Below the pieces are notes generated by a model. It did not search any database, was not told the DNA's origin, and saw only the letters and a list, made by a program, of their open reading frames with translations. From the NCBI RefSeq assembly GCF_028368935.1, contig NZ_JAQNDK010000004.1, positions 310,001 through 374,000 of the forward strand: 64,000 nt of DNA. Reading direction: 5' to 3'. Every line of letters starts with the position of its first letter. Within the stretch, counting starts at the first letter, position 1. The translations under genes were made by a program, and so were the position numbers. Below, in pieces: positions 1 to 64,000 of the stretch. This stretch comes from Sorangium aterium. Its GTDB lineage: Bacteria; Myxococcota_A; Polyangia; Polyangiales; Polyangiaceae.

Positions 1-1
1 C

Positions 2-91
2 GGCACCGCGGACACCAACCTGCTCAAGGGCGACGGGGCGACGGCCGATCTGGCCAAGTGGATGAAGTGGACCGCGCCGACCCTCCAGTAA
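2..91 (+). CDS. C-terminal end of an unknown protein (partial)
   Basis: Only the last 29 codons and a TAA stop lie in the window. The frame is open from the first bases and has GC-rich third positions typical of coding DNA here. The tail contains a KWMKW stretch and ends in APTLQ. No family can be recognised from this fragment. The next gene converges on it from the minus strand, 29 bp beyond the stop. Confidence 0.6.
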   Translation, partial: GTADTNLLKGDGATADLAKWMKWTAPTLQ

Positions 92-120
92 CCGCGCAGG
101 CCGAAGGGGCGGCGTCGGTA

Positions 121-438
121 CTACGCGCTCGCGCGGGCCCCTCCTTGGCCCTGGCGCCCGCCGCTCAGCCGCTGTCCGAGGAGCTGCTTCGCGCGCTCCG
201 CGAGCCGCAGCTCCTCCTGCCGGACCTCGCTGAAGAAGGAGGCGAGCTCTTGATCACCCTGCTTCTTCGCATCCTGGATGTACTGTGAGTGGGTCTCCGC
301 GCCCTTGAGCACATGGTAGAGCACGCTGACCAGGTTGTAGTCCTTGTCGGGGACCACGCTGCTCTCGCTGCGGCCCTCCTGTAGGCCGGCGCCCTGCTGC
401 CCCTGCGCGCCCGGTCCCTGCTTCTGCTCGGTCGCCAT
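121..438 (-). CDS. Small helical protein of unknown function, ferritin-like fold possible
   Basis: 105 residues. The first 30 are Gln/Gly-rich and probably disordered. Residues 34-88 form an amphipathic helical core (NLVSVLYHVLKGAETHSQY, then DQELASFFSEVRQEELRLAE), followed by a Gly/Gln/Arg tail. Helix pairs with regularly spaced Glu and His resemble small ferritin-like or DUF-type proteins seen across proteobacteria, but a full set of metal ligands is not evident, so no function is claimed. The ATG has a strong ribosome-binding site (GAGGAGG, about 6 nt upstream), and the whole frame uses GC-rich third positions. It is monocistronic and converges on the partial gene at the window edge. Confidence 0.65.
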   Translation of the reverse strand: MATEQKQGPGAQGQQGAGLQEGRSESSVVPDKDYNLVSVLYHVLKGAETHSQYIQDAKKQGDQELASFFSEVRQEELRLAERAKQLLGQRLSGGRQGQGGARASA

Positions 439-970
439 ATCGAACCTCCTCGACTCCCCCCACCGGGGCCGGGCAATGCAAGCGGGAGACCGCGCAGCGG
501 GAAGCCTTCGTGTCGAGGGCTCTGCGCGAGCGGCGCGGTCGCTCCGCCCCGCCCGTCGCGTTCCGCGACAGCAGCCAGACGTTCGCGCAGGATCGCACCA
601 CCCTGCGCGCGCACCCCCTCACGCGGAGATGGCCGCGGGCGCGCTCGACGCAGCCCGCGCCAGGCCACCGCAACAGGCGCTGCTCAGCTCGCAGGACACG
701 CTCCCTGTGGCGCCTGCGGCGCTGACCAGGCGGCCTCACAGAAGGCTCCTCCTCTCCCGCATTGTTGTCGCGATCGCTTGTCGCCAGGGTTGTTCTCTCC
801 GCTGTGGTCGGATCCTCCGGTGTGTCGTCGGCTGCCGAGACTGCCCATCGCGGGCACGTGGTGATCGCCCCCACGGCAGCAAGAACTCGGGCGGCTCGAG
901 GCCGTGATGAGCTGATACGCTGCGCCTCAAGCACCAGCTCGTCCCTCCGAGCCCTCGCCCCCATCCTTCC
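439..970. other. 532-bp intergenic region, no supported gene
   Basis: This gap separates the minus-strand helical protein from the plus-strand heparinase-like gene, so it should hold two divergent promoters. All six frames have open stretches, as expected at this GC content, but none has a ribosome-binding site with convincing codon bias or a recognisable domain. I saw no tRNA, hairpin array or repeat in it. Confidence 0.5.
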
Positions 971-3226
971 ATGAAATCACGTTCTCGCGGCTTTCCTCTC
1001 TCTCTTCACACCCTCGCTCCGGCGCTCGCGTGCGTCGCGCTCGCCGTCGCGGCGTGCGGCACGGACACCCCCGGGCCGAGCGAGCCGCGGGACACCGGCG
1101 TCCATCCTCGGCTCCTCGCGCGCCCGGAGCACCGCGATCTCCTGCGCTCGCGGGTCGATCGCGAGCCCTACGCCTCGATCCTCGCCACCCTGAAGCGCCG
1201 CGCCGACCGCCCCTACGAGGAGGAGCCGGACCCCGCTTCATGGGACTACAAGACGAACGGCAACAACGCCTCGACGGCGCAGGCCAATGCCCTCCTCGCC
1301 TGGGCGTTCGAGGACCGGGCGGCGGCCGACAAGGCGCGCGAGTTCCTGCGCCGCCTGGAGACCAACTGGGACACGAACACGGTCCTCGACATGAACATCC
1401 GGATGGCGAAGGTCCTCATGGGGTACACGAACGCGTGGGATCTCCTGAGCGCCACGCCGTGGTTCCCCGCCGAGGAGTCCGCCCAGGCCGAGAGTAAGAT
1501 CACCGACATCACCGGTCAGTTTTTCGCCAAATACCTGGAGCAGGATTTCTATCGAGATCTCCTGCTGCGCCCGGCGCAGAACAACCATCCGATCCGGACC
1601 GCCGACGCGATCGGTTATGTGGCGCTCGCGTTCCCCGAGCACCCGGCGGCCTCGACCTGGTGGAACTGGTCGATCTCGGAGCTCGACTACCTCTGGGGCC
1701 CGGAGGGCCAGTACGTGCAGCCCGACGGCGGGGCGTCCGAAGGCCCGTATTACTCCGGCTTCGCCTGGGGGCCCACGGCGGCGTTCTTCATCGCCCTCGA
1801 CAACGCGCTCGAGGGCGAAGTCGCCTTCACGCGCGACTGCCGCACCCGCTCCGACCAGGACCCGTGGGCCGGACATGACTGCGTCGAGGGCGAGCAGGGC
1901 GCGCTGGAGGTCCCGCTGCGCGGCGGGCTCTTCACGAAGGCCGTCGACTGGTCGCTCTCGCTGCGCCTCCCCTGGGGCACCCGGCCCCCGGTCGACGACG
2001 GCGTCTTCACCCCGTTCAACGGGGGCCCGCTGCTCACCTCCTTCGGCGGAGGTGGGGAGTACCTCTGGGACTGGGAGCAGAACCGCGGCGACCCCCAGGC
2101 CATGGAGTTCGGCAGCGACCTCATCGCCCATCATCTGCTCTACCTCGACGACGCCGTGGCCTCCGAGGCGCCGCGCTTCCTCACGCGCTTCTTCCCCGAC
2201 GCCGGCAACGCGGTGTTCCGCTCGGACTGGGGCGACGAAGCGCGCTGGCTCCTGCTCCTCGCGGAGCACGGCTCGGCGCGCAAGGCGATCCACGACCACG
2301 TGGACGGCACGTCGTTCTCCCTCGCGGCCTACGGAGAGTACCTGTTGATCGACGCGGGCTACTACAAGCCCGATTCGCTCGACAACGCCAAGACCAGCCA
2401 GTCGCCGTCGCACAACGTGATCCTCATCGACGGCCGATCCGCGCCCGACAAGGGGCTCTTCGACGACTTCGGCGACGCGGACGCCTTCCTCCGGAACACC
2501 CACGACGGCGACGCCGTCGATTATGCGGAGGCGCACCAGGACTACCAGGACACGCACGTCGAGCGATCCGTGGCCTTCATCGACGGCCGCTACTTCGTGG
2601 TCGGCGACCGCCTCTCGACGTCGCACCCGGCGGCCCGCAAGCACGCGTGGCGGCTGCACGGGTACGCGGGGCTCACGTCCGGCGGCACCTTCGAGCTGCT
2701 CCCCGACGGCGGCCGATGGGAGCGGGCGCGGGCGGGCGTCGAGGCGCGCGTGCAGTCGACGTCGCCGGGGCTCGCGGTCGTGGAGCCGCCGTACACTCCG
2801 CTGACGGTGCCCCACGTCCACGAGTTCGAGGAGGACCGCAAGGCCGCCGACCACGCCGTCATCGACGCGACGGTGGAGGCCGAGGCGCCGGGGTTCCTGG
2901 CGGTGCTCCTGCCCTACAAGGTCGGCGTGGACGCGGGCCCCGACGCGCCGCTCCAGGCGGCGCCGATCGCGGCGGAGCCCGGCGTCGTCGCGTGGCAGAT
3001 CGAGAGCGACGGCGGGACCGACGTGGCGGTGCTGCGGAGCAAGGGAGCCCCGGAGGCGCTGGAGCTGCCCGGGGGGCAGGTCCTCGAGACCGACGCGGAG
3101 CTCGTCGTGCTGCGGATCGAGGGGGAGCGGCCGTTCGCGCTGATGGCTCGGGGCACGAGGGTGGTCCTCGATGGGAAACCCCGGGTCACCTCGCCTGATG
3201 CGCGCGGCCTCGCCGTGGAGGAGTGA
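971..3226 (+). CDS. Heparinase II/III-family lipoprotein (polysaccharide lyase-like)
   Basis: 751 residues. A basic N-terminus and hydrophobic stretch end in an AVAAC lipobox, with Cys29 as likely lipidation site. An alpha-helical toroid-like region (residues about 45-400) with conserved Asn/His/Tyr/Trp patches (NNHPIRTADAIGY, GGASEGPYYSG) precedes the heparinase II/III C-terminal beta domain, marked by HVDGTSFSLAAYGEYLLID near residues 441-461 and the SPSHNVILIDG strand. The family cleaves uronic-acid-containing polysaccharides by beta-elimination; the substrate (glycosaminoglycan, alginate or other polyuronide) cannot be read from sequence. The next gene encodes a GH88/GH105-like hydrolase that would process the unsaturated sugar ends such lyases make. 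The stop codon lies inside a GGAGGAGTGAG ribosome-binding site that leads into a repeat tract. Confidence 0.85.
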   Translation: MKSRSRGFPLSLHTLAPALACVALAVAACGTDTPGPSEPRDTGVHPRLLARPEHRDLLRSRVDREPYASILATLKRRADRPYEEEPDPASWDYKTNGNNASTAQANALLAWAFEDRAAADKAREFLRRLETNWDTNTVLDMNIRMAKVLMGYTNAWDLLSATPWFPAEESAQAESKITDITGQFFAKYLEQDFYRDLLLRPAQNNHPIRTADAIGYVALAFPEHPAASTWWNWSISELDYLWGPEGQYVQPDGGASEGPYYSGFAWGPTAAFFIALDNALEGEVAFTRDCRTRSDQDPWAGHDCVEGEQGALEVPLRGGLFTKAVDWSLSLRLPWGTRPPVDDGVFTPFNGGPLLTSFGGGGEYLWDWEQNRGDPQAMEFGSDLIAHHLLYLDDAVASEAPRFLTRFFPDAGNAVFRSDWGDEARWLLLLAEHGSARKAIHDHVDGTSFSLAAYGEYLLIDAGYYKPDSLDNAKTSQSPSHNVILIDGRSAPDKGLFDDFGDADAFLRNTHDGDAVDYAEAHQDYQDTHVERSVAFIDGRYFVVGDRLSTSHPAARKHAWRLHGYAGLTSGGTFELLPDGGRWERARAGVEARVQSTSPGLAVVEPPYTPLTVPHVHEFEEDRKAADHAVIDATVEAEAPGFLAVLLPYKVGVDAGPDAPLQAAPIAAEPGVVAWQIESDGGTDVAVLRSKGAPEALELPGGQVLETDAELVVLRIEGERPFALMARGTRVVLDGKPRVTSPDARGLAVEE

Positions 3227-3230
3227 GATG
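3217..3230 (+). promoter_or_regulatory. Strong ribosome-binding site and ATG leading into the hexamer repeat
   Basis: GGAGGAGTGAG is followed directly by ATG at 3228-3230. It overlaps the heparinase stop codon (TGA 3224-3226). The ATG is in frame with the downstream hydrolase gene but is separated from its signal peptide by about 104 codons of low-complexity repeat. The best initiation signal in the region therefore translates the repeat, not the mature gene. Confidence 0.5.
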
Positions 3231-3515
<285 letters not shown>

Positions 3516-3539
3516 ATGCCCCCGAGCGCGCGCACTCCC

Positions 3540-4742
3540 ATGTCGCGCTGGTCGTCGCGCCTCCGCGCGGTGCTCGTCGCCGTCGCGGCGAGCGCCGCCG
3601 CGGTCGGAGGGTGCACGGGGGAGCCGGACGCCGGGCAGCCGGCCAGCTCCGGCGCGGAGTGCACGCCGACGTCACCGTCGGCGGACGACGCGTTCGCGCG
3701 CGAGCGCGCGCCCGACTCCGAGAGCATCGCGCTGGCGCGCGCCATCGCCGACCGATGGATCGCCGAGCACCCGGCGGAGGCGCTCCCGTGGGACTGGGGC
3801 GAGGGCACGGTCATGCTCTCGCTGGTCGAGCTGTACCGCGTCACGCAGCACTCCCCCTACCGGGACTACTACCGGCGCTACATCGACCACCACCTCGAGT
3901 ACGGCTACGAGATCACGACGAGCGATCGCTGCCCGCCGGCGATCGCCGCGCTCGAGCTCCACGAGGAAACGTGCGCGGCCCCCTATGCGAAGGTGGTCGA
4001 CGACGTGCTCCGCTACCTCTACGAGGAAGCCCGCCGGACGGAGCAGGGCGGCATCAGCCACCTCGGCGTGTCGCCGCTGTTCGAGCCCACCCTCTGGATC
4101 GACTCGCTGTTCATGTTCGGCAACGTGCTCGTCCGCGCCGGAGAGCGATCGGGCGAGGCGCGCCCGCTCGACGAATTCTCGAATCAATTCCAGATCTTCG
4201 CGTCGCTCCTCCAGGACGAGCCCGGGCTCTTCCGGCACGCGTACGACTGGCCGGCGCCGCAGGATCCGGACGTGTACTGGGCGCGCGGCAACGCCTGGGT
4301 CACGGCGGCCGGCTACGAGTACCTCCGCGTGCGCGCGGGGCGCGGGGAGCGCGACGACGCCGTGGCCGGGGCGCTCGAGCGGCAGGTCGCGGCGGTCCTG
4401 GGCGCGCAGGACCAGGACAGCGGCCTGTGGTGGACCGTCATGAACCGCCCGGGGGAGATCTACCTGGAGACGAGCGCGACGGCCCTCTTCGCCGTCGGGC
4501 TCGCGCGCGGGCTGCGCCACGGCTTCCTCGACGCCTCGGTGCGCCCCGCCATCGACCGCGCCATGGCGGGCGTGCGCTCGCGCATCGAGGAGGACGGCTC
4601 CGGGCGGCCGGTCGTGACCGGAACCTCGGGGCCCACGACGGTGGGAAAGCTCGAGGATTACGCGGCGGTCGAGCTCCGCGACGACCTCTCGTACGGCGTC
4701 GGGGCCGTGATCCTGGCGCTCGTCGAAACGTCCGGGCTGTAG
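3540..4742 (+). CDS. GH88/GH105-like unsaturated uronyl hydrolase, lipoprotein
   Basis: 400 residues from the chosen ATG. It opens with a basic N-terminus, a hydrophobic core and an AVGGC lipobox (Cys25). The catalytic region matches the (alpha/alpha)6 barrel of the GH88/GH105 (YteR-like) hydrolases: WIDSLFM places the probable catalytic Asp at residue 188, and WARGNAW near residue 247 is the family's signature. These enzymes hydrate and remove the 4,5-unsaturated uronic acid left by polysaccharide lyases, which fits the lyase-like gene just upstream. The start is uncertain: ATG 3516 and ATG 3540 are both in frame and give a signal peptide but have weak ribosome sites, while the strong site at 3217-3230 would add a repeat-encoded N-terminus. 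Confidence 0.8.
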   Translation: MSRWSSRLRAVLVAVAASAAAVGGCTGEPDAGQPASSGAECTPTSPSADDAFARERAPDSESIALARAIADRWIAEHPAEALPWDWGEGTVMLSLVELYRVTQHSPYRDYYRRYIDHHLEYGYEITTSDRCPPAIAALELHEETCAAPYAKVVDDVLRYLYEEARRTEQGGISHLGVSPLFEPTLWIDSLFMFGNVLVRAGERSGEARPLDEFSNQFQIFASLLQDEPGLFRHAYDWPAPQDPDVYWARGNAWVTAAGYEYLRVRAGRGERDDAVAGALERQVAAVLGAQDQDSGLWWTVMNRPGEIYLETSATALFAVGLARGLRHGFLDASVRPAIDRAMAGVRSRIEEDGSGRPVVTGTSGPTTVGKLEDYAAVELRDDLSYGVGAVILALVETSGL

Positions 4743-4978
4743 CGCAGCCAACACCGCGCTCGTCGTGGCCTCGGCGCGCGACCGCCGCGCTCCTGCGCTG
4801 CGGTTGCCTTGTTGCTGCGCTTCGCCTACGCCTCAGCGCGCTCGCCGGCCTTCGCAGCGTGATGGCCGGAGCGACGAGCGCGGCGCACCCTGGTGCGTCA
4901 CGCGTGGGTCAGGTGAACCGGGCTCGCGCGCCGCGGCCGTCCCCGTGGACGGCGCGCAGGCCACCGCCGAGGACCCTC

Positions 4979-5773
4979 ATGTCTGCACTCGTGAAGCTCG
5001 ACGCGATCACCAAGGTCTACTGGATGGGCGAGGTGGAGGTGCAGGCGCTCCGCGGCGTGTCGCTGGAGCTCTCGCGGGGCGAGATGGTCGCCATCATGGG
5101 CGCCTCGGGGTCGGGCAAATCGACGACCCTGAACGTCATCGGCACGCTCGACCGCCCCACCGGCGGCCGTTACCTCCTCGACGACGAGCCGGTCGAGGAG
5201 CTCGACGAGGTCGAGCTGGCGCAGCTCCGCAACCGCAAGATCGGGTTCGTCTTCCAGTCGTTCAACCTCCTTCCGCGCGACACCGCCCTCGCGAACGTCG
5301 AGCTGCCCATGGTCTACGCCGGCGTCCGACCGACCGACCGGCGGGCGCGGGCCGCGCGGGCGCTCGCGCGCGTCGGCCTCGACGACCGGGCGCACCACCT
5401 GCCGAACCAGCTGTCCGGCGGCCAGCAGCAGCGCGTGGCGATCGCCCGCGCGATCGTCAACGAGCCGCCGCTCCTCCTTGCGGACGAGCCGACCGGCGCG
5501 CTCGACTCCGCCACCACCCGGCAGGTCATGGAGCTCTTCTGCGCGCTGCACGCGCAGGGGATGACGGTCGTCGTCGTCACCCACGACCGCTCGATCGCCG
5601 ACTACGCCACCCGCGTCGTCACCTTCAGGGACGGCGCCATCGTCGAGGACACCGGCCCTCGCGGCCGTCGCGTGGACGTCTCGTCGCCTGTTCCTGGACC
5701 AACGTCGTCGGTTCCTGGACCAACATCATCGGTTCCTGGACCGGCATCGTCGCCTCCCGGAGGCCTCTCGTGA
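4979..5773 (+). CDS. ABC transporter ATP-binding protein, MacB/LolD type
   Basis: 264 residues with a complete nucleotide-binding domain: Walker [10 protein letters not shown] (41-49), Q-loop FVFQSFNLL, signature LSGGQQQR, Walker [13 protein letters not shown] and the switch His in VVTHD. The [14 protein letters not shown] opening is typical of MacB/LolD/FtsE-type ATPases that power periplasmic machines rather than classical importers. The C-terminus carries an unusual extension of three 7-residue Pro/Ser repeats (VPGPTSS type) just before the stop. It is first of four overlapping genes (ATPase, HlyD adaptor, two FtsX permeases), and its stop overlaps the next start as GTGA. The substrate is unknown; the family exports antibiotics, peptides, siderophores or lipoproteins. 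Confidence 0.92.
5690..5752 (+). repeat. Three 21-bp direct repeats at the 3' end of the ATPase gene
   Basis: Three tandem 21-bp units begin at 5690, 5711 and 5732, each starting GTTCCTGGACC. They are in frame and encode [14 protein letters not shown] and VPGPASS, forming a flexible Pro/Ser tail. Only a few positions differ between units, suggesting fairly recent expansion. Confidence 0.85.
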
Positions 5774-6891
5774 GCGCCCGGCGTCGGCGGCGCCTCTGGC
5801 CGTGGCTCGTGGGGGCGCTGGCGCTCGCCGGGGGCGGGGCCGTCGTCCTCGCGAAGGCCGGCTCCGGCCCCGCGCCCATCGACCCCGCGCTCGTCGTGAC
5901 CGCGAAGCGCGGCGACCTCGCCGTCGAGATCCTCGAGACCGGGCGCATCGAGGCCCGCGAGCAGGTCGAGCTCAAGTCGAAGGTCGCGGGCCAGGTCGCC
6001 CAGGTGCTCGCGGACGAGGGCGCCCGGGTCCAGAAGGACCAGCTGCTGCTCGTGCTCGACCCGACCGACTACGAGCGCGAGGTCGCCCGCGCCGAGGCCG
6101 AGCTCGCCCGGGCCAGGGCCGCCGCGGGCTTCGCCAAGCGCGTCGTCGCGCAGCGGACCGCCGGCGTCGAGGCCAGCGTCGTCCCCGCGCAGGAGCTCGA
6201 CGTGGCCAAGCACGACCTCACCGAGAAGACCGTCGCCATCCGGCTCGCCGAGGTCGCGCTCAGCGCCGCCAGGGACCAGCTCCGGTACACGAAGATCTCC
6301 TCGCCCCTCGACGGCACCGTCATCCAGCGCAACATCGAGCCCGGCGAGGTCGTCACGCCGGGGGTGCAGTCGACCTTCAACGGAAAGGCGTTGCTCACCG
6401 TGGCCGATCTCTCGACGCTCGTGGTGAAGGTCGACCTCAACCAGATCGACGTGGCCAAGGTCGCGCTCGGCCAGACGGCGACGCTGACGCTCGACGCGCT
6501 CCCCGGCAAGACGTACGCGGCCAGGGTCACCAAGATCGCGCCCGCCTCGGTGAAGCTCGAGGGCCGCGAGGTCGACGTCTTCCCGGTCGAGGCCGAGCTC
6601 ACCCAGATCGACGGCCTCATCAAGCCCGGCATGACCGCTGACGTGCGCATCCGGCTCGACAGCAGGCCGGGCGTTGTCTCGCTGCCCATCGAGGCCGTCG
6701 CCGACGAGGGGGGCAAGCAGCTCGTCACGCGCGTGGTCGACGGCCCCGACGGCAAGCAGACGACCGAGAAGGTCGAGGTCGCGCTCGGCGCGCGCAACGA
6801 TCGCGACGTCGAGATCGTGAACGGCGTCCCGGAGGGGGCCCGCGTGCTCATCAACCCGCCCTCGGCGGCCGCGAACGAGACGAAGATGTGA
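5770..6891 (+). CDS. HlyD/MacA-family periplasmic adaptor subunit
   Basis: 373 residues from a GTG that overlaps the ATPase stop. After an Arg-rich start there is one membrane anchor (LWPWLVGALALAGGGAVVLA), then the membrane-fusion-protein layout: beta/lipoyl half-motif (residues about 40-95, VAGQVAQVLADEGARVQKDQ), a coiled-coil hairpin (about 95-165, Ala/Glu/Arg-rich heptads), the second lipoyl half (TKISSPLDGTVIQRNIEPGE) and a beta-barrel domain with IKPGMTADVRI. In MacAB-like pumps this protein links the inner-membrane permeases to a TolC-type outer-membrane channel; no TolC-like gene is nearby, so a shared channel is likely. The stop overlaps the next start as ATGA. Confidence 0.92.
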   Translation: MSARRRRRLWPWLVGALALAGGGAVVLAKAGSGPAPIDPALVVTAKRGDLAVEILETGRIEAREQVELKSKVAGQVAQVLADEGARVQKDQLLLVLDPTDYEREVARAEAELARARAAAGFAKRVVAQRTAGVEASVVPAQELDVAKHDLTEKTVAIRLAEVALSAARDQLRYTKISSPLDGTVIQRNIEPGEVVTPGVQSTFNGKALLTVADLSTLVVKVDLNQIDVAKVALGQTATLTLDALPGKTYAARVTKIAPASVKLEGREVDVFPVEAELTQIDGLIKPGMTADVRIRLDSRPGVVSLPIEAVADEGGKQLVTRVVDGPDGKQTTEKVEVALGARNDRDVEIVNGVPEGARVLINPPSAAANETKM

Positions 6892-8114
6892 GGTGGTCCG
6901 CCTACCTCGCGATCGCCGCGAAGGCCCTCTCGGCGCACAAGCTGCGGTCGCTCCTGACCGTGCTCAGCATCACCCTGGGCGCCTTCGCCATCGTGCTCAT
7001 GACCTCGCTCGCGGAGGGCGGCCTGCTCACGCTGGGTCGCGGCATCGAGCAGCTCGGCGGGGCGCGGCTCATCCTCGTCGCCCCGAAGGCGCCGGAGCGC
7101 GCCGAGCGGAAGAAGACCATGTACGTCACCGGCTTCACCCGCCGGGATCGCGATCGGCTCGCGCGCGGCGTCCCCCACGTCGCCGAGCACACCATGTACG
7201 CCATGCTCGGCTCGCGCGACGTCACCTCCGACGAGGGCAAGGAGGATCGCACCGACTTCGTCGCGGCCGACAGCGGCTTCCTCGACGCCTTCCGGATGCA
7301 CGTCGCGCGCGGCCGGACGTTCTCCGACGAGGAGGATCGCCGCCGGGCCCGGGTCTGCGTCGCCGGCCCGAAGCTCGCGGCGCGGCTCTGGCGCGGCGAC
7401 CCGATCGGCCGGTGGGTGACGGTCGGGACCCTGCGCTGCCGGGTCATCGGCGTGCTCGCCGACGCCGATCGGATGGGCGTGAACTTCGGCTTCAGCTGGG
7501 TCGACCTGCTCGTCGCTCCGTTCGACACGGCGGCGGACGTCGAGAAGGCGGTGGGCACCTCGGCGCTGCTCGTCATCAAGACCGACGACGTCCGCAACAA
7601 CGACCCGGTGAAGCGCATCATCAACGCGCTCCTCGTCGACCGCCACCACGGCGTCGACGACTTCACCCTCCTCGATTTCAGCAGCATCATGCAGAAATTC
7701 GAGGCCGTGTTCGCCACGATGAAGGCGATCGTCGGCCTCATCGCGGGCGTCGCGCTGCTCATCGGCGGCGTGGGCGTGATGAACATGATGCTCGTGAGCG
7801 TGTCCGAGCGCGTGCGCGAGATCGGCATCCGCAAGGCGCTCGGCGCGTCGCCGCGCGACATCAGCGCGCAGTTCCTGGCCGAGGCGGCGCTGCTCTCGGG
7901 CTTCGGCGGCCTGCTCGGGGTCGTCGGCGGCGCCGCCGCGGCCGAGCTCGCCTCGTCGATCATCCTCCGCTTCACGCCGAGCTGGGTCGGCGCGGTCTCC
8001 ACGCCGGCCGTCGTCGCGGCGCTGCTCGTCTCCTCCGGCGTGGGCGTTGTCTTCGGGTGGCTGCCGGCCCAGCGCGCGGGCCGGCTCGACCCCGTGGCGG
8101 CGATGCGGCGATGA
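6888..8114 (+). CDS. FtsX/MacB-like ABC permease, first copy
   Basis: 408 residues with MacB-type topology: one N-terminal membrane helix (about 17-39), a periplasmic MacB-PCD domain (about 40-270) and three C-terminal helices (about 273-400). The conserved coupling motif is GIRKALGASPRDI near residue 314, preceded by GVGVMNMMLVSV. The C-terminus LDPVAAMRR is the usual MacB permease ending. There is no fused ATPase domain; the ATPase is the separate gene at 4979. It is followed by a second permease of the same fold but clearly different sequence, starting inside its stop codon, so the pump may be a permease heterodimer. Confidence 0.92.
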   Translation: MRWSAYLAIAAKALSAHKLRSLLTVLSITLGAFAIVLMTSLAEGGLLTLGRGIEQLGGARLILVAPKAPERAERKKTMYVTGFTRRDRDRLARGVPHVAEHTMYAMLGSRDVTSDEGKEDRTDFVAADSGFLDAFRMHVARGRTFSDEEDRRRARVCVAGPKLAARLWRGDPIGRWVTVGTLRCRVIGVLADADRMGVNFGFSWVDLLVAPFDTAADVEKAVGTSALLVIKTDDVRNNDPVKRIINALLVDRHHGVDDFTLLDFSSIMQKFEAVFATMKAIVGLIAGVALLIGGVGVMNMMLVSVSERVREIGIRKALGASPRDISAQFLAEAALLSGFGGLLGVVGGAAAAELASSIILRFTPSWVGAVSTPAVVAALLVSSGVGVVFGWLPAQRAGRLDPVAAMRR

Positions 8115-9358
8115 GGCTCGACGATCTCCTCCACTCGACGCGCGCCGTGGTCGCCGACCGGACCCGCGCCGCGCTCACGCTGCTGGGCATCATCATCGGC
8201 ACCGGCTCGATCGTGCTGCTCGCCTCGCTCCTCGCGGGCGGCGAGGAGGCGCTCCTCCGGGCAGGCCAGCAGGCCGTGGAGGCCGACCTCATCCAGGTCC
8301 ACCCCGCGGAGGTGAGCGTCGGCGACCGGCGCCGCACCCGGCGCGATCTCTCGCGGGACGACGCCAGCGCGCTCGCCGCGTCGCGCGCCCTCGGCGGCGC
8401 CTCCGCCCTGAGCGAGTCGGTGCGCCCGACCGAGGCCCGCGCCGGCGGCAAGAAGAAGCGGATCTCCCTCGTCAGCGCCGTGCCGGCGGCACCGGCCCTC
8501 TACGACCTGGAGCTCGCGGCGGGCCGCTTCCTCGTCGAGGCGGATCTCACGGCCCGGCGGCGCGTGTGCGTCGTCGGCCACGAGGTCTGGGCCGAGCTCT
8601 TCGGCGGCCCTCCGGCGCGGGCCGCGCAGGCCGAGCCCCTCCACATGACGGCCGACGGCCACGTGTGGACGGTCGTCGGCGTGCTCCAGGACCGGCCGAT
8701 CCTCGGCTCCACGGACGACACGAACATCTGGAACCGCAAGGTCCTCGTCCCGCAGACCACCTACGACGCGCTCTACGCGCCGTCGCACAAGACCGACCGC
8801 CTGTACGTCCGGCAGGATCCGCTCGTCACCGTCCGGACGCCGCTCGCCGCGCTCCGCGGCGTCATCGACGCGACGCTCCAGCGCCGCCACCACGGGGTCA
8901 AGAACTTCAGGATCGAGGACAAGGACAGCCACGGCCAGGAGCAGCTCGTCATCGACATCATCAAGATGCTGCTGCTCAGCACCGGCGTGGTTGCGCTGAT
9001 CGTGGGGGGCATCAACATCATGAACATCATGCTGGTGACCGTGACCGAGCGGACGCGGGAGATCGGCATCCGCCGCGCGGTCGGGGCCTCGCCGCGCGCG
9101 ATCCTGCTGCAGTTCCTGTGCGAGGCGGCGGCCGTCTCGCTGCTCGGCGGCGTGCTCGGCGTGCTCTCGGGGCTGGCCCTCTCCTGGCTCGCCGGCGCGC
9201 TGCTCGCGCAGGTGGTCGGCCGCTGGGCGTTCCAGGTCGAGCCCTGGTCGCTCTTCCTCGGCCTCGGCCTCTCGGTCACGATCGGCGTGGTCTTCGGCTT
9301 CTACCCGGCCTGGCGCGCCTCGCGGCTCGACCCGATCGAGGCCCTCCGCTCGGAGTAG
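8111..9358 (+). CDS. FtsX/MacB-like ABC permease, second copy
   Basis: 415 residues with the same layout as the preceding permease: an N-terminal helix (ALTLLGIIIGTGSIVLLASL), a MacB-PCD periplasmic domain and three C-terminal helices containing GGINIMNIMLVTV and GIRRAVGASPRAI (near residue 318), ending [10 protein letters not shown]. It starts within the previous stop (ATGA) and completes a tightly coupled four-gene operon. Its 3' third is duplicated, with an internal in-frame deletion, at 11757-12000, about 2.6 kb downstream. A convergent gene of different composition begins 36 bp beyond its stop. Confidence 0.92.
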   Translation: MRLDDLLHSTRAVVADRTRAALTLLGIIIGTGSIVLLASLLAGGEEALLRAGQQAVEADLIQVHPAEVSVGDRRRTRRDLSRDDASALAASRALGGASALSESVRPTEARAGGKKKRISLVSAVPAAPALYDLELAAGRFLVEADLTARRRVCVVGHEVWAELFGGPPARAAQAEPLHMTADGHVWTVVGVLQDRPILGSTDDTNIWNRKVLVPQTTYDALYAPSHKTDRLYVRQDPLVTVRTPLAALRGVIDATLQRRHHGVKNFRIEDKDSHGQEQLVIDIIKMLLLSTGVVALIVGGINIMNIMLVTVTERTREIGIRRAVGASPRAILLQFLCEAAAVSLLGGVLGVLSGLALSWLAGALLAQVVGRWAFQVEPWSLFLGLGLSVTIGVVFGFYPAWRASRLDPIEALRSE

Positions 9359-9394
9359 CGCTCTCCTACCGCTCTCGGCGCGCCACCAAGGGGA

Positions 9395-10954
9395 TCAATT
9401 GGGCCAATTGTAATCGTCTACGTACAACAATTGGTAGGTGGGATCGCCCGTGGTGACGCATGGCTTGAGGATCACATTGGTCGGGGTAGCGCTCCCGTTG
9501 ACGTCGAGGCATTGGCCATTGGTCGCGTTCTGCAGTTTGAACGTGCTCGAGCCGGTGGCGGCGCCGACGAGGGTCCACATGAATTCGTTGCCGGTCCCGC
9601 AGGCCTTGACCCGCACGTTGGAAGTCGTGCCGTCGCGGTAGGCGCATTCCGTGCCCCCATCGGGGTTCCCGTTCCGCAGCCGGAACATGCCCGTGCCGAA
9701 GGCTTCGAGGTGCCAGCGGGTCGCCGGTTGATCGGCGGTGGAATAGGCGGCTTGCAATTGGGGGTCCGTTCCGGCGGGGCGCCTCAGGATGGCGGGATTC
9801 CCGCCGCGCGAAAAGAACACCGCATTGTATGTATACAGGCCTTGGATATGGCCGAACACCAAGGTGGAGCCAAAGGTTTGCCCCAAACCCCCCGTGCCGT
9901 CATCCCTGCTGCGCACGGTGAACCCTTTCGCGGTTCCGTCGAAGGGGATGAGATCGGCGAGGAAGCGCGCGCCCGAACTCGTGGTGGGGGCATAGCCGCC
10001 CACGCTCGAGCCCACCCAGGAGGGGCTGATGGTGTAGGTCGCGGTGCCGTAGCCGGAGGTCGCCGCCGCGGTGATTTCCTTGATCATGGGATAGGTGAAG
10101 CAGCTGTCCCACTGGGGAGGGCAGGCTTTCACCCCGATCGCGTACGACTTGAGCGGATTGTCATGGGCCGGAGAGCTTCGGGCCCGGGCGCTGGCGCGCC
10201 AGGCCCTTCCGTTCGGGCCGTCCACCGGCCGCGATTCCACCAGGTACGCATCGGTGGCGGCGGTGATGCTGTCGGCCGGGTTGGTGCTGAGGACGTGCGC
10301 GCCTCCGCCGATCAGGAAGTAACCGTCGTCGGAAAACCAGGACTCCGGGGTCTCGACGGTGTAATTGGACGGGGGATTGACGGCGCTTGTCACGTAGTCC
10401 AAGCCTTGGGTGACGCCGGGCGTGAAGGCGGTACCGGCGGCATCGACGAGCTGCATTTGGATGACATAGGCCTGCAATTGATGGGTCGCGCCGGAGGCCC
10501 TCACCACCCAGGTCGATTTGTCATCGATCCCAAGGCGCGGGGGCGAATGGCCCGCCGGGCCCGTGCAGCCGAAGTCGTTGGCTGCCGTGAAGAAGTTCGG
10601 GCTGGGAAAGGATGCCTGCAGCATGGCGCCGGGGTTGTTCTCCCCCAGGATCTGCGCGCCGCCCCCGATGCGGACCCAGCCATCGTCGGCGGTGCAATAG
10701 GCGCAATTGGTCGTCGCAGCCGCGGTGGGATCGCAGGTCTTCACCCGGATGCGGATTCTTCCGCTGCCGTCGGTGAAGTCCGTGTTCGTAATGGGGGCCG
10801 CGGTGACGAGGGTGTCCTCGGGTCCGGCGGGGGAGCCGTTTTCCTCGGTGACCGCGCATCCGGTCAGCAGCCCGCCGGCCAGCAACGAGCCGGAGAGGGC
10901 GGAAAGGGCGATGCGGATCCCGCGGCGCCCGGCTAAGGTCATAGAATGCAGCAT
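9395..10954 (-). CDS. Ricin-type beta-trefoil lipoprotein of unknown function
   Basis: 519 residues from ATG 10954, chosen because an AAGGAG site lies 8 nt upstream; the ATG 6 nt earlier (10960) is too close to it. A Tat- or Sec-like leader (LAGRRGIRIALSALSG) ends in lipobox LLTGC (Cys33). The middle (about 60-410) has beta-rich repeats with paired GGGA motifs (WVRIGGGAQIL, YFLIGGGAHVL) and matched cysteines, suggesting two related secreted domains. The last 90 residues look like a ricin/RICIN lectin module (FKLQNATNGQCLDVNGS, then VILKPC). Base composition is clearly less GC-rich than the neighbours, with many A/T-ending codons, which points to horizontal acquisition. Likely a surface or secreted carbohydrate-binding protein (inference). 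Confidence 0.75.
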   Translation of the reverse strand: MLHSMTLAGRRGIRIALSALSGSLLAGGLLTGCAVTEENGSPAGPEDTLVTAAPITNTDFTDGSGRIRIRVKTCDPTAAATTNCAYCTADDGWVRIGGGAQILGENNPGAMLQASFPSPNFFTAANDFGCTGPAGHSPPRLGIDDKSTWVVRASGATHQLQAYVIQMQLVDAAGTAFTPGVTQGLDYVTSAVNPPSNYTVETPESWFSDDGYFLIGGGAHVLSTNPADSITAATDAYLVESRPVDGPNGRAWRASARARSSPAHDNPLKSYAIGVKACPPQWDSCFTYPMIKEITAAATSGYGTATYTISPSWVGSSVGGYAPTTSSGARFLADLIPFDGTAKGFTVRSRDDGTGGLGQTFGSTLVFGHIQGLYTYNAVFFSRGGNPAILRRPAGTDPQLQAAYSTADQPATRWHLEAFGTGMFRLRNGNPDGGTECAYRDGTTSNVRVKACGTGNEFMWTLVGAATGSSTFKLQNATNGQCLDVNGSATPTNVILKPCVTTGDPTYQLLYVDDYNWPN

Positions 10955-11631
10955 GATCATAACTCCTTGGAAGATTTTCCCTTATGTTAATGCGGTGTTC
11001 GTGGCGTCCGCGGGATCGGAAGCCTCGCATGGTGCGGAGGCGCGGTTAACGGCGGCCGCTCACGCCTCGGTGCGCGGGACGGCGTTTACTCTTCCTGGTC
11101 TCTTACCCTGATCAAGCAGCTCGACCTGAACGGCGCCTCCGGAGGCGCGTACAGTACTCCGGCCGGGCACATCACGGCTTCCAATCGATGGCGAAAGCCT
11201 CTTCTGCGGCTCCGAAGCGGATTTCTTGCGCGTCAGTCCCGAGCGCTTCGTCGGAAAAGCCATCTGATATTCGTCATTGGTGATATCGCTTCGGTCAATG
11301 TGTTTGGGCTCCGCTCCGGTGCTCGTGGCACGCAGATCGACACACGGGTTCTGTTGCCGATGCCCGTGAGCCAAACGATCGGCGCGGCTCGGGCTCGTGG
11401 CAGCCGTGTCGCCTGCGCGCTGGCTGCCAGGTCTGCAGGGGCGCTCGTCGTCCGGAGGCCCGATGCCCGATGCCTCGCGGTCGTCGTGAACGACGGTCCT
11501 CCTCGGCCGCTGCCCGGAGGTTCTCGCACGCCTCGTGCCAGGTTCAGCAATGGCCTGGGTCGTCCGGCCATCACGCTCCGTGCGGAAAAGGCACGGCCGA
11601 GCTGGAAATGCGGACCGATGCGCCGCTACCT
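10955..11631. other. Intergenic region upstream of the ricin-type gene, no supported gene
   Basis: This stretch starts with an AT-richer leader (10961-11000, TTATGTTAAT) that probably contains the promoter of the minus-strand lipoprotein. The remainder has moderate GC and short open frames on both strands without ribosome sites, domains or consistent codon bias. I see no transposase remnant, although its position between a lower-GC gene and a truncated gene copy makes it a candidate recombination scar. Confidence 0.4.
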
Positions 11632-11704
11632 GTCACGGGTTGCACCGTGACAAGTCACGGGTTGCACCGTGACAAGTCACGGGTTGCACCGTGACAAGTC
11701 ACGG
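11632..11704. repeat. Tandem 22-bp palindromic repeat array
   Basis: Three exact 22-bp units begin at 11632, 11654 and 11676, with a seven-base partial fourth unit at 11698. Each unit contains GTCACGG and its complement CCGTGAC separated by six bases, so each can form a 7-bp stem. The junctions between units form a second inverted repeat, GTGAC-AA-GTCAC. The array ends about 50 bp before the truncated permease copy. It could be an array of operator sites for a dimeric regulator, or a small palindromic repeat element. Confidence 0.85.
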
Positions 11705-11756
11705 ACCGCAGCGTGAGGAGCTGAGGCGGCGCGGTCTGCTCGTGGGCTCGGCGTTC

Positions 11757-12000
11757 GACGGCCGACGGGCACGTGTGGACGGTCGTCGGCGTGCTCCAGG
11801 ACCGGCCGATCCTCGGCTCCTCCTGGCTCGCCAGCGCGCTGCTCGCGCAGGTGGTCGGCCTCTGGGCGTTCCAGGTCGAGCCCTGGTCGCTCTTCCTCGG
11901 CCTCGGCCTCTCGGTCACGATCGGCGTGGTCTTCGGCTCCTACCCTGCCTGGCGCGCCGCGCGGCTCGACCCGATCGAGGCCCTCCGCTCGGAGTAGCGC
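11757..12000 (+). pseudogene. Truncated, internally deleted copy of the second MacB-like permease
   Basis: Bases 11757-11820 match 8647-8710, and 11821-12000 match 9182-9361, with only a handful of differences. The copy lacks parental bases 8711-9181, which is 471 bp or exactly 157 codons, so the fusion stays in frame. From GTG 11773 it could encode 74 residues: a bit of periplasmic domain joined to the last membrane helices and the same [10 protein letters not shown] terminus. It lacks the first helix and most of the periplasmic domain, so it cannot be a working permease. The high identity implies a recent duplication or gene conversion. Confidence 0.88.
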
Positions 12001-12046
12001 CAGCCGGCGGCGCGACGCCGGCTCGGTCCACGCCGGTCAACGCCGG

Positions 12047-12442
12047 TCAACCGCGGATGAACACCCAGACCGCATCGTCCTGCTGTCGCGGGGCCGCCCT
12101 GTAGAACAGCGAGACGTCGACGTGCCGTGTCTTGTGAGGGAAGTGGAACACGAAGCCGAAGGTGGCTTTGAGCTCGCGCCGCTCGACCCCGTCCAGGAAG
12201 CGCCCGTGGAACTTCTTCACCCGGCTGCAGGGGGCGATGTCGGTGAAGAAGTTCTTTCCTATGACGTCCTGACGATTCCGGCGCGCCTGACGTTCCTCGT
12301 AGAGGTTGTAGGAGAGCACCGTGCCCTCGCGATCCAGCCGGATGATCCCGAAGGGCTGCGCGTCCAGGCCGCGTTCATCCAGGTTGAACACCCCGATATC
12401 GAACTCGAACTCACCGGCTGAGGACTGCTCCTCCGAATCCAT
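12047..12442 (-). CDS. PAS-domain protein closely resembling photoactive yellow protein
   Basis: 131 residues from ATG 12442 (GGGAGG ribosome site), almost the size of photoactive yellow protein (PYP, 125 residues). VIGKNFFTDIAPC (60-72) matches PYP VIGKNFFKDVAPC, placing Cys72 at the chromophore-binding Cys69 of PYP. With the same +3 offset and no gaps, Tyr45 matches Tyr42, Glu49 matches Glu46, and Arg55 matches Arg52; these residues hold and gate p-coumaric acid in PYP. Thr50 is Ala here. Downstream, FGFVFHF aligns with the PYP FEYTFDY strand (Phe96 kept, Met100 replaced by His), and WVFIRG with the terminal WVFVK. It has no fused output domain and no tyrosine ammonia-lyase or coumaroyl-CoA ligase gene nearby, so it may be a blue-light receptor or an apo-PAS sensor with another ligand. 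Confidence 0.8.
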   Translation of the reverse strand: MDSEEQSSAGEFEFDIGVFNLDERGLDAQPFGIIRLDREGTVLSYNLYEERQARRNRQDVIGKNFFTDIAPCSRVKKFHGRFLDGVERRELKATFGFVFHFPHKTRHVDVSLFYRAAPRQQDDAVWVFIRG

Positions 12443-12955
12443 CCGAAAACCTCCCGACGTGCGCTGCCCCCGACAGACGCTCGCCAGGGTAGGGGACGCC
12501 GCGGAGCGCGACAATCCGGCGCGACCTCATCGTGGCGTCGGGCAGGGGAGGGGGGGCCGCCCTGGGTCGAGCGGCCCGGCCCGCGCGCTCGCCGCGATCT
12601 CGCCTCGCGCGCGGCGCGGCGCGGGCGTGCCCGCGTGGACCTCGGCTCGCCGTCCTTCGCGCCGGTAGGACCAAGGGGGTCGCGGCGGCGTCGGTGGAGT
12701 GGGCGTTCCTGGGCGATCGCGCGCGCTGCGTGGGTCGAATGAACCGGCGCGGATTCTGCGCGCTCAGCGCAGCAAAAGCACCGCTCGCGCGAGCGCGGGG
12801 GAGGCGACGCGGGGCATCGGCTCTCCGGTACGCGTGATGCATCTGGTTGGAGCGTGACGTCTCGAATGTCTAGCCTGGCGGCATTGAATTCTTGAGTACT
12901 GGTCTGTGTCGAGTTAGGTCGCAGAGGGAGTTCGATCGATGCGTTCTCCGATCTG
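12443..12955. other. Intergenic region, divergent promoters expected
   Basis: This gap lies between the minus-strand PYP-like gene and the plus-strand transporter. The PYP-like ribosome site is at its left edge. Near the right end TTGAGT (12892-12897) and TTAGGT (12914-12919), spaced 16 bp, form a weak sigma70-like pair that could serve the transporter. The very GC-rich central part has open frames on all strands but no recognisable gene. Confidence 0.35.
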
Positions 12956-13021
12956 ATGGGCATCTCGCGCGACGCGGCGGCGGAGGAGGTCCGCCTGCAT
13001 GACGAGCTGTTCGACATGTAG
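12956..13021 (+). CDS. 21-codon ORF just upstream of the AspT-like gene, leader peptide or gene remnant
   Basis: A 21-residue frame (MGISRDAAAEEVRLHDELF plus two residues) ends 9 bp before the transporter start. Almost every codon ends in G or C, as in genuine genes here. The same frame stays open upstream without an ATG for about 20 more codons, reading SSIDAFSDL just before the Met. This looks either like a short translationally coupled leader or like the C-terminal remnant of a lost upstream gene. No family is recognised. Confidence 0.25.
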   Translation: MGISRDAAAEEVRLHDELFDM

Positions 13022-13030
13022 AGGAACACC

Positions 13031-14650
13031 ATGACCGGCCTGTACGAGCTTCTTGCGAGAGAAGAGCTGCTCCTGCTCTTCGCCGTCATCCTGCTCGGGC
13101 TGATGCTTGGGCGGCTGGAATATCGCGGCTTGCGGCTCGGGACGGCCGGCGTCCTGTTCGCGGGTTTGGGGCTCAGCGCCTGGCTGCACCCTCTGGGAGA
13201 GCTGGTGCTGGCGCCGCAGATCAAGGAGCTCGGCCTGCTGCTGTTCGTGTACTGTGTCGGCCTCACCAGCGGCCCCGGCTTCTTCGCCGCGTGGCGCAGC
13301 CGCGGTTTGGGGATGAACCTGGCGTGCGCCGCGGCGCTCGCCTGGGGGGCGCTGCTCGCGTGTGTCGCAGGCTGGCTCTTCGGGTTGAACCGCGCGCAGA
13401 TCGCCGGCCTGTTCTGTGGGGCCCTGACCAATACACCCGCGCTCGGCGCCGTCAGCAGCCGGCTCTCCGGCACCGCGCTCGAGGCGATCCCCGCGCTCGC
13501 CTATTCGCTGACCTACCCGGCGGGCGTGCTGGGGGCGCTCCTGCTCGGACGTGGCTTCGCGAGGCGGCGCCGCGACGAGCTCGCCGGCGAGGTCGCGCGG
13601 CAAGCCGCGTCGCGCGTCGCGATCGAGTCGAGGAGCGTCGAGGTCACGAACCCCCGCGTGCTGGGACATTCGATCGGGGAGCTGCGCGTGCGCGACGAGT
13701 TCGGCGTCGTTGTCTCCCGCCTTCGGCGTGGTGAGGTCGACTCGGTCCCGAACAAGTATACGGTGCTTCACGCGGGTGACGTGATCACGGTGGTCGGCAC
13801 CCTGTCGTCGATTCAATCCGCCATCGAGTTCTTCGGGAGGGTCTCGAGCGAGCGTCTGGAGCTGCGCCGCGACAGGGTCGACATGCGCCGGGTCCTGGTC
13901 TCGAAGCGCGAGCTCGTCGGGCTCACGCTGGGGGAGCTCGACCTCGCGCGCCGTTTCAACGCCCAGGTGACGCGCCTGCGCCGGGCCGACCTCGACTTGA
14001 TCCCCTCCGACGAGCTCCGCCTGGAGCTGGGGGACCGCCTTCGCGTCGTGGCGCCCGTCGAGCGCCTGGGCGAGCTCAGCAGTTTCCTCGGCGACTCGGA
14101 GCGCGAGATCGATGTCGATTACGTCGCGTTGGCGGTGGGCCTCTGCGTCGGCCTGCTGTTGGCGCGGGTGCCCATCCCTCTCTTCGGGACGTCCGTTACG
14201 CTGGGGACCGCCGGAGGGCCGCTCGTGGCCGCGCTGATCTTCGGTCGCCTGGGGCGGACCGGCAAGCTGATGTGGCTGCTGCCTTACGAGGCGAACCTGA
14301 GCTTGCGAGAGATAGGACTGCTCCTGTTCCTGGCGGGGGTCGGCGTGAACGCGGGGGGCAAGCTCGCGGGGTTGATGAACCGGGAGGGCCTGGCCATCAT
14401 CGCGATCGGCGCCTGCGTCACCGTGACGACCGGCGCGCTGGCGTTGGTCCTGATGCGGCGCTGGGGCGGGGCGGGCGTCGTGGCGGCGCTCGGAGGCGCG
14501 AGCGGCCTGCAGACCCAGCCGGCCACGCTGGCGGCGGCCTTCGAGCTGTCCCAGCGCTCCGAGGAGACGTACGTCGCGTACGCGCTTGTGTATCCGCTGG
14601 CGATGATCGGCAAGATCCTCATTGCGCAGCTGCTCGCCGTGTTGGCCTGA
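13031..14650 (+). CDS. AspT/YidE-type transporter with central RCK_C domains
   Basis: 539 residues. The architecture is that of the aspartate:alanine exchanger (AAE) family and E. coli YidE/YbjL: an N-terminal set of membrane helices (residues about 10-190, with FVYCVGLTSGPGFF and GALTNTPALGAVSS), two TrkA-C/RCK_C regulatory domains (about 205-285 and 290-370, including SIGELRVRDEFGVVVSRLRR), then a second helical set (about 375-539) with a related GLQTQPATLAAAF segment. AspT itself exchanges aspartate for alanine; the substrate of most homologues is unknown. The ATG has a nearby AGAGGA site. It converges on the MFS exporter, with a hairpin in the 70-bp gap. Confidence 0.85.
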   Translation: MTGLYELLAREELLLLFAVILLGLMLGRLEYRGLRLGTAGVLFAGLGLSAWLHPLGELVLAPQIKELGLLLFVYCVGLTSGPGFFAAWRSRGLGMNLACAAALAWGALLACVAGWLFGLNRAQIAGLFCGALTNTPALGAVSSRLSGTALEAIPALAYSLTYPAGVLGALLLGRGFARRRRDELAGEVARQAASRVAIESRSVEVTNPRVLGHSIGELRVRDEFGVVVSRLRRGEVDSVPNKYTVLHAGDVITVVGTLSSIQSAIEFFGRVSSERLELRRDRVDMRRVLVSKRELVGLTLGELDLARRFNAQVTRLRRADLDLIPSDELRLELGDRLRVVAPVERLGELSSFLGDSEREIDVDYVALAVGLCVGLLLARVPIPLFGTSVTLGTAGGPLVAALIFGRLGRTGKLMWLLPYEANLSLREIGLLLFLAGVGVNAGGKLAGLMNREGLAIIAIGACVTVTTGALALVLMRRWGGAGVVAALGGASGLQTQPATLAAAFELSQRSEETYVAYALVYPLAMIGKILIAQLLAVLA

Positions 14651-14651
14651 G

Positions 14652-14692
14652 GCCGTCCCTCGACGACGAGCAGCGCGGCTCCCGAGGACGGC
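14652..14692. terminator. Candidate bidirectional hairpin between convergent transporters
   Basis: GCCGTCC-C-TCG (14652-14662) can pair with CGAGGACGGC (14683-14692), giving a 10-bp stem with one bulge and a 20-nt loop. It sits immediately after the AspT-like stop and before the restored stop of the MFS gene. There is no U-tract, so the call rests on position and stem quality. Confidence 0.4.
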
Positions 14693-14720
14693 GTCGCGCG
14701 GCGAGGCGCCGGGCAGCTCC

Positions 14721-16053
14721 TCACGTCGTCGCGGCGGCCTCGGCCGTTCCGCCGCCGTCCGCGCTCTCCTCGGGATCTCGCTTCGCGTGCGGGAAGCGGT
14801 CCATGCGGCTGAGCACGGGGAACGAGGGCCCACAGCGCGGCGACCACGACGGTGGCGCTGCCGCCGAGGAGGATGGCGGGGAGCAGGCCGAGCCAGCTGG
14901 CGGTGAGGCCGGACTCGAACTCGCCGAGCTCGTTGGAGGCGCCGATGAACACCGCGTTGACGGCGCTCACCCGCCCTCGGATGGAGTCCGGCGTCTCGAA
15001 CTGCACGAGGATGTGACGGATATAGACGCTCACCATGTCGCCTGCGCCGACGAGGAACAGGGCGATGAGCGCGACGGTGAAGCTCCGGGTCTGCCCGAGG
15101 CCGATGGTGGCGAGCCCGAACACGGCGACGCCGCCGAACATCCAGCGGCCCACCTGGCGCGTGATCGGCCGGAAGGCGAGGACGCCGGCGGTGATCGCGG
15201 CGCCCGCGGCCGGCGCCGTGCGGAGCAGGCCGAGGCCGGTCGGGCCGGCGTGGAGCACGTCGCGCGCATACGCGGGCAGGAGCGCGACCGCGCCGCCGAA
15301 CAGCACCGCGAACAGGTCGAGCGAGATCGCGCCGAGCACCGCCGGCTTCGACCAGACGAAGCGCAGCCCCTCCAGCACCGCGCTCCACGACGTCGGCTCG
15401 GCGCGCCTCGCCTGCTGGGCCGCGCGCACGAGGCTCATGAGCGCGAGAGAGACGAGGAGCAGCGCCCCGACAATCGAGTACACGACCTTCGACCCGGCGA
15501 GGTAGAGGAGCCCGCCGAGCGTCGGCCCGACGATGACCGCGACATGGAAGCTCGATGAGCTGAGCGCGACCGCCTTGCTGAAGCTCTCCTGCGGCACCAG
15601 GTTCATCAGGATCGCCTGCTGCGCCGGCATCATGAAGGCGCGCGCGCTGCCGAACAGCACGAGCACCGCGAACACGGGCCACACCACGGTCAGGCCAGAC
15701 ACCGTGAACGCGAGCAGCAGGAGGGAGCAGACCAGCTCCACGCCGAGGCCGACCGTGATGATGCGGCGCCGGTCGAACCGATCCGCCGCCTGGCCGGCGA
15801 AGAGGATCAGCGCGAAGAAGGGCGCGAACTGGGCGAGGCCGATGAGGCCCAGATCGAAGACATCGCCGGTCAGCGCGTAGACCTGCCAGCCGATCGCGAC
15901 GCTCTGCATCTGCACCGCGACCGCGGAGAGCAGCCTCGCCGCGAGGTAGAACGCGAAGCTCCGGTGGCGCAGCACGCCGAGCCCGGTGAGGTTGTTGGAA
16001 GACATCTCGGCGCCTGCGGCGGCCCTGGAGGGGCGGTGTGGACTCTCGCTCAT
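14721..16053 (-). CDS. MFS exporter (EntS/MFS_3 type) with an apparent 3' frameshift
   Basis: About 443 residues expected. Residues 1-410 form a 12-helix major facilitator of the EntS-like class (AIGWQVYALTGDVFDLGLIG, FDRRRIITVGLG, ESGLTASWLGLLPA). After LWALVP the literal frame turns Arg-rich and runs antisense through the transporter gene to 14284. If one G of the four-G run at 14817-14820 is removed, the frame continues as VPVLSRMDRFPHAKRD, the usual ending of this family, and stops at TGA 14723-14721. So there is a one-base insertion: either a sequencing error or a real mutation that replaces the last 30 residues with a long abnormal tail. Substrate unknown; relatives export siderophores and drugs. 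Confidence 0.8.
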
Positions 16054-16314
16054 GTACGATGAGCACTAGGGCATGTCGCGACCGAGTCCAGGAGTCGCGC
16101 CGCCGTTGCCAGCACACCCGGCGTGTGCGACGGGCGATTCGCCATGAACCGCAACATCCGTACCAAGGTCCCCGCGCGCGCGGCGGCCGCCGGAGCGGGG
16201 CGTGCCAGGCGCGATCAGGCCGCAAGCGCGCGGAGGGATCGCGGTCGCTGCTGCTCCAGCAGCAGCCGGTGGTGCTCCGCTGCGCCGCCACGAGCAACGC
16301 AGGCCGCGAGCGCG

Positions 16315-16785
16315 TCAGCCCTGCGCGAGCCGGGCGAGCGCCTCGCCGGTGACGCGGTGGACGGTCCACTCGTCCATGGGCTTGGCGCCGAGCTTCCGGT
16401 AAAAGCCGAGCGCCGGCTCGTTCCAGTCGAGCACGGACCACTCGAAGCGCCCGCAGCCGCGCTCCACCGCGAGCTTCGCGAGGTGCACGAGCAAGGCCTT
16501 GCCGTGGCCCGCCCCGCGGTGCTCGGGGAGCACGAAGAGGTCCTCGAGGTAGATCCCGGGCTTGCCGAGGAAGGTGGAGAAGCTCTGGAAGAAGAGCGCG
16601 AATCCCACCGGGGTCCCCTCCGCTTCGGCAAGGACGACCTCGGCTGCCGGCCTCGGGCCGAAGAGGTGCGCTTCGAGCTCTCTCTCCTCGAAGGTGACCT
16701 CGTGCGCGAGCCGCTCGTACTCGGCGAGCATCCGGATGAGGCGGGCGATGGTGGGAATGTCGGCGGCGGTGGCGGGGCGGATCAT
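16315..16785 (-). CDS. GNAT N-acetyltransferase, spermidine/spermine acetyltransferase-like
   Basis: 156 residues, one GNAT domain. The acetyl-CoA loop is PEHRGAGHGKALL, preceded by the beta4 strand YLEDLFVLPE and followed by VLDWNEPALGFYRKLGA. This combination is characteristic of the SSAT (diamine/polyamine N1-acetyltransferase) branch, which also acts on thialysine in some members. It would transfer acetyl groups to a small amine in the cytoplasm; the actual substrate is inferred only. ATG 16785 has a GGAGAG site; an upstream ATG at 16806 would add seven residues not typical of the family. It is transcribed divergently from the esterase-like gene starting 66 bp away. Confidence 0.85.
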   Translation of the reverse strand: MIRPATAADIPTIARLIRMLAEYERLAHEVTFEERELEAHLFGPRPAAEVVLAEAEGTPVGFALFFQSFSTFLGKPGIYLEDLFVLPEHRGAGHGKALLVHLAKLAVERGCGRFEWSVLDWNEPALGFYRKLGAKPMDEWTVHRVTGEALARLAQG

Positions 16786-16851
16786 GGCGTCTCTCCGGCG
16801 CGTCATACCGCATCGTCGCGCAGCGGTGGAGGGAGTAGGCTCCCCGCCTGC

Positions 16852-17538
16852 ATGACCATGAAGACGCCGCCCTCCGCCGCCGGTCCGCGCTGGCTCTACC
16901 TGCACGGCTTCGCCTCGGGCCCGAGCTCGACCAAGGGCGTCCAGGTCGCCGCGCACTTCGGGCGGCGCGGGGTCGCCGTCGAGCGGCTCAACCTGCGGAT
17001 ACCCTCGCTCGAGCGTCTGCGCCTCAGCGCGATGATCGACGCCGTGAAGCAAGCGCTCGGCGGAGAGCGCGAGCGGGCCGTGGTGATGGGATCGAGCCTC
17101 GGTGGCCTCACCGCGTGCCGCGTCGCCGAGGAGGACGCGCGGGTGTGCGCGCTGGTGCTGCTCGCGCCGGCGTTCCGGATCATGGAGCGATGGCGGCAGC
17201 GGCTCGGCGAGGAGGGCTTTCAGGCGTGGAAGGAGCGGGGGTGGCTCGAGGTCGACGATTACGCCGAGAAGCGGCGAGCCCGGGTGGACTTCGGCTTCGC
17301 CGTCGACGCGGCTGAGGTCGACGACCGCTCGGGCGGCTGGCCGGACGTGCGCGTACCGACGCTGATCGTCCACGGCCGGAGCGATGACGTGGTGGACATC
17401 GAGCTCTCGCGGACGTTCGCCGCGGGGAAGCGGCATGTCCGGCTCATCGAGGTGGACGACGGCCACGAGCTCGTCGCCTCGATCCCGCGCATCCTCCGCG
17501 AGGCGGACGAGTTCCTGCGCCATTTCGTCGGCGGCTGA
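16852..17538 (+). CDS. YqiA/YcfP-like alpha/beta-fold esterase
   Basis: 228 residues. It opens with the YqiA-type strand LYLHGFASGPSSTKG and has the nucleophile elbow GSSLGG (Ser near residue 82), an acid in HGRSDDVV and the catalytic His in DDGHEL. The length fits small YqiA/YcfP esterases, which hydrolyse short acyl or palmitoyl-CoA-type esters. A second ATG at 16858 is possible; neither has a strong ribosome site. It shares a short intergenic region with the divergent GNAT gene, so both may be regulated together. Confidence 0.82.
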   Translation: MTMKTPPSAAGPRWLYLHGFASGPSSTKGVQVAAHFGRRGVAVERLNLRIPSLERLRLSAMIDAVKQALGGERERAVVMGSSLGGLTACRVAEEDARVCALVLLAPAFRIMERWRQRLGEEGFQAWKERGWLEVDDYAEKRRARVDFGFAVDAAEVDDRSGGWPDVRVPTLIVHGRSDDVVDIELSRTFAAGKRHVRLIEVDDGHELVASIPRILREADEFLRHFVGG

Positions 17539-17738
17539 CGAACACGCGTTTCACCAGGACCGCGAACGCTGAGCGTGTGTTCAGTACACTCTGCCCGATA
17601 CGCCGGTCGGACCGTCCCCTCACCGACCGACTGGCATTCTATGCGAGAAGGGCACAGCTATCAAGAGCGAAGAGCGTCGCTTACAGATCGCGTGTGATCG
17701 GCCGCGGATCGGCCGCGGTCGAGCGATCGGAGGAGCGA

Positions 17739-18533
17739 ATGGCGACAGCGACGGCCACCGGGCGCACCGCGCCCATCAACGACATCGAGATGTACTACGA
17801 GCTTCGCGGCGAAGGGCCGCCGCTCGTGCTGCTCCACGGCTTCACCGGGGCGAGCGGCGACTGGGCTCACGTGTTCGACCTCGCGGAGCTCGGGAGTGGA
17901 CACACGGTCATCGCCCCCGATCTGCGCGGCCACGGCCGCTCGACCAACCCGGCGGGCTCCCTGACCATCCGTCAGTGCGCCTCCGACGTCTTCGCCCTCC
18001 TCGATCACCTCGGGGTGAAGGCGTTCCGGGCCATCGGCCTCAGCTTCGGCGCCAAGTGCCTCCTGCACCTGGCCACGCAGCAGCCGGACCGCGTGGAGTC
18101 GATGGTCCTCGTGTCCGCGACACCGTACTTCCCCGAGCAGGCCAGGGCGATCATGCGCCTCGTCTCCGACGAGGGCCGCTCGGAGGAGGAATGGCGGGAC
18201 ATGAGGAGCCGCCACGCGCTCGGCGACGCGCAGATCCGAGCGCTGTGGAATCAGCCGCGCCGCTTCGCGGCCAGCCACGACGACATGAGCTTCACGCCCC
18301 CCCACCTGTCGACCATCACGGCGCGCACGATGATCGTGAGCGGCGACCGCGATCCCCTCTACCCGGCCGAGATCGCCCTGGAGATGTACCGCGCCATCCC
18401 GCGCTCCTGCCTGTGGCTCCTGCCGAACGGCGGACACGGCCCCATCTTCGGGGAGTGGAAGGAGCCGTTCGCCCGCGCGGCGCTGGCGTTCCTGCGCGCT
18501 GATCCGGGCGAGCAGGCCGTGACCCCGGCCTGA
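17739..18533 (+). CDS. Alpha/beta hydrolase
   Basis: 264 residues from ATG 17739, chosen for the adjoining GGAGGAGCGA site. Motifs: oxyanion strand LVLLHGFTGASGDW, APDLRGHGRS, nucleophile elbow GLSFGA (Ser near residue 104), acid in SGDRDPLYP and catalytic His in GGHGPIF. This is the canonical single-domain hydrolase fold shared by epoxide hydrolases, haloperoxidase-like enzymes and lactonases; the substrate is not predictable. It ends 25 bp before the convergent PEGA protein gene, with an inverted repeat over the junction. Confidence 0.88.
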   Translation: MATATATGRTAPINDIEMYYELRGEGPPLVLLHGFTGASGDWAHVFDLAELGSGHTVIAPDLRGHGRSTNPAGSLTIRQCASDVFALLDHLGVKAFRAIGLSFGAKCLLHLATQQPDRVESMVLVSATPYFPEQARAIMRLVSDEGRSEEEWRDMRSRHALGDAQIRALWNQPRRFAASHDDMSFTPPHLSTITARTMIVSGDRDPLYPAEIALEMYRAIPRSCLWLLPNGGHGPIFGEWKEPFARAALAFLRADPGEQAVTPA

Positions 18534-18540
18534 CGAGGGA

Positions 18541-18560
18541 GACGCGCGGCGCGCGGCGTC
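18541..18560. terminator. Possible hairpin between convergent genes
   Basis: The 20-bp segment begins GACGC and ends GCGTC with an alternating GC core, forming an imperfect stem between the hydrolase stop and the PEGA gene stop. It has no U-tract. The position suits a shared terminator but GC-rich self-complementarity is common here. Confidence 0.25.
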
Positions 18561-19281
18561 ACTGCGCGCCCTCGGCGCGCTCCTCCGCCGGTGACTGCGC
18601 GCCGAGCTTCGGCAGCCGGACGCTCAGCGTCTTCATCTCTCCCGGCTCCACGTTGACCATCAGCGTCTTGGGCGCATGCCCAGGGGCGGACAGCACGAAT
18701 CGGTGTCCCTCACCCACCGTGAGCCCCTCGATCCTCGTGCGATTGCCCTTCCAGAGCTTCCCGTCGACGAAGACGCTGGCCGGCGGATCGACCCAGAGCA
18801 CCACCGTCGCCGTGAGCCTGTCGAGATCGGCCACGACCTCCTTGAAGCGCACCTCATCGCTCAGCTTCACGGCCGTGCGGTACGGCTTGTATCCGTCTTT
18901 GGTGAGCTTGATGTGGAGCTCACGCCCGAGCGGAAGCTCGCGGAGCTTGGCCGGCGTGGCGACGGGGTGACGCTCGCCGTTCACCCAGATGGCGCAGCCC
19001 TCGGGCTTGCTCGTGATCTCCAGCGAGCCCTTCGCCTCGACCGGCGCGGGCGGCTCCTGACGGCTCGCCTGGGCGTCGTGGACCATCGTCATGAACTCGG
19101 CGTGCCGCTCCGAGAGCTGGCCCTGCATGTAGAGGAACCCAGGCACGAGCGCGAGCGCGCTGGCGGCCGGGATGAGCGCCGCAACACCTCCCTTGCCCGC
19201 GAGCGGCGGCGGGCTGCTCAAGGTCGTCGGGCTCGTGCTCGTCGGGACGCCGCTCTGCGAGACGGTCGCGCCGCCGCTCAT
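18559..19281 (-). CDS. Membrane-anchored PEGA-domain protein, partner of the upstream kinase
   Basis: 240 residues from an ATG overlapping the kinase stop (ATGA). A Ser/Thr/Pro-rich cytoplasmic start leads to one membrane helix (about 30-50, ALIPAASALALVPGFLYMQG). Two PEGA-like beta modules follow: GSLEITSKPEGCAIWVNGE (about 85-150) and ATVVLWVDPPASVFVDGK (about 158-225). PEGA domains are small surface-exposed beta folds often found beside or fused to myxobacterial Ser/Thr kinases. Translational coupling suggests it anchors or senses for the kinase, or is its substrate. The arrangement mirrors the second kinase/PEGA pair at 26830-29381. Confidence 0.8.
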   Translation of the reverse strand: MSGGATVSQSGVPTSTSPTTLSSPPPLAGKGGVAALIPAASALALVPGFLYMQGQLSERHAEFMTMVHDAQASRQEPPAPVEAKGSLEITSKPEGCAIWVNGERHPVATPAKLRELPLGRELHIKLTKDGYKPYRTAVKLSDEVRFKEVVADLDRLTATVVLWVDPPASVFVDGKLWKGNRTRIEGLTVGEGHRFVLSAPGHAPKTLMVNVEPGEMKTLSVRLPKLGAQSPAEERAEGAQ

Positions 19282-20357
19282 CTCCAGCGACCAGCGCTGC
19301 TGCGCGCCGCGATCACGTCGATGAGCTGCCTGACGCCGAGGAGCGCCTCCTTGTGGCGAGCGAGCTTGTCCCGGAAGAGCGACTCCATCCATGCCGTGAG
19401 GCCCATCGGCGAGACGGGGATGCGCTCGTCGCGGATGAGCTCCTCGATCGCCGCGTGCATCTCGCGGGCAGACTGGTAGCGATCCTCGCGCCGCTTCTCG
19501 AGCGCGCGCAGGACGATCTTCTCCAGCCCCTTCGGGTAGCCGGGCTTGATGGAGCTCGGGAGGGGATACTCCGACCCGTGGATCTGGAGGAGCGTCCGCA
19601 TCTGGGTACCGCCCTTGAACAGCCGTTTGCCCGTCGTCATCTCGAACAGGACCACGCCGGCGGCGAAGATGTCCGCGCGATGGTCGATGCGATCCCCCGC
19701 CACGTGCTCCGGGGCCATGTAGGCGAACTTGCCCATCAGCACGTTCTCTTTCTGCTCCTCGACGTCGCCGAGCCCGCTCCGCGCGATGCCGAAGTCGACG
19801 ATCTTCACGTCGCCCGTGTAGCTCACGACCACATTGCGCGGCGAGATGTCCCTGTGGACGATGCCGAGCGGCGTACCGTCGAGGCCGCGTTTGTCATGGA
19901 TGTACGCGAGCCCCGCGCAGACGCCGAGGATGACGCTGAGCGCGTGCTCGAGCGGGATCCCTCCCGGGTCGCGCTCCGCCGCCTCGCGCACGATCGAGCC
20001 GACGTCCTCGCCGTGGATGTGCTCCATCGCGATGAAATACGTCCTGTCCACCTGCCCGGCGTCGAACGTCTGAACGACGTTGGGATGCGAGAGCGTCGCC
20101 GCGACGCGCGCCTCGTGGAGCAGCATGTCGATCAACGACGGATCCTGGTTCATCGAGGGCAGGATGCGCTTGATCACGACGAGCTTCTCGAAGCCGAAAG
20201 ACGAGCGATGCAGCGCGAGGAAGATCTCCGCCATGCCCCCTGACGAGAGCTTCGACAGGAGCGTGTATTTGCCGAACTGTTTCGGCAAGAGCTCAGGTGC
20301 GTTTCCGGCCGTGCTCGGCGGCGCGCCGCCCGCGGCCGACGCGGTACGCTCTTGCAT
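19278..20357 (-). CDS. Eukaryotic-like Ser/Thr protein kinase
   Basis: 359 residues from ATG 20357, which has AGGAGA 7 nt upstream; an ATG 30 nt earlier lacks a site. Kinase domain about 30-310: Gly loop LSSGGMAEIF, catalytic Lys63 in VVIKRI, catalytic loop HRDISPRN, DFG in IVDFGIA, activation segment ending YMAPEH, and DIFAAGVVLFEM. The HRDxSPxN loop, with Ser instead of Lys, is common among myxobacterial kinases. A C-terminal helical region (about 310-359) follows; there is no membrane helix, so it is soluble. The stop overlaps the start of the PEGA membrane protein, its likely partner. A palindrome in the divergent region (20530-20548) could be an operator. Confidence 0.92.
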   Translation of the reverse strand: MQERTASAAGGAPPSTAGNAPELLPKQFGKYTLLSKLSSGGMAEIFLALHRSSFGFEKLVVIKRILPSMNQDPSLIDMLLHEARVAATLSHPNVVQTFDAGQVDRTYFIAMEHIHGEDVGSIVREAAERDPGGIPLEHALSVILGVCAGLAYIHDKRGLDGTPLGIVHRDISPRNVVVSYTGDVKIVDFGIARSGLGDVEEQKENVLMGKFAYMAPEHVAGDRIDHRADIFAAGVVLFEMTTGKRLFKGGTQMRTLLQIHGSEYPLPSSIKPGYPKGLEKIVLRALEKRREDRYQSAREMHAAIEELIRDERIPVSPMGLTAWMESLFRDKLARHKEALLGVRQLIDVIAARSSAGRWR

Positions 20358-20529
20358 GAGACATTCTCCTGGTTCCATGGACGCCACTGTAAGGCCAGCG
20401 CAAAGGGGCCTCGCGAGGAGCGCTCTCGTGCGAGTCTTACCATGGAGCGGTCATGAGATCTCAGCTTTTTTGAATGCGTCCGCCTGAAATGGCGGAGCGC
20501 GGAGCAGCGCGCGCAAAGCAATCTCCGGA

Positions 20530-20548
20530 AACATGAGCGATACATGTT
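20530..20548. promoter_or_regulatory. Inverted repeat between kinase and PilJ-like genes, operator candidate
   Basis: AACATG-N7-CATGTT is a perfect 6-bp inverted repeat in the 241-bp divergent intergenic region. It lies 51 bp before the plus-strand start. A second small hairpin, TCCGCC-TGAAAT-GGCGGA, lies about 50 bp to its left. Either could bind a dimeric regulator; no regulator gene is adjacent. Confidence 0.3.
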
Positions 20549-20598
20549 CGTTCCGACGCTCGGCTAATGTCTCCCTCCTCGCCCATGGAGGGAGAACA

Positions 20599-21357
20599 AT
20601 GGCGCAGGTTTCCTCCGAGCTCCTGGCACCGACCCGCCGGTTGACGCGCCTGTACGTCAGCGCGCTCGGCGCCGTGGCGCTCTTGTCGGTCGTGGCGCAG
20701 CTCCTCGTGCAGCACGCGTTGAACCAGCAGACGAGCGATGCGCACATCGTCAACGTGGCCGGACGCCAGCGAATGCTCAGCCAGCGGCTCAGCAAGGCCG
20801 CGCTCACGTTCCAGGTGACGACCGACCCCGCCGAGCGCAAGGGCCGCGCCGACGAGCTGGCGCAGGCGATGGCGCTCTGGGAGCGGTCGCATCGCGCGCT
20901 CCAGCACGGCGACCCCGGGATGGGATTGCCGGGGAAGAACACGCCGGAGGTGACCCGTATGTTTCAGGCGATAGAGCCATTGCACCAGAGCATGCTCCGG
21001 GACGCGAAGGATCTCCTCGCCGCGGTCGGCGCCGGCGGCGAAAAGCCGGTCGAAGCGGCCGCCATCCAGCCGATCGTCGCGGCGATCCTGGCGGCGGAGC
21101 CGGGCTTCCTGATCGGGATGGACCGGGTCGTCTCTCAGTATGCCCAGGAGGCGACGGCGCGGATCGAGCGGCTCCGGCTCGTCGAGCTGATCCTGCTGTG
21201 TGTGACCCTGGGGGTCCTCTTCCTCGAGGGGCTCTATATCTTCCGCCCGGCAGTGCGCGAGATCCGAAGGACGATCAGCCACCTCATCCAGGCCAGGGGG
21301 CACCTCGACAACACGGTCCAGGCGCTCCGGGCGATCGCTGGTATCGGGCACCCGTGA
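20599..21357 (+). CDS. Orphan PilJ/NarX-type sensor membrane protein
   Basis: 252 residues from ATG 20599 (GGAGGGAGAACA before it). One membrane helix at about 22-42, a periplasmic four-helix PilJ/type IV pili methyl-accepting N-terminal domain with the diagnostic VNVAGRQRMLSQRLSKA motif (about 58-75), and a second helix near 205-225, ending in a short helical tail. In NarX, NarQ and PilJ this domain senses nitrate or other signals and feeds HAMP plus kinase or methyl-accepting modules; here the protein stops without any output domain. It may work with a separate partner; the divergent kinase gene is the nearest signalling gene. Confidence 0.82.
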   Translation: MAQVSSELLAPTRRLTRLYVSALGAVALLSVVAQLLVQHALNQQTSDAHIVNVAGRQRMLSQRLSKAALTFQVTTDPAERKGRADELAQAMALWERSHRALQHGDPGMGLPGKNTPEVTRMFQAIEPLHQSMLRDAKDLLAAVGAGGEKPVEAAAIQPIVAAILAAEPGFLIGMDRVVSQYAQEATARIERLRLVELILLCVTLGVLFLEGLYIFRPAVREIRRTISHLIQARGHLDNTVQALRAIAGIGHP

Positions 21358-21432
21358 TGCACGTCGGCGCTCCGTGACCGTCTGTCCGACCTGCGCCGCC
21401 GCCGGGCGACGTTCAGAGGGCGAATGCAGCGG

Positions 21433-23007
21433 TCACAACCAGCCGCAGCCGCCGTCGAAGTCGAGGGGCGGCGTGGGCTCCGTGGACGACTGCGATTCAC
21501 GACAGGCATCCTCGATGTTCTGTCGCAACGTCAACATCAGGTTGTTGTCGTCCTGGATGTCCGTGTCCGGGTACTTCCCGAGCCACGCCGCGATCGGCGC
21601 CTTCATCATCTCGATGACCCCGAGCGAGCGCCGGCAGTCGCCCGCCTGGTAGAAGTCGAGCGCGCCGCGCAGCGCCAGGTACATGTTGAGCATCATGTAC
21701 GGCTTGCCCGAGCCGCCGTCGGAGATGTTCCACCACCTCGAGTCGGGGTTCTGCCCGGGAGGCAGCGCGTTGAGCAGCGTGGTGTCGACGTCCTGCCCGG
21801 CTCCGTCCTTCGCCGACGTCCAGCCTGCCGTCACCTGGAAGGCCGCCTTGTCCGGCCCGATGTCGTCGGCGAGGGAGGCGTCGGCGAGGAGCTCCACGAA
21901 CAGACCACCACCGCCGCCGCGACGGCTGCCGCCCACGTCGGTCGCGCCATCGCGCTGGCCGATGAACAGCGCCGGCATCTCCAGGGTCGCGCCCGCGGAG
22001 CTGGCGGTCGCCCGCTTCGTCCCGTAGATGCGCCCCACCTTGTAGCCGGCGGACGGGATCACCTCCAGGCTGAAGGCCGTCGCCAGCGGGAAGAGCGTGG
22101 TCTTCCCCTCCTCCGAGAGCAGACCGCCGAGGTCGCCCGCGGTCAGCGCGTACGCGTACGTGCCCGCGCCCATCGAGCCCAGCGCCGACGGGATCCTCAC
22201 CAGGAAGCGCTCGCCCACGCCGATCACGCCGAACGCCGTGCCGTTCTCCACAAGCGCCTCACCAAGACCGAGGATGCGGTCGGGGTCCGTGATACCGCTC
22301 GTCGCGTGCCCGCTCGTGAGCAGGAGCACGCGGTGCGCGCCCTCGAAGCCGGCCGCGTCGCCCTCCTCGAACGCGTTCTCGGCGGCGGCGATCCCCTCGT
22401 ACAGGCCGACGAGCTCGCCGGCGCCATCGCCGAGGCGCTCGTCGGCGATGAGGCTCGTGAGCTCCGCCGACCCCGGCGCTGCGAGGAAGGCGCGGCGCTC
22501 GACCCTCTCGCCATAGCGGATGACGCTGACGCGGTCCTCGGGACGCAGGCTGGCGAGCAGCCCTCCCATCCCCGCGTCGAGCGCGTCCTCATCGATGCCG
22601 GCGAAGCTGCTGCTCTCGACGGCGATCGCCAGGTGAACCGGCGGCCTCTCCAGCGTCGAAGGGTCGACCGCGGTGTTCATCGCGACGAAGGCCATCGTCC
22701 AGTTGCCCCCGTTGAAGCGCGGCGCCACCGCGAGGAACGGGTGAACGCAGACGTCCTTGCCGCAGTCGGCGTCGGGCAGGTCGATCGCGTGCTCGGCGAA
22801 GAACCCGACCGGGTCCAGCGTGTCGAGCGTGGGCACCTTCCCCGCCTTCACGATGGCGCGGAACTGGGAGATGTCCTGCGCCCCGCCCTGGGCCACGTTG
22901 ACCGAGCCTGTGGGGGCTTCGCTGCCCGCGCCGTCGCTGCTGTCGGTGCCGCAACCGACGGCGGCGGCGCAGAGGCCGAGTGAGACCAGCTTCATCTTCG
23001 ACACCAT
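21433..23007 (-). CDS. VWA-like lipoprotein with a degenerate metal site
   Basis: 524 residues from ATG 23007, preceded by GAGGAGGAG. The leader ends in AAVGC (lipid Cys near residue 19). The central region (about 110-330) has a von Willebrand factor A-like pattern: VHLAIAVESSSFAG for the first strand, DRVSVIRYGERVERRAF, LYEGIAAAENAF and HRVLLLTSGHATSGITD. The canonical DxSxS metal motif reads ESSSF, so metal-dependent binding is doubtful. The C-terminal part has an RRGGGGG loop and helical segments. In related myxobacterial lipoproteins VWA domains are thought to mediate surface protein contacts; function is unknown here. It follows the Gly-rich membrane protein gene by 11 bp, so they form an operon. 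Confidence 0.75.
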   Translation of the reverse strand: MVSKMKLVSLGLCAAAVGCGTDSSDGAGSEAPTGSVNVAQGGAQDISQFRAIVKAGKVPTLDTLDPVGFFAEHAIDLPDADCGKDVCVHPFLAVAPRFNGGNWTMAFVAMNTAVDPSTLERPPVHLAIAVESSSFAGIDEDALDAGMGGLLASLRPEDRVSVIRYGERVERRAFLAAPGSAELTSLIADERLGDGAGELVGLYEGIAAAENAFEEGDAAGFEGAHRVLLLTSGHATSGITDPDRILGLGEALVENGTAFGVIGVGERFLVRIPSALGSMGAGTYAYALTAGDLGGLLSEEGKTTLFPLATAFSLEVIPSAGYKVGRIYGTKRATASSAGATLEMPALFIGQRDGATDVGGSRRGGGGGLFVELLADASLADDIGPDKAAFQVTAGWTSAKDGAGQDVDTTLLNALPPGQNPDSRWWNISDGGSGKPYMMLNMYLALRGALDFYQAGDCRRSLGVIEMMKAPIAAWLGKYPDTDIQDDNNLMLTLRQNIEDACRESQSSTEPTPPLDFDGGCGWL

Positions 23008-23018
23008 GTGACTCCTCC

Positions 23019-24842
23019 TCATTCGTAAGCAATCAACAGGTCCGCGGACGCGTTGGGCGTCTGGTAGCCCGCGTCGCACGCGTCACGCCCGGCGAGCACG
23101 CGCTCGGCGCGGCCCACCCGCACGCGGAAATCCGGCCCTTCGAGGGCATCTCCAGGGCCCAGCAGGGTCTTCGCGCCGCCGCTCTGCACGGCCACCACCG
23201 CGTCGGTGACGTAGGCGCCGCAGCCCAGCCGGTCGCCCTCGCACCCGGTTGCCTCGATCGAGGCAGCGAGGCCTGCGATCTGGAGGTCGACGACGTTGTG
23301 ATAGACCTCGAGCCGCTTCGTCGAGTCGACGGCCGAGACCTCGAGGTGGTCGCCCTCGTCGGACCATTGCACCGCTTCGCCCGCCGAGAACGGGAAGTCT
23401 TCGATCGGAATGCATAGATAGTAAGTCCGAGGGGTGAAGCTCGGGTCCGGCTCGCCGCCGCCCTCACCGCCGGTCCCCATTCCACCCTCGCCGCCGGTGC
23501 CGCCGGCACCCGCTCCGCCAGCGCCACCGACGTCGGCTCCGCCGGCACCCGCTCCGCCAGCGCCGCCGGCACCCGCTCCGCCAGCACCCGCGCCGTCAGC
23601 GCCACCGGCGCCGGCTCCGCCAGCACCCATGCCGGTGCCCACGCCGCCTGCGCCGCCTGAGCCGAGCCTCGGATAGATCATGGCCAATTCGATGCAGCCG
23701 TCCGACAGTGCATCGATGTTCGCGATCTCGCCGACCACCGGCTTCGGCCAGGGGGCGGCCCACTGGAAGGACGATTGAGGCGCGCCAGCGCACACCGAGG
23801 GAGCGACGTTCGTCTGCAGCGCGCCCGTCTTCACCTGTCCGGGCGCTACGACCGCGTCCGGCTTCAGCGCGACGCGCCCCGCCACCATCTCCGTGTCCTT
23901 CCAGAAATCGCTGTTGTCGTTCACGTTCTGCGGAACCGTGACGGTTTGCAGGTCGGACCACCATGCCACCACAGGCCGCATTCCATCCGTCTCGAGCAGC
24001 ACCACCTCGCAAGGCTCTTCCGATGCCGGCGCCGTCTCCTCGAAGTTGCCTGCGGCGAGGTGGGCCACGGCCCGGTTGAGCGGGAGCGTGTCCTGCGGGT
24101 CGAGCCGATACGTGATCCCGAGGTTGAACGCGCTCGGCCCGAACATGCGTGTCGGATCGCCGGAGGTGACGGCGGAGCAATCGAGCGACGCGTCCACCCA
24201 GCGCACGCGAACGTCCACGATCCCGGGCGTGACATTGATGAGATACGCGTCCGTGGAATAGCCCTCGGGTGCGGGGGTGCCGGTCGCGACGCAGGCGACG
24301 GCGGACGCCCCCAGGATCGCGCGCTCGAGCACCCAGGCTGCGCGCGAGCCTTCCTCGGCGCTCCGGGCGGAGCGCTCCGGGCTGGAAGCAGCGCGCGCCG
24401 AGAGGCGCCATGCCGGGACGAGGACCACGAGCGCGGCCAGGTCCGTCGGATCTTGCCAGATACGCCACCTGATCCCCGCGAGGCCGACGAGCCCCACGAG
24501 GAGCTGCGCGGCTGCGGCCGACAGCTTGATCGCCGCGAACGGCGCGGCCACCGCCGCGAACGCCAGCGCTCGCCCGCGCGACGTGCGCGCGTCCACGATT
24601 GCCGCTGCGAGGACGGGGGCGACCACGAGGCCGGCGAGGTCGCTGAGCTTGCCAGTGAGGGCGCCTGGCAAGAGCCCGGCGCCTTTCAGGAGGTGGTCGT
24701 TGACCACGAGGAGCGCCAGGGCGCCAAGGAAGAGGGGGTGGCGGAGGAGCGAGAATCGAGGCGACACAGATCGCCGCGACCGTGACACCGACGTCAGAGC
24801 ATCCGCGCGGCCGCCGGCGTTTCGCCGTGATGAGTTCAGCAT
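23019..24842 (-). CDS. Membrane protein with Gly-rich linker, unknown function
   Basis: 607 residues. The N-terminal quarter has four to five hydrophobic helices (HPLFLGALALLVVNDHLL, LAGLVVAPVLAAAI, LVGLVGLAGI and another near residue 185), followed by a large extracytoplasmic region with two cysteine-containing beta domains. These are separated by an Ala/Gly-only linker of about 75 residues (GGAGAGGADGAGAGG type) encoded at about 23436-23670. Such linkers join domains in many Sorangium-type surface proteins. No catalytic motif is recognised. The start is uncertain since ATG 24842 lacks a good ribosome site. Co-transcribed with the VWA-like lipoprotein, so the two may form a surface complex (inference). 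Confidence 0.7.
   Translation of the reverse strand: MLNSSRRNAGGRADALTSVSRSRRSVSPRFSLLRHPLFLGALALLVVNDHLLKGAGLLPGALTGKLSDLAGLVVAPVLAAAIVDARTSRGRALAFAAVAAPFAAIKLSAAAAQLLVGLVGLAGIRWRIWQDPTDLAALVVLVPAWRLSARAASSPERSARSAEEGSRAAWVLERAILGASAVACVATGTPAPEGYSTDAYLINVTPGIVDVRVRWVDASLDCSAVTSGDPTRMFGPSAFNLGITYRLDPQDTLPLNRAVAHLAAGNFEETAPASEEPCEVVLLETDGMRPVVAWWSDLQTVTVPQNVNDNSDFWKDTEMVAGRVALKPDAVVAPGQVKTGALQTNVAPSVCAGAPQSSFQWAAPWPKPVVGEIANIDALSDGCIELAMIYPRLGSGGAGGVGTGMGAGGAGAGGADGAGAGGAGAGGAGGAGAGGADVGGAGGAGAGGTGGEGGMGTGGEGGGEPDPSFTPRTYYLCIPIEDFPFSAGEAVQWSDEGDHLEVSAVDSTKRLEVYHNVVDLQIAGLAASIEATGCEGDRLGCGAYVTDAVVAVQSGGAKTLLGPGDALEGPDFRVRVGRAERVLAGRDACDAGYQTPNASADLLIAYE
23436..23670. repeat. In-frame Gly/Ala codon repeat in the membrane protein gene
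   Basis: A degenerate tract of CCGGCACCCGCTCCGCCAGC-like units (as read on the plus strand), encoding alternating GGAG/AGGA peptides on the minus strand. Length-variable coding repeats of this kind evolve by slippage and would change the spacing between the two surface domains. Confidence 0.7.
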
Positions 24843-25004
24843 CGCCGCGAGCCGATAGCAGCGCGCGTGCCACTCGGACGCGCTTTGCTCGCCGAGGTTG
24901 CTCCGGACCCGGCGTGCTACAGCTCGCCTTCGCCCTCGCGCCTCTGCGAGCCGGCGTCTCTCCTGCCCGGCTCGTCCCGGCTTTTTCGGAGCTCTGCGCG
25001 CGCA

Positions 25005-25538
25005 ATGCGATCCTGCCTGTTACCGTCCGCCTTCTCTTTTCTCGCGTCCCTCTCCGGGTGTGGCCCTGTCGACGTCGAGCCGTCGATCCCCGCGGAAGCC
25101 AGCGATTGTCCCACGCTGTTCGGCGAGGACTTCACCGAGACCCGCGCCGTCGACATCGGCGACGCGTCGTCCGGGACGTTCGTGCCCTACGCCGACGGCT
25201 TTAGCGTGAAGCTGATCCTAGGCAATCAGGGCTCGATGATGATCACGCCCTGGGTCCGGGTGGAGGCTCTGCCCGGCGACGCGGAGGAGACGTGCCATGT
25301 GGTGCGCCTCGCGAACGAGTTCGAGGGCCCGCTCGCCGACGATCCCGAGGGGATCGCCGCCGCGCAGTTCAACATCCAGTTCATCAAGACCGGCTCTTTC
25401 CTGGTCTCGGACGGCGCGCTCTACCACCCTTTCGCGTGGGGCCGCGAGGCCCTCGAAGGTCAGGAGCTGGAGCTCGCGGTGACGGTGCGCGGCGACGGAT
25501 ACGAGGGCACGAAGAGCGTGAGCATCGTGCTGGAGTGA
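25005..25538 (+). CDS. Small lipoprotein of unknown function
   Basis: 177 residues from ATG 25005, with a short leader (MRSCLLPSAFSFLASLSGC) whose LSGC is a likely lipobox (Cys19). The mature part is beta-rich with one Cys pair (SDCPTLF and EETCHVV) and resembles secreted beta-sandwich proteins of myxobacteria; no enzymatic motif is visible. It ends with VSIVLE and is followed after 11 bp by the 42-bp tandem repeat array. Divergent from the Gly-rich membrane protein gene, with overlapping leader regions of about 160 bp between starts. Confidence 0.65.
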   Translation: MRSCLLPSAFSFLASLSGCGPVDVEPSIPAEASDCPTLFGEDFTETRAVDIGDASSGTFVPYADGFSVKLILGNQGSMMITPWVRVEALPGDAEETCHVVRLANEFEGPLADDPEGIAAAQFNIQFIKTGSFLVSDGALYHPFAWGREALEGQELELAVTVRGDGYEGTKSVSIVLE

Positions 25539-25549
25539 AGAACCCTGCC

Positions 25550-25841
25550 AAGGGTCGTTTTGGAGGCGGCGTGAAGGTGGCGATCTGGCGGAAGGGTCGT
25601 TTTGGAGGCGGCGCGGAGGTGGCGACCTGGCGGAAGGGTCGTTTTGGAGGCGGCGCGAGGTGGCGACCTGGCGGAAAGGTCGTTTTGGAGGCGGCGCGGA
25701 GGTGGCGACCTGGCGGAAGGGTCGTTTTGGAGGCGGCGCGGAGGTGGCGATCTGGCGGAAGGGTCGTTTTGGAGGCGGCGCGGAGGTGGTGATCTGGCGG
25801 AAGGGTCGTTTTTTGACCAGCGCCCAGGTGGCGATCTCTCC
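25550..25841. repeat. Minisatellite of six to seven 42-bp units
   Basis: Units start at 25550, 25592, 25634 (41 bp), 25675, 25717, 25759 and a diverged last unit at 25801. All share AAGGGTCGTTTTGGAGGCGG. A 42-bp period equals 14 codons, and one frame reads KGRFGGGAEVATWR per unit; the 1-bp loss in the third unit breaks that frame. There are no spacers between units, so this is a tandem repeat and not a CRISPR array. From 25842 to 26065 nothing recognisable is present. Confidence 0.9.
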
Positions 25842-26065
25842 AGGATCCTGTTCGGGAGGCGATGTCCAGGTCAGGATCTGGGCGCTACTGTAAAATTACA
25901 CCAATCCTCTGTCGCCGACGTCCGCTCTGACGTTTCACGAGCGCGGGCCGCGGAGGCGACCTTTCGAGACGGAGCGCTCAAGCTTGCTCGTACGCCCCTC
26001 CAGGGGCACCGGCAGCCCGAGCAGCCCGTCCAATCGCCGTAAATTCTTCTTCGGTCGGCGCGGCG

Positions 26066-26680
26066 CTACCGCGCGGCGCACCGCGCCGCGACGTAGCGGC
26101 CGTTCGGGTCCGCGTCGACGAAAAAGGTGCCCACGTCGGAGAGCTCGAAGGCGACCGAGGTCGGGTCGATCGCCGTGATGGTGAGCCTGCCGAATCCCGC
26201 GTTGCCGCCGCCGGTGACAGCCCCTGTGCTGCTGCAGTCCGCGCGAGAGGACGTCCCGAAGATCGAGAGATCTCCGCTCGCCGTGTCCACCTCGCCCACG
26301 GCGAGCATCGACTCGGGCATGCGGAGCTCGAGGTCCCACCAGTCGCCGCAGGGCTCGTACGAGGGGTTCGCGTCGGGATCGCTGCAGGACAGGGCCAGGG
26401 TGGCGATCCGGAGGGTCACGGTCGAGTCGCCGAAGACGATCGCGCTCACCCGGCCCCCGCCGCCGCCCGAGGTCGTCGGAGACGGCGCGACCGAGCTCGT
26501 CGTCGACTCCGGGTCGTCCGGGCTGCCCTGGCCGCTGGTGCTGCCCTGGCCGCTCGTGCTGCCCGCGCCGCCAGCCCCGCCTCCTCCGCCGTCCATGACC
26601 ACCGCGCCGCCGCACGCGCTTTGGACGAGCAGCGCGAGCGAGCCTACCGCCACTGAGATGCATCGAGGTGAGCGCTTCAT
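26066..26680 (-). CDS. Gly/Ser-linker lipoprotein of unknown function
   Basis: 204 residues. Leader MKRSPRCISVAVGSLALL ends in LVQSAC, giving a probable lipid-modified Cys23. A Gly/Ser/Thr linker of about 50 residues (GGAGSTSGQGSTSGQGS) leads to a C-terminal beta domain (about 78-204) with two Cys pairs (LSCSDPD/YEPCGDWW and ADCSST/AARCAA). The design of lipid anchor, flexible tether and small disulfide-bonded domain fits a surface-displayed protein. No family recognised. It is divergent from the kinase gene starting 149 bp away. Confidence 0.7.
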   Translation of the reverse strand: MKRSPRCISVAVGSLALLVQSACGGAVVMDGGGGGAGGAGSTSGQGSTSGQGSPDDPESTTSSVAPSPTTSGGGGGRVSAIVFGDSTVTLRIATLALSCSDPDANPSYEPCGDWWDLELRMPESMLAVGEVDTASGDLSIFGTSSRADCSSTGAVTGGGNAGFGRLTITAIDPTSVAFELSDVGTFFVDADPNGRYVAARCAAR

Positions 26681-26829
26681 CGTCGTATCGTATCGCCCTC
26701 TGGCCGGCGATCGCAGACGAGGGCAAGCCTCCGTCGATGGACCGGCCGGGGGGCACCTGTGCTACCATCGACCACAGCAGGCTCGGATGGCAGCACGCCC
26801 CGTGGCCGGGCGTGAAGCGCGGAGCTCTC

Positions 26830-28281
26830 ATGAAGCCACCTGTCGTCGAAGGAGACGTGATCGCCGGCAAGTACCGGGTCGATCGCGTCGTGGGCCGAGG
26901 CGGCATGGGCATCGTGGTCGCCGCCAGCCACCTGTTCCTTCCGCAGCGTGTCGCGATCAAGCTTCTTCTCAGCACGGAGAGCCCGGCGCTCGTGCAGCGG
27001 TTTCTCCGCGAGGCGCGCGCGGTGGTTCGCCTCAAGGGCGAGCACGTCGTGCGGGTGTTCGACGTCGGCGAGCTCGGCTCGGGCATCCCGTACATCGTGA
27101 TGGAGTATCTGGAGGGCGAAGATCTCTCCGATGTGCTCCGCGCCCGCGGCACGCTCAGCGTCGTGGACGCGGCCGACTACGTCCTCCAGGCCTGCCTGGC
27201 GATGGCCGAGGCGCACGCCGCGGGCATCGTGCACCGCGATCTCAAGCCGGCGAACCTCTTCCTCACGACGACGCCCGGCGGGGCGACGCTCATCAAGGTC
27301 CTCGACTTCGGGGTCTCGAAGGAGGTGCCGGGCAGCACCGAGGGCGTCGGCGGGTCGTTGACGCAGACGCGGGAGATGCTCGGCTCGCCCATCTACATGT
27401 CCCCGGAGCAGATGCGGTCGTCGCGCTCGGTCGACGCCCGCTCCGACGTGTGGGCGCTCGGCGCGCTCCTCTACCGCCTCCTGGTAGGGCAGCCTCCGTT
27501 CGATGCCCCGGCGCTCGCCGAGCTCGTGCTGCAGGTCGCGAGCGCCGAGCCCATCCCGCCCACCGCGCTCAGGAGCGACATCCCACCGGCGCTCGAGGCT
27601 GCGATCCTCCACTGCCTCCAGAAGGATCCGGCCCGGCGGCCGCAGACCGTGGCCGATCTGGCGCGCGCGCTGGTCCCCTTCGCGCCGGCGGGCGGGCACG
27701 AGCGCGCGGAGCGCGCCGCGCGGATCCTCGGGGCAGGGACGCAATCGCTGCCGCCGACGACCGGTTCCGTGCCGGCGCCGCGGGCCGTGCCGGCCAGCGG
27801 CCCTCCGAGCGCCCCGTCCGGCACGATGGCGAGCCTCCTGCCCACGACGCGCGGGCTCACGCGAACGCCCGCGCAGCCTGGGTCGCGCAGGGTCCTCGGG
27901 GTGGCGCTCGGGGCGGTCGTGATCGCCGTGCTCGCGCTCGCCCTCTGGGGCGCGGTGGTGTTGCCCGGCAGAGCGCCGGAGGCGACGGCGCTGCAGGCCG
28001 CGGCGGCCTCTCGGGACGAACCGGTGTCGGGGCGCGCGCGGCAGGACACCGGGGCGCGGGGCGCGGACCCGCTGATCGCGCCGGAGCCGCCGGCGGTCCG
28101 TGATGCTTTGCCGCCGCAGCAGCCGTCTGTCTCCCCGGTCGTCGCGCCGGCCACCGATGCGGCGCCCTCCGGGTCGGCGCTTCAGGGCCGGCGCGCGCCC
28201 CCGGCGACGAGCGCGTCGGCAACGCCGAAGGCGCCGTCGGCGCCCGGAGGGACGAATCCCTTGGAACTACCTATCCAATGA
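26830..28281 (+). CDS. Membrane-anchored eukaryotic-like Ser/Thr protein kinase
   Basis: 483 residues from ATG 26830 (GGAG site). Kinase domain about 12-285: Gly loop VGRGGMGIVV, Lys44 in VAIKLL, HRDLKPAN, VLDFGVSKE, SPIYMSPEQ and SDVWALGALLYRLL. All catalytic residues of an active Pkn-type kinase are present. A Pro/Ala/Ser-rich linker, a single membrane helix (about 354-378, GVALGAVVIAVLALALWGAVVL) and an outer low-complexity tail follow. This is the usual PknB-like arrangement without PASTA repeats. The last codon overlaps the start of the PEGA-domain gene (ATGA), making a translationally coupled pair. Confidence 0.93.
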   Translation: MKPPVVEGDVIAGKYRVDRVVGRGGMGIVVAASHLFLPQRVAIKLLLSTESPALVQRFLREARAVVRLKGEHVVRVFDVGELGSGIPYIVMEYLEGEDLSDVLRARGTLSVVDAADYVLQACLAMAEAHAAGIVHRDLKPANLFLTTTPGGATLIKVLDFGVSKEVPGSTEGVGGSLTQTREMLGSPIYMSPEQMRSSRSVDARSDVWALGALLYRLLVGQPPFDAPALAELVLQVASAEPIPPTALRSDIPPALEAAILHCLQKDPARRPQTVADLARALVPFAPAGGHERAERAARILGAGTQSLPPTTGSVPAPRAVPASGPPSAPSGTMASLLPTTRGLTRTPAQPGSRRVLGVALGAVVIAVLALALWGAVVLPGRAPEATALQAAAASRDEPVSGRARQDTGARGADPLIAPEPPAVRDALPPQQPSVSPVVAPATDAAPSGSALQGRRAPPATSASATPKAPSAPGGTNPLELPIQ

Positions 28282-29381
28282 GACAGGAATCTCCGGCCTT
28301 CGACCGGCGGCCTCTCGCATTCCAGCCGGATGCAGGCGAGGCGCCGGTGCGTTCGCGCCGCCCGGCGACGGGGCTCGCGCCAGCGGTCGCCATCGTGGTG
28401 TTGACCACGGCCGGCGGCGCGGCCGCGCTGCCACCCCAACCCGCGCCGGCGGAGGCTCCTGCGCCGACCGCCCCCGCGCCGAGCGAGGCCCCTGCTGCCC
28501 CCGTCGCCGAGCGGCTGAGCGGTGAGGCCAGGGCCGATTACGAGTCCGGCAAGGCGCTCTTCCGCAACGGCGACTTCGCCAACGCCTTCCTCGAGTTCCA
28601 GAGCGCGTACGAGAGCTCGAAGGACGCGCGCCTCCTCTGGAACATGATCGCCTGCACGTCGAAGATGCACCGGTACAGCCAGCTCCTCGCGCTGGTGGAG
28701 AGGTTGAAGCAGGAGGACCGCGGCGTCCTGCTCCCGGAGGACTGGGCGACGATCGCCGAGGTCGAGCGGAACGCTCGCGCCCTCGTCGGTCACCTGGACA
28801 TCGCCGTGAGCGAGCGGGACGCGGAGGTGACGATCGACGGCCAGCCGATCGGGAAGACGCCGCTCCCGGGCAAGGTGATCGTCGACGCCGGCACGAGGCG
28901 AATCCGTGTCTTCAAGCCGGGGTTCAAGGAGCATCTCCGCGTGGAGAGCGTGGCCCCTGGCGCCCAGCTGGCGCTCGACGTCCGGCTGGCGCGGCCGATG
29001 AACGGCGGCAGGCTCTCCATCCTTGCCTCTCCGGGCGATCGCCTTGCGCTCGACGGCGAGTTCCTGGGCGAAGGGCAGTGGGAGGGCATCGTGCCGAGCG
29101 GCCGCCACGTGGTGAGGGTGACGGCGCCGGGGAAGGTGCCCTACCAGGCCCGGATCCTGATTCGGGACGAGGCGCTGAGCAGCGTCAGCGTCGGCCTGGT
29201 GCCGGCCGAGAAGCACGGCGGGACGCCGCCGTGGGTATGGATCGCCGGCGCCGGGGCGGTCGTCGCGGCGGTCCTGTCGGCCGGCCTCCTCCTCGCGCAC
29301 GATCCCGATGCCGCGCAGGTGGGGACGGCCGAGCAATCCATGGGAGCGCCCCGTCCTACCGGGTTCGGAGGCCGCTGGTAG
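28278..29381 (+). CDS. PEGA-domain exported protein coupled to the kinase
   Basis: 367 residues. A hydrophobic leader (about 35-52, APAVAIVVLTTAGGAAAL) is followed by a Pro/Ala linker, a helical TPR-like segment (about 80-165, YESGKALFRNGDFANAFLEFQ), two PEGA-like beta modules (GHLDIAVSERDAEVTIDG near 174 and GRLSILASPGDRLALDG near 240) and a C-terminal membrane helix (about 315-337, WVWIAGAGAVVAAVLSAGLLL). The TPR-plus-PEGA-plus-helix format is frequent in myxobacterial proteins beside Ser/Thr kinases. Overlap with the kinase gene implies stoichiometric production, perhaps as an envelope sensor or substrate. Confidence 0.82.
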   Translation: MRQESPAFDRRPLAFQPDAGEAPVRSRRPATGLAPAVAIVVLTTAGGAAALPPQPAPAEAPAPTAPAPSEAPAAPVAERLSGEARADYESGKALFRNGDFANAFLEFQSAYESSKDARLLWNMIACTSKMHRYSQLLALVERLKQEDRGVLLPEDWATIAEVERNARALVGHLDIAVSERDAEVTIDGQPIGKTPLPGKVIVDAGTRRIRVFKPGFKEHLRVESVAPGAQLALDVRLARPMNGGRLSILASPGDRLALDGEFLGEGQWEGIVPSGRHVVRVTAPGKVPYQARILIRDEALSSVSVGLVPAEKHGGTPPWVWIAGAGAVVAAVLSAGLLLAHDPDAAQVGTAEQSMGAPRPTGFGGRW

Positions 29382-29512
29382 GGGGCTGTCGTGGTCCGTG
29401 GCGCTGGGCTGGAGGCGGCGGGGCGGAGCTCGTGTTCGGCGCAGGAGCGGCTGAGCATCGTGCGCCGGTGTCGGTTCGCCGGGTCGGCATAGCCGTCGTG
29501 CCCCTCGGCTCG

Positions 29513-30892
29513 TCACACCCCCACAAGCGGTCCTGTGCAGTAGTCCGGGTCGCCGAACGTGTCGGCCTCGACGCCCATCGCATGGAGCAGCGACAGGAGC
29601 AGATCGTTGTGCGCGACCTCCTTCTTCTGGACGACGTATCGGCCCGTCTTGAAGTGGCCTCCCGCGCTCCCGGCGACGACATAAGGGATGTTCTTGCGCA
29701 GGTGATTGCCGTCCGCGTGCTCGTTGGTCCAGAAGATCACCGTGTTGTCGAAGACCGTACCGTCGCCCTCCGGCATGCTCTTCAGCTTGGCGATCAGGTA
29801 CGCGAGCTGCTCGGCGTAGAAGCGGCTGATCCTGGTGAGCCGCCCGCGGTTCACCTGATCGGCGTAGCCGTTGTGCGCCATCGGGTGGTGGCCCTCGGTG
29901 ATGTCCGGCCCGAGGAAGCTCAGCACCTTGGTCGTCGCGGAGTTCGTGAAGTGCAGGCTCGCGACCCGCGTCAGATCGCAGGCGAGGGACATCGCGATGA
30001 GATCCAGCTGGAGCCGGCAGAGCTCCGGCATGCTGGCGACCTTGTCGACGTCGAGATCCGGCGTCAGCGTCGGCGCGGCGCACGCCGGGGAGGCCGGCGC
30101 CGAACCGCGATCGAGGCGCGACGCGATGTCCTCCACCGACGCGAGGTGCCCGTCGAGCTTCAGCCGATCCGCGGCGCCCAGCCGCTTGCGCAGCCGGTCG
30201 TAGTCCGAGGCCACCTTGCCGAGCACCGCCCTGCGCTGCTCGGTCTTCCGCATCGCGTCCGCGGGCGCGACCGACAGGTCGGAGAAGAGCCTGTCGAACG
30301 CGGCGTACGGGCTGTTCTCCGGTGGCAGCGGCTGCGCCGGCCCGCGGTACGCGAGGCGCGCGCCCACGGTCGCCCCGTAGACGAGCACGCCGAGCTCGAG
30401 CGAGAGGAACTTGGTCTTCGTGCCGATGTGGTTCGCGATCTCCTGGTCGACCGAGATGCCGTCGGCCCAGCCGCACGACAGCCCGGCGTCGCCCGGGAAG
30501 TCGCCCTCCTGCATCGCGCGCGCCGTCAGGCACTGCCCCGTGCCCTTCTGGTGCGCGTCGCCCGGCCCCGTCAGCGCCGACAGCGCGCTCACGTTGCCGA
30601 GCACCAGCAGATCCCTGTTGTGATCCTTGAGCGGCGCGAGGATGGGCGACAGCTCCTCGCCGTTCTGGAACGTCGAGGACGACGGCCAGAAGTCCGGCGG
30701 GACGGTGCCGTTCGGCGTGTAGAGCACGATGAACCGCTTCGGGAACTCGACCCCGAACGCGGCCCGCCCCGTCTGCTCCGACGCCGGCGCGAGCCGCTTC
30801 GAGCAGCCCATCGCCTCGAGGAACGGCAGCGTGAGCGCCGCGCCGCCGAGGCCCCTGAGCACGGCGCGGCGGCTGAGTCGGAACGGCTTCAT
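29513..30892 (-). CDS. DUF1552 Tat-exported protein
   Basis: 459 residues. A twin-arginine leader (FRLSRRAVLRGLGGAALTL) with a following Cys suggests Tat export, possibly as a lipoprotein (MGCSK). The body matches DUF1552: FIVLYTPNGTVPPDFWPS, LVLGNVSALSA, GISVDQEIA, FYAEQLAYLIAKLKSMPEGDG and VIFWTNEHADGNH, where conserved Asp/His/Glu suggest an alkaline-phosphatase/sulfatase-like superfamily fold. DUF1552 genes almost always sit next to DUF1592-family genes in Planctomycetes and Myxococcota; biochemical function is not known. The start overlaps the DUF1592 gene stop by one base, so the two are translated as a unit. Confidence 0.88.
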   Translation of the reverse strand: MKPFRLSRRAVLRGLGGAALTLPFLEAMGCSKRLAPASEQTGRAAFGVEFPKRFIVLYTPNGTVPPDFWPSSSTFQNGEELSPILAPLKDHNRDLLVLGNVSALSALTGPGDAHQKGTGQCLTARAMQEGDFPGDAGLSCGWADGISVDQEIANHIGTKTKFLSLELGVLVYGATVGARLAYRGPAQPLPPENSPYAAFDRLFSDLSVAPADAMRKTEQRRAVLGKVASDYDRLRKRLGAADRLKLDGHLASVEDIASRLDRGSAPASPACAAPTLTPDLDVDKVASMPELCRLQLDLIAMSLACDLTRVASLHFTNSATTKVLSFLGPDITEGHHPMAHNGYADQVNRGRLTRISRFYAEQLAYLIAKLKSMPEGDGTVFDNTVIFWTNEHADGNHLRKNIPYVVAGSAGGHFKTGRYVVQKKEVAHNDLLLSLLHAMGVEADTFGDPDYCTGPLVGV

Positions 30893-32622
30893 CACGGCTC
30901 TCCTTCCGGGGCGCTCTCCGAGGCGCCCCTTGCGTCGTCTCCCACGTCGCCTCCCACATCGATCTCGCGCCGGTAGCGGAACGCGTCGGTCTGGGTGAGC
31001 GCCACGAGAAGCGCCCTGATGTTGTAGCGGGACGCCTCGAACGCCTCCGTCGCCTGCGAGAGGCTGCACGCGTCCTCGCGCTGCTCGGCGCGGCCGTAGC
31101 CGAAGCGGAACCACTGCTTCACGACGCACGCGCGCACCTGCTCGCTCTCCGCGAGCCGGTGCGCGAGCTCGACCGCGCCGTCGAACGGCCCGTCGGTGTC
31201 GGTCTGCGTGAGCTCGCCGCTGGCGTCGACAGGGATGCCGTTCTCGGCGTCCCGCCAGCGGCCGAGCGCGTCGTAGTGCTCGAAGCCGAACCCGATCGGG
31301 TCGAGCAGCGTGTGGCAGCTCCTGCAGCCCGGGTCGGACACGTGCTGCGAGAACTGCTCGCGCGTCGTCTTCGTCCGGTCGACCATCGGCGGCTCCGGGA
31401 CCACGTCCGGCGGCGGCGGCGGGATCTGGCAGAGCAGGCTCTGGCGCACGAACCGGCCGCGGTGGACCGGCGAGGACCGGTTCGGCTTCGCGTAGAGCGA
31501 GAGCAGCCCGGCGTGCGTCAGGAAGCCGGCCCGCTGCGACGGATCGAGCTCCACCCGCTCGAACGCCTCGCCCTTCGGGCCTCCCTTGATGCCGTAGAGC
31601 TCGGCGAGCTCCCGGTTCATCATAGAATACGACGCCGTGAACAGCGTGCTCACGCTCGCGTCCTCCTCGAAGATCGCGTGATCCAGGAACGCCTCGGTCT
31701 CGGCCTGGAACAGCGGCAGGAGCTCGTCCCGGTACTCGGGGTAGAGCTCCGGGTCCCTCCCGCCCGCGGCGATCTCGTCGATCTTCGAGAGCCCGAGCCA
31801 CTGGCGGTGGAAGTTCTTCACGGCCTCGCGCGCCCGCGGATCGTCCAGCATGCGCCGCGCCTGCGCCTCGATCTCCGCGGCGGTGCCGAGAGTCCCCTTC
31901 TCGGCGGCCGCGAAGAGCGCGTCGTCGGGCATCGTGCCCCAGAGCAGGTACGAGAGCCGCGAGGCGATCTCGTACGAGGTCAGCGGCACGACGTCGCTCT
32001 CCACCGGATCCGGCATGCCGAGCTCGACGCGGTAGAGGAAGTGCGGCGACTGGAGCATCGCCTGGACGACGAGCGAGAGGCCGGTCGACGCGTCGTCGGG
32101 CGTGTCCCCGAGGCCGAGCCCGCGGTCGAAGAGCGCCGCGAGCTCGGCGATCTCGTCCTCGGCGAGGGGCCGGCGGAACGCCCGCTTGCCGAGCGACGCG
32201 ATGAGCGCCGCGATCTCGCCGCGGCACGCGGCGCCCGCCGCGGCCTCGCGGCACGCGGGCGCCTCGCCGAGCAGCTTGCCCGCCGCGCGCGTCGCGATGC
32301 CCTCGGCGGCGGTCATGTACTGCTCCGCGAGCAGCGGGCTCACCACGAGCGCCGCCGCCTGGTTGTTGAAGCCGAGCGACTCCTCCTCGGGCACGAAGGC
32401 CCTCGCAGGGCGGCTGTCGTCGCCGAGGAGATCAAGTATCGTATTGTCGTACTCCAGCCGTGTCATGCGGCGGAGCGGCGACTCGCCTGGCTCGATCGAG
32501 GCGCAGAGCGGGGCCGTCGCCTCGCCGCCCTCGTCGTTCGCGGGGAGATCGCCGAACTGCCCTGTGCAGGAGGCGAGGAGGAGCAGGCCGATGGGCCAGC
32601 GGAGAGCTCTTGGTTCAGCCAT
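30892..32622 (-). CDS. DUF1592/DUF1588/DUF1585-family exported heme-binding protein
   Basis: 576 residues with a lipoprotein-like leader (LLLLASC, Cys near 19). Ordered domains typical of this multi-DUF family: DUF1587 (RRMTRLEYDNTILDLLGD, near 51), DUF1595 (KRAFRRPLAEDEIAELA), DUF1592 (SPHFLYRVELG to the AVKNFHRQWLGL stretch), DUF1588 (AGFLTHAGLLSLYA, SSPVHRGRFVRQSLLC) and DUF1585 at the end. DPGCRSCHTLLDPIG carries a CxxCH heme c motif. This family is expected to act in the periplasm or at the surface in a redox role with its DUF1552 partner; the substrate is unknown. The 285-bp gap upstream is a divergent promoter region facing the outer-membrane barrel gene. Confidence 0.88.
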   Translation of the reverse strand: MAEPRALRWPIGLLLLASCTGQFGDLPANDEGGEATAPLCASIEPGESPLRRMTRLEYDNTILDLLGDDSRPARAFVPEEESLGFNNQAAALVVSPLLAEQYMTAAEGIATRAAGKLLGEAPACREAAAGAACRGEIAALIASLGKRAFRRPLAEDEIAELAALFDRGLGLGDTPDDASTGLSLVVQAMLQSPHFLYRVELGMPDPVESDVVPLTSYEIASRLSYLLWGTMPDDALFAAAEKGTLGTAAEIEAQARRMLDDPRAREAVKNFHRQWLGLSKIDEIAAGGRDPELYPEYRDELLPLFQAETEAFLDHAIFEEDASVSTLFTASYSMMNRELAELYGIKGGPKGEAFERVELDPSQRAGFLTHAGLLSLYAKPNRSSPVHRGRFVRQSLLCQIPPPPPDVVPEPPMVDRTKTTREQFSQHVSDPGCRSCHTLLDPIGFGFEHYDALGRWRDAENGIPVDASGELTQTDTDGPFDGAVELAHRLAESEQVRACVVKQWFRFGYGRAEQREDACSLSQATEAFEASRYNIRALLVALTQTDAFRYRREIDVGGDVGDDARGASESAPEGEP

Positions 32623-32907
32623 GGTGCCTCTTCGACGAGCGCGAGCGCGAGCACGGGACGGTGCGCTCCCCTCCGTGCAGCGTGCGCGGCGCGGCCGTGT
32701 GCGCGGCGCGCCAACTCGCCATCCTCGAGGCAGCGTATGGCAAACCGTCGCTCCCGGATAGGAGCCGCGCTCGGAGCGGCCGAATCAAGTGGGAGCACGG
32801 GGCCGATGTGATCATCCCGTGCGCGCGTGTCTTACGGCGTTGCCGCGGACTCCGGCCTTCGAAGGCGGCTCGACCTGCGGTGTGCGGAGCGACTATGCTC
32901 GCGCCCA

Positions 32908-33834
32908 ATGCAAAGGCGAACGCTCGCCTGTCCTGTCTCTCCTCGGGGGTCGCGGCGCCGCGCGCGCCGCTCTTCTGCGGCCGCGCTGCTCGGCGCGGCG
33001 CTCTCGACGCTGTCGGCGCTCCTGGCGTTGTCTGCGCCAGGCTCCGCGCTCGCCGATCCCGGCGCGACGTCCAGCGCCGATCGCGCTCCGCGCGATGAGG
33101 GCGCCCGGCCGCCCGCCGCGGGGACCGCGCTCTTCAGCGCGGGTGTCGATCTCGAGATCGCGGGTCGTACGCTGTCCTATAGCGATCTGCTCTCCGACAA
33201 CCTCCGCACCTACGAGGTGCTGGGCGTGCCCATGCCGTCCCTCCGGGGCGAGCTGTACCCGTTCGCGCGAAGCGCCGTCCCGGTGCTCCGCGACCTCGGT
33301 GTCGAGCTCTCGTACGCTCGCGCGCTCGGCCTCGACTCGGAGGGCGCCGGGGGAGCGAGCGTGTCGACCTCGTGGAGCCGGCTCCACGCCGGCCTCCGGG
33401 GCCGTTACCGCCTCGCCGGGCAGGACGGGCCGGTCCTGTTCGCGGGCGGCGGACTCCGCTGGACCGACTTCGATATCGAGTCGACGGGCGACGCGTCCCG
33501 CGACGCCGCGTCGGTGTCGTACCTCGCCTTGCGCGTCGGCGTGGACGGGCGATTGCCAGTCGGCCCGGTCGCGCTGGAGGCCGGGGGAGGGGTTCAGGCG
33601 CCCCTCTCGATGGGGGCCCTCGCGTCTCATTTTCGCGCGCCGAGCGCCGGAGGCGTCGATTTCCGGATCGCGGTCGCCGCCCCGCTCGCGCCGGGGCTCG
33701 AGGCGCGCGCCGGCGCGTCGTACGCCCGGTTCTTCTACGACTTCGATTCCGAGCCAGAGGACGCGTACATCGCGGGCGGTGCGCTCGATCAGCTCTTCAG
33801 CGTTCACCTGGGGGTGGCTTATTATGGGGAGTGA
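32908..33834 (+). CDS. Probable outer-membrane beta-barrel protein
   Basis: 308 residues from ATG 32908. An Arg-rich leader with hydrophobic core (AAALLGAALSTLSALLALS) ends at an ALADP signal-peptidase-like site. The mature part has regularly alternating beta strands (FSAGVDLEIAGRTLSYSD, LHAGLRGRYRLAG, LALRVGVDGRLPVG, VDFRIAVAAPLAPG, ARAGASYARFFYDF) and terminates in an aromatic strand (LGVAYYGE), as in 8-10 strand barrels. No binding motif is recognised. It overlaps the next gene by 11 bp, so it is produced with a cytochrome-like/propeller lipoprotein and may be its anchor or pore (inference). Confidence 0.7.
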   Translation: MQRRTLACPVSPRGSRRRARRSSAAALLGAALSTLSALLALSAPGSALADPGATSSADRAPRDEGARPPAAGTALFSAGVDLEIAGRTLSYSDLLSDNLRTYEVLGVPMPSLRGELYPFARSAVPVLRDLGVELSYARALGLDSEGAGGASVSTSWSRLHAGLRGRYRLAGQDGPVLFAGGGLRWTDFDIESTGDASRDAASVSYLALRVGVDGRLPVGPVALEAGGGVQAPLSMGALASHFRAPSAGGVDFRIAVAAPLAPGLEARAGASYARFFYDFDSEPEDAYIAGGALDQLFSVHLGVAYYGE

Positions 33835-35836
33835 GGTGCGCTCGGTGCGCGCGGCGCGCGCCGTGTCTGCCCGTCGCGGCGGGCGCTTCACGGCGGCGGC
33901 GCTCGTCGCGCCGGCCTTGTCGCTGCTCGCGGGGTGTCCGGGGACGATCGACGACCAGGAGCGGTTCGGCCGGCGGGACGGCGGCCCGCAGCCCGCGTGC
34001 GCCGACGTGCCCGCGGTGTTCGCCGAGCGGTGCGGCGGCGCGAACTGCCACGGACCGGGCGAGCCCGCGGCTGGCCTCGACCTCGTCACGCTCGGCGTCG
34101 GCGATCGCGTCGCCGGCCGCCAGGCCACGAGCTGCGCCGGCGTGCTCGCCGACCCGGACCGGCCGGAGGAGAGCGCGCTCTACGTGCGGCTCACCGACGC
34201 GCCCTCGTGCGGCGCGCGCATGCCGCTCGGCGGGGCCCCGTACTCGTCCGAGGAGATCGCGTGTGTCGCCGCCTGGATCGCGGAGCTCACGCCGGCCTCG
34301 TGCAGCGGCCTCGACTGCGGCTGTCCCGGCTGCGTGTGCACGCCGAGCGCGCAGGAGGCGTGTTACACGGGCCCGGAGGGGACGAGCGGCGTCGGGCGCT
34401 GCGCGGCCGGCACGCGCGTCTGCAACGCCGAGGGCACGTCGTGGGGCCCGTGCATGGGGGAGGTCGTGCCCGCGTTCGACGCGTGCGACACGCCCGACGA
34501 CGAGGACTGCGACGGCGCGACGCCCGCCTGCGAGGACGTGTGGAGCCGCGGCTTCGGCGACGCGAGCGGCCAGTACGCCCGATCCGTCGCGTTCGACGCG
34601 GACGGCAACGTGATCGTGGCCGGCCAGCTGGAGGGGACCGTCGATTTCGGCGGCGGCCCGCTCACCGCCATCGGCACGGACGCCTTCGTGGCGAAGTTCG
34701 ACAGGTTCGGCACGCACCTCTGGAGCAAGGTGTTCCCGGGCGAGGGCAACCAGTTCGCGATGGCGCTCGCGGTCGACGCGGCGGGCAGCGTGATCGTGGC
34801 GGGCCGCGCCTTCGGCCGCGTCGATCTCGGCGGCGGGGAGCTCGCGTCGCACGGGGTCGACGACGTCTTCGTCGCCAAGCTGGGCGGCGACGGCGAGCAC
34901 ATCTGGAGCAAGATCTTCGGCGGATCCGGCGCGGATCGCTGCGACCGCATCGCCGTCGACGCGGCGGGCAACGTCCTCGTGGCGGGCGGCTACAACGGCA
35001 CCGTCGACTTCGGCGCCGGCGAGCTCACGAGCGCGGGCCAGCGCGACGCCTTCGTGCTGCGCCTCGCCTCGGAGGACGGCCGGACGCTCCTCGCCGTGCG
35101 CGCCGGCGGCGAAGGCGACGACTACGCCCATGGGATCGCGGCCGACGCCGACGGCAACCTGCTCGTCGCGGGTTATTTCGAGGGATCCATCGATCTCGGC
35201 GGCGCGCCGCTCGAGAGCGCCGGCCTCTCCGACATCTTCCTCGCCAAGCTCCGTCCTTCCGGCGACCACGTCTGGAGCGCCCGGTTCGGCGACGCCGAGG
35301 CGGACGAGGCGCACGACGTCGCGGTCCACCAGGCGACCGGCGACGTGGCGTTCACGGGCACGTTCGCGTCGACCATCGACCTCGGCGGCGATCCGCTGGT
35401 GAGCGCCGGCGGGCGGGATCTGTTCGTCGCCAGGTTCTCCGGCGCCGGAGCGCACCTCATGAGCCGGCGCTTCGGCGACGCCGAGGACCAGCTGCTCACC
35501 GATTTCGAGACCGGGGCGCGCGCGAGCGTCGCGGTGGACTCCGCCGGCGATCTCCTGCTCGCGGGGCCGCTGTTCGGCTCGGCGGACTTCGGCGGAGGGA
35601 CGCTGACGAGCCGAGGAAAGACCGATGTCTATCTGGTCAAGCTCGGCGCCTCCGGCGGGCACATGTTCAGCAAGCTGTTCGGTGACGTCCAGACGCAGGT
35701 CGGCCTCGACGTGGCGGCAGGCTCAGGCGCGAGCGTGCTGATCGCCGGCCGTTTCTACGGCGCCATCAACTTCGGTCAAGGAGCGCTCTCGAGCGCAGGC
35801 CAGGGCGACGCGTTCGTCGCGAAGCTCTCTTTGTAA
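33824..35836 (+). CDS. Cytochrome-like and SBBP beta-propeller lipoprotein
   Basis: 670 residues. Leader ending LLAGC (lipid Cys about 38). Residues about 55-145 form a planctomycete-type cytochrome-like module: FAERCGGANCHGPGEPAAG has a Cx4CH spacing rather than CxxCH, followed by PDRPEESALYVRL and IACVAAWI. A Cys-rich segment (about 155-240, GCPGCVC, EDCDGATPAC) precedes at least seven SBBP beta-propeller blades of about 55 residues, each with a DADGNVIVAGQLEGTVDFGG-like core and DAFVAKF end. Such propellers form surface adhesion or binding platforms. The ATG lies inside the end of the barrel gene. Whether heme binds at the Cx4CH motif cannot be decided from sequence. Confidence 0.8.
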   Translation: MGSEVRSVRAARAVSARRGGRFTAAALVAPALSLLAGCPGTIDDQERFGRRDGGPQPACADVPAVFAERCGGANCHGPGEPAAGLDLVTLGVGDRVAGRQATSCAGVLADPDRPEESALYVRLTDAPSCGARMPLGGAPYSSEEIACVAAWIAELTPASCSGLDCGCPGCVCTPSAQEACYTGPEGTSGVGRCAAGTRVCNAEGTSWGPCMGEVVPAFDACDTPDDEDCDGATPACEDVWSRGFGDASGQYARSVAFDADGNVIVAGQLEGTVDFGGGPLTAIGTDAFVAKFDRFGTHLWSKVFPGEGNQFAMALAVDAAGSVIVAGRAFGRVDLGGGELASHGVDDVFVAKLGGDGEHIWSKIFGGSGADRCDRIAVDAAGNVLVAGGYNGTVDFGAGELTSAGQRDAFVLRLASEDGRTLLAVRAGGEGDDYAHGIAADADGNLLVAGYFEGSIDLGGAPLESAGLSDIFLAKLRPSGDHVWSARFGDAEADEAHDVAVHQATGDVAFTGTFASTIDLGGDPLVSAGGRDLFVARFSGAGAHLMSRRFGDAEDQLLTDFETGARASVAVDSAGDLLLAGPLFGSADFGGGTLTSRGKTDVYLVKLGASGGHMFSKLFGDVQTQVGLDVAAGSGASVLIAGRFYGAINFGQGALSSAGQGDAFVAKLSL

Positions 35837-36117
35837 ATACCGTTCTCGTTGCAAATGCCGCGCTCGGCGGGGCTGCGCGCTGTTTGCCCACCTCGTCTGC
35901 CGAGGTCACCCACGGCGCGTGGCAATTTGCCTCGCTGGGGCGGCAAGGCTGTTCGCTCATCGCTCATAGGGGCGCGTTGTTCCCATTCCTTGCCCCGTTT
36001 CCAGCTTTCTCGGAGTGGCATGTTCTCTGCTCGACACCGCTCGACCGCGCGGCGAGATGCTCCCCTGATCGGAGGATTTCCGTCGAGCCGAGCGGGCCAG
36101 TCCGAAGGAGCAGAGGT

Positions 36118-37440
36118 ATGCGCGTCCTGCTTATCACCAAGATCTTCCCGAACGCGACAAACCCGGTACAGGCGCCGTTCAACCGGCGGCAGTTCGCCGC
36201 GCTTTCGAGGTATTGCGACATCGACGTCTTTGCGACGATCCCCTGGTTTCCGTGGGCTTCCAGGTTCTCTCGGTGGTCCATGTCGAGCGACGCGCCTCGC
36301 GAGGACGTGATCGAGGGATTGCCGGTGCGCCACCCGCGGTTCCTCTATGTGCCCAAGGTGGCGCCCTATCTCAATGGCCCGCTCTATGCGGCGTCCATGC
36401 TCTTCGAGCTGGCGCGCCACCGTCCGGCGCCGGACGTCATCGTCGGCTCGTTCGCCTATCCGGACGGGTTCGCCGCGGTGTGCCTCGCGGAGTTGCTCGG
36501 CGTCCCGGCGGTCGTCAAGGTGCACGGCTCGGACGTCGACGTGCTCTCGCGGCAACCGGCGGTCAAGCCCTCGCTGGAGTGGGGTCTCCAGCGCGCGACC
36601 CGCGTCGTCGCCGTGAGCAAGCAGCTGGCCGAGGGGGTCAACGCGCTCGGCGTCCCGCGTGACCGCATCGATGTCGTCATGAACGGCGTCGATCGCGGCA
36701 TGTTCCACCCCCGCGACCGGCGCGAGGCCCGCGCCGCCCTGGGCCGCCCCGCGGAGCGCCGGCTGCTGCTCTACGTCGGCCACCTTCTCCGGGACAAGGG
36801 CGCGCTCGACGCGATCGCCGCGTTCGAGCGCATCGCCGCCGCGCACCCCGACATCGACCTCGCGCTGGTCGGGAGCGGCGCGGACGAGCAGGCCTGCAGG
36901 TCCGCGGCGGAGCGGCTCGGCGGGCGCGTCCTGATGACCGGTCGCCTGCCGCACGACGAGGTGGCGCGCTGGGTCGCCGCTTGCGATGCGCTGGTCCTGC
37001 CGAGCCATCACGAGGGCACGCCCAACGTCGTGATCGAGTCGCTCGCGTCGGGCCGCCGGGTGGTCGCGACGCGGGTCGGGGGCATCCCCGACGTGATCAG
37101 CCGCCCCGAGCTCGGCGAGCTCGTCTCGCCCGGCGATCTCCCCGCCCTGGCCGGCGCGATGGCGCGCGCGGCGCACGCGCCCTACGATCCCGAGCGGATC
37201 TCGGCGCTCTCCGGGTGCAAGGGGTGGGACGAGAGCGCTCGAGCTCTCCACGACACGCTCGTCCTGGCGCGGAGCGAGCGGCGCTCGCCGGCGCTCGCGG
37301 CTGCGCCGCTGCGCGTGCCCGTGATCGACAAGCGCCCCGCGCTCCAGGCGGACGCGCAACCCCCTGCGTCCGTGCGATGGGCGCCGCCCCCATCGCGGCG
37401 GTTCCCCGACGGCGCGCAGCTCGGGGTGAGCCAGGCCTGA
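36118..37440 (+). CDS. GT4-family glycosyltransferase
   Basis: 440 residues, GT-B fold. N-terminal acceptor domain starts MRVLLITKIFPNATNPVQAPF. The nucleotide-sugar domain has LLYVGHLLRDKGALDAIAAF and the donor-binding motif EGTPNVVIESLASG (Glu-x7-Glu), then GGIPDVI. The best relatives by pattern are exopolysaccharide or teichuronic-acid type glycosyltransferases. The last 60 residues are Pro/Arg-rich and unrelated to the fold. A CAGAGGT site precedes the ATG. A perfect 11-bp palindrome GGCAATTTGCC lies about 190 bp upstream. It converges on the membrane-anchored kinase gene. Confidence 0.88.
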   Translation: MRVLLITKIFPNATNPVQAPFNRRQFAALSRYCDIDVFATIPWFPWASRFSRWSMSSDAPREDVIEGLPVRHPRFLYVPKVAPYLNGPLYAASMLFELARHRPAPDVIVGSFAYPDGFAAVCLAELLGVPAVVKVHGSDVDVLSRQPAVKPSLEWGLQRATRVVAVSKQLAEGVNALGVPRDRIDVVMNGVDRGMFHPRDRREARAALGRPAERRLLLYVGHLLRDKGALDAIAAFERIAAAHPDIDLALVGSGADEQACRSAAERLGGRVLMTGRLPHDEVARWVAACDALVLPSHHEGTPNVVIESLASGRRVVATRVGGIPDVISRPELGELVSPGDLPALAGAMARAAHAPYDPERISALSGCKGWDESARALHDTLVLARSERRSPALAAAPLRVPVIDKRPALQADAQPPASVRWAPPPSRRFPDGAQLGVSQA

Positions 37441-37485
37441 AGGGCCCGCGCAGGCTCTGCGCTCGCCGCTCGCCCCGGCCCCGCC

Positions 37486-39072
37486 TCAGGCCACGGGCAC
37501 GGCCTTTTCTGGCCGCAGGCGCACGGTGGGGCCGGGATCCGGGGGCGGCGGCTCGGCGCGCGGCATCGCGGCGCGCGCCGTCCAGAAGCTCCTTGCGTCG
37601 TCCGGCGTCCACGACGGCGTCGGCTCGCATGCGTCGAGCGCCGCGAGCAGCTCGCGCGCGCTCTGGTAACGGTCGCCTGGCCGCTTGGCGAGGCACCGCA
37701 TCACCACGTCTTCCAGCTCCGACGACAGCGGCCAGGGCGCGCGCAGCGACGGCGGGATCGGCGGCATCGTCAGGTGCGAGTAGACGAGCTTGCCGAAGGT
37801 CCGGCCGTCGAAGGGGGCCACGCCCGTCAGCAGGTAATAGAGCGTGACCCCGAGCGAGTAGATGTCGCTCCGGGCGTCCACGGCGCCGGCCGAGATCATC
37901 TCCGGGGACATGTACGTCGGCGTTCCCTTGATGACGCCGACGTCCGTCATGCTCGCGTCTCCCTCCAGGCTCACCTGCTTCGCGATCCCGAAGTCGAGCA
38001 CCTTGAGCACGTCCTGATCGTCGCCCACGCGCGTGATGTAGAGGTTGTGGGGCTTGATGTCGCGGTGGATGACGCCCGCGTCGTGCGCCTCCGCGAGCGA
38101 GAGGCAGGCCTGCCGCGCGAAGTGGACGACCCGGGAGGGCGGCATCGGGCCGTGATCGCGCACCAGGGTGGCCAGGTCGGCGCCGGCCAGGTGCTCCATC
38201 GCGATGTAGAAGATGCCGTCGCTGCTCGCGCCGAAATCGAAGATCCGGATCGTGTGCGGCGACGTGAGCCGGCTCGTCGCGCGCGCCTCGCGCTCGAAGC
38301 TGCGCACGTCGCCCTCGGACTTGCTCTCGCTGCGGAGCAGCTTCAGCGCCACGTCGCGGCGGAGCGACTCGTCCCAGGCGAGCCACACCTCGTTCTGCCC
38401 GCCCCGACCGACAGGCGCCACGAGCCGGTAGCGGCCGAGCTTGCGGGCCTCGTAGACCTGCTGGCGCGCCGACCAGAGGCCGTGGCTCGCCGCCGACACC
38501 AGGATCGCGGTGGCGAGCACGAAGATGTAGTTGCAGGCGAAGATCACGAGCGACCGAGGCGACGTCCACTGCGCCGCGAGCGCCGGGTCGAGGGACGCCC
38601 CCGCGCCCATGATGATGGGGAAGCTGAGCGCCACCGGGATCGTCATCCGGAGCGACCGCGAGAAGTGCGTCGGCAGGATCGTCGCGTCGACGAGCATCAC
38701 GATCGACAGCCCGTGCATGTAGTTCCAGGTCAGATCCCCGAACTCCAGCGCCATCACGGAGATGAGCCCCCCCGTGCTCCAGACCGCGAAGACGTGCGCC
38801 GCGTCGAGGAGCTCTGCCGAGGTCTGCTCGCGGCGGGCGAGGAGGTACAGCCAGAGCAGGATGATCTCGCCGAGCAGCCGGTAGAGCAGCAGCCGGGCGA
38901 CCGAGGCGCTCGGAAACACCGCGAGCACCACGAACACGTCGAGCGCCGCGAACGTGGGCCAGGTCACGAGCGCCGTGGGGAGGCCCCGCGCCATCGCGCG
39001 GCGCTCGTCCGCCGAGCTGGCGCCTCGAGGTCCCTGGGATCCCGTCGAATGGAAGCTGCTCGAGGCGGTCAT
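37486..39072 (-). CDS. Ser/Thr protein kinase with N-terminal multi-helix membrane domain
   Basis: 528 residues from ATG 39072. The first 200 residues contain about six hydrophobic helices (FAALDVFVVLAVFPSA, LLLYRLLGEIILLWLYLL, GGLISVMALEF, ISMP-type turns, VALSFPIIMG, LVIFACNYIFVLATAILV), resembling the sensor half of some histidine kinases. The kinase domain (about 211-485) has VGRGGQNEVWLA, VALKLL, HRDIKPHN, VLDFGIAKQ, TPTYMSPEM and SDIYSLGVTLYYLL, so it should be active. A Pro-rich tail ends the protein. An N-terminal integral-membrane sensor is a less common layout than the usual kinase-first order; it suggests direct sensing in the inner membrane. A degenerate 9-bp repeat lies just upstream. 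Confidence 0.9.
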   Translation of the reverse strand: MTASSSFHSTGSQGPRGASSADERRAMARGLPTALVTWPTFAALDVFVVLAVFPSASVARLLLYRLLGEIILLWLYLLARREQTSAELLDAAHVFAVWSTGGLISVMALEFGDLTWNYMHGLSIVMLVDATILPTHFSRSLRMTIPVALSFPIIMGAGASLDPALAAQWTSPRSLVIFACNYIFVLATAILVSAASHGLWSARQQVYEARKLGRYRLVAPVGRGGQNEVWLAWDESLRRDVALKLLRSESKSEGDVRSFEREARATSRLTSPHTIRIFDFGASSDGIFYIAMEHLAGADLATLVRDHGPMPPSRVVHFARQACLSLAEAHDAGVIHRDIKPHNLYITRVGDDQDVLKVLDFGIAKQVSLEGDASMTDVGVIKGTPTYMSPEMISAGAVDARSDIYSLGVTLYYLLTGVAPFDGRTFGKLVYSHLTMPPIPPSLRAPWPLSSELEDVVMRCLAKRPGDRYQSARELLAALDACEPTPSWTPDDARSFWTARAAMPRAEPPPPDPGPTVRLRPEKAVPVA

Positions 39073-39146
39073 GGTGCGGCGCAGGCCGTATCGCAGGCCA
39101 TTGGAGCCCTGCGCTGGCGCGGAGTCAAAGCGCGCGTCGCCTGCCT

Positions 39147-39162
39147 GGAGGAGTGAGAAATG
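39147..39162 (+). promoter_or_regulatory. Strong ribosome-binding site and ATG in front of the 9-bp repeat
   Basis: GGAGGAGTGAGAA precedes ATG at 39160-39162. Reading on gives a low-complexity peptide (MTQRTCRTQRTCGAH and onward, 83 residues) with no recognised domain. The 13 bases TGGAGGAGTGAGA are identical to those at 3216-3228, which also lead into a low-complexity repeat. Confidence 0.4.
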
Positions 39163-39163
39163 A

Positions 39164-39253
39164 CGCAACGCACGTGTCGCACGCAACGTACGTGTGGCGC
39201 GCATCGCGCGCATCGCACACGTCGTACGCGTTGCCCACGTCGTACGCACCACG
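39164..39253. repeat. Degenerate 9-bp tandem repeat, about ten units
   Basis: Ten consecutive 9-mers related to CGCAACGTA, CGTGTCGCA, CGCATCGCG and CACGTCGTA. Because the period is three codons, each frame gives a three-residue periodic peptide (for example RTC/RTQ forward, TRT/MRA on the reverse). It lies between the divergent starts of the kinase and the glycosyltransferase. It may be simple slippage DNA or affect expression of either neighbour. Confidence 0.7.
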
Positions 39254-39539
39254 CGAGCGCCGTCCGGGCGCGGCGAGCGCGCCTCCGGGGTTCCGCCGGC
39301 GGGGCGTCCGTTGTAGACGCGCTCCGCGCTCGCTCCGAGACCCCCGCAATCGCGGCGATCTCGGCGGCGATCCGCGGGGAAATGGGATGGAGCAGAGACG
39401 CGCGCTCGTGATCATCGCTGTCCGCAATGGCGTGCTCGCCGGCGCGGCCCCCGTGCGGGCGGCAACGGGCCCGCGCGCGATCCCGGGACCTGTCCTCTCG
39501 CGCGCGCGCGGCCGCGGCGCGCCGGTGCGCTGACGACCC

Positions 39540-40535
39540 GTGGCCAAGATCGGCTACTACGTCCACGGGCGCGGGCGCGGGCACGCGAGCCGCGCGCTCC
39601 CGATCCTGGGAGCCCTCCGCGAGCGCGGCCACGAGCTCCGGATCTACGGCGGCGGCCAGGCGGCGGACCTGCTCGGCGCGCTCCCGGAGCACCGCCTCGT
39701 GCGGCCGATCCGCCGCGGGCTCGCGGGCGTGCTCGAGCTCCCGCGCCGCCTGGCGAAGGAGATCGTCGAGCAGGCGGGCTTCCGGCCCGACGCCATCGTG
39801 AGCGACGGCGACGTCCCGTCGCTGCTCGCCGCGCGCGCGCTCGGCATCCCCGCCGTCGCGCTCGGCCACGATCTCGTCTTCTCGCGCTGCCGCCTGCCCG
39901 AGGGGCTGCCGAGGCTGCGGGTGCTCGCGTGCCGGCGCACGACCTGGGCCTCCAGCCGGGCGCGCCGCGCGGTCGCCGTCCACTTCCTGCCGATCGAGCC
40001 GGAGACGCCGGGCACCCTCGTCGCGCGGCCCGAGCGCCGGCTCACCCCCGCGCGCGCCGGCGAGCCCGGGGCCGTCGTCTGCTACTTCAGCGAGTGCGAC
40101 GCGCGACGGGTGCTCGAGCTCGTCGCGCGCGACGGCCGGCGCGTGGTCGCGTTCGGCGACGCGGGCCTCGACGTGCCCGGCGTCGAGGCGCGCCCCTTCG
40201 ATCCGGGCGCGTTCCTCGCTCACCTCGAGGGCGCGTCGGCGGTCGTGACCACCGCCGGCAGCAACGTCCTCGCCGAGTGCGTGCTCGCCGGCAAGCCCGT
40301 GCTCGCGCTCTACGACGACCGCCACAACGAGCAGACGCTCAACGCGCTGCTCGCCGAGCGGGCCGGCGTCGCCGTCGCGAGCTCGCTCGCGGCGCTCTCG
40401 CCGGCCGTCGTGGGGCGCTTCTTCGATCGCTGCCGCGCCGCCGACTTCGCTCGCGTCGACCTGGAGCGCGCGCTGCCGAGCGCGCCTTCCGCCGTGCTCG
40501 CTTTGCTGGACGAGGCGTGCGCGGGCGCCTCGTGA
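39540..40535 (+). CDS. MurG/GT28-like glycosyltransferase (MJ1255-type)
   Basis: 331 residues from a GTG start. The N-terminus IGYYVHGRGRGHASRAL is the hallmark of the MJ1255/VC2487 family of GT-B enzymes. The second domain has VVCYFSECDARRVLEL, VTTAGSNVLAECVLAGKPVLAL (donor-binding loop) and YDDRHNEQTLNALLAE. This resembles MurG/GT28-type enzymes that transfer a sugar from a UDP donor to a lipid or polysaccharide acceptor. The upstream divergent region contains the 9-bp repeat. The next glycosyltransferase starts 259 bp further, so these may be separate units of a shared surface-glycan programme. Confidence 0.8.
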   Translation: MAKIGYYVHGRGRGHASRALPILGALRERGHELRIYGGGQAADLLGALPEHRLVRPIRRGLAGVLELPRRLAKEIVEQAGFRPDAIVSDGDVPSLLAARALGIPAVALGHDLVFSRCRLPEGLPRLRVLACRRTTWASSRARRAVAVHFLPIEPETPGTLVARPERRLTPARAGEPGAVVCYFSECDARRVLELVARDGRRVVAFGDAGLDVPGVEARPFDPGAFLAHLEGASAVVTTAGSNVLAECVLAGKPVLALYDDRHNEQTLNALLAERAGVAVASSLAALSPAVVGRFFDRCRAADFARVDLERALPSAPSAVLALLDEACAGAS

Positions 40536-40794
40536 TGAGGTGCATCGCGACGTTCGCACCTCGCGCCATGGCCGAAGTCAACACAAGCGGCATAAGGTTT
40601 GCTAATTACGCCCACCGCCGACAGGCCGATCGGCCGACGAGGAACGGCTGCTGTGCCGAGCAACAGGCCGCGCTCGCGGCCGCAGCGCGACACAGCTGTC
40701 GCAGGCGCGACACGAACGCCCTACCGCCCGTCACGCTGCGCGCCTCGGTCGGCCATCGACCACGGTTCGCGCCGCTTCTCCAGGAGCAACGAAG

Positions 40795-42384
40795 ATGACG
40801 ATGGATGCAATTCTGCCGCTCAGCGACCACCGGAGCGATCGCGCGCCGCACGAGGCGATCGCGCCGGCGCGCCACACGCCGTCGACGGGACCCGCGCGGG
40901 GAGGGCACGCCTCCGTCAGGGCACAAGCGGCCATTCCAGAGAATCCCTTCGCTGCCCTCTCCGGCGCCAACGGGCGGCCGCTCAAGGTCGCCATCCTCAG
41001 CGATTTCACGCGCATTCCTTACGCGAACGGCGCGGTCTTCCAGACGCGCGCCCTGTATCGCGCGCTCAACACCTGTGGTCACCAGGCAACACTGATCGGA
41101 CCTCGGGATCCGGATGCCTCGGCCGATGAGGTCCCTCCCGGGACCGTCGCCTTGCCGAGCCTGCCGCTGCGCACCTACCCGGGGGTGCACCTGCCGATCC
41201 CCGTGGGATCCTCGGTGCTCGATCCGATGCGGTGGGATTTTGACATCTGCTTTGCGCAGACCACGACGCTGCTCATCGAGTTCGGCATCTGGCTGCGCAA
41301 GATGCGTGGCGTCCCGCTGCTCTGCGTGAACACGACGCACCTCGCGGCTGCGTACGACGTGCTCCTGCCGGAGCGGGTCTCCCGGATCGGCGCGGTCCAC
41401 ACGGTGCTCCACAAGACGCTCCGCGCGCCGATGGAGCGGCTGTTCGTGGACCTGTACAACCAGGGAGACGGCCTCGTCGTGCTGAGCGAGGGCCTGCGCG
41501 ATTACTGGCGCGAACGGGGCGTGACGGTGCCGATCCACGTCATCCCGCGGATGGTCCCCGAGGACGTGTTCGAGCGCCCGCTCGGCCCCGACCCGTACGT
41601 GCAGCTGCTCGAGGAGCGCGGGCTCGACACGCGCGGCCCGCGCCTCGTCTGCGCGGGCCGCCACACCCGGGAGAAGTCGCAGCACCGGCTGATCCGCATC
41701 TTCGCCGAGCACATCGCCCCGCACGAGCCGCAGGCGACGCTCACGCTCGTCGGCGACGGGCCGGACAGCGCGGCGTACGCGGCGCTCGCGCGCGAGCTGG
41801 GCGTCGCGCGCCGGGTCATCTTCACGGGCGAGGTGCCGTACAGCCAGATCTCGGACTACTACCGGCACGCGAACCTCTTCCTGCACTCCTCGCTGAGCGA
41901 GACGTTCGGAAACGTGCTCAGCGAGGCGCTCTGGTGCGGCTCCCCGACGGTCGCGTTCGCCGACGGCATGGGCGTGAGCTCGCAGATCCAGAGCGGCCAC
42001 AACGGCCTGCTGATCGACCCGGGCCGCGGGCCGATCGCCGAGGAGAGCGCGAACGCCGCGTTCGGCAAGGCCGTGATCGCGCTCGCGCGCGACCCGCTCG
42101 CCGCCGCGCGGCTCGGGAACGCGGCCGCGCAGCGGGCGCGCGAGCGGTCCTCGCCCCTCGTCGTGCAGCGGATGCTCGCGAACGCGTTCGCGAACGCGCG
42201 CGAGCACGCGCGGCAATCCAACCTGCGCCCGCTCGTCGACGGGCCGAAGGCGCTCCAGTGGCTGGAGACTTTCCGGCACTTCCGCACCTGGATGGGCTTC
42301 ACCGGCGGCCTCTTCGCGTTCGGCCACCTGCGCCCCGCGGCGGCGCCGCGGCCGAAGGGCATCCAGCCGTCGTTCTGCGCCTAG
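40795..42384 (+). CDS. GT4-family glycosyltransferase with extended N-terminus
   Basis: 529 residues. About 60 low-complexity residues precede the GT-B fold, which starts LKVAILSDFTRIPYANGAVFQ. The second domain has LVCAGRHTREKSQHRLIRIF and the Glu-x7-Glu loop SETFGNVLSEALWCG. Sequence style is close to digalactosyl- or phosphatidylinositol-mannosyl-type glycosyltransferases that act on membrane lipids. The ATG has AGGAG 9 nt upstream. It precedes the RND exporter gene by 78 bp in the same direction, so they may be co-transcribed. The 259-bp upstream region shows no recognised element. Confidence 0.85.
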   Translation: MTMDAILPLSDHRSDRAPHEAIAPARHTPSTGPARGGHASVRAQAAIPENPFAALSGANGRPLKVAILSDFTRIPYANGAVFQTRALYRALNTCGHQATLIGPRDPDASADEVPPGTVALPSLPLRTYPGVHLPIPVGSSVLDPMRWDFDICFAQTTTLLIEFGIWLRKMRGVPLLCVNTTHLAAAYDVLLPERVSRIGAVHTVLHKTLRAPMERLFVDLYNQGDGLVVLSEGLRDYWRERGVTVPIHVIPRMVPEDVFERPLGPDPYVQLLEERGLDTRGPRLVCAGRHTREKSQHRLIRIFAEHIAPHEPQATLTLVGDGPDSAAYAALARELGVARRVIFTGEVPYSQISDYYRHANLFLHSSLSETFGNVLSEALWCGSPTVAFADGMGVSSQIQSGHNGLLIDPGRGPIAEESANAAFGKAVIALARDPLAAARLGNAAAQRARERSSPLVVQRMLANAFANAREHARQSNLRPLVDGPKALQWLETFRHFRTWMGFTGGLFAFGHLRPAAAPRPKGIQPSFCA

Positions 42385-42462
42385 CGCGCGTGGTAAGACC
42401 GGCCCGAAGCCGGCCCGCACGCGGCCGCTTCGAGGTGTTCCCGGTTTCGAGGTGTCCTTCGA

Positions 42463-45096
42463 ATGCTCCTCAGGATGATCGGTGCGCTCGTCGATTTCAG
42501 CGGGCGCCGTCCCTGGCTCATCATCGCGCTCGCCCTCCTCTCCATGGCAGGGCTATGGGGGTACGCGTCGCGGCTCGAGCTGCGCACGGAGCTCCGGGAG
42601 CTCTTGCCGCGCGACAGCCCGGCGTTCCAGGCCTACGAGCGTCAGGCCCGGCGCGTGGACGGCGGAGCGCAGCTCATCGTCATCGCCGAGTCGCCGGATC
42701 GCGGCGCGAACGAGCGGTTCATCGACGCGCTCGCGGAGCAGCTGAACGAGCCCCTGCGGGAGCGCGCGGCCTGCGCCGCGGCGTGCGGCGACGACGCCTG
42801 CCGGGCGGCGTGCGGGCCGCCGGGGCTCATCCGGTACGTGGAGTCCGGCACGAAGGAGGTCCGCAGCTTCTTCGACGCGAACAAGTGGCTCTACGCGAGC
42901 GTCCGCGAGCTCGAGGCGGCGGACGAGGCGATCGAGCTGGAGCTCGCGCTGCGGAGCGGCCTCATCGAGGATCTGGAGGCTGGCGGGGCATCTGGGAGTG
43001 ACGCGGGCGCGGCGGCGGCGCCAGCGCCAGCGCCAGCGAAGAAGGGGCTGTCGCTCGACGAGACGTGGCAGGAGCTCCAGCGGCGCCTGAAGAAGATCGA
43101 CGAGTTCCCGAGCGGCTACTTCGCCACGCCCGACGGGCGCATGGTCGCGCTCCGGATCGTCTCGCGCAGCGCCGGGATGGGCGATCGCCGCGCGGCGGAG
43201 CTCTTCGACCAGGTGACCGCGCTCGTCTCGCGCCTCGATCCTGCGGCGTTCCACCCGGCCATGCAGGTCGGGTACGCGGGCGACATCCCGAACGCCATCG
43301 CCGAGCAGAAGTCGCTCGTGAGCGAGGCGGTGTGGGCCACCGTCATCGCGCTCGTGCTGATCGTCGGCGGCGTGATGATCTACTACCGCTCGCCCTGGTC
43401 GCTCGTGGTGATCATGCTCCCCACGGCCCTCGGCGCCAGCGCGGGGTACGCGTTCGCGACCCTGACCTACGGCTACGTCAACACGGTCGGCGCCTTCCTC
43501 GGGGCGATCATCGTCGGCAACGGGGTCAATTACCCGATCGTGCTCCTGTCGAGGTACCGCGACTTCCGCGCGCGCGGCATGCCCGCGGACGAGGCGCGGC
43601 GCGAGGCGGTCATCAACGCGTTCCGCGCCGAGCTCGTCGGCGCAAGCGTGGCGGCCATCGCCTACGGATCGCTCACGATCACGCACTTCCGCGGGTTCAG
43701 CCAGTTCGGCACGATCGGCTTCGTCGGGATGTTCATGGTGTGGGCGTCCATCGTGCCGCTCGTGCCCGCGACGCTCGTCGCGATCGAGCGCGTCCAGGCG
43801 AGGCTCCCGCGCTGGATGCGCGATCCGGCGCCGCGCGTCTCGGACGAGGGCACCTCCGGGCCCGGCGCGCGGGCGCTCTCGCGCGTGACGTCGCGGTGGC
43901 CGTTCGCGTTCCTCGCGGTCGCGCCGGTCATCGTCGCGCTCGCGGCGTGGAAGCTCCCCGCGTACATCCGGGACCCCTGGGAGTACAACTTCGCGCGCCT
44001 CGGCTCGAAGAGCTCGCGGGAGAAGGGCGCGGGGAGCTGGTCGCTCAAGGCGTCCGAGGTCTTCGGCGGGAAGATGAACGTCGCCGGCGCGATGATGCTC
44101 GCGGACACCCCCGAGCAGGTGCCGGCCATCAAGGCGCAGATCCTGGCGAACGACGCGAAGGATCCGCAGGGCCAGCTCGTGGCCGACGTCGCGACGATCG
44201 CCGACGCCCTCCCCGGCACGGCCGAGGAGCAGCAGCGGAAGATCGAGGTCCTGGAGCGCATCCGGGACCGGCTGACCCCGCGGGTGCTGAAGGCCCTGAG
44301 CCCCGAGGAGCGCGAGCGCGTCCTCGCCATGAAGCCGCCGGAGTCGCTGCGCGTCATCGGCCCCAAGGACCTGCCCGACCTCATCCGCCGCAGGTTCGAG
44401 GAGAACAACGGCGTCGTGGGGACGGTGTTCTACGTGAAGTACAAGAACAACGTCTCGTTCTCGAACGGCAGGAACCTCCTGCGGATGGCCGACACCACCG
44501 GCAACGTGGTCCTCCCTGACGGGACCCACGTCGTCACGGCGAGCAGGCCGACGGTCTTCGCCGAGATGATCCGGTCGATGGAGCGCGACGGCCCGCTGGC
44601 GACGGCGGCCTCGCTCCTCGCGGTCACGGCCGTCGTGGTGCTCGCGACGGGCAGCATCGCGGGCGCGCTCGCGGTCCTCCTGGCCCTCGTGCTCGGCGTG
44701 CTCGGGACGGCCACCGCGATGGCGATACACGACGTCAAGATCAACTTCCTGAACTTCATCGCGCTCCCGATCACGTTCGGCATCGGCTGCGAGTACCCCT
44801 TCAACGTCTTCGATCGCGCGCGGCTGCTCGGCGGCGACGTGTCGCTCGCGGTCAAGCGCTCGGCCGGCCCCGTGGCCCTCTGCAGCTACACGACCGTGCT
44901 GGGCTACGGGTCGCTCATCTTCGCCGACAACCAGGCGCTGAACTCGTTCGGCTGGGTCGCGGTCAGCGGCGAGATCGCGTGCGTGGCGTGCGCGCTCCTG
45001 TTCCTCCCGGCGCTGCTCCACGTGATGAACCGCTCTGCGCGGATGCGGCGCTCGTGGAAGGGCGGCCTCCTCCTGCGCGGGAGCAACCACTCGTGA
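42463..45096 (+). CDS. RND-superfamily exporter, HpnN/MMPL-like
   Basis: 877 residues, matching the length of HpnN-type (hopanoid-associated) RND transporters. Twelve membrane helices are arranged as 1+5 and 1+5: helix 1 (WLIIALALLSMAGLWGYA), a large periplasmic domain with an Ala/Pro linker (APAPAPAKK near 190), helices 2-6 (about 285-425, NTVGAFLGAIIVGNGVNYP), helix 7 near 480, a second periplasmic domain and helices 8-12 (about 705-860, FIALPITFGIGCEYPFNVFD). The paired GxGxxYP motifs replace the Asp-rich core of drug RND pumps, as in HpnN. Such proteins move lipids from the inner membrane outward. The stop overlaps the next glycosyltransferase start (GTGA), suggesting glycolipid export. 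Confidence 0.88.
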   Translation: MLLRMIGALVDFSGRRPWLIIALALLSMAGLWGYASRLELRTELRELLPRDSPAFQAYERQARRVDGGAQLIVIAESPDRGANERFIDALAEQLNEPLRERAACAAACGDDACRAACGPPGLIRYVESGTKEVRSFFDANKWLYASVRELEAADEAIELELALRSGLIEDLEAGGASGSDAGAAAAPAPAPAKKGLSLDETWQELQRRLKKIDEFPSGYFATPDGRMVALRIVSRSAGMGDRRAAELFDQVTALVSRLDPAAFHPAMQVGYAGDIPNAIAEQKSLVSEAVWATVIALVLIVGGVMIYYRSPWSLVVIMLPTALGASAGYAFATLTYGYVNTVGAFLGAIIVGNGVNYPIVLLSRYRDFRARGMPADEARREAVINAFRAELVGASVAAIAYGSLTITHFRGFSQFGTIGFVGMFMVWASIVPLVPATLVAIERVQARLPRWMRDPAPRVSDEGTSGPGARALSRVTSRWPFAFLAVAPVIVALAAWKLPAYIRDPWEYNFARLGSKSSREKGAGSWSLKASEVFGGKMNVAGAMMLADTPEQVPAIKAQILANDAKDPQGQLVADVATIADALPGTAEEQQRKIEVLERIRDRLTPRVLKALSPEERERVLAMKPPESLRVIGPKDLPDLIRRRFEENNGVVGTVFYVKYKNNVSFSNGRNLLRMADTTGNVVLPDGTHVVTASRPTVFAEMIRSMERDGPLATAASLLAVTAVVVLATGSIAGALAVLLALVLGVLGTATAMAIHDVKINFLNFIALPITFGIGCEYPFNVFDRARLLGGDVSLAVKRSAGPVALCSYTTVLGYGSLIFADNQALNSFGWVAVSGEIACVACALLFLPALLHVMNRSARMRRSWKGGLLLRGSNHS

Positions 45097-46271
45097 AGAT
45101 CCTCGACGTCGCGGAGTTCTTCTCGTCCCGCGGGGGCGGCGTGCGGTCGTACCTGGAGGAGCTCGTGCGCCAGGGGAGCCGGCGCGGCCACGAGATCGTC
45201 GTCGTGGCGCCTGGGCCGCGCGACGAGGTCGTGCCGCTCGAGCGGGGCCGCATCGTCCGGGTGGCCGGCCCGCCGATGCCGTACGACCCGACCTACCACG
45301 CGCTCCTCCGGCTCGGCGCGGCGCGGGCGATCATCCGCCGCGAGGCGCCGGACGTGGTCCAGGCGAGCGCGCCCTACACGGCCGCGCTCGTCGCGGCGAG
45401 CGCCCGCGAGGTCCCGCTCCGCACGTTCGTGTACCACTCGGATCAGATCAGCACCTACGCGGCGCCGCTGCTCGACCGGGTGCGCCCGCGCGCGGTCGCC
45501 CGGGCGCTCGAGGGCGCGCTGTTCGCCTGGCCGCGCGCGCTGTCGCGGCGGTTCGACGCGACGATCGCCCCCGGGACCTTCATCGCGGAGCAGCTCCGCA
45601 GCCACGGCTGCGAGCGCGTCCACCGCGTCACCTTCGGCGTGAAGCGCGGTGACTTCGGCCCCTCGCGCGCGGACGCGGCGCTGCGCCGCAGCCTGCTCGG
45701 CCGGTTTGCGGACGAGCCGTCGGCCGCGCTGCTGCTCGTCGCGTGCCGGCTCGCCGTCGAGAAGCGGGTCGCGCTCGTGATCGACGCGGCGCGGGAGCTC
45801 GCCGCGCGGCGCCCGGTCGCCCTCGCGGTGCTGGGCGACGGGCCCGAGCGGGCGCGTCTCGAGCGCCGCGCGGCCGCCTTGCCGCAGGTGACCTTCCTCG
45901 GCTTCGCCAAGGACCGCGCCACCTACGCGGCGCTGCACGCCAGCGCCGACGTCTTCGTCCACGGCGGCGCCGCAGAGACGTTCGGCTTCGTGCTGGGCGA
46001 GGCGCTGTGCTCGGGCCTGCCGCTCGTCGTCCCGGCCGCCGGCGCCGCGCTGGATTTCGCGCAGCCCGGCGCCGCCGAGGTGTACGCGCCGCGCGCCTCG
46101 CCCGGCGAGGTGGCCGCCGCGATCGAGCGGGTGCTCGCGCGCCCGCGGGAGGAGCGCGTCGCGGCTGCGCGGGCCGCCGGGGAGCGGCTGCCCACGAGCG
46201 ACGAGCACTTCGACGCGCTGTTCGCGCTCTACGCGGACCTGCTCGAGCGCGGGGTGCGCGGCGAGGGCTGA
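45093..46271 (+). CDS. GT4-family glycosyltransferase coupled to the RND exporter
   Basis: 392 residues from GTG 45093, inside the RND gene stop. N-terminal domain KILDVAEFFSSRGGGVRSYLEEL is typical of alpha-mannosyltransferase/PimB-like GT4 enzymes. Donor domain: LLLVACRLAVEKRVALVIDAA and AETFGFVLGEALCSGLPLV (Glu-x7-Glu), with VEKR for the usual KG/ER clamp. PimB-type enzymes mannosylate membrane lipids; the coupling with a lipid RND exporter supports a glycolipid product, though this is inference. Followed 5 bp later by a further glycosyltransferase, so at least three genes are co-translated. Confidence 0.88.
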   Translation: MKILDVAEFFSSRGGGVRSYLEELVRQGSRRGHEIVVVAPGPRDEVVPLERGRIVRVAGPPMPYDPTYHALLRLGAARAIIRREAPDVVQASAPYTAALVAASAREVPLRTFVYHSDQISTYAAPLLDRVRPRAVARALEGALFAWPRALSRRFDATIAPGTFIAEQLRSHGCERVHRVTFGVKRGDFGPSRADAALRRSLLGRFADEPSAALLLVACRLAVEKRVALVIDAARELAARRPVALAVLGDGPERARLERRAAALPQVTFLGFAKDRATYAALHASADVFVHGGAAETFGFVLGEALCSGLPLVVPAAGAALDFAQPGAAEVYAPRASPGEVAAAIERVLARPREERVAAARAAGERLPTSDEHFDALFALYADLLERGVRGEG

Positions 46272-46275
46272 CGTC

Positions 46276-47628
46276 GTGGACGCCCGCTTGCCCGCGAGAG
46301 GATCGAACGTGCACCCCTTCCTGCTGATCTCCCCCGCCTTCGCTCCCCAGACGAGCGTCGGCGCTTTCCGCTGGGTGAAGCTCGCGCGGCACCTGCCGCG
46401 CCACGGCTTCCGCCCCGCCGTCCTGACGGGGACCTTCCCCGAGGATCCGCGCGACGACGGGCTGCTCGCCGCGCTGCCGCCCGAGGTCGAGGTCTTCGAC
46501 GAGTACCTCGATCCGGCCGTCCTCGCCGTGGGCGCCGCGCTGCGCGCCCTCCGCGCGCGGGCGCCGCTGCCCGCGGGGCGCGCGGGGCCGCTCGTCGGGC
46601 TCCGCCCGTTCCAGGCGATCACCGACCGCTGGATCGCGCACGCCCCGCGCGGGGCGCGCGCGGCGGTGGCCCTGGCCCGCCGCACCGGCGCGCGGGCCAT
46701 CGTGGTGAGCGCCGGGCCGTACTCGGCCTGCCCTGTCGGCCTCCACGTGAAGCGGGCGCTCGGCGTGCCGCTCGTCCTCGACATGCGCGACCCCTACTCG
46801 CTGCACGAGACGGGGAACGGCCCGCCGTCCGGCCTGGCCGAGCGGGCCCGGCGCGCCATCGTCCCGCGCCTGGAGCGCCGCTGGCTCGAGGGCGCCGACC
46901 ACGTGATCTTCAACACGCGGGCCGCGCTCGAGGCCTACCGCGCGCGCTTCCCCGAGCTCACGTCGAAGTCCTCGTTCGTGCGCAACCATTTCGATCTCGC
47001 GCTGTACGCGCCAGCGCCGGCGCCCGAGCCGCCCCGCCGCTTCGTCGTGCTCCACCTCGGCACGATCCGCGAGGAGGCCTCCGCCGACCAGATAGGCGCC
47101 GCGCTGCGGCGGTTCATCGACCGCGAGCGGCTCGCGCCCGACGACGTCGTCCTCCGGCAGATCGGCCGGATGTCCGATCACGATCGCGCCTGCTTCGAGC
47201 GCATGGGGCTCACGCCGTACATCGAGGCGCTCCCCCCGGTCCCGCAGCGCGACGTGCTCGGCGAGCTCAGGCGGGCGCACGTCCTGCTCGCGATGCTCAG
47301 CCCCCACGTCGTGCTTCGCGTCTCGGCCAAGACCTACGACTACGCCGCGTCGGGGATGCCCGTCGTCAGCGTGACCGCGAACCGCGAGGTCGATGATCTG
47401 CTCTCGTACCGGAGCGACAACGCGCGCGTCGCGCCGGACGACGCGGACGGCATCGCCGCCGCGCTCGCGCGCCACCTCGCGCGCTTCCGGGAGACGGGCG
47501 CGCTTCCGGTCCCGGCGCCTCCGCCCGCCGAGCTGTCGTCCGAGGCGGCCGCGGCCAGCATCGCTGCGATCCTGGACCGCGTCATCGCCGACTCGCCCTC
47601 CGCCCATCGCGCCCGCCAGCCCCCGTGA
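46276..47628 (+). CDS. Glycosyltransferase, GT4-like
   Basis: 450 residues from GTG 46276; an alternative GTG at 46309 has a GAGAGGA site and would give HPFLLISPAFAPQTSVGAFR as N-terminus, which is closer to the family start. The N-domain has APQTSVGAFRWVKLARHLPRHG and LVLDMRDPYSL; the C-domain has FVVLHLGTIREEASADQIG and AKTYDYAASGMPVVSV. This matches WbuB/WbpH-like sugar transferases, which lack the classical Glu-x7-Glu loop. The acceptor is unknown. Last gene of the RND-glycosyltransferase set before the 126-bp gap to the GMP reductase gene. Confidence 0.8.
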   Translation: MDARLPARGSNVHPFLLISPAFAPQTSVGAFRWVKLARHLPRHGFRPAVLTGTFPEDPRDDGLLAALPPEVEVFDEYLDPAVLAVGAALRALRARAPLPAGRAGPLVGLRPFQAITDRWIAHAPRGARAAVALARRTGARAIVVSAGPYSACPVGLHVKRALGVPLVLDMRDPYSLHETGNGPPSGLAERARRAIVPRLERRWLEGADHVIFNTRAALEAYRARFPELTSKSSFVRNHFDLALYAPAPAPEPPRRFVVLHLGTIREEASADQIGAALRRFIDRERLAPDDVVLRQIGRMSDHDRACFERMGLTPYIEALPPVPQRDVLGELRRAHVLLAMLSPHVVLRVSAKTYDYAASGMPVVSVTANREVDDLLSYRSDNARVAPDDADGIAAALARHLARFRETGALPVPAPPPAELSSEAAAASIAAILDRVIADSPSAHRARQPP

Positions 47629-47754
47629 AAGCGGTCGGCCGGCGGGGAGGGCGCTCGTCGCGCGACCAGCGTCGACCGCGCCCTACCGTCAGGCACTAGA
47701 CTGGCGCGCGCCGCGCCGCCTTCGCGGCGCCATCCCCCTTCCTCGGAGCTGTGC

Positions 47755-49203
47755 ATGCGCTTTCTCCACCCCGAGCATGACGAGAGCCTGGAGCTCGCCC
47801 TCGAAGACGTGTTCCTGACCCCCGGCTACTTCGCCGGCGGCTCCCGCCTGGAGACCGACCTGCGCCCGGCGGACTTCCCTGGCGGCTCGCACCCGATCGT
47901 CTCGGCGAACATGAACGCGGTCACCGGCAAGCGGATGGCGGAGACGATGGCCCGCTTCGGCGGCCTCGGCGTGCTCCCGCAGGACATGGATCTCGACACG
48001 GTCGAGCGCATCGTCCGCCACATCAAGCGCGCCGACCCGCGCTACGACACGCCCCTCTCGGTCTCCCCGCGGGCGACGCTCCGCGACGTGCACGGCATCA
48101 TCCGCAAGCGATCGCACGACATGGTGGTCGTGGTCGACGACGAGCGGCGGCCGATCGGCATCGTCACCCACGCCGACCTGCGCGACCGGGACCAGTACAC
48201 GCCCGCGTCCGCGCTCATGTCGTCGCGCCTCATCACCATCCCGGTCGGCACGCCGAACCGGACGGCCTTCCTGCTGATGGAGGACGCCCGCGTGAAGGCG
48301 GTCCCCGTGCTCGACGGGGACGGGCGGCTCCACGGCGTGCTGACGCGCGACGACGCCGTGCGCCTCGAGCTGCTGAAGCCGACGCTCGACGGCGGCGGCG
48401 AGCTCATGGTCGCGGCGGCGATCGGGATCTCCGCGCAGGCGGCCCAGAGCGCCGCGCGCCTGGTCGAGATCGGCGTCTCCGCGATCGTGCTCGACACCGC
48501 GCACGGCCACCAGCGCCGGATGGTCGAGGCGATCCGCGCGGTGCGGAGCGCCGTCGGCGACGCCGTCCCGCTCGTGGCCGGCAACGTCTGCACGGCGGAG
48601 GGCACGCGGGATCTCATCGAGGCGGGCGCCGGCATCGTGAAGGTGAACGTCGGCCCCGGCGCGATGTGCACGACGCGCATGCAGACCGGCGCAGGCCGGC
48701 CGACGTTCTCCTCGGTGCTCGCGTGCGCCCGCGAGGCGCGCCGCCACGGCAAGCGCGTCTGGGCCGACGGCGGCGTCCGTCACCCGCGCGACGTGGCGCT
48801 CTACCTCGCCGCCGGCGCCTCGCGCGTCATGGTCGGGACGACGCTCGCCGGCACGTACGAGAGCCCGGGCGACGTCATGGAGGACCGCGACGGGCTGCTC
48901 TACAAGGAGAACTACGGCATGGCGAGCGCCCGCGCGGTCAGCGAGCGCACCGCCGAGCTCGACGCGTTCGAGCGCGCCAAGAAGGCCTTTTTCCGCGAGG
49001 GCATCTCGACGTCGCGGATCTACATCCACGAGGGGCGCGAGAGCGTCGGCGCCATCCTGATCGAGATGATCACCGGCGTGCAGTCGGCGTGCACCTACGC
49101 CGGCGCGGCGAACCTCGACGAACTCCACGACAAGGCCGTCATCGGGGTGCAGACGCTGGCGGGCTACGGCGAGGGCAAGCCGCACGGAATCGAACGGCGT
49201 TGA
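47755..49203 (+). CDS. guaB1: GuaB1-type GMP reductase (IMP dehydrogenase-related)
   Basis: 482 residues. TIM barrel of the IMPDH/GMPR family interrupted by two CBS domains (about 95-205, TPLSVSPRATLRDVHGI, PVGTPNRTAFLLMEDARVKAVPVLD). Catalytic loop GPGAMCTTRMQTGAGRP puts the nucleophile at Cys305; the barrel contains VLDTAHGHQRRM, VAGNVCTAEGTRDLIEAGA and WADGGVRHPRDVALYL. The loop sequence and length fit the GuaB1 branch, shown in actinobacteria to be an NADPH-dependent GMP reductase that returns GMP to IMP, rather than a dehydrogenase. CBS domains would allow adenine/guanine nucleotide control. ATG has a CGGAG site. Confidence 0.88.
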   Translation: MRFLHPEHDESLELALEDVFLTPGYFAGGSRLETDLRPADFPGGSHPIVSANMNAVTGKRMAETMARFGGLGVLPQDMDLDTVERIVRHIKRADPRYDTPLSVSPRATLRDVHGIIRKRSHDMVVVVDDERRPIGIVTHADLRDRDQYTPASALMSSRLITIPVGTPNRTAFLLMEDARVKAVPVLDGDGRLHGVLTRDDAVRLELLKPTLDGGGELMVAAAIGISAQAAQSAARLVEIGVSAIVLDTAHGHQRRMVEAIRAVRSAVGDAVPLVAGNVCTAEGTRDLIEAGAGIVKVNVGPGAMCTTRMQTGAGRPTFSSVLACAREARRHGKRVWADGGVRHPRDVALYLAAGASRVMVGTTLAGTYESPGDVMEDRDGLLYKENYGMASARAVSERTAELDAFERAKKAFFREGISTSRIYIHEGRESVGAILIEMITGVQSACTYAGAANLDELHDKAVIGVQTLAGYGEGKPHGIERR

Positions 49204-49288
49204 TCGAGCGGCGCGGGATGACGGAAAGGTGACGTGACTTCCACCTGGGCAGCGACGAACCTCCGGCTGCTTACCGTCGAGGTCCTCC

Positions 49289-49927
49289 ATGCCGAACGCA
49301 CCCGCTCCACGCTTTTTCGCCGCGCGCCGCGCCGTTCGCCGGTTCGTCGGCCGCACCTGGTTGTCCGTGTTCGGCTGGCGCGTGGACGGCATCACGGAGC
49401 TCCCGTCGAAGGCGGTGATCATCGCGGCGCCCCACACCTCGAACTGGGATTTCCCGTTCACGCTCGCGGTCAGCTACGTGCTCGACCTCGAGTTCTCCTG
49501 GCTCGGCAAGCACACCCTCTTCGAGCCGCCGTTCGGCTTCTTCTTCAAGTGGCTCGGCGGCGTCCCCGTCGACCGCCGCGACAGGAACAACCTCGTCGCG
49601 GCCGTGGTCGACGTGCTGAAGGAGCGCGACGAGCTCATCCTGGTCATCGCGCCCGAGGGCACGCGCTCGCGCACGAAGCGCTGGAAGACGGGCTTCTACT
49701 ACGTCGCGCTCGGCGCCGGCGTCCCGATCCTCCTCGGGTACCTCGACTTTCCCCGGAAGCGGGGCGGGATCCTCCACGTGTTCCACCCGACGGGCGACAT
49801 CGAGGCCGACATGGCGGCGATCCGCCATCACTACGATGGCATCGAAGGAAAGCACCCGGAGCGGATGAGCGAGATCACGCTCGGCGCCAGGGGGGCTCCG
49901 GCGAACGGGGTCGTGCAGCACCCCTGA
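49289..49927 (+). CDS. 1-acylglycerol-phosphate-type acyltransferase (PlsC-like)
   Basis: 212 residues. The acyltransferase motifs are HTSNWD (His49-x4-Asp54), FKWLGGVPVDRRDR, PEGTRS (about 122-127) and GVPILLGYLD, the order seen in PlsC/LPLAT enzymes. A single hydrophobic N-terminal segment would associate it with the inner membrane. These enzymes transfer an acyl chain from acyl-CoA or acyl-ACP to a lysophospholipid or a related lipid. With the HpnN-like exporter and glycosyltransferases nearby, a modified envelope lipid is a possible product. It converges on the STAS-like gene over a perfect 8-bp stem hairpin. Confidence 0.86.
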   Translation: MPNAPAPRFFAARRAVRRFVGRTWLSVFGWRVDGITELPSKAVIIAAPHTSNWDFPFTLAVSYVLDLEFSWLGKHTLFEPPFGFFFKWLGGVPVDRRDRNNLVAAVVDVLKERDELILVIAPEGTRSRTKRWKTGFYYVALGAGVPILLGYLDFPRKRGGILHVFHPTGDIEADMAAIRHHYDGIEGKHPERMSEITLGARGAPANGVVQHP

Positions 49928-49939
49928 GCTCGGGTTGAG

Positions 49940-49966
49940 GGCGCGCGATCCGCCTATCCGCGCGCC
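49940..49966. terminator. Hairpin between convergent genes
   Basis: GGCGCGCG (49940-49947), an 11-nt loop and CGCGCGCC (49959-49966) form a perfect stem, 13 bp past the acyltransferase stop and 13 bp before the STAS-like stop. No T-tract follows on either strand, so it could be a Rho-independent-like or pausing hairpin serving both genes. Confidence 0.5.
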
Positions 49967-49978
49967 AGGGGGCGCTCG

Positions 49979-50446
49979 TCAGCGCGGGGACGGCGCGCGG
50001 ACCGACGAGGCGGGCCCCGCCGTGATCCTCGTCGTCAGCACGCCAGCGAGCGCCCATTCGAACGCGGAGCGGTCGGTGTACACGTTGAAGCGGCCGCCCG
50101 TGGCGAGGTTGGCGACCGTGACGCCCATGGCGACGAGCCCCGGCCGCACGAGGATATGGACCTCCTTCAGCTTGCCGGGGTTCCGCAGGTGCCACGCCGT
50201 GAGCCTGGCCCGGACGTCGCTGTCATAGCCGGTGCCGAGCTCGAAATCGTCGAACACGACCGGGTGCACGCCCGCCTCGACGAGGGTCTCCAGGTGCCTG
50301 ATCGCCGGCTCGATGAGATCGAGCGACGCGTACCCCTCGAGGCGCCTCGTCACGACGTCGGATGCGGGCGTTCGAATATCGAGGACTCCGCGCCCGGTCG
50401 ACCAGCGGTCGCCCCGCGCTCCGAGCCGTGTGTGTGCCAAATCCAT
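49979..50446 (-). CDS. STAS/SpoIIAA-like protein of unknown function
   Basis: 155 residues. The pattern GVLDIRTPASDVVTRRL (strand, loop), then SLDLIEPAIRHLETLVEAG (helix), HPVVFDDFELGTGYDSDVR (strand plus loop with Asp/Glu), KEVHILVRPGLVAMGV and FNVYTDRSAFEWALAG follows the alternating strand/helix order of SpoIIAA/STAS-like proteins found in myxobacteria. No phosphorylatable Ser in the classical DSxG position is seen, so it is not a standard anti-anti-sigma factor. The ATG has only a weak ribosome site; a palindrome, AGACT-TT-AGTCT, lies 10 bp upstream. Confidence 0.55.
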   Translation of the reverse strand: MDLAHTRLGARGDRWSTGRGVLDIRTPASDVVTRRLEGYASLDLIEPAIRHLETLVEAGVHPVVFDDFELGTGYDSDVRARLTAWHLRNPGKLKEVHILVRPGLVAMGVTVANLATGGRFNVYTDRSAFEWALAGVLTTRITAGPASSVRAPSPR

Positions 50447-50761
50447 CTCGATTTCGAGACTTTAGTCTATGGGCGGCGCTCCGCCATGCGATCCGTCCGA
50501 TCCGCGCCCTTCCCCGACGCTGGGGGTCTGGACTGCGCTCGCGGACGGCGCCTCGCCGGCCGGGCGCGCGAGGCGGCGGGGCGCGCGAGGCGGGGGCGTG
50601 TCGAGCACGTCCGGCGGGCCAGGCCGCCTCCTGCTGCGTCGAGCGCCGTCGGCGTGGCCGAAAGCGGCTATGATGCCGCGGCTGTTTCGGCCGCCGGCCG
50701 GTGCTGGCGGTTCGCGAGGCGTCTTCGCCCGCAGCAGAGGGACGAAGGAGGAGCTACCGAG
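50447..50761. other. 315-bp divergent intergenic region with a palindrome near the left edge
   Basis: It separates the STAS-like gene from the small lipoprotein gene. AGACT-TT-AGTCT (50457-50468) is a perfect inverted repeat close to the STAS-like start and could cover its promoter or ribosome site. The right end carries the AAGGAGGAG ribosome site of the lipoprotein gene. The GC-rich middle has no recognised element. Confidence 0.4.
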
Positions 50762-51196
50762 ATGAGAGGACATGTTTCCAGGGTGCTGCGGCTCGCTGTC
50801 GTGGCGTTTGCGTGCGCGCTGATGGCGGGCTGCGGCGGCCCGCTGCGCTACACGCCGCAGGGCATCGGGAAGGCGCCGGGCGCGGACGCCGTGATCATCG
50901 CCGACGTCAACTTCGACGCGGCCATGACCCGCCTCGACATCAACGCGAAGGACCTCCCGCCGCCCGATCGCCTCGACTCGAGCAGCACCGCCTACGTCGT
51001 CTGGGCGCGCCCGGACAGCGACTCGCCCTGGCAGCGGATCGGCGCGCTCAACTTCGACCCCGATACCCGCACCGGCAAGCTCAAGGACGTGAGCGTGCCG
51101 CTCACCCGGTTCGAGCTCGTCATCAGCCTCGAGAAGACCGCCAATCCCGAGTCGCCGTCCTCGGAGCTCATCTTCAAGCAGGACGTCGAGTACTGA
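50762..51196 (+). CDS. Small lipoprotein of unknown function
   Basis: 144 residues from ATG 50762, with AAGGAGGAG just upstream. Leader RLAVVAFACALMAGC gives a lipidated Cys near residue 21. The mature part has a compact alternating pattern (DAVIIADVNFDAAMTRLDI, TAYVVWARPDSDSPWQRIG, RFELVISLEKTANPES), suggesting a beta-sandwich of the kind found in small envelope lipoproteins. No family recognised. It precedes a glycosyltransferase by 168 bp. Confidence 0.65.
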   Translation: MRGHVSRVLRLAVVAFACALMAGCGGPLRYTPQGIGKAPGADAVIIADVNFDAAMTRLDINAKDLPPPDRLDSSSTAYVVWARPDSDSPWQRIGALNFDPDTRTGKLKDVSVPLTRFELVISLEKTANPESPSSELIFKQDVEY

Positions 51197-51364
51197 CGAG
51201 ACGGCGTTCGCCGCCGGGGGTGCATCTTCGCAGCGCTGCTCGAAGCGCTCCCGGCGTGCGCGTCGCAGCCGTCCGGCGCGACCCGCGGCGCCGGCGGCAT
51301 CACCGTGCCGTCCGCCGCGCATCGCGTGAATGCCCGCGAGCGCCGGTGCATCGAAGCGCGGGTA

Positions 51365-52582
51365 GTGAAGATTCTCCTCCTGTCGCAGTGGTATCACCCC
51401 GAGCCGGTCGCGCGCCCCCATCTGCTCGCAGAGGCGCTGGCCGAGCGCGGGCACCAGGTGACGGTGGTGACCGCGTTCCCGAACTACCCGCATGGCCGCA
51501 CCTACCCGGGCTACCGACAGCGCCTCTGGGACGTGGAGCACGCGAGCGGCGCCAGGGTGATACGCCTCCCGAGCTACCCGGATCACAGCCGATCGCGCGT
51601 GCGGCGGACGCTCAACTACGCGAGCTTCGCCGCCTCGACAGCGCTGCTCGGGGCCGCCCTCTCCGGGCCGGCGGACGTCGCCTGGGTCCACAATCCCCCA
51701 CCGAGCCACGCCATCGCCGCCTCCTGGCTCGCCGCGCTCCGCCGGATACCGTGGGTCTATGAGGTCCAGGATCTGTGGCCCGAGACCGCTGCAGCCTCGG
51801 GCATGCTCGATAACAGGCTCGTGTTCGCTGGCATCGATCGCGTGAACCGCGCCCTCTACCGGCGCGCCGCGGCGATCACCGTCATCAGCCCGGGGCTCGA
51901 GCGCGAGCTCTCCCGCAGAGGCGTCTCGACAGACAAGGTGCACCTGATCCCGAACTGGGCCGACGATCGGATATACAGGCCGGTGGAGCCCGACCCGCAG
52001 CTCGCGGCGGAGCACGGGTTGTCAGGGCGGTTCGTCGTCCTCTTCGCCGGCAACATGGGCCCTGCCCAAGCCCTCTCCAGCGTGCTCGACGCGGCCGATC
52101 GGCTGCGCGACCTCACCGACGTGCGGTTCGTGATGGTCGGGGACGGGAACGACGCGCCCAGGCTCCGGCGCGAGGCTGCGGCGCGGGCCCTCTCGAACGT
52201 CGTCTTCATCGGCCAGCAACCCCACGAGCGCATGCCGCATTTCTTCGCGCTGGCCGATGTGGTGCTCTCGCACCTCCGGCGCGATCCGCGCTTCGAGATC
52301 ACGATCCCCTCGAAGATCCCGGCCTACATGGCCGCCGCCAGGCCGGTGCTCGTCGCGGCGGGCGGGGATCCGGCGGATCTGGTGCGCAGCAGCGGGGCGG
52401 GGCTCGCCTGCGAGCCCGAGAACCCGGCGGCGCTCGCGGACGCCGTGCGGCGGCTGCACGGCATGACGCCGGAGGCGCGGCGCGCGATGGGGGAGGCCGG
52501 CCGGCTCTATTTCCTTCGCTGGTTCACGCGCGAGCCGCTCGTGCGTCGTTATGAGGAGATCTTCGCGCGCGCAGCGCGGTGA
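51365..52582 (+). CDS. WbuB/WcaI-like glycosyltransferase
   Basis: 405 residues from GTG 51365, where the family N-terminus KILLLSQWYHPEPVARP begins. GT-B features: VTVVTAFPNYPHGRTYPGY, VYEVQDLWPETAAASG, LIPNWADDRIYRP, FVVLFAGNMGPAQALSSVL and TIPSKIPAYMAAARPVLV. This is the WbuB/WcaI (fucosamine or colanic acid) type, used in O-antigen and exopolysaccharide assembly. The stop overlaps a potential GTG for the next gene, but the better SDR start lies about 100 bp on. First of three glycan genes in a row. Confidence 0.88.
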   Translation: MKILLLSQWYHPEPVARPHLLAEALAERGHQVTVVTAFPNYPHGRTYPGYRQRLWDVEHASGARVIRLPSYPDHSRSRVRRTLNYASFAASTALLGAALSGPADVAWVHNPPPSHAIAASWLAALRRIPWVYEVQDLWPETAAASGMLDNRLVFAGIDRVNRALYRRAAAITVISPGLERELSRRGVSTDKVHLIPNWADDRIYRPVEPDPQLAAEHGLSGRFVVLFAGNMGPAQALSSVLDAADRLRDLTDVRFVMVGDGNDAPRLRREAAARALSNVVFIGQQPHERMPHFFALADVVLSHLRRDPRFEITIPSKIPAYMAAARPVLVAAGGDPADLVRSSGAGLACEPENPAALADAVRRLHGMTPEARRAMGEAGRLYFLRWFTREPLVRRYEEIFARAAR

Positions 52583-52680
52583 AGCGTCGTCATGGAGACG
52601 CCGGCGCCCTCGGGCACCGGCGCAGGGCTGGGGATATCGAAGCACGCAATGCACCGGCGCATTGCGGTGAGCAACGTTTC

Positions 52681-53709
52681 ATGGGCGAGACGACAGACAC
52701 AACGGTGGGTACCATGCAAGGTTACAAGGACCGGCGGATCATCGTGACCGGAGGGGCGGGCGCGATCGGCGGCTCGCTCACGGCGGCTCTGGCCGAGGCG
52801 GGCGCGGAGGTGATCGTGGTGGACGACCTCTCCTCCTCATCCCGCTGGGGCATCCCGGCGCAGCGCAACGTGCGCTTCGTGGAGGGGAGCGTCGTCGATG
52901 ACGGCGTGCTCGCGGCGGTGTTCCGTGAGCAGCCCTCGCATGTCTTCCACCTCGCCGCGCTGTTCGCGAACCAGAACTCGGTGGACAACCCGGAGCGCGA
53001 TCTCGAGGTCAACGGCCTCGGCACCTTGCGGGTGCTGCAGCACGCGCAGCGCAGCGGGGCCCAGCGCGTCGTCTTCGCCTCGTCCGGGTGCGCGCCCTAC
53101 GGCAGCGACCCGCCGCGGCCCGTCCACGAGGAGCACCTCGCGCTCGATGTCCACACGCCTTACCAGGCGACCAAGCTGCTCGGCGAGCTCTATTGCAATT
53201 ATTTTTGCGATCATTCGGCCGGCCACGAAGGGCTGAGCACCGTGCGGGTGCGCCCCTTCAACTCGTATGGTCCGGGCGAGGTCCCTGGCCGATACCGCAA
53301 TGTGATCCCCAACTTCGTCTACTGGGCCCTGCGCGGCGAGCCGCTGCCGATCACCGGGACGGGAGAGGAGACCCGCTCGTTCACCTACGTGGGCGACATC
53401 GTCGATGGGTTTCTCCGGGCGGGCGCCGCGCCGGCCGCCTCGGGCGAGGCGTTCAACCTGGCGTCTGGCGAGGAGATCGCCATCATCGACGTCGCGAAAG
53501 CCATCAATGAAATGACGGGCAACCGCGCCGGCGTCCGGTTCGTCGAGCGCCGAGCGTGGGATACGCAGCGCCGTCGGGTCGCGTCCACCGACAAGGCCCG
53601 TCGCGTCCTGGGCTTCGAGGCGCACACGGGCCTGCGCGAGGGGCTCGCGCGCACCGTGGCGTGGTTCCGCGAGCGCTGGGACCAGATCGAGGCCGAGGCG
53701 CGCTTCTAG
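52681..53709 (+). CDS. NAD-dependent sugar-nucleotide epimerase/dehydratase
   Basis: 342 residues from ATG 52681; ATG 52714 (MQGYKDRR) is equally plausible since the fold starts just after it, whereas GTG 52579 would add a non-conserved N-terminus. Extended SDR fold: nucleotide motif VTGGAGAIGG, VDDLSSSSRWG, ASSGCAPYG, catalytic Tyr-x3-Lys in TPYQATKLLGELY, and RPFNSYGPGE. The pattern fits UDP-glucose/galactose 4-epimerase or dehydratase-like enzymes that make activated sugars in the cytoplasm. Between two glycosyltransferases, it probably supplies their donor. Confidence 0.86.
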   Translation: MGETTDTTVGTMQGYKDRRIIVTGGAGAIGGSLTAALAEAGAEVIVVDDLSSSSRWGIPAQRNVRFVEGSVVDDGVLAAVFREQPSHVFHLAALFANQNSVDNPERDLEVNGLGTLRVLQHAQRSGAQRVVFASSGCAPYGSDPPRPVHEEHLALDVHTPYQATKLLGELYCNYFCDHSAGHEGLSTVRVRPFNSYGPGEVPGRYRNVIPNFVYWALRGEPLPITGTGEETRSFTYVGDIVDGFLRAGAAPAASGEAFNLASGEEIAIIDVAKAINEMTGNRAGVRFVERRAWDTQRRRVASTDKARRVLGFEAHTGLREGLARTVAWFRERWDQIEAEARF

Positions 53710-53713
53710 GGAC

Positions 53714-54826
53714 ATGCGCGTCGCGCTCTGGGGCCCCCTCCCGCCGCCCGCCGGCGGAATCACGCGGTGGATGCGCAATTACCTCGACGCGGCGGCAGCG
53801 GCGGGCATCGAGGCGGACGTCATCGACACCTCGCCACGAGGCGCCTCGATCGATCCGACGAGCAGGCTTCGCCCCGCGCGCGTGGTCCGCGCGGGCGAAG
53901 CGCTGGCTGCGCTTCAGCGTCTGCTCGCGCGACGCCGGCCGGATGTCGTCCATCTGTGCACCACCCTGTTCTGGGCGACCGCGCGCGACGGCCTCGCGGT
54001 GGAGCTGTGTCGTCGCGCGGGTGTGCCCGCCGTGCTCCACCTGCGCTTGTCACCGCAGATCATCGCCTGGCATCGGACTCTGCCGTGGCCGGCTCGGCAG
54101 GCCGTGCGCGCCGTGCTGGGCCGCGCTGCAGCCGTCATCACGCTCTCGGAGGAGCTGCGGTGTTACGTGCAGGCCTTGGTTCCAGGGAGCCATGTCGTCC
54201 GGATCGCCAACCCGGTCGACACCGACGGCTTCCACCCCGCAGCCGCGCCGCGCTCGCCCGGCCAGCCGCTGCGGGTGCTCTTCGCGGGGCTCGTCACGCC
54301 GCAGAAGGGGGTCCTCGAGCTCGCGCGGGCCGTGCTGGCGGTCGAGGGCCTGACCCTCGCGCTGGTGGGGCCTCGCGACGCAGGCGGCGCTGCCGGCCCG
54401 TCCCGCCGCCTCGACGAGGCGCTCGCGGAGCTCGAGCGGCAGGGACGCCTGAGCCTGCTCGGCGAGATGCCCGAAGACGCGATGCCCGCGGTCTACCGCG
54501 ACGCGGACGTCTTCTGTCTACCGAGCCATGGCGAGGGCCTGCCCAACGCGTTGCTGGAGGCGATGGCCAGCGGCCTGCCCTGCGTCGTCACGCCGGTCGG
54601 CGCAGTGCCGGAGGTGATCCAGGGCGAGGGCGGTCGGGTGGCCCTCCTGGTGGCGCCGAGAGACGAGGAGGCGCTGCGGGGTGCGCTCCGCTCCCTGCGC
54701 GACGACCCTTCCCTGCGGGCGCAGCTCGGCGAGGCTGCGCGCCGGCGCGCCGTGCACCGCTATGCGAGCAGGACGATCATGGCGGAGTACGCCGCGCTGT
54801 ATGCGCAGCTCGCAGCGGGCTGCTGA
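53714..54826 (+). CDS. GT4-family glycosyltransferase
   Basis: 370 residues, starting 4 bp after the SDR gene. N-domain MRVALWGPLPPPAGGITRW, central LRVLFAGLVTPQKGVLELARA, donor loop GEGLPNALLEAMASGLPCV (Glu-x7-Glu) and GAVPEVIQGEGG. Typical of exopolysaccharide glycosyltransferases. It ends 3 bp before the stop codon of the giant kinase/phosphatase gene on the other strand, so the two transcripts must overlap at their 3' ends. Confidence 0.88.
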   Translation: MRVALWGPLPPPAGGITRWMRNYLDAAAAAGIEADVIDTSPRGASIDPTSRLRPARVVRAGEALAALQRLLARRRPDVVHLCTTLFWATARDGLAVELCRRAGVPAVLHLRLSPQIIAWHRTLPWPARQAVRAVLGRAAAVITLSEELRCYVQALVPGSHVVRIANPVDTDGFHPAAAPRSPGQPLRVLFAGLVTPQKGVLELARAVLAVEGLTLALVGPRDAGGAAGPSRRLDEALAELERQGRLSLLGEMPEDAMPAVYRDADVFCLPSHGEGLPNALLEAMASGLPCVVTPVGAVPEVIQGEGGRVALLVAPRDEEALRGALRSLRDDPSLRAQLGEAARRRAVHRYASRTIMAEYAALYAQLAAGC

Positions 54827-54829
54827 ACC

Positions 54830-57800
54830 CTAGTTCGCAGCCGCCGGCCGTTCGGCCGGAGAGTAGCGGAGCACCATCACGGTGACGTCATCACGAAGCC
54901 GCTGCCCTGCCATGGGGCCCACGAGGCCCTTCACGATGGTGCTCGGCGACAACCCTTGCGCCGCGAGCGCGTGGAACCGCTCTGCCAGCCCCTGGGTCTC
55001 CAGCATTCCGCCTGCGGGGGTGACAGACTCCGTGAGCCCATCGGTGTACAGCAGCATCGTGTCTCCGGCGCCTATCTCTATCACGTCGTCCCGGAGCAGC
55101 GCCGTGATGTCGTCCTCGATCCCGATCCACATCCCGCTGGTCTCGACGAGCTCCACCGTGTTGGAGAGCGCCCTGTGGATCAAGATGTCGAGGTGGAGGC
55201 CTGCGTAGCGGACCTTCCCGCGGCCGAGCTCCAGCGCGACGATCGTCATGTACTGATCGGGGCTCACGCGGAGCAGGTTCTCCCGGACCGCGCGGTTCGC
55301 CCGGCTCAGCACGACTGCAGGGGTGAGAGGCTCGCCGTCGCGCGGCGACGTCGTCAGGATGGTCCGTACGGCGGTCTGGACCATCATCATCGTCAGGCCG
55401 GCGGTGACCCCATGGCCGGATACATCGCCGATGAGGACCCAGCTGCTCCCGCCCGTCTGGACCACGTCGTAGTAGTCGCCGCCGACGCTCTCGGCCGGCG
55501 TCATCAGGGCGGCCATGTCGTAGTCCTTCAGACGATTCTGCTGCGGCAGGAGCACCGTCTGTATCTTGCGCGCGAGATCCATCTCGCTCCACAGCTCCGC
55601 GACCAGGCGTCTGAGCTCGGCGGTGCGCTCGGCGACGAGCGCTTCGAGGTTCTCGTTCGCCCGCCGGAGCTCCTGCGATGCGGCCTCCAGCCGCCCGTAG
55701 AGCATCGCGTTCTCGAGGGACACGGCGGCTTGCGTCGCGAGGAATTGCAAGAGCCCGCACCGCGCAGGGCTGAACGCCTCCGCGGTGATGCGGTTCTCCA
55801 GGTACAGGACGCCGGTGACCTTTCCGCCCTGGAGCATCGGAGCGCACATCACCGACTTGGGTCGAGCCTGCGTGAAGTACCGGTCAGAGGCGAAGCGCAT
55901 GTCACGGTGCGCGTCCGTGAGGACGGTCAGCTCGCCCGTGCGCGCCACGTAGCGCACGAGCGACTCCGGGACCTCCGAGCCGCCCCGCAGCGCACGGGCG
56001 TCGAGCTTTATCGTATCGGGATCGATGGTCATGCTCGCCTCCAGGGTGAGCACCCCGGCGCGATCGAGGATCAAGCACCCCCGCTGGGCTCCGGCGTTCT
56101 CGAGCAGCGTCCGCATCAGCCGCTCGAGCAGCCGATCGATGACGAGCTCCGTGGAGATCGCCTCGGTCGCGCGGATGGCCGCCGTGAGGTCGAGGCTCTC
56201 GCCTGGACGAAGCGTGCTGGAGGTCTGGCCGGTCGTCTGGCTTGTCGTCCTTGGCAGGCTCGCTGCCGTTTCGTCTGCTGGATTGAGGGGGGATGCGCGC
56301 GCCGCGCTGCTCCGGAGCACGTGAGCGTATTTCGACTTCAGCTCCTCGACCTTGCACGTCCCACCCCAGCGTTGGTACACGTAGATCGCTTCGGCCAGGT
56401 AGGCGCCCGCTACCTTGCTCCTGCGCTCGTCCAGGTGAAATCGGCCAGCCAGCTCGTTGCCAATGGCCTCGGCGTGCGCGAAGCCGTGCTCCTGGGCGAG
56501 GGCTATCGCGCGATCGTACAGATCCAGCGCGCCTTCGGTGCGCCGCTCGATCCGCGAGATCTCCGCCTGCGCCAGCGCGGCGCGGTGCGCGAAGTTGGCG
56601 GGCGAGGACAGCGCCCAGGCTTCGAGCGTGGCAGCGTCGGCGCGCAGGCGATCCAGGAGTCCGGCGCGCTCTTCCGGAGCCGCGGTGCGGGTCAGCTCGG
56701 CCAGGATCAGCGCCCGATAAAAGACGTGCTCGGCGTGATAGAAGAAGCCAGGGACCAGCTTGCAGCTGTCGCTGGTGGCCAGGGCATCCCGGAAGCGGCC
56801 AGCGAGATACTGGGCGGTCGTCTTCGCGACCCCGTAAATCGCCAGCGTCGGCAGCGGCGCAGAGGCCATGAAGGCGCTCTCGTCGAAATCCGCGCTCTCC
56901 AGGGTTGCGGGGTGTCGAGTCTGGCCAGTCAGCGCCCGGATGGCCTGTTGGGCGACCTTGCAGATGCCCTGGTTGACGACGTCACCCGTCCTGTCCGCGA
57001 GGTCGCGGGCGGTCGAGAGGCTGTCCTCCAGGTCGTGCAAGCTCTCGCCGGCATACATGCGATAGTATAGGATGAACGCAGCGCAGTAAGACGCGTAGAT
57101 CTGGTCGCCCATCTCGAGGCTGATCCTCAGCCCTGACCGCAACACCTCCAGGCTGTGCGATATGTGTTGACGCCAGTGGGCGATGAAGACCCCGAAGAGG
57201 AAATGAACCTGACCCTTGCTGGCCGGACTGCCGCCGCGGGTCGCTAGCTCCAGGCCCAGCCGGCCGAAGCGAAACGCGTGCTCCCGGCTGCCCGTGATGG
57301 CGAGGTGGACGATCGCGTACTGCGCATAGAAGAAGCCCGCGAGCGGCGCCGTGCCCCGACGGAGCAGCTGGACTCCCTTGAGCACGAGCAGGAAATGAAG
57401 CTCTGGAATGGCCTGGAACGCTGCCGGAATGCTGGTGGCCAGGGTGTGGAGCACCGCGAGCTCGCGGGCGTCGCTCATCACCGACACCGTCTCCAGAGAC
57501 TCGATCTCGGACTCCGCTATCGCAGATTGATACGCTCCGAACTCGGCGCCGATCGCCGCGCCGAGAGCCGCCTTGTCTTCTAGAGGAGGCAACTCCAGAT
57601 CCAGGAGCCTCAGCGCGTCGATGCCCTTCGCGCACGCGACGTCGAGCCTGCCCGTGTTGGTGAGCAGGAGCACCTCGAGGTTGCGCCCCATGACCCGATC
57701 CACCACCGACCGCGCGTTCCGCTCCACGACATGGAGCAGCCCGAACGCGGAGTCGAGGTTCCCGGTCAGGTACTCGCACTCCGCCATGGTCAGGTGAGCG

Positions 57801-60190
57801 GCGCAGACGACCTCGTACTCTTCAATCCACCCCGCCTCTCCGAGCACGTCGAGCGCCGCCCTCAGGTAGTGCGCCGCCGCGTCGGGCGCCGCGCGAGCGC
57901 GCGCCTTGCGGCCGGCGTTCAAATTCAAGCGCGCGAGCCCGCGCCGCTCGGCCGGCTCGACGATCAGGCGCGCGCCGCGGTTCAAGTGATCCACGATCGC
58001 GAACAGCTCACGATCGCCCGGATCTGCGCCGCCGCGCTCCCGCAGCAGCCGACCGACGCGCAGGTGGATGGCGTCCCGCTCCTCCGGGCCGAACAGCGAG
58101 TAGGCCGCCTGCTGGACGCGATCGTGCGAGAAGCGGAACGCGGCGTCGAGCGCGCCGTCGACCCTCCCGGTCGCGTCGTGATGAGCCTCGGCCCTGTAGC
58201 GGTATTTGCCGTCCAGCGAGGCGATGAACCCTTGGCGCAGCGCCTCCCAGAGGTGGTCCGCCACGTCGCTGTGAGAGCGCTGAGACACGACGGCCAGCGT
58301 GGCCATGTCGAAGTTATGCCCCACGCACGCGGCGAAGCGCAGCACGTCCTGGCTCGACTGCGGCAATCTCCGCAGCTCGGACACCATGAAATCGATCACG
58401 TTGTCCGTCGCCAGCCGTTCCCACACCCGCCCCGTGTCCCACCTCCAGGCGAGGTCCGCGTGGTCGAAGCGCAGCAGGCCGTCTCGGTGCAGCGCGGTCA
58501 AGAACTGCGCGAGGAAGAAGGGGTTTCCGCGGGTCTTCTCGAACAAGGCAGCGCTGAGCCCGCTCACCGCCTCGAAGCCGCACCCGAGCGTGTCGCTGAG
58601 GAGGTGCGCGATGTGCGGCGGGCCGAGCGGGCCGAGCGTGATCTCACGCCTCCGGACGCCGGCCTGGCGCAGCTCCTGGAGCAACAGAGACAGCGGGTGC
58701 GCGGCGTCGATCTCGAGCTCCCGGTAAGCTCCGATCACGAGCACGTGGCGCGCGCCGGCGGCCGTCAGCACGTGCTGCAAGAGGCGGGTCGAGCTGGCGT
58801 CCGCCCACTGCAGGTCGTCCAGGAAGAGCACCAGCGGGTGCTCTTCAGCCGCCAGCGCACCTAGAAAGCTCAAGAAGACATGTTCGAAGCGGCGCTGCGA
58901 CTCGGTCGGCCCCAGCGCTGGCACGGGGGGGTGCTCGCCGACGACGTGCTTCAGCTCGGGGATCAGATCGGTGAGGAGACCCGCGTTCGGGCCGACCGCC
59001 TCGAGGATTTCACGCCGCCGCTGCTCGAGCACGCCCGGGGGCTCCGCGAGCACGGACCGGACGAGAGCACGGCAGGCGTGGGCGATCGGGCCGTAGGGGA
59101 CGCTCCGCGCCAGGGAGTCGAACTTTCCTGCGCCGAAGTACGCCCGGCCGAGGATGTGCTGGTGCAGCTCCTCGACGAGCGCGGATTTCCCGACGCCCGC
59201 CTGTCCGGACAGGAGGACGAGCTCGCTCCTGCCCTGCTTGGCGCGGCCGAAGCCCTCCAAAAGCGCATCGAGGTCGCGCTCCCGGCCATAGAGCTTCTCG
59301 GGGATCGAGAGCTCATCGGATCTGTCGCGCTGGCCCAGACCGAAGACCTCCGCCGCGCCAGCCTGCTTCACCTGATCCAGAATGCGCTGCAGATCGTGCT
59401 GCAATCCAGCTGCGGTCTGGTAGCGCTGCTCCACGGTCTTGCTGAGCAGCTTGAGGATCACGTCCGACAGGACCGGCGGCAGGTCCGGCCTGGATGCCAC
59501 GGGCGCCCGGGGGCTGCGAGCGATGTGGCTGTGCACCAGCTCCAGCGGATCGCTGGCGTCGAAGGGCAGCGCACCGGTGAAGAGCTCGTACAGGGTGACC
59601 CCGAGCGAATACAGATCGGCTCGAAAGTCCACGCTCCGGTTCATCCGCCCCGTCTGCTCGGGCGCGATGTATGCCAGCGTGCCTTCCAGCTGCGTGACCC
59701 CCGAGAGCGCGTCGACCTTCTGGGAGAGGCGCGTCGCGATCCCGAAGTCGACGAGCACGAGCGAGCTCGGGCCGTCCGTGACGAAGAAGTGATGGGGCTT
59801 GATGTCCTTGTGAATGACGTGCCTGCGGTGGACCGCCGCGAGCGTTCGCGCCATGGCCAGCGCCAGCTCGAGCGAGCGCGGCAGATCTAGGCGGCCCGAT
59901 CGAATCAGCTTGTCGACAGACGCGTCGCCCGCGTCCTCCATGACCAGGGCGAGGCCGTGCCCGTGCCGCTCCAGCCCGATGGCCTTGACGACCTCGGGCG
60001 TGTCGAGCCACGTCAACACGTCATATTCATGGCGGAGGCGCGCCAGCTCGAGCGCTGTCGGCCGCTCGCTCCTGAGCAGCTTGACCAGCACCGATGCCCC
60101 GTCGATCGTGCGGTAGCCGCGGTAAACCTCGGAGCTCTGGGTCTCGCGCACCTTCGCGTTCAGGGTGTACCGGTCGGACAAGGTGCTCAT
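54830..60190 (-). CDS. Giant Ser/Thr kinase - AAA ATPase - GAF - SpoIIE phosphatase
   Basis: 1786 residues. Order: kinase-like domain (about 5-270), AAA/STAND ATPase (Walker A SGQAGVGKSALVEE near 330, Walker B VLFLDDLQWADASS), long helical TPR-like region (about 640-1300), GAF domain (about 1340-1490), coiled coil (about 1500-1545) and a PP2C/SpoIIE phosphatase (about 1550-1780; SVGGDYYDVV, LIGDVSGHGVTAG, LLYTDGLTES, DDVTVMVLRY). It belongs to the kinase/ATPase/GAF/SpoIIE trifunctional family. The kinase glycine loop is replaced by ETQSSEVYRG, as is usual there, but the catalytic loop reads HKDIKPHHF, with His where the metal-binding Asn should be. DFG is intact. It is third gene of a minus-strand operon with STAS-like and HATPase genes whose phosphorylation the phosphatase should reverse. 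Confidence 0.92.
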   Translation of the reverse strand: MSTLSDRYTLNAKVRETQSSEVYRGYRTIDGASVLVKLLRSERPTALELARLRHEYDVLTWLDTPEVVKAIGLERHGHGLALVMEDAGDASVDKLIRSGRLDLPRSLELALAMARTLAAVHRRHVIHKDIKPHHFFVTDGPSSLVLVDFGIATRLSQKVDALSGVTQLEGTLAYIAPEQTGRMNRSVDFRADLYSLGVTLYELFTGALPFDASDPLELVHSHIARSPRAPVASRPDLPPVLSDVILKLLSKTVEQRYQTAAGLQHDLQRILDQVKQAGAAEVFGLGQRDRSDELSIPEKLYGRERDLDALLEGFGRAKQGRSELVLLSGQAGVGKSALVEELHQHILGRAYFGAGKFDSLARSVPYGPIAHACRALVRSVLAEPPGVLEQRRREILEAVGPNAGLLTDLIPELKHVVGEHPPVPALGPTESQRRFEHVFLSFLGALAAEEHPLVLFLDDLQWADASSTRLLQHVLTAAGARHVLVIGAYRELEIDAAHPLSLLLQELRQAGVRRREITLGPLGPPHIAHLLSDTLGCGFEAVSGLSAALFEKTRGNPFFLAQFLTALHRDGLLRFDHADLAWRWDTGRVWERLATDNVIDFMVSELRRLPQSSQDVLRFAACVGHNFDMATLAVVSQRSHSDVADHLWEALRQGFIASLDGKYRYRAEAHHDATGRVDGALDAAFRFSHDRVQQAAYSLFGPEERDAIHLRVGRLLRERGGADPGDRELFAIVDHLNRGARLIVEPAERRGLARLNLNAGRKARARAAPDAAAHYLRAALDVLGEAGWIEEYEVVCAAHLTMAECEYLTGNLDSAFGLLHVVERNARSVVDRVMGRNLEVLLLTNTGRLDVACAKGIDALRLLDLELPPLEDKAALGAAIGAEFGAYQSAIAESEIESLETVSVMSDARELAVLHTLATSIPAAFQAIPELHFLLVLKGVQLLRRGTAPLAGFFYAQYAIVHLAITGSREHAFRFGRLGLELATRGGSPASKGQVHFLFGVFIAHWRQHISHSLEVLRSGLRISLEMGDQIYASYCAAFILYYRMYAGESLHDLEDSLSTARDLADRTGDVVNQGICKVAQQAIRALTGQTRHPATLESADFDESAFMASAPLPTLAIYGVAKTTAQYLAGRFRDALATSDSCKLVPGFFYHAEHVFYRALILAELTRTAAPEERAGLLDRLRADAATLEAWALSSPANFAHRAALAQAEISRIERRTEGALDLYDRAIALAQEHGFAHAEAIGNELAGRFHLDERRSKVAGAYLAEAIYVYQRWGGTCKVEELKSKYAHVLRSSAARASPLNPADETAASLPRTTSQTTGQTSSTLRPGESLDLTAAIRATEAISTELVIDRLLERLMRTLLENAGAQRGCLILDRAGVLTLEASMTIDPDTIKLDARALRGGSEVPESLVRYVARTGELTVLTDAHRDMRFASDRYFTQARPKSVMCAPMLQGGKVTGVLYLENRITAEAFSPARCGLLQFLATQAAVSLENAMLYGRLEAASQELRRANENLEALVAERTAELRRLVAELWSEMDLARKIQTVLLPQQNRLKDYDMAALMTPAESVGGDYYDVVQTGGSSWVLIGDVSGHGVTAGLTMMMVQTAVRTILTTSPRDGEPLTPAVVLSRANRAVRENLLRVSPDQYMTIVALELGRGKVRYAGLHLDILIHRALSNTVELVETSGMWIGIEDDITALLRDDVIEIGAGDTMLLYTDGLTESVTPAGGMLETQGLAERFHALAAQGLSPSTIVKGLVGPMAGQRLRDDVTVMVLRYSPAERPAAAN

Positions 60191-60260
60191 GGTGGATTCA
60201 TGGGGATCGGTCTCGTTCCAGGAGCTGGGCTGCGCGCGCTGATGGTCTGGTCACCCCAGA

Positions 60261-60614
60261 TCATTGCACCTTTGTCTTCTTCAGCGTGCGCGCCAGCGCC
60301 GACATGCAGTTGCGGTGCGCTCGCTGCCAGTCGTTGTCACGGAAGACGACGACCACGCCGAGGCTGGTCTGATCCAGCAGTTTTATCAGATCCACCAGGG
60401 GCTTCACCGTGGCCGAGTTCATGTACTCGAGCCTGGTCAGATCCACCGTGACGACCGTGTTCTTGGTCTTCCCGGTCCAGTCCTCGAAGAGAGGATTGAG
60501 GAACATGGCGGGGCTGCGGATGTCGCTGACGCCCGACCACTCGATTCGCGACGAGTCCGCGGCCACCGAGATGCGTACTTTCAGCCCGTCGCGCTCAAAT
60601 GTCGACTCGGTCAT
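60261..60614 (-). CDS. STAS-like antagonist, slr1659-type regulator
   Basis: 117 residues. A beta strand (ISVAADSSRIEWSGV), an anti-sigma-antagonist-like core with VVTVDLTRLEYMNSATVKPLVDLIKLL and VVVVFRDNDWQRAHRN give the slr1659-superfamily profile. MNSATVKP has a Ser at the position phosphorylated in SpoIIAA-like proteins. Its start overlaps the end of the upstream HATPase gene by 20 bp, so the two are translationally coupled. It is 70 bp upstream of the giant phosphatase gene. Expected role: substrate of the HATPase kinase, dephosphorylated by the SpoIIE domain, with an unknown downstream target. Confidence 0.85.
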   Translation of the reverse strand: MTESTFERDGLKVRISVAADSSRIEWSGVSDIRSPAMFLNPLFEDWTGKTKNTVVTVDLTRLEYMNSATVKPLVDLIKLLDQTSLGVVVVFRDNDWQRAHRNCMSALARTLKKTKVQ

Positions 60615-61077
60615 GGATTCTCCTGGTGGCTGTCACGGTGACCGTCTCGTCTGCGTACGTCGCGTCGAGCGCAAAGCCGCCTTCCATCGCGATCCTGTAG
60701 ATGCCTACGTTGGCGCCGTCGCGCGGGCTGGCGAGCAGCTCGTGTAGCCGCTCGATGTAGAGCTCCGTCTTGTCCGGGGCGCTGCGCAGGGACTCTATCC
60801 GGCAGAGCAGTCGATTGACCGAGCCGTGATCGGTGCAGCCGTTGGTCGTGACGAGTTCGATCCTGTCCTCGGTCATGCTGAGCGTGAAGCGAATGGCGCG
60901 CGCTGCGGGGACTTCCTCGCCGTACTTGATGGCGTTCTCCAGCAGCTCGCAGGCCACCATCTCTGCCGCGTCCACGAGCGCGCTCGGGTACTGCGCGAGG
61001 GCTTTGCGTACCGAGGCTCGGGTCGCGCGTAGATTGCTCCATACAGGGCGGAGCGAGGTGCTCAGCAGTGGTTGCAT
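60595..61077 (-). CDS. HATPase anti-sigma-type kinase, slr1658-like
   Basis: 160 residues. ACELLENAIKYGEEVP (about 42-57) is the N-box of GHKL ATPases as found in RsbW/SpoIIAB-like kinases; RIELVTTNGCTDHG and IYRIAMEGGFALDATY complete the domain. It fits the slr1658 superfamily, whose members occur next to slr1659-type STAS proteins. Together with the SpoIIE phosphatase in the giant protein, this is a full partner-switch set: kinase, antagonist, phosphatase. It is the first gene of the operon. No sigma factor is adjacent, so the final target is not encoded here. Confidence 0.85.
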   Translation of the reverse strand: MQPLLSTSLRPVWSNLRATRASVRKALAQYPSALVDAAEMVACELLENAIKYGEEVPAARAIRFTLSMTEDRIELVTTNGCTDHGSVNRLLCRIESLRSAPDKTELYIERLHELLASPRDGANVGIYRIAMEGGFALDATYADETVTVTATRRIHDRVDI

Positions 61078-61612
61078 CGCCTACGCCTGCGTGGATCGAG
61101 GCCGGTGGTGGGCAGGAGAGCGCACATGGGTTCCGCCAGCGGTGACAGCTCGAGGGAGAATCAAATCCAGCGCGGCTCGGAGGAGCAAGGTGGTATCCCG
61201 AACGGATGCAGAAGAAGGAATGAAATCCAGAACGGCCTGGAGATGTCAAGCATCTGCCGGGCGCGATGCCCGGCAGTGAGAGGGCCGCCTCACACCGGCA
61301 TGTGGCGTGCAGTGCGCCCGCGCCCGGTCGTGCTCGCGGGCGCCTCGTCTCCTGGTCGACGCTAAAGCTCATGCGGCGGCTGGGCCGCATACCTGACGGC
61401 GAGCTGTCCGCCGTCATGGGCGTGGCCGAGGACCCGGCGCGCTTCGAGCGCCGCGCGTCGAAATAGGGGCTCTCCCGATCCGTTTGGCTGCTGGCGTCCT
61501 CTCGATTCCATATCAGTCTAGTGCGCCGATGATCGACCGCCTGCGCGTCCGTCGGGCTCGAATCGAGCCTTGAAGGGACGTCGCCGTTCCCGCCGGAAGC
61601 GGAGGAATCGAG
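61078..61612. other. 535-bp divergent intergenic region with hairpin and direct repeat
   Basis: This gap should hold the promoter of the partner-switch operon (minus) and of the DUF4215 lipoprotein gene (plus). Two near-identical 25-bp segments (61158-61182 and 61218-61242, core AAATCCAG) lie 60 bp apart. A perfect inverted repeat follows at 61254-61276. A short plus-strand frame ending at 61466 has no ribosome site or domain. Confidence 0.5.
61254..61276. promoter_or_regulatory. Perfect 9-bp inverted repeat in the divergent region
   Basis: CTGCCGGGC (61254-61262), loop GCGAT, and GCCCGGCAG (61268-61276). It lies about 180 bp upstream of the partner-switch operon start and is not followed by a T-tract. 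It might be an operator or an RNA hairpin; chance formation is possible at this GC content. Confidence 0.4.
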
Positions 61613-63706
61613 GTGTCAGTGCGAGCGGACCTCTTCAGAAGCGCTCCGTTCACGAAGGTCCTTTCGCCGCTCGTCATCGCTGCTGCCTTGATCGCGGTCG
61701 ACTGCGATCGTCCCCGGCAGGCGTCGGGGCCGGAGGCCGGCGAGGGCGGGAGCGGCGGGAGCGGCGGAGGCGGCGAGGACGGCGGGGGCGGAGGGGAGGC
61801 CGCGCCATGCGTCACGACCGCGGACTGCCCCGGGGTCGACGGCGCGTGTCAGCGGCGCACGTGCGAAGGCGGCCGGTGCGGCCTCGACGCCGCGCCGCGG
61901 GGAAAGCCCGTGGGCGAGCAGGTCCTGGGCGACTGCAAGGCGCGCGTTTGCGATGGGCATGGCGCCGTGATCGAGCTCGATGACGACCAAGACGTCTTCT
62001 CCGACGGAGACCCGTGCTCGGCCGACGTCTGCGTCGCCGGGGCGCCGAAGAACCTTCCGGCGCCGGCGACGACGGAGTGCAGCGGACCCGACGCGACCGG
62101 AGCGCGCTATTGCGATGGGAACGGCGCCTGTGTCGAGTGCCTCGTCGCCGGCGATTGCCTGAGCAACGTCTGCGTCGAGAACCGCTGTGTCGCGCCCGAT
62201 TGCGGCGATGGCGCGACGAACGGCGCCGAGACCGGCGTCGACTGCGGCGGCTCGGATTGCGTGCCGTGCGCGGATCTCGAGGCCTGCCTCACCGGCGCGG
62301 ACTGCCGGAGCGGGATCTGCGAGGACGGCAGGTGCCGCGCGTCGTCGTGCACCGACGGCGCGACGAACGGGGCGGAGACCGACGTCGACTGCGGCGGACC
62401 GGCGTGCTCGCCTTGCGCCACCGGCAAGACGTGCGCCGCGGACGGCGACTGCCTGGGCGGCCGCTGTTCAGGGACGACGTGCCTCCCGTCGTGCACCGAC
62501 GTCGCCCGGAACGGCGCGGAGACCGACATCGACTGCGGCGGCCCCGCGTGCGTCGGGTGCGCCGCCGGCATGCGCTGCGCCCTCGGGCGCGACTGCCTGA
62601 GCCACGTGTGCAGCTCGGCAGGCACCTGCGCCGCGCCGGTCTGCGGCGACGGCGTGGTCAACACCGCCGCCGAGGCGTGTGATGACGGCAATACGAGCAA
62701 CACGGACGCGTGCCTCACCACGTGCGTCGCCGCCTCGTGCGGGGACGGGTTCGTCCGCGCGGGCGTCGAGGCGTGCGATGACGGCAACGCGAACAGCACC
62801 GACGCCTGCCCCACGAGCTGCGCGCGCGCCGTGTGCGGCGACGGGTTCGTCCGCGCCGGCGTCGAGGCGTGTGACGACGGGAACCGGAACGCGGGCGACG
62901 GGTGCAGCCCAGGGTGCCTCCTCGAGGGCTGCGGCGACGGCGCGATCCAGGCCGGCGAGGAGTGCGACGACGGAAACACGAGCAGCACCGACGCCTGCCC
63001 CATCACCTGTCGCGCCGCGAGGTGCGGCGACGGCTTCGTGCGGGACGGCGTCGAGGGCTGCGACGACGCCAACACGTCGAGCGGTGACGGCTGCAGCGCG
63101 GGCTGCGTCGTGGAAGCCAGGTACACCTGCCGGGGCACGCCGAGCGTGTGCTCGTACTCGAAGGAGCGCAACTGCGGCGACGCGGAGGACGACGACCTCG
63201 ATGGCGAGACGGACTGCGCCGACCCGGACTGCGCGCTCGGATGCGACAATGCCGTCGGCGCGTGCTCGCCCGGGCAGGTGCTGTGGGTGCAGTCGTCCAT
63301 GGACATACCCAAGACCGTCACGGATCGCGCTGTCGCTGCCAGCGTCCTCCCGGTCGTCTCGAGGGGCACGATCCGGCGCGTGACGCTCGAGCTCGATATC
63401 GCGCATTCGTTCGACGGAGATCTCGATATCTCGCTCACCTCTCCGTCGGGTACGACGGTCGATGTGTCGAGCGACAATGGCGGCTCCGGCGACAACTACC
63501 GGAAGACCGTCTTCGACATGGGCTGCGCGACCGCGGTCACGGGAGCGATGGCGCCGTTCCGCGGCTGCTTCCGCCCGGAGTCGTCGTTCGCGGCCTTCCT
63601 GTCGGGGCCGGCGAACGGCACGTGGACGCTCCGGGTCGGGGACGACGCCGGGTCCGACTCCGGCACGCTGACCGCGTGGTCCCTCGCGCTCTGCATCGAG
63701 CCGTGA
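61613..63706 (+). CDS. Myxobacterial Cys-rich (DUF4215) lipoprotein with P-domain-like C-terminus
   Basis: 697 residues from GTG 61613, which has GGAGGA 7 nt upstream. A hydrophobic leader ends near IAVDC (lipid-modified Cys about 31), then a Gly/Ser tether. Cysteine-rich repeats of the CGDGATNGAETDVDCGGPAC type (about 195-345) and five DUF4215 repeats (CGDGFVRAGVEACDDGN type, about 350-500) follow. The last 150 residues resemble a proprotein-convertase P-domain (VTLELDIAHSFDGDLDISL, WTLRVGDDAGSDSGTL). These modules form disulfide-rich stalks with a calcium-binding adhesive tip in secreted myxobacterial proteins. Likely a cell-surface protein; function unknown. Confidence 0.85.
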   Translation: MSVRADLFRSAPFTKVLSPLVIAAALIAVDCDRPRQASGPEAGEGGSGGSGGGGEDGGGGGEAAPCVTTADCPGVDGACQRRTCEGGRCGLDAAPRGKPVGEQVLGDCKARVCDGHGAVIELDDDQDVFSDGDPCSADVCVAGAPKNLPAPATTECSGPDATGARYCDGNGACVECLVAGDCLSNVCVENRCVAPDCGDGATNGAETGVDCGGSDCVPCADLEACLTGADCRSGICEDGRCRASSCTDGATNGAETDVDCGGPACSPCATGKTCAADGDCLGGRCSGTTCLPSCTDVARNGAETDIDCGGPACVGCAAGMRCALGRDCLSHVCSSAGTCAAPVCGDGVVNTAAEACDDGNTSNTDACLTTCVAASCGDGFVRAGVEACDDGNANSTDACPTSCARAVCGDGFVRAGVEACDDGNRNAGDGCSPGCLLEGCGDGAIQAGEECDDGNTSSTDACPITCRAARCGDGFVRDGVEGCDDANTSSGDGCSAGCVVEARYTCRGTPSVCSYSKERNCGDAEDDDLDGETDCADPDCALGCDNAVGACSPGQVLWVQSSMDIPKTVTDRAVAASVLPVVSRGTIRRVTLELDIAHSFDGDLDISLTSPSGTTVDVSSDNGGSGDNYRKTVFDMGCATAVTGAMAPFRGCFRPESSFAAFLSGPANGTWTLRVGDDAGSDSGTLTAWSLALCIEP

Positions 63707-63862
63707 TCGCAGGGCGGCGCCGCCGCGCGCGGGCCGCCCGCCGAGCGCGCCTCGAGGGCTGCGACGAGGGCAGGCGCGGCCGCGCCCGGCCGGCCCGATC
63801 GGCCGCGCTCGCCTGGCATGGTCCCCGTACCGGCGGCCTTCGATCCATGCCAGGGTGCGCCC

Positions 63863-64000
63863 GTGCCCTGGGTCCGCGCATCGCTTCGAGGTCAAACGGT
63901 CTATGCTCGCGCCGACGCCGCCGGCGCCTTTGTCGCGGAGGAGGGCGGTGGCGTCGAGATCCGCTACAAGCCGCACGACGGCCGCAGATACAAGGCGCGC
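63863..64000 (+). CDS. N-terminus of an unknown protein (partial)
   Basis: 46 codons to the window edge from GTG 63863, reading PWVRASLRGQTVYARAD and then VEIRYKPHDGRRYKAR. An in-frame ATG at 63818 would add 15 residues. Codon bias is strongly coding. This N-terminal beta segment resembles a short leader domain I associate with some myxobacterial proteins, including RNase H-like ones, but I cannot confirm that from the fragment. Confidence 0.5.
   Translation, partial: MPWVRASLRGQTVYARADAAGAFVAEEGGGVEIRYKPHDGRRYKAR

Follow-up and report, generated by a model that had tools for sequence, protein, structure and literature searches.

A three-gene set on the minus strand of contig NZ_JAQNDK010000004.1 of Sorangium aterium encodes, in this order, a predicted HATPase-type serine kinase, a predicted STAS phospho-acceptor and a giant sensor protein that ends in a SpoIIE phosphatase (Table 1). 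Its parts are known and their arrangement is new. With moderate confidence we read the set as a partner switch working like SiaABC: the genes are linked, motif and acceptor residues are conserved, the predicted folds fit and there is no sigma factor gene nearby. The target of such a switch is probably not a sigma factor. A recheck of the window, the 64-kb stretch of DNA analysed here, bore out the three reading frames of an earlier note on this DNA in position, strand and length, together with the 20-bp overlap between the HATPase and STAS genes; the STAS and giant genes are separated by 70 bp. The layout supports the note's description of a complete set of kinase, phospho-acceptor and sensor-bearing phosphatase in one likely operon.

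Table 1. Features of the operon (positions in the window).
Feature	Position	Strand	Basis
HATPase-type serine kinase (predicted), 160 aa	60595..61077	-	SiaB-like fold; slr1658-related
STAS phospho-acceptor (predicted), 117 aa	60261..60614	-	SiaC-like fold; 20-bp overlap with HATPase gene
Ser67 codon, predicted phosphorylation site	60414..60416	-	Start of helix 67-83; aligned with SiaC T68
Giant sensor phosphatase, 1786 aa	54830..60190	-	Pfam domains; full-length relatives
Ser/Thr kinase-like head, residues 17-266	59393..60142	-	Pfam Pkinase, E 2.7e-33
AAA_16 ATPase domain, residues 299-486	58733..59296	-	Pfam, E 1.4e-38; Walker A and B present
TPR-like region, residues ~561-1320	56231..58510	-	TPR_CHK1 matches in chassis paralogues
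GAF domain, residues 1352-1492	55715..56137	-	Pfam, E 1.1e-17
GAF-to-phosphatase linker, residues ~1500-1575	55466..55693	-	Alignment of giants
SpoIIE/PPM phosphatase, residues 1580-1776	54863..55453	-	Pfam, E 4.4e-32; GDVSGHG, TDG and DD motifs

The AF2 model of the STAS protein (pLDDT 92.8) matched SiaC best among solved structures (6k4f, Z 13.6; 6kkp, 13.4; 7e6g_C, 12.9; 6kko_D, 12.3), with RsbV scoring lower (best Z 10.5). Ser67 is the first residue of helix 67-83 in this model, which places a phosphorylatable residue at the opening of helix 2 as in SiaC, and the surrounding peptide LEYMNSATVK aligns with the reported SiaC acceptor peptide LLYLNTSSIK (PMC7647112). SiaC residues Y65, N67, T68, S69 and I71 are described as contacting the diguanylate cyclase SiaD, the published output of SiaABC, and phosphorylation of T68 as preventing binding (PMC8457831); their counterparts in the STAS protein are Y64, N66, S67, A68 and V70. 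The earlier note had staked its reading on conservation of the serine among relatives, and this held: Asn-Ser occupies the position in 41 of 42 STAS rows (four of them, from L058 and L059, chosen by position, L058c also having a BLAST match), and the remaining row is a decayed same-genus copy in G003 with a stop at the serine codon.

The HATPase model (AF2, pLDDT 90.3) likewise matched SiaB best (6kko_B, Z 16.0, rmsd 3.3 over 143 aa), followed by UsfX (Z 14.4) and SpoIIAB (Z 13.8), and residues E44 and N48 are kept in all 37 rows aligned. Curated sequence cut-offs are not reached. The STAS protein reaches 24.3 against Pfam SiaC (cut-off 24.5), 20.0 against Pfam STAS (cut-off 22.6) and 12.5 against NCBIfam SiaC (cut-off 150), and the HATPase 15.8 bits against NCBIfam SiaB (cut-off 85). 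For both proteins the best-scoring NCBIfam models are those of Synechocystis slr1658 and slr1659, at 41.7 and 40.4 bits for the HATPase (cut-offs 200 and 100, the latter for the superfamily) and a weak 22.1 bits for the STAS protein (superfamily cut-off 100). The slr1658-like and slr1659-like labels in the earlier note thus stand as relatedness by score, closer for the HATPase than for the STAS protein, and not as family membership; a separate slr1658 superfamily gene lies elsewhere in the same genome (G000:C4:1372103, 152.6 bits). Profile searches of the PDB with the two alignments returned 13 matches for the STAS protein, TM1442 (1.3e-6) and other anti-sigma antagonists, and 22 for the HATPase, including Rv1364c (0.019) and SpoIIAB (0.28); at E up to 10, SiaC was not among the former nor SiaB among the latter. 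Designed ankyrin repeats, which topped the HATPase search, were taken as spurious.

These profiles bear on a classical anti-sigma switch acting in trans, in which the HATPase would sequester an unlinked sigma factor and release it once the giant had dephosphorylated the STAS protein. We regard this as unlikely, if a serious contender. The STAS sequence profile is indeed closest to anti-sigma antagonists, the HATPase fold also matches UsfX and SpoIIAB, the acceptor is a serine, and the genome holds at least 109 matches to sigma region 2 (best 150 of 185 scored), leaving ample room for an unlinked sigma target. The best solved matches to the predicted folds of both small proteins, however, are SiaB and SiaC. 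A local HMM, for which 20 sigma domains of this genome were used, found no sigma-70 region 2 in the window or in the 10 kb that follow it, in keeping with the earlier statement that no sigma factor is present. Across 33 stretches, several of them reaching less than 4 kb on one or both sides, no HATPase-STAS pair had a clear match (E under 1e-8) within 4 kb. Clear matches occurred in three: L068 and L078, more than 4 kb from the pair, and L113, about 11 kb from a giant that has no pair, the last also appearing in the genome-wide sigma listing and serving as a positive control. Matches short of that threshold, left out of the count, came from L041 (E 8e-4, some 3.3 kb away from the pair), L043 (E 0.004) and L151 (E 0.04). 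An all-against-all comparison of genes from 22 related stretches showed that they share HATPase, STAS, SpoIIE and kinase genes; besides a few weak pairs at unrelated positions, it gave no conserved extra gene that might encode an output, among the matches listed. The earlier note had treated the missing sigma factor as an oddity; because the predicted folds of the small proteins lie nearest SiaC and SiaB, whose published output is SiaD, its absence is to be expected.

Genes around the operon encode glycosyltransferases, an epimerase and a surface protein, with other families on both sides and no cyclase, and the window contains no GGDEF-like pattern; at L061, a single KLGGDEL occurs within a kinase-like frame. 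The genes that flank the operon on the left and right are megabases apart in G001 and G004, so that no empty insertion site can be read. A promoter scan of the locus found no sigma-70-like site, a result that says little for such a genome, and one terminator-like match and other consensus matches were near shuffle level.

The giant carries Pkinase, AAA_16, TPR-like and GAF regions ahead of its SpoIIE output, and Pfam detects no HisKA in it. Four domains of the architecture proposed in the earlier note are direct Pfam matches. The TPR-like part is supported indirectly, through paralogues alone, because no Pfam TPR model matches the giant itself, whereas TPR_CHK1 (PF25503) matches the tails of 8 of 44 paralogues with the same kinase-AAA-TPR-GAF chassis, in the singly read cases within the equivalent region. 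The phosphatase motifs GD[VA]SGHG, [TS]DG and DD are present in 9 of 9 aligned giants, and SiaA is the best phosphatase model on the C-terminal part (residues 1504-1775, E 3.3e-15, 55.7 bits, cut-off 700). The linker between GAF and phosphatase is the best conserved segment of the protein, with 56-67% identity to the eight other giants.

One reading of the head is as a second, opposing Ser/Thr kinase acting on the STAS protein or the HATPase; the giant would then be a bifunctional kinase/phosphatase. Its Pkinase match is strong (Table 1), the window copy retains the catalytic Asp and DFG, and the giants L044, L111, L112 and L113 keep HxDxKxxN. The window head, by contrast, has DFG without that second signature of an active kinase: its loop reads HKDIKPHH, and the same replacement of the usual Asn by His occurs in the five giants nearest the window, L039 having lost the catalytic Asp and DFG as well. 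The phosphatase motifs persist in all nine giants despite this erosion, and the operon already has a HATPase kinase; we consider a bifunctional giant improbable. The kinase-like domain through which the earlier note had input pass is real, yet with the catalytic loop changed in the giants closest to the window, input through the head may not mean phosphotransfer.

For a SiaABC-like switch, folds and motifs suggest the following sequence. The HATPase would bind the STAS protein and phosphorylate Ser67, keeping it off its target. The giant would integrate inputs through the kinase-like head, the AAA and TPR-like region and GAF, and these inputs would govern the dimer state of the linker helices and so activate the PPM phosphatase, in the way suggested for RsbU; the phosphatase would then strip the phosphate from Ser67. 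In the last and weakest step, unphosphorylated STAS protein may use the Tyr-x-Asn-Ser face of helix 2 to bind a target encoded elsewhere. By analogy with SiaC and SiaD, a coiled-coil signalling enzyme, for example a nucleotide or a diguanylate cyclase, would be a more likely target than a sigma factor.

The parallel with SiaABC(D) of Pseudomonas aeruginosa extends to a co-encoded PP2C/SpoIIE phosphatase, HATPase kinase and STAS acceptor, small proteins that in the models fold closest to SiaB and SiaC, a Y-x-N-[ST] acceptor motif and the lack of a linked sigma factor. The window operon differs in that its acceptor is Ser where SiaC has Thr, no SiaD gene is adjacent, the sensor part of the phosphatase is a chassis of about 1500 residues, and the proteins score below the SiaA, SiaB and SiaC cut-offs, the sequence profiles missing SiaB and SiaC. 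Rsb/SpoII systems and the RsbRST stressosome share the HATPase/STAS/PPM logic, and a related chassis giant has an RsbR-type STAS end, but those systems offer a weaker fold match and the window has no linked sigma factor. Dual and trifunctional kinases have the same input chassis ending in HisKA/HATPase rather than SpoIIE; one such histidine-kinase paralogue of the window genome is 33-47% identical to the giant, depending on the segment. In Sorangium cellulosum, of the same bacterial group, SpoIIE phosphatases fused to PBD, HAMP, FHA and GAF sensors have been described (PMC2887360); GAF is shared, and the kinase-AAA-TPR-GAF combination is not among the fusions named there.

The triad recurs. 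Full-length relatives of the giant occur in Myxococcota (L039, L044, L045, L070 and L110-L113) and in a spirochaete MAG (L150 and L151), and seven intact giant-linked triads were found: the window, L039, L044, L045, L070, L111 and L112. Conserved gene order, which the earlier note had also made a test, holds for the pair, with HATPase preceding STAS in all seven; the giant's place varies, and it lies after, before or facing the pair. Recurrence in other genera and another family with motifs kept argues that the triad is more than chance. A survey of phosphatase ends across 377 genomes, with six candidates scored per genome, gave at least six giants, four of the six with the pair (three of five when the window is excluded). 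Of the nine myxobacterial giants, L110 (on a 10.5-kb contig) and L113 lack the pair beside them, as do both spirochaete giants. In L112 the giant is followed by members of the slr1658 (164.7 bits) and slr1659 (111.7 bits) superfamilies, a different HATPase-STAS family from that of the window. A class III cyclase lies 13 bp beyond them, in this single case.

Giants without an adjoining pair raise the alternative that the window giant mainly serves other switches (for example RsbR-type giants or HATPase-STAS-SpoIIE arrays), its operon partners being one of several substrates. In agreement with this, the best-scoring chassis paralogue in the genome (best 150 of 429 scored) has an RsbR-type STAS tail (E 3.5e-29). 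The operon-like layout here and in the six other intact triads tells against it, as does the decayed G003 copy, in which STAS and giant are both broken, and we consider it improbable.

Returning to the SiaABC-like reading, the window genome contains dozens of giant kinase-ATPase sensors, and the one that ends in a phosphatase adjoins its probable substrate. The operon would thereby give a simple biochemical read-out of what the head senses: one phosphate removed from one small protein. Such an operon could also put to the test, with heads of very large size, the idea that a helical linker common to histidine kinases, PPM phosphatases and cyclases lets them exchange sensor domains (PMC12143880).

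Nor is the head peculiar to the phosphatase giant, a point on which the earlier note needs correcting: other proteins join this chassis to a histidine-kinase, an RsbR-type STAS or a class III cyclase tail. Among 45 scored chassis matches of the window genome (best 150 of 429 scored) the giant alone ends in SpoIIE, and most end in histidine kinases. By local HMMs the other 44 tails comprise 31 histidine kinases, 8 STAS and 5 other (L178 and L193 read in part only); the tail of L172 has no Pfam match. A broader and distinctly doubtful extension would be that myxobacteria maintain many interchangeable heads of the kinase/ATPase/TPR/GAF type as one large family, close relatives among them having repeatedly been plugged into opposite ends of serine-phosphorylation switches, phosphatase and RsbR-type STAS, and that the output of these circuits is a second messenger and not a sigma factor.

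In a 33-row tree, one branch (support 100/99) held all nine myxobacterial SpoIIE rows and all six STAS-output rows and no others; the 16 rows labelled HK were 15 histidine kinases, 10 with tails read singly and 5 through domain counts only, and one class III cyclase (L131). A quick tree of 53 rows, formed by adding 20 more chassis of the window genome, broke this exclusivity, and we therefore dropped the idea of a chassis branch reserved for partner switching. Here the smallest starred branch holding the nine SpoIIE rows (99) adds seven STAS and five histidine-kinase rows, two STAS-output rows lie outside it, and a group of SpoIIE and STAS rows only, 14 in all and without the two G087 giants, has support 88. 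A single origin of all 11 SpoIIE giants is rejected (p-AU 0.00017), and that of the nine myxobacterial ones is not (p-AU 0.089). Outputs are clustered on the 53-row tree, with 13 changes where shuffling gives a mean of 22.9, and a count as low in none of 200 shuffles.

The genes flanking the operon offered no clue to its function: to the left lie an epimerase and two glycosyltransferases, to the right a DUF4215/P-domain protein. Its giant sensor phosphatase has the domain order Pkinase, AAA_16, a stretch without assignment, GAF and SpoIIE; we name the stretch TPR-like because TPR_CHK1 matches the tails of 8 of 44 paralogues of the giant's input part, hereafter the chassis (kinase-AAA-TPR-like-GAF).

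To survey recurrence, we searched 97 genomes, comprising that of the window and 96 related ones, for the HATPase, fetched flanks and called genes with a simple codon-usage caller. Three more intact giants were found adjoining a HATPase-STAS pair. Two of them, L039 and L045, are in genome G050 and show 48.7% and 50.5% identity to the window giant across ~1780 residues; the third, L044 in G087, is from another family and has 37% identity. At a further locus (L041, G031), the contig runs out in the apparent start of a kinase domain. Scanning named genomes yielded at least 22 loci, including L070, where giant and pair face each other. A survey from the phosphatase end, covering 377 genomes with six candidates scored in each and counting frames of >1700 aa, recovered six giants (one each in the window and G026, two each in G400 and G087). 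A pair lies beside four of these, and none was seen beside the G026 giant (L110, on a 10.5-kb contig) or that on G087:C184 (L113). When all searches are pooled, a pair adjoins 7 of 9 intact myxobacterial giants; as several were reached through the pair, 4 of 6 gives the fairer estimate. The three-gene operon is real and conserved. Of the conserved gene order that the earlier note anticipated, one part stands: HATPase precedes STAS in all seven triads. The position of the giant itself varies: it follows the pair in the window and L045, precedes it in L039, L044, L111 and L112, and faces it in L070. Pairs also occur with a shorter SpoIIE protein alongside (for example, L040, L043, L046, L068 and L114), no SpoIIE protein was present in the stretch seen around pairs L042, L072, L074-L076 and L078, and a spirochaete MAG carries two giants of the same architecture away from its pair.

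Locations of the operon genes and related features
Feature	Location	Strand	Remark
HATPase protein, 160 aa	First gene of 54830-61077 operon	-	
STAS protein, 117 aa	Second gene of operon	-	20 bp overlap with HATPase gene
Giant, 1786 aa	Third gene of operon	-	70 bp past STAS gene
Decayed operon copy	L038 10001-11869, G003	+	Same genus as window
Giant SpoIIE protein, slr1658 and slr1659 superfamily genes, class III cyclase	L112 4702-12272, G400 C6	+	
Best-scoring chassis paralogue	L152 6229-11364, own genome C1:1736246	+	RsbR-type STAS tail
Three tandem HATPase-STAS-SpoIIE sets	L058 3436-13900, own genome C1:1717000-1736000	-	
Chassis giant with class III nucleotide cyclase tail	L199 1325-3820, G400 C85	-	

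The operon has an uneven distribution in the genus: of six genomes, one carries an intact copy and one (G003) a decayed copy, and a close HATPase was not seen in the other four. The decayed copy retains a near full-length HATPase, a STAS gene with a stop codon at the Ser67 position, and 195 residues of the giant around the GAF domain (82% identity). Consistent with the expectation that the STAS serine is conserved among orthologues, Asn66-Ser67 is present in 41 of 42 aligned rows, the exception being this decayed copy, and HATPase E44 and N48 are present in 37 of 37. Because these rows take in distant relatives, what they show to be conserved is a trait of the superfamily. The Walker motifs occur in all nine giants, as do GD[VA]SGHG, [TS]DG and DD of the phosphatase. 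Five giants (window, L039, L045, L070 and L110) have His in place of the kinase-loop Asn; all but L070, which is titled Polyangiaceae, come from the window's family, and L039 additionally lacks the catalytic Asp and DFG. HxDxKxxN is intact in the remaining four giants. The best conserved segment across the nine is the linker preceding the phosphatase, with 56-67% identity to the window.

The predicted STAS structure (pLDDT 92.8) matches four SiaC entries (Z 12.3-13.6 over 109-113 residues), followed by an MlaFB chain (10.7) and RsbV (10.5), and its helix 2 begins at Ser67, at the position of SiaC T68. The HATPase model (pLDDT 90.3) matches SiaB (Z 16.0), then UsfX (14.4) and SpoIIAB (13.8). 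Weighing against these fold matches, sequence-profile searches of the PDB with the STAS and HATPase alignments did not list SiaC or SiaB, the first STAS match being TM1442. The giant's end gave four PDB sequence matches: 3eq2, 3es2, Rv1364c and 6k4e, the last listed as 'putative serine phosphatase' and presumably SiaA. According to PMC12143880, 3eq2 is RssB. A predicted fold in common with SiaC and SiaB does not prove function.

By homology to SiaABC (PMC7647112, PMC8457831) and RsbU (PMC12143880), the HATPase would phosphorylate STAS Ser67, the SpoIIE domain of the giant would reverse this, and unphosphorylated STAS would bind a target encoded elsewhere. The operon reads as well explained by a SiaABC-like partner-switching variant with its sensor exchanged. 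The missing sigma factor, remarked on in the earlier note and confirmed for the window, is expected of such a system. The sole neighbourhood hint of output is the class III cyclase that follows the slr1658/slr1659 genes in L112, a four-gene run on one strand with short gaps. SiaABCD is described as partner switching merged with c-di-GMP signalling (PMC9239204).

The chassis recurs with other outputs. With 150 of 429 candidates scored, the window's own genome holds at least 45 chassis matches (E at most 1e-60 to giant residues 1-963), window included; among its 23 SpoIIE matches, the one in the window is the sole case within a frame of >1500 aa. The other 44 tails contain 32 HATPase_c, 32 HisKA and 8 STAS domains (two of the STAS tails being a single sequence at two contig ends) and no SpoIIE, with two tails read short of their ends. 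The tail of the best-scoring paralogue is assigned to the RsbR type at E 3.5e-29, as the one STAS tail compared with solved structures. This paralogue lies ~5 kb from the three tandem sets, whose SpoIIE proteins span 822-829 aa and which each show a window-like 20-bp HATPase/STAS overlap. Eight chassis giants, with frames of ~2000 aa or more, stand near-tandem at C1:2103191-2160820, and L156 and L196, at two contig ends (C1:3379 and C3:1897622), have identical chassis and tails, perhaps through assembly overlap.

In chassis trees outputs cluster; the SpoIIE giants sit among STAS-ended chassis, joined under wider sampling by some that end in a histidine kinase. A single clade of all 11 SpoIIE giants was rejected by a tree test, so the chassis has probably either gained its phosphatase end on more than one occasion or lost it. 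A chassis branch reserved for partner switching was seen with 33 rows and not upheld with 53.

In open-licence literature on partner switching, slr1658/slr1659, SiaABC and Sorangium, we found no description of the kinase-AAA-GAF-SpoIIE architecture, and no paper joining partner switching and Myxococcota. A Sorangium phosphatome study lists 13 SpoIIE-like phosphatases and describes fusions to sensors as well as kinases with a fused STAS domain (PMC2887360); parts of this picture were therefore already seen in 2010. Other papers mention a Pseudomonas kinase carrying a SpoIIE-like phosphatase domain (PMC1262709) and poorer recovery from iron limitation upon Slr1658 disruption (PMC7555055).

Two further loci carry related genes. 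At L052 8561-10456 (+) in G042 C93, a 631-aa protein without a Pfam match carries a HATPase of the operon's type in its C-terminal part. In the window's own genome, a separate locus at C4:1367858-1374498 (L059, L230, L245) combines a true member of the slr1658 superfamily with two SpoIIE genes and a further HATPase.
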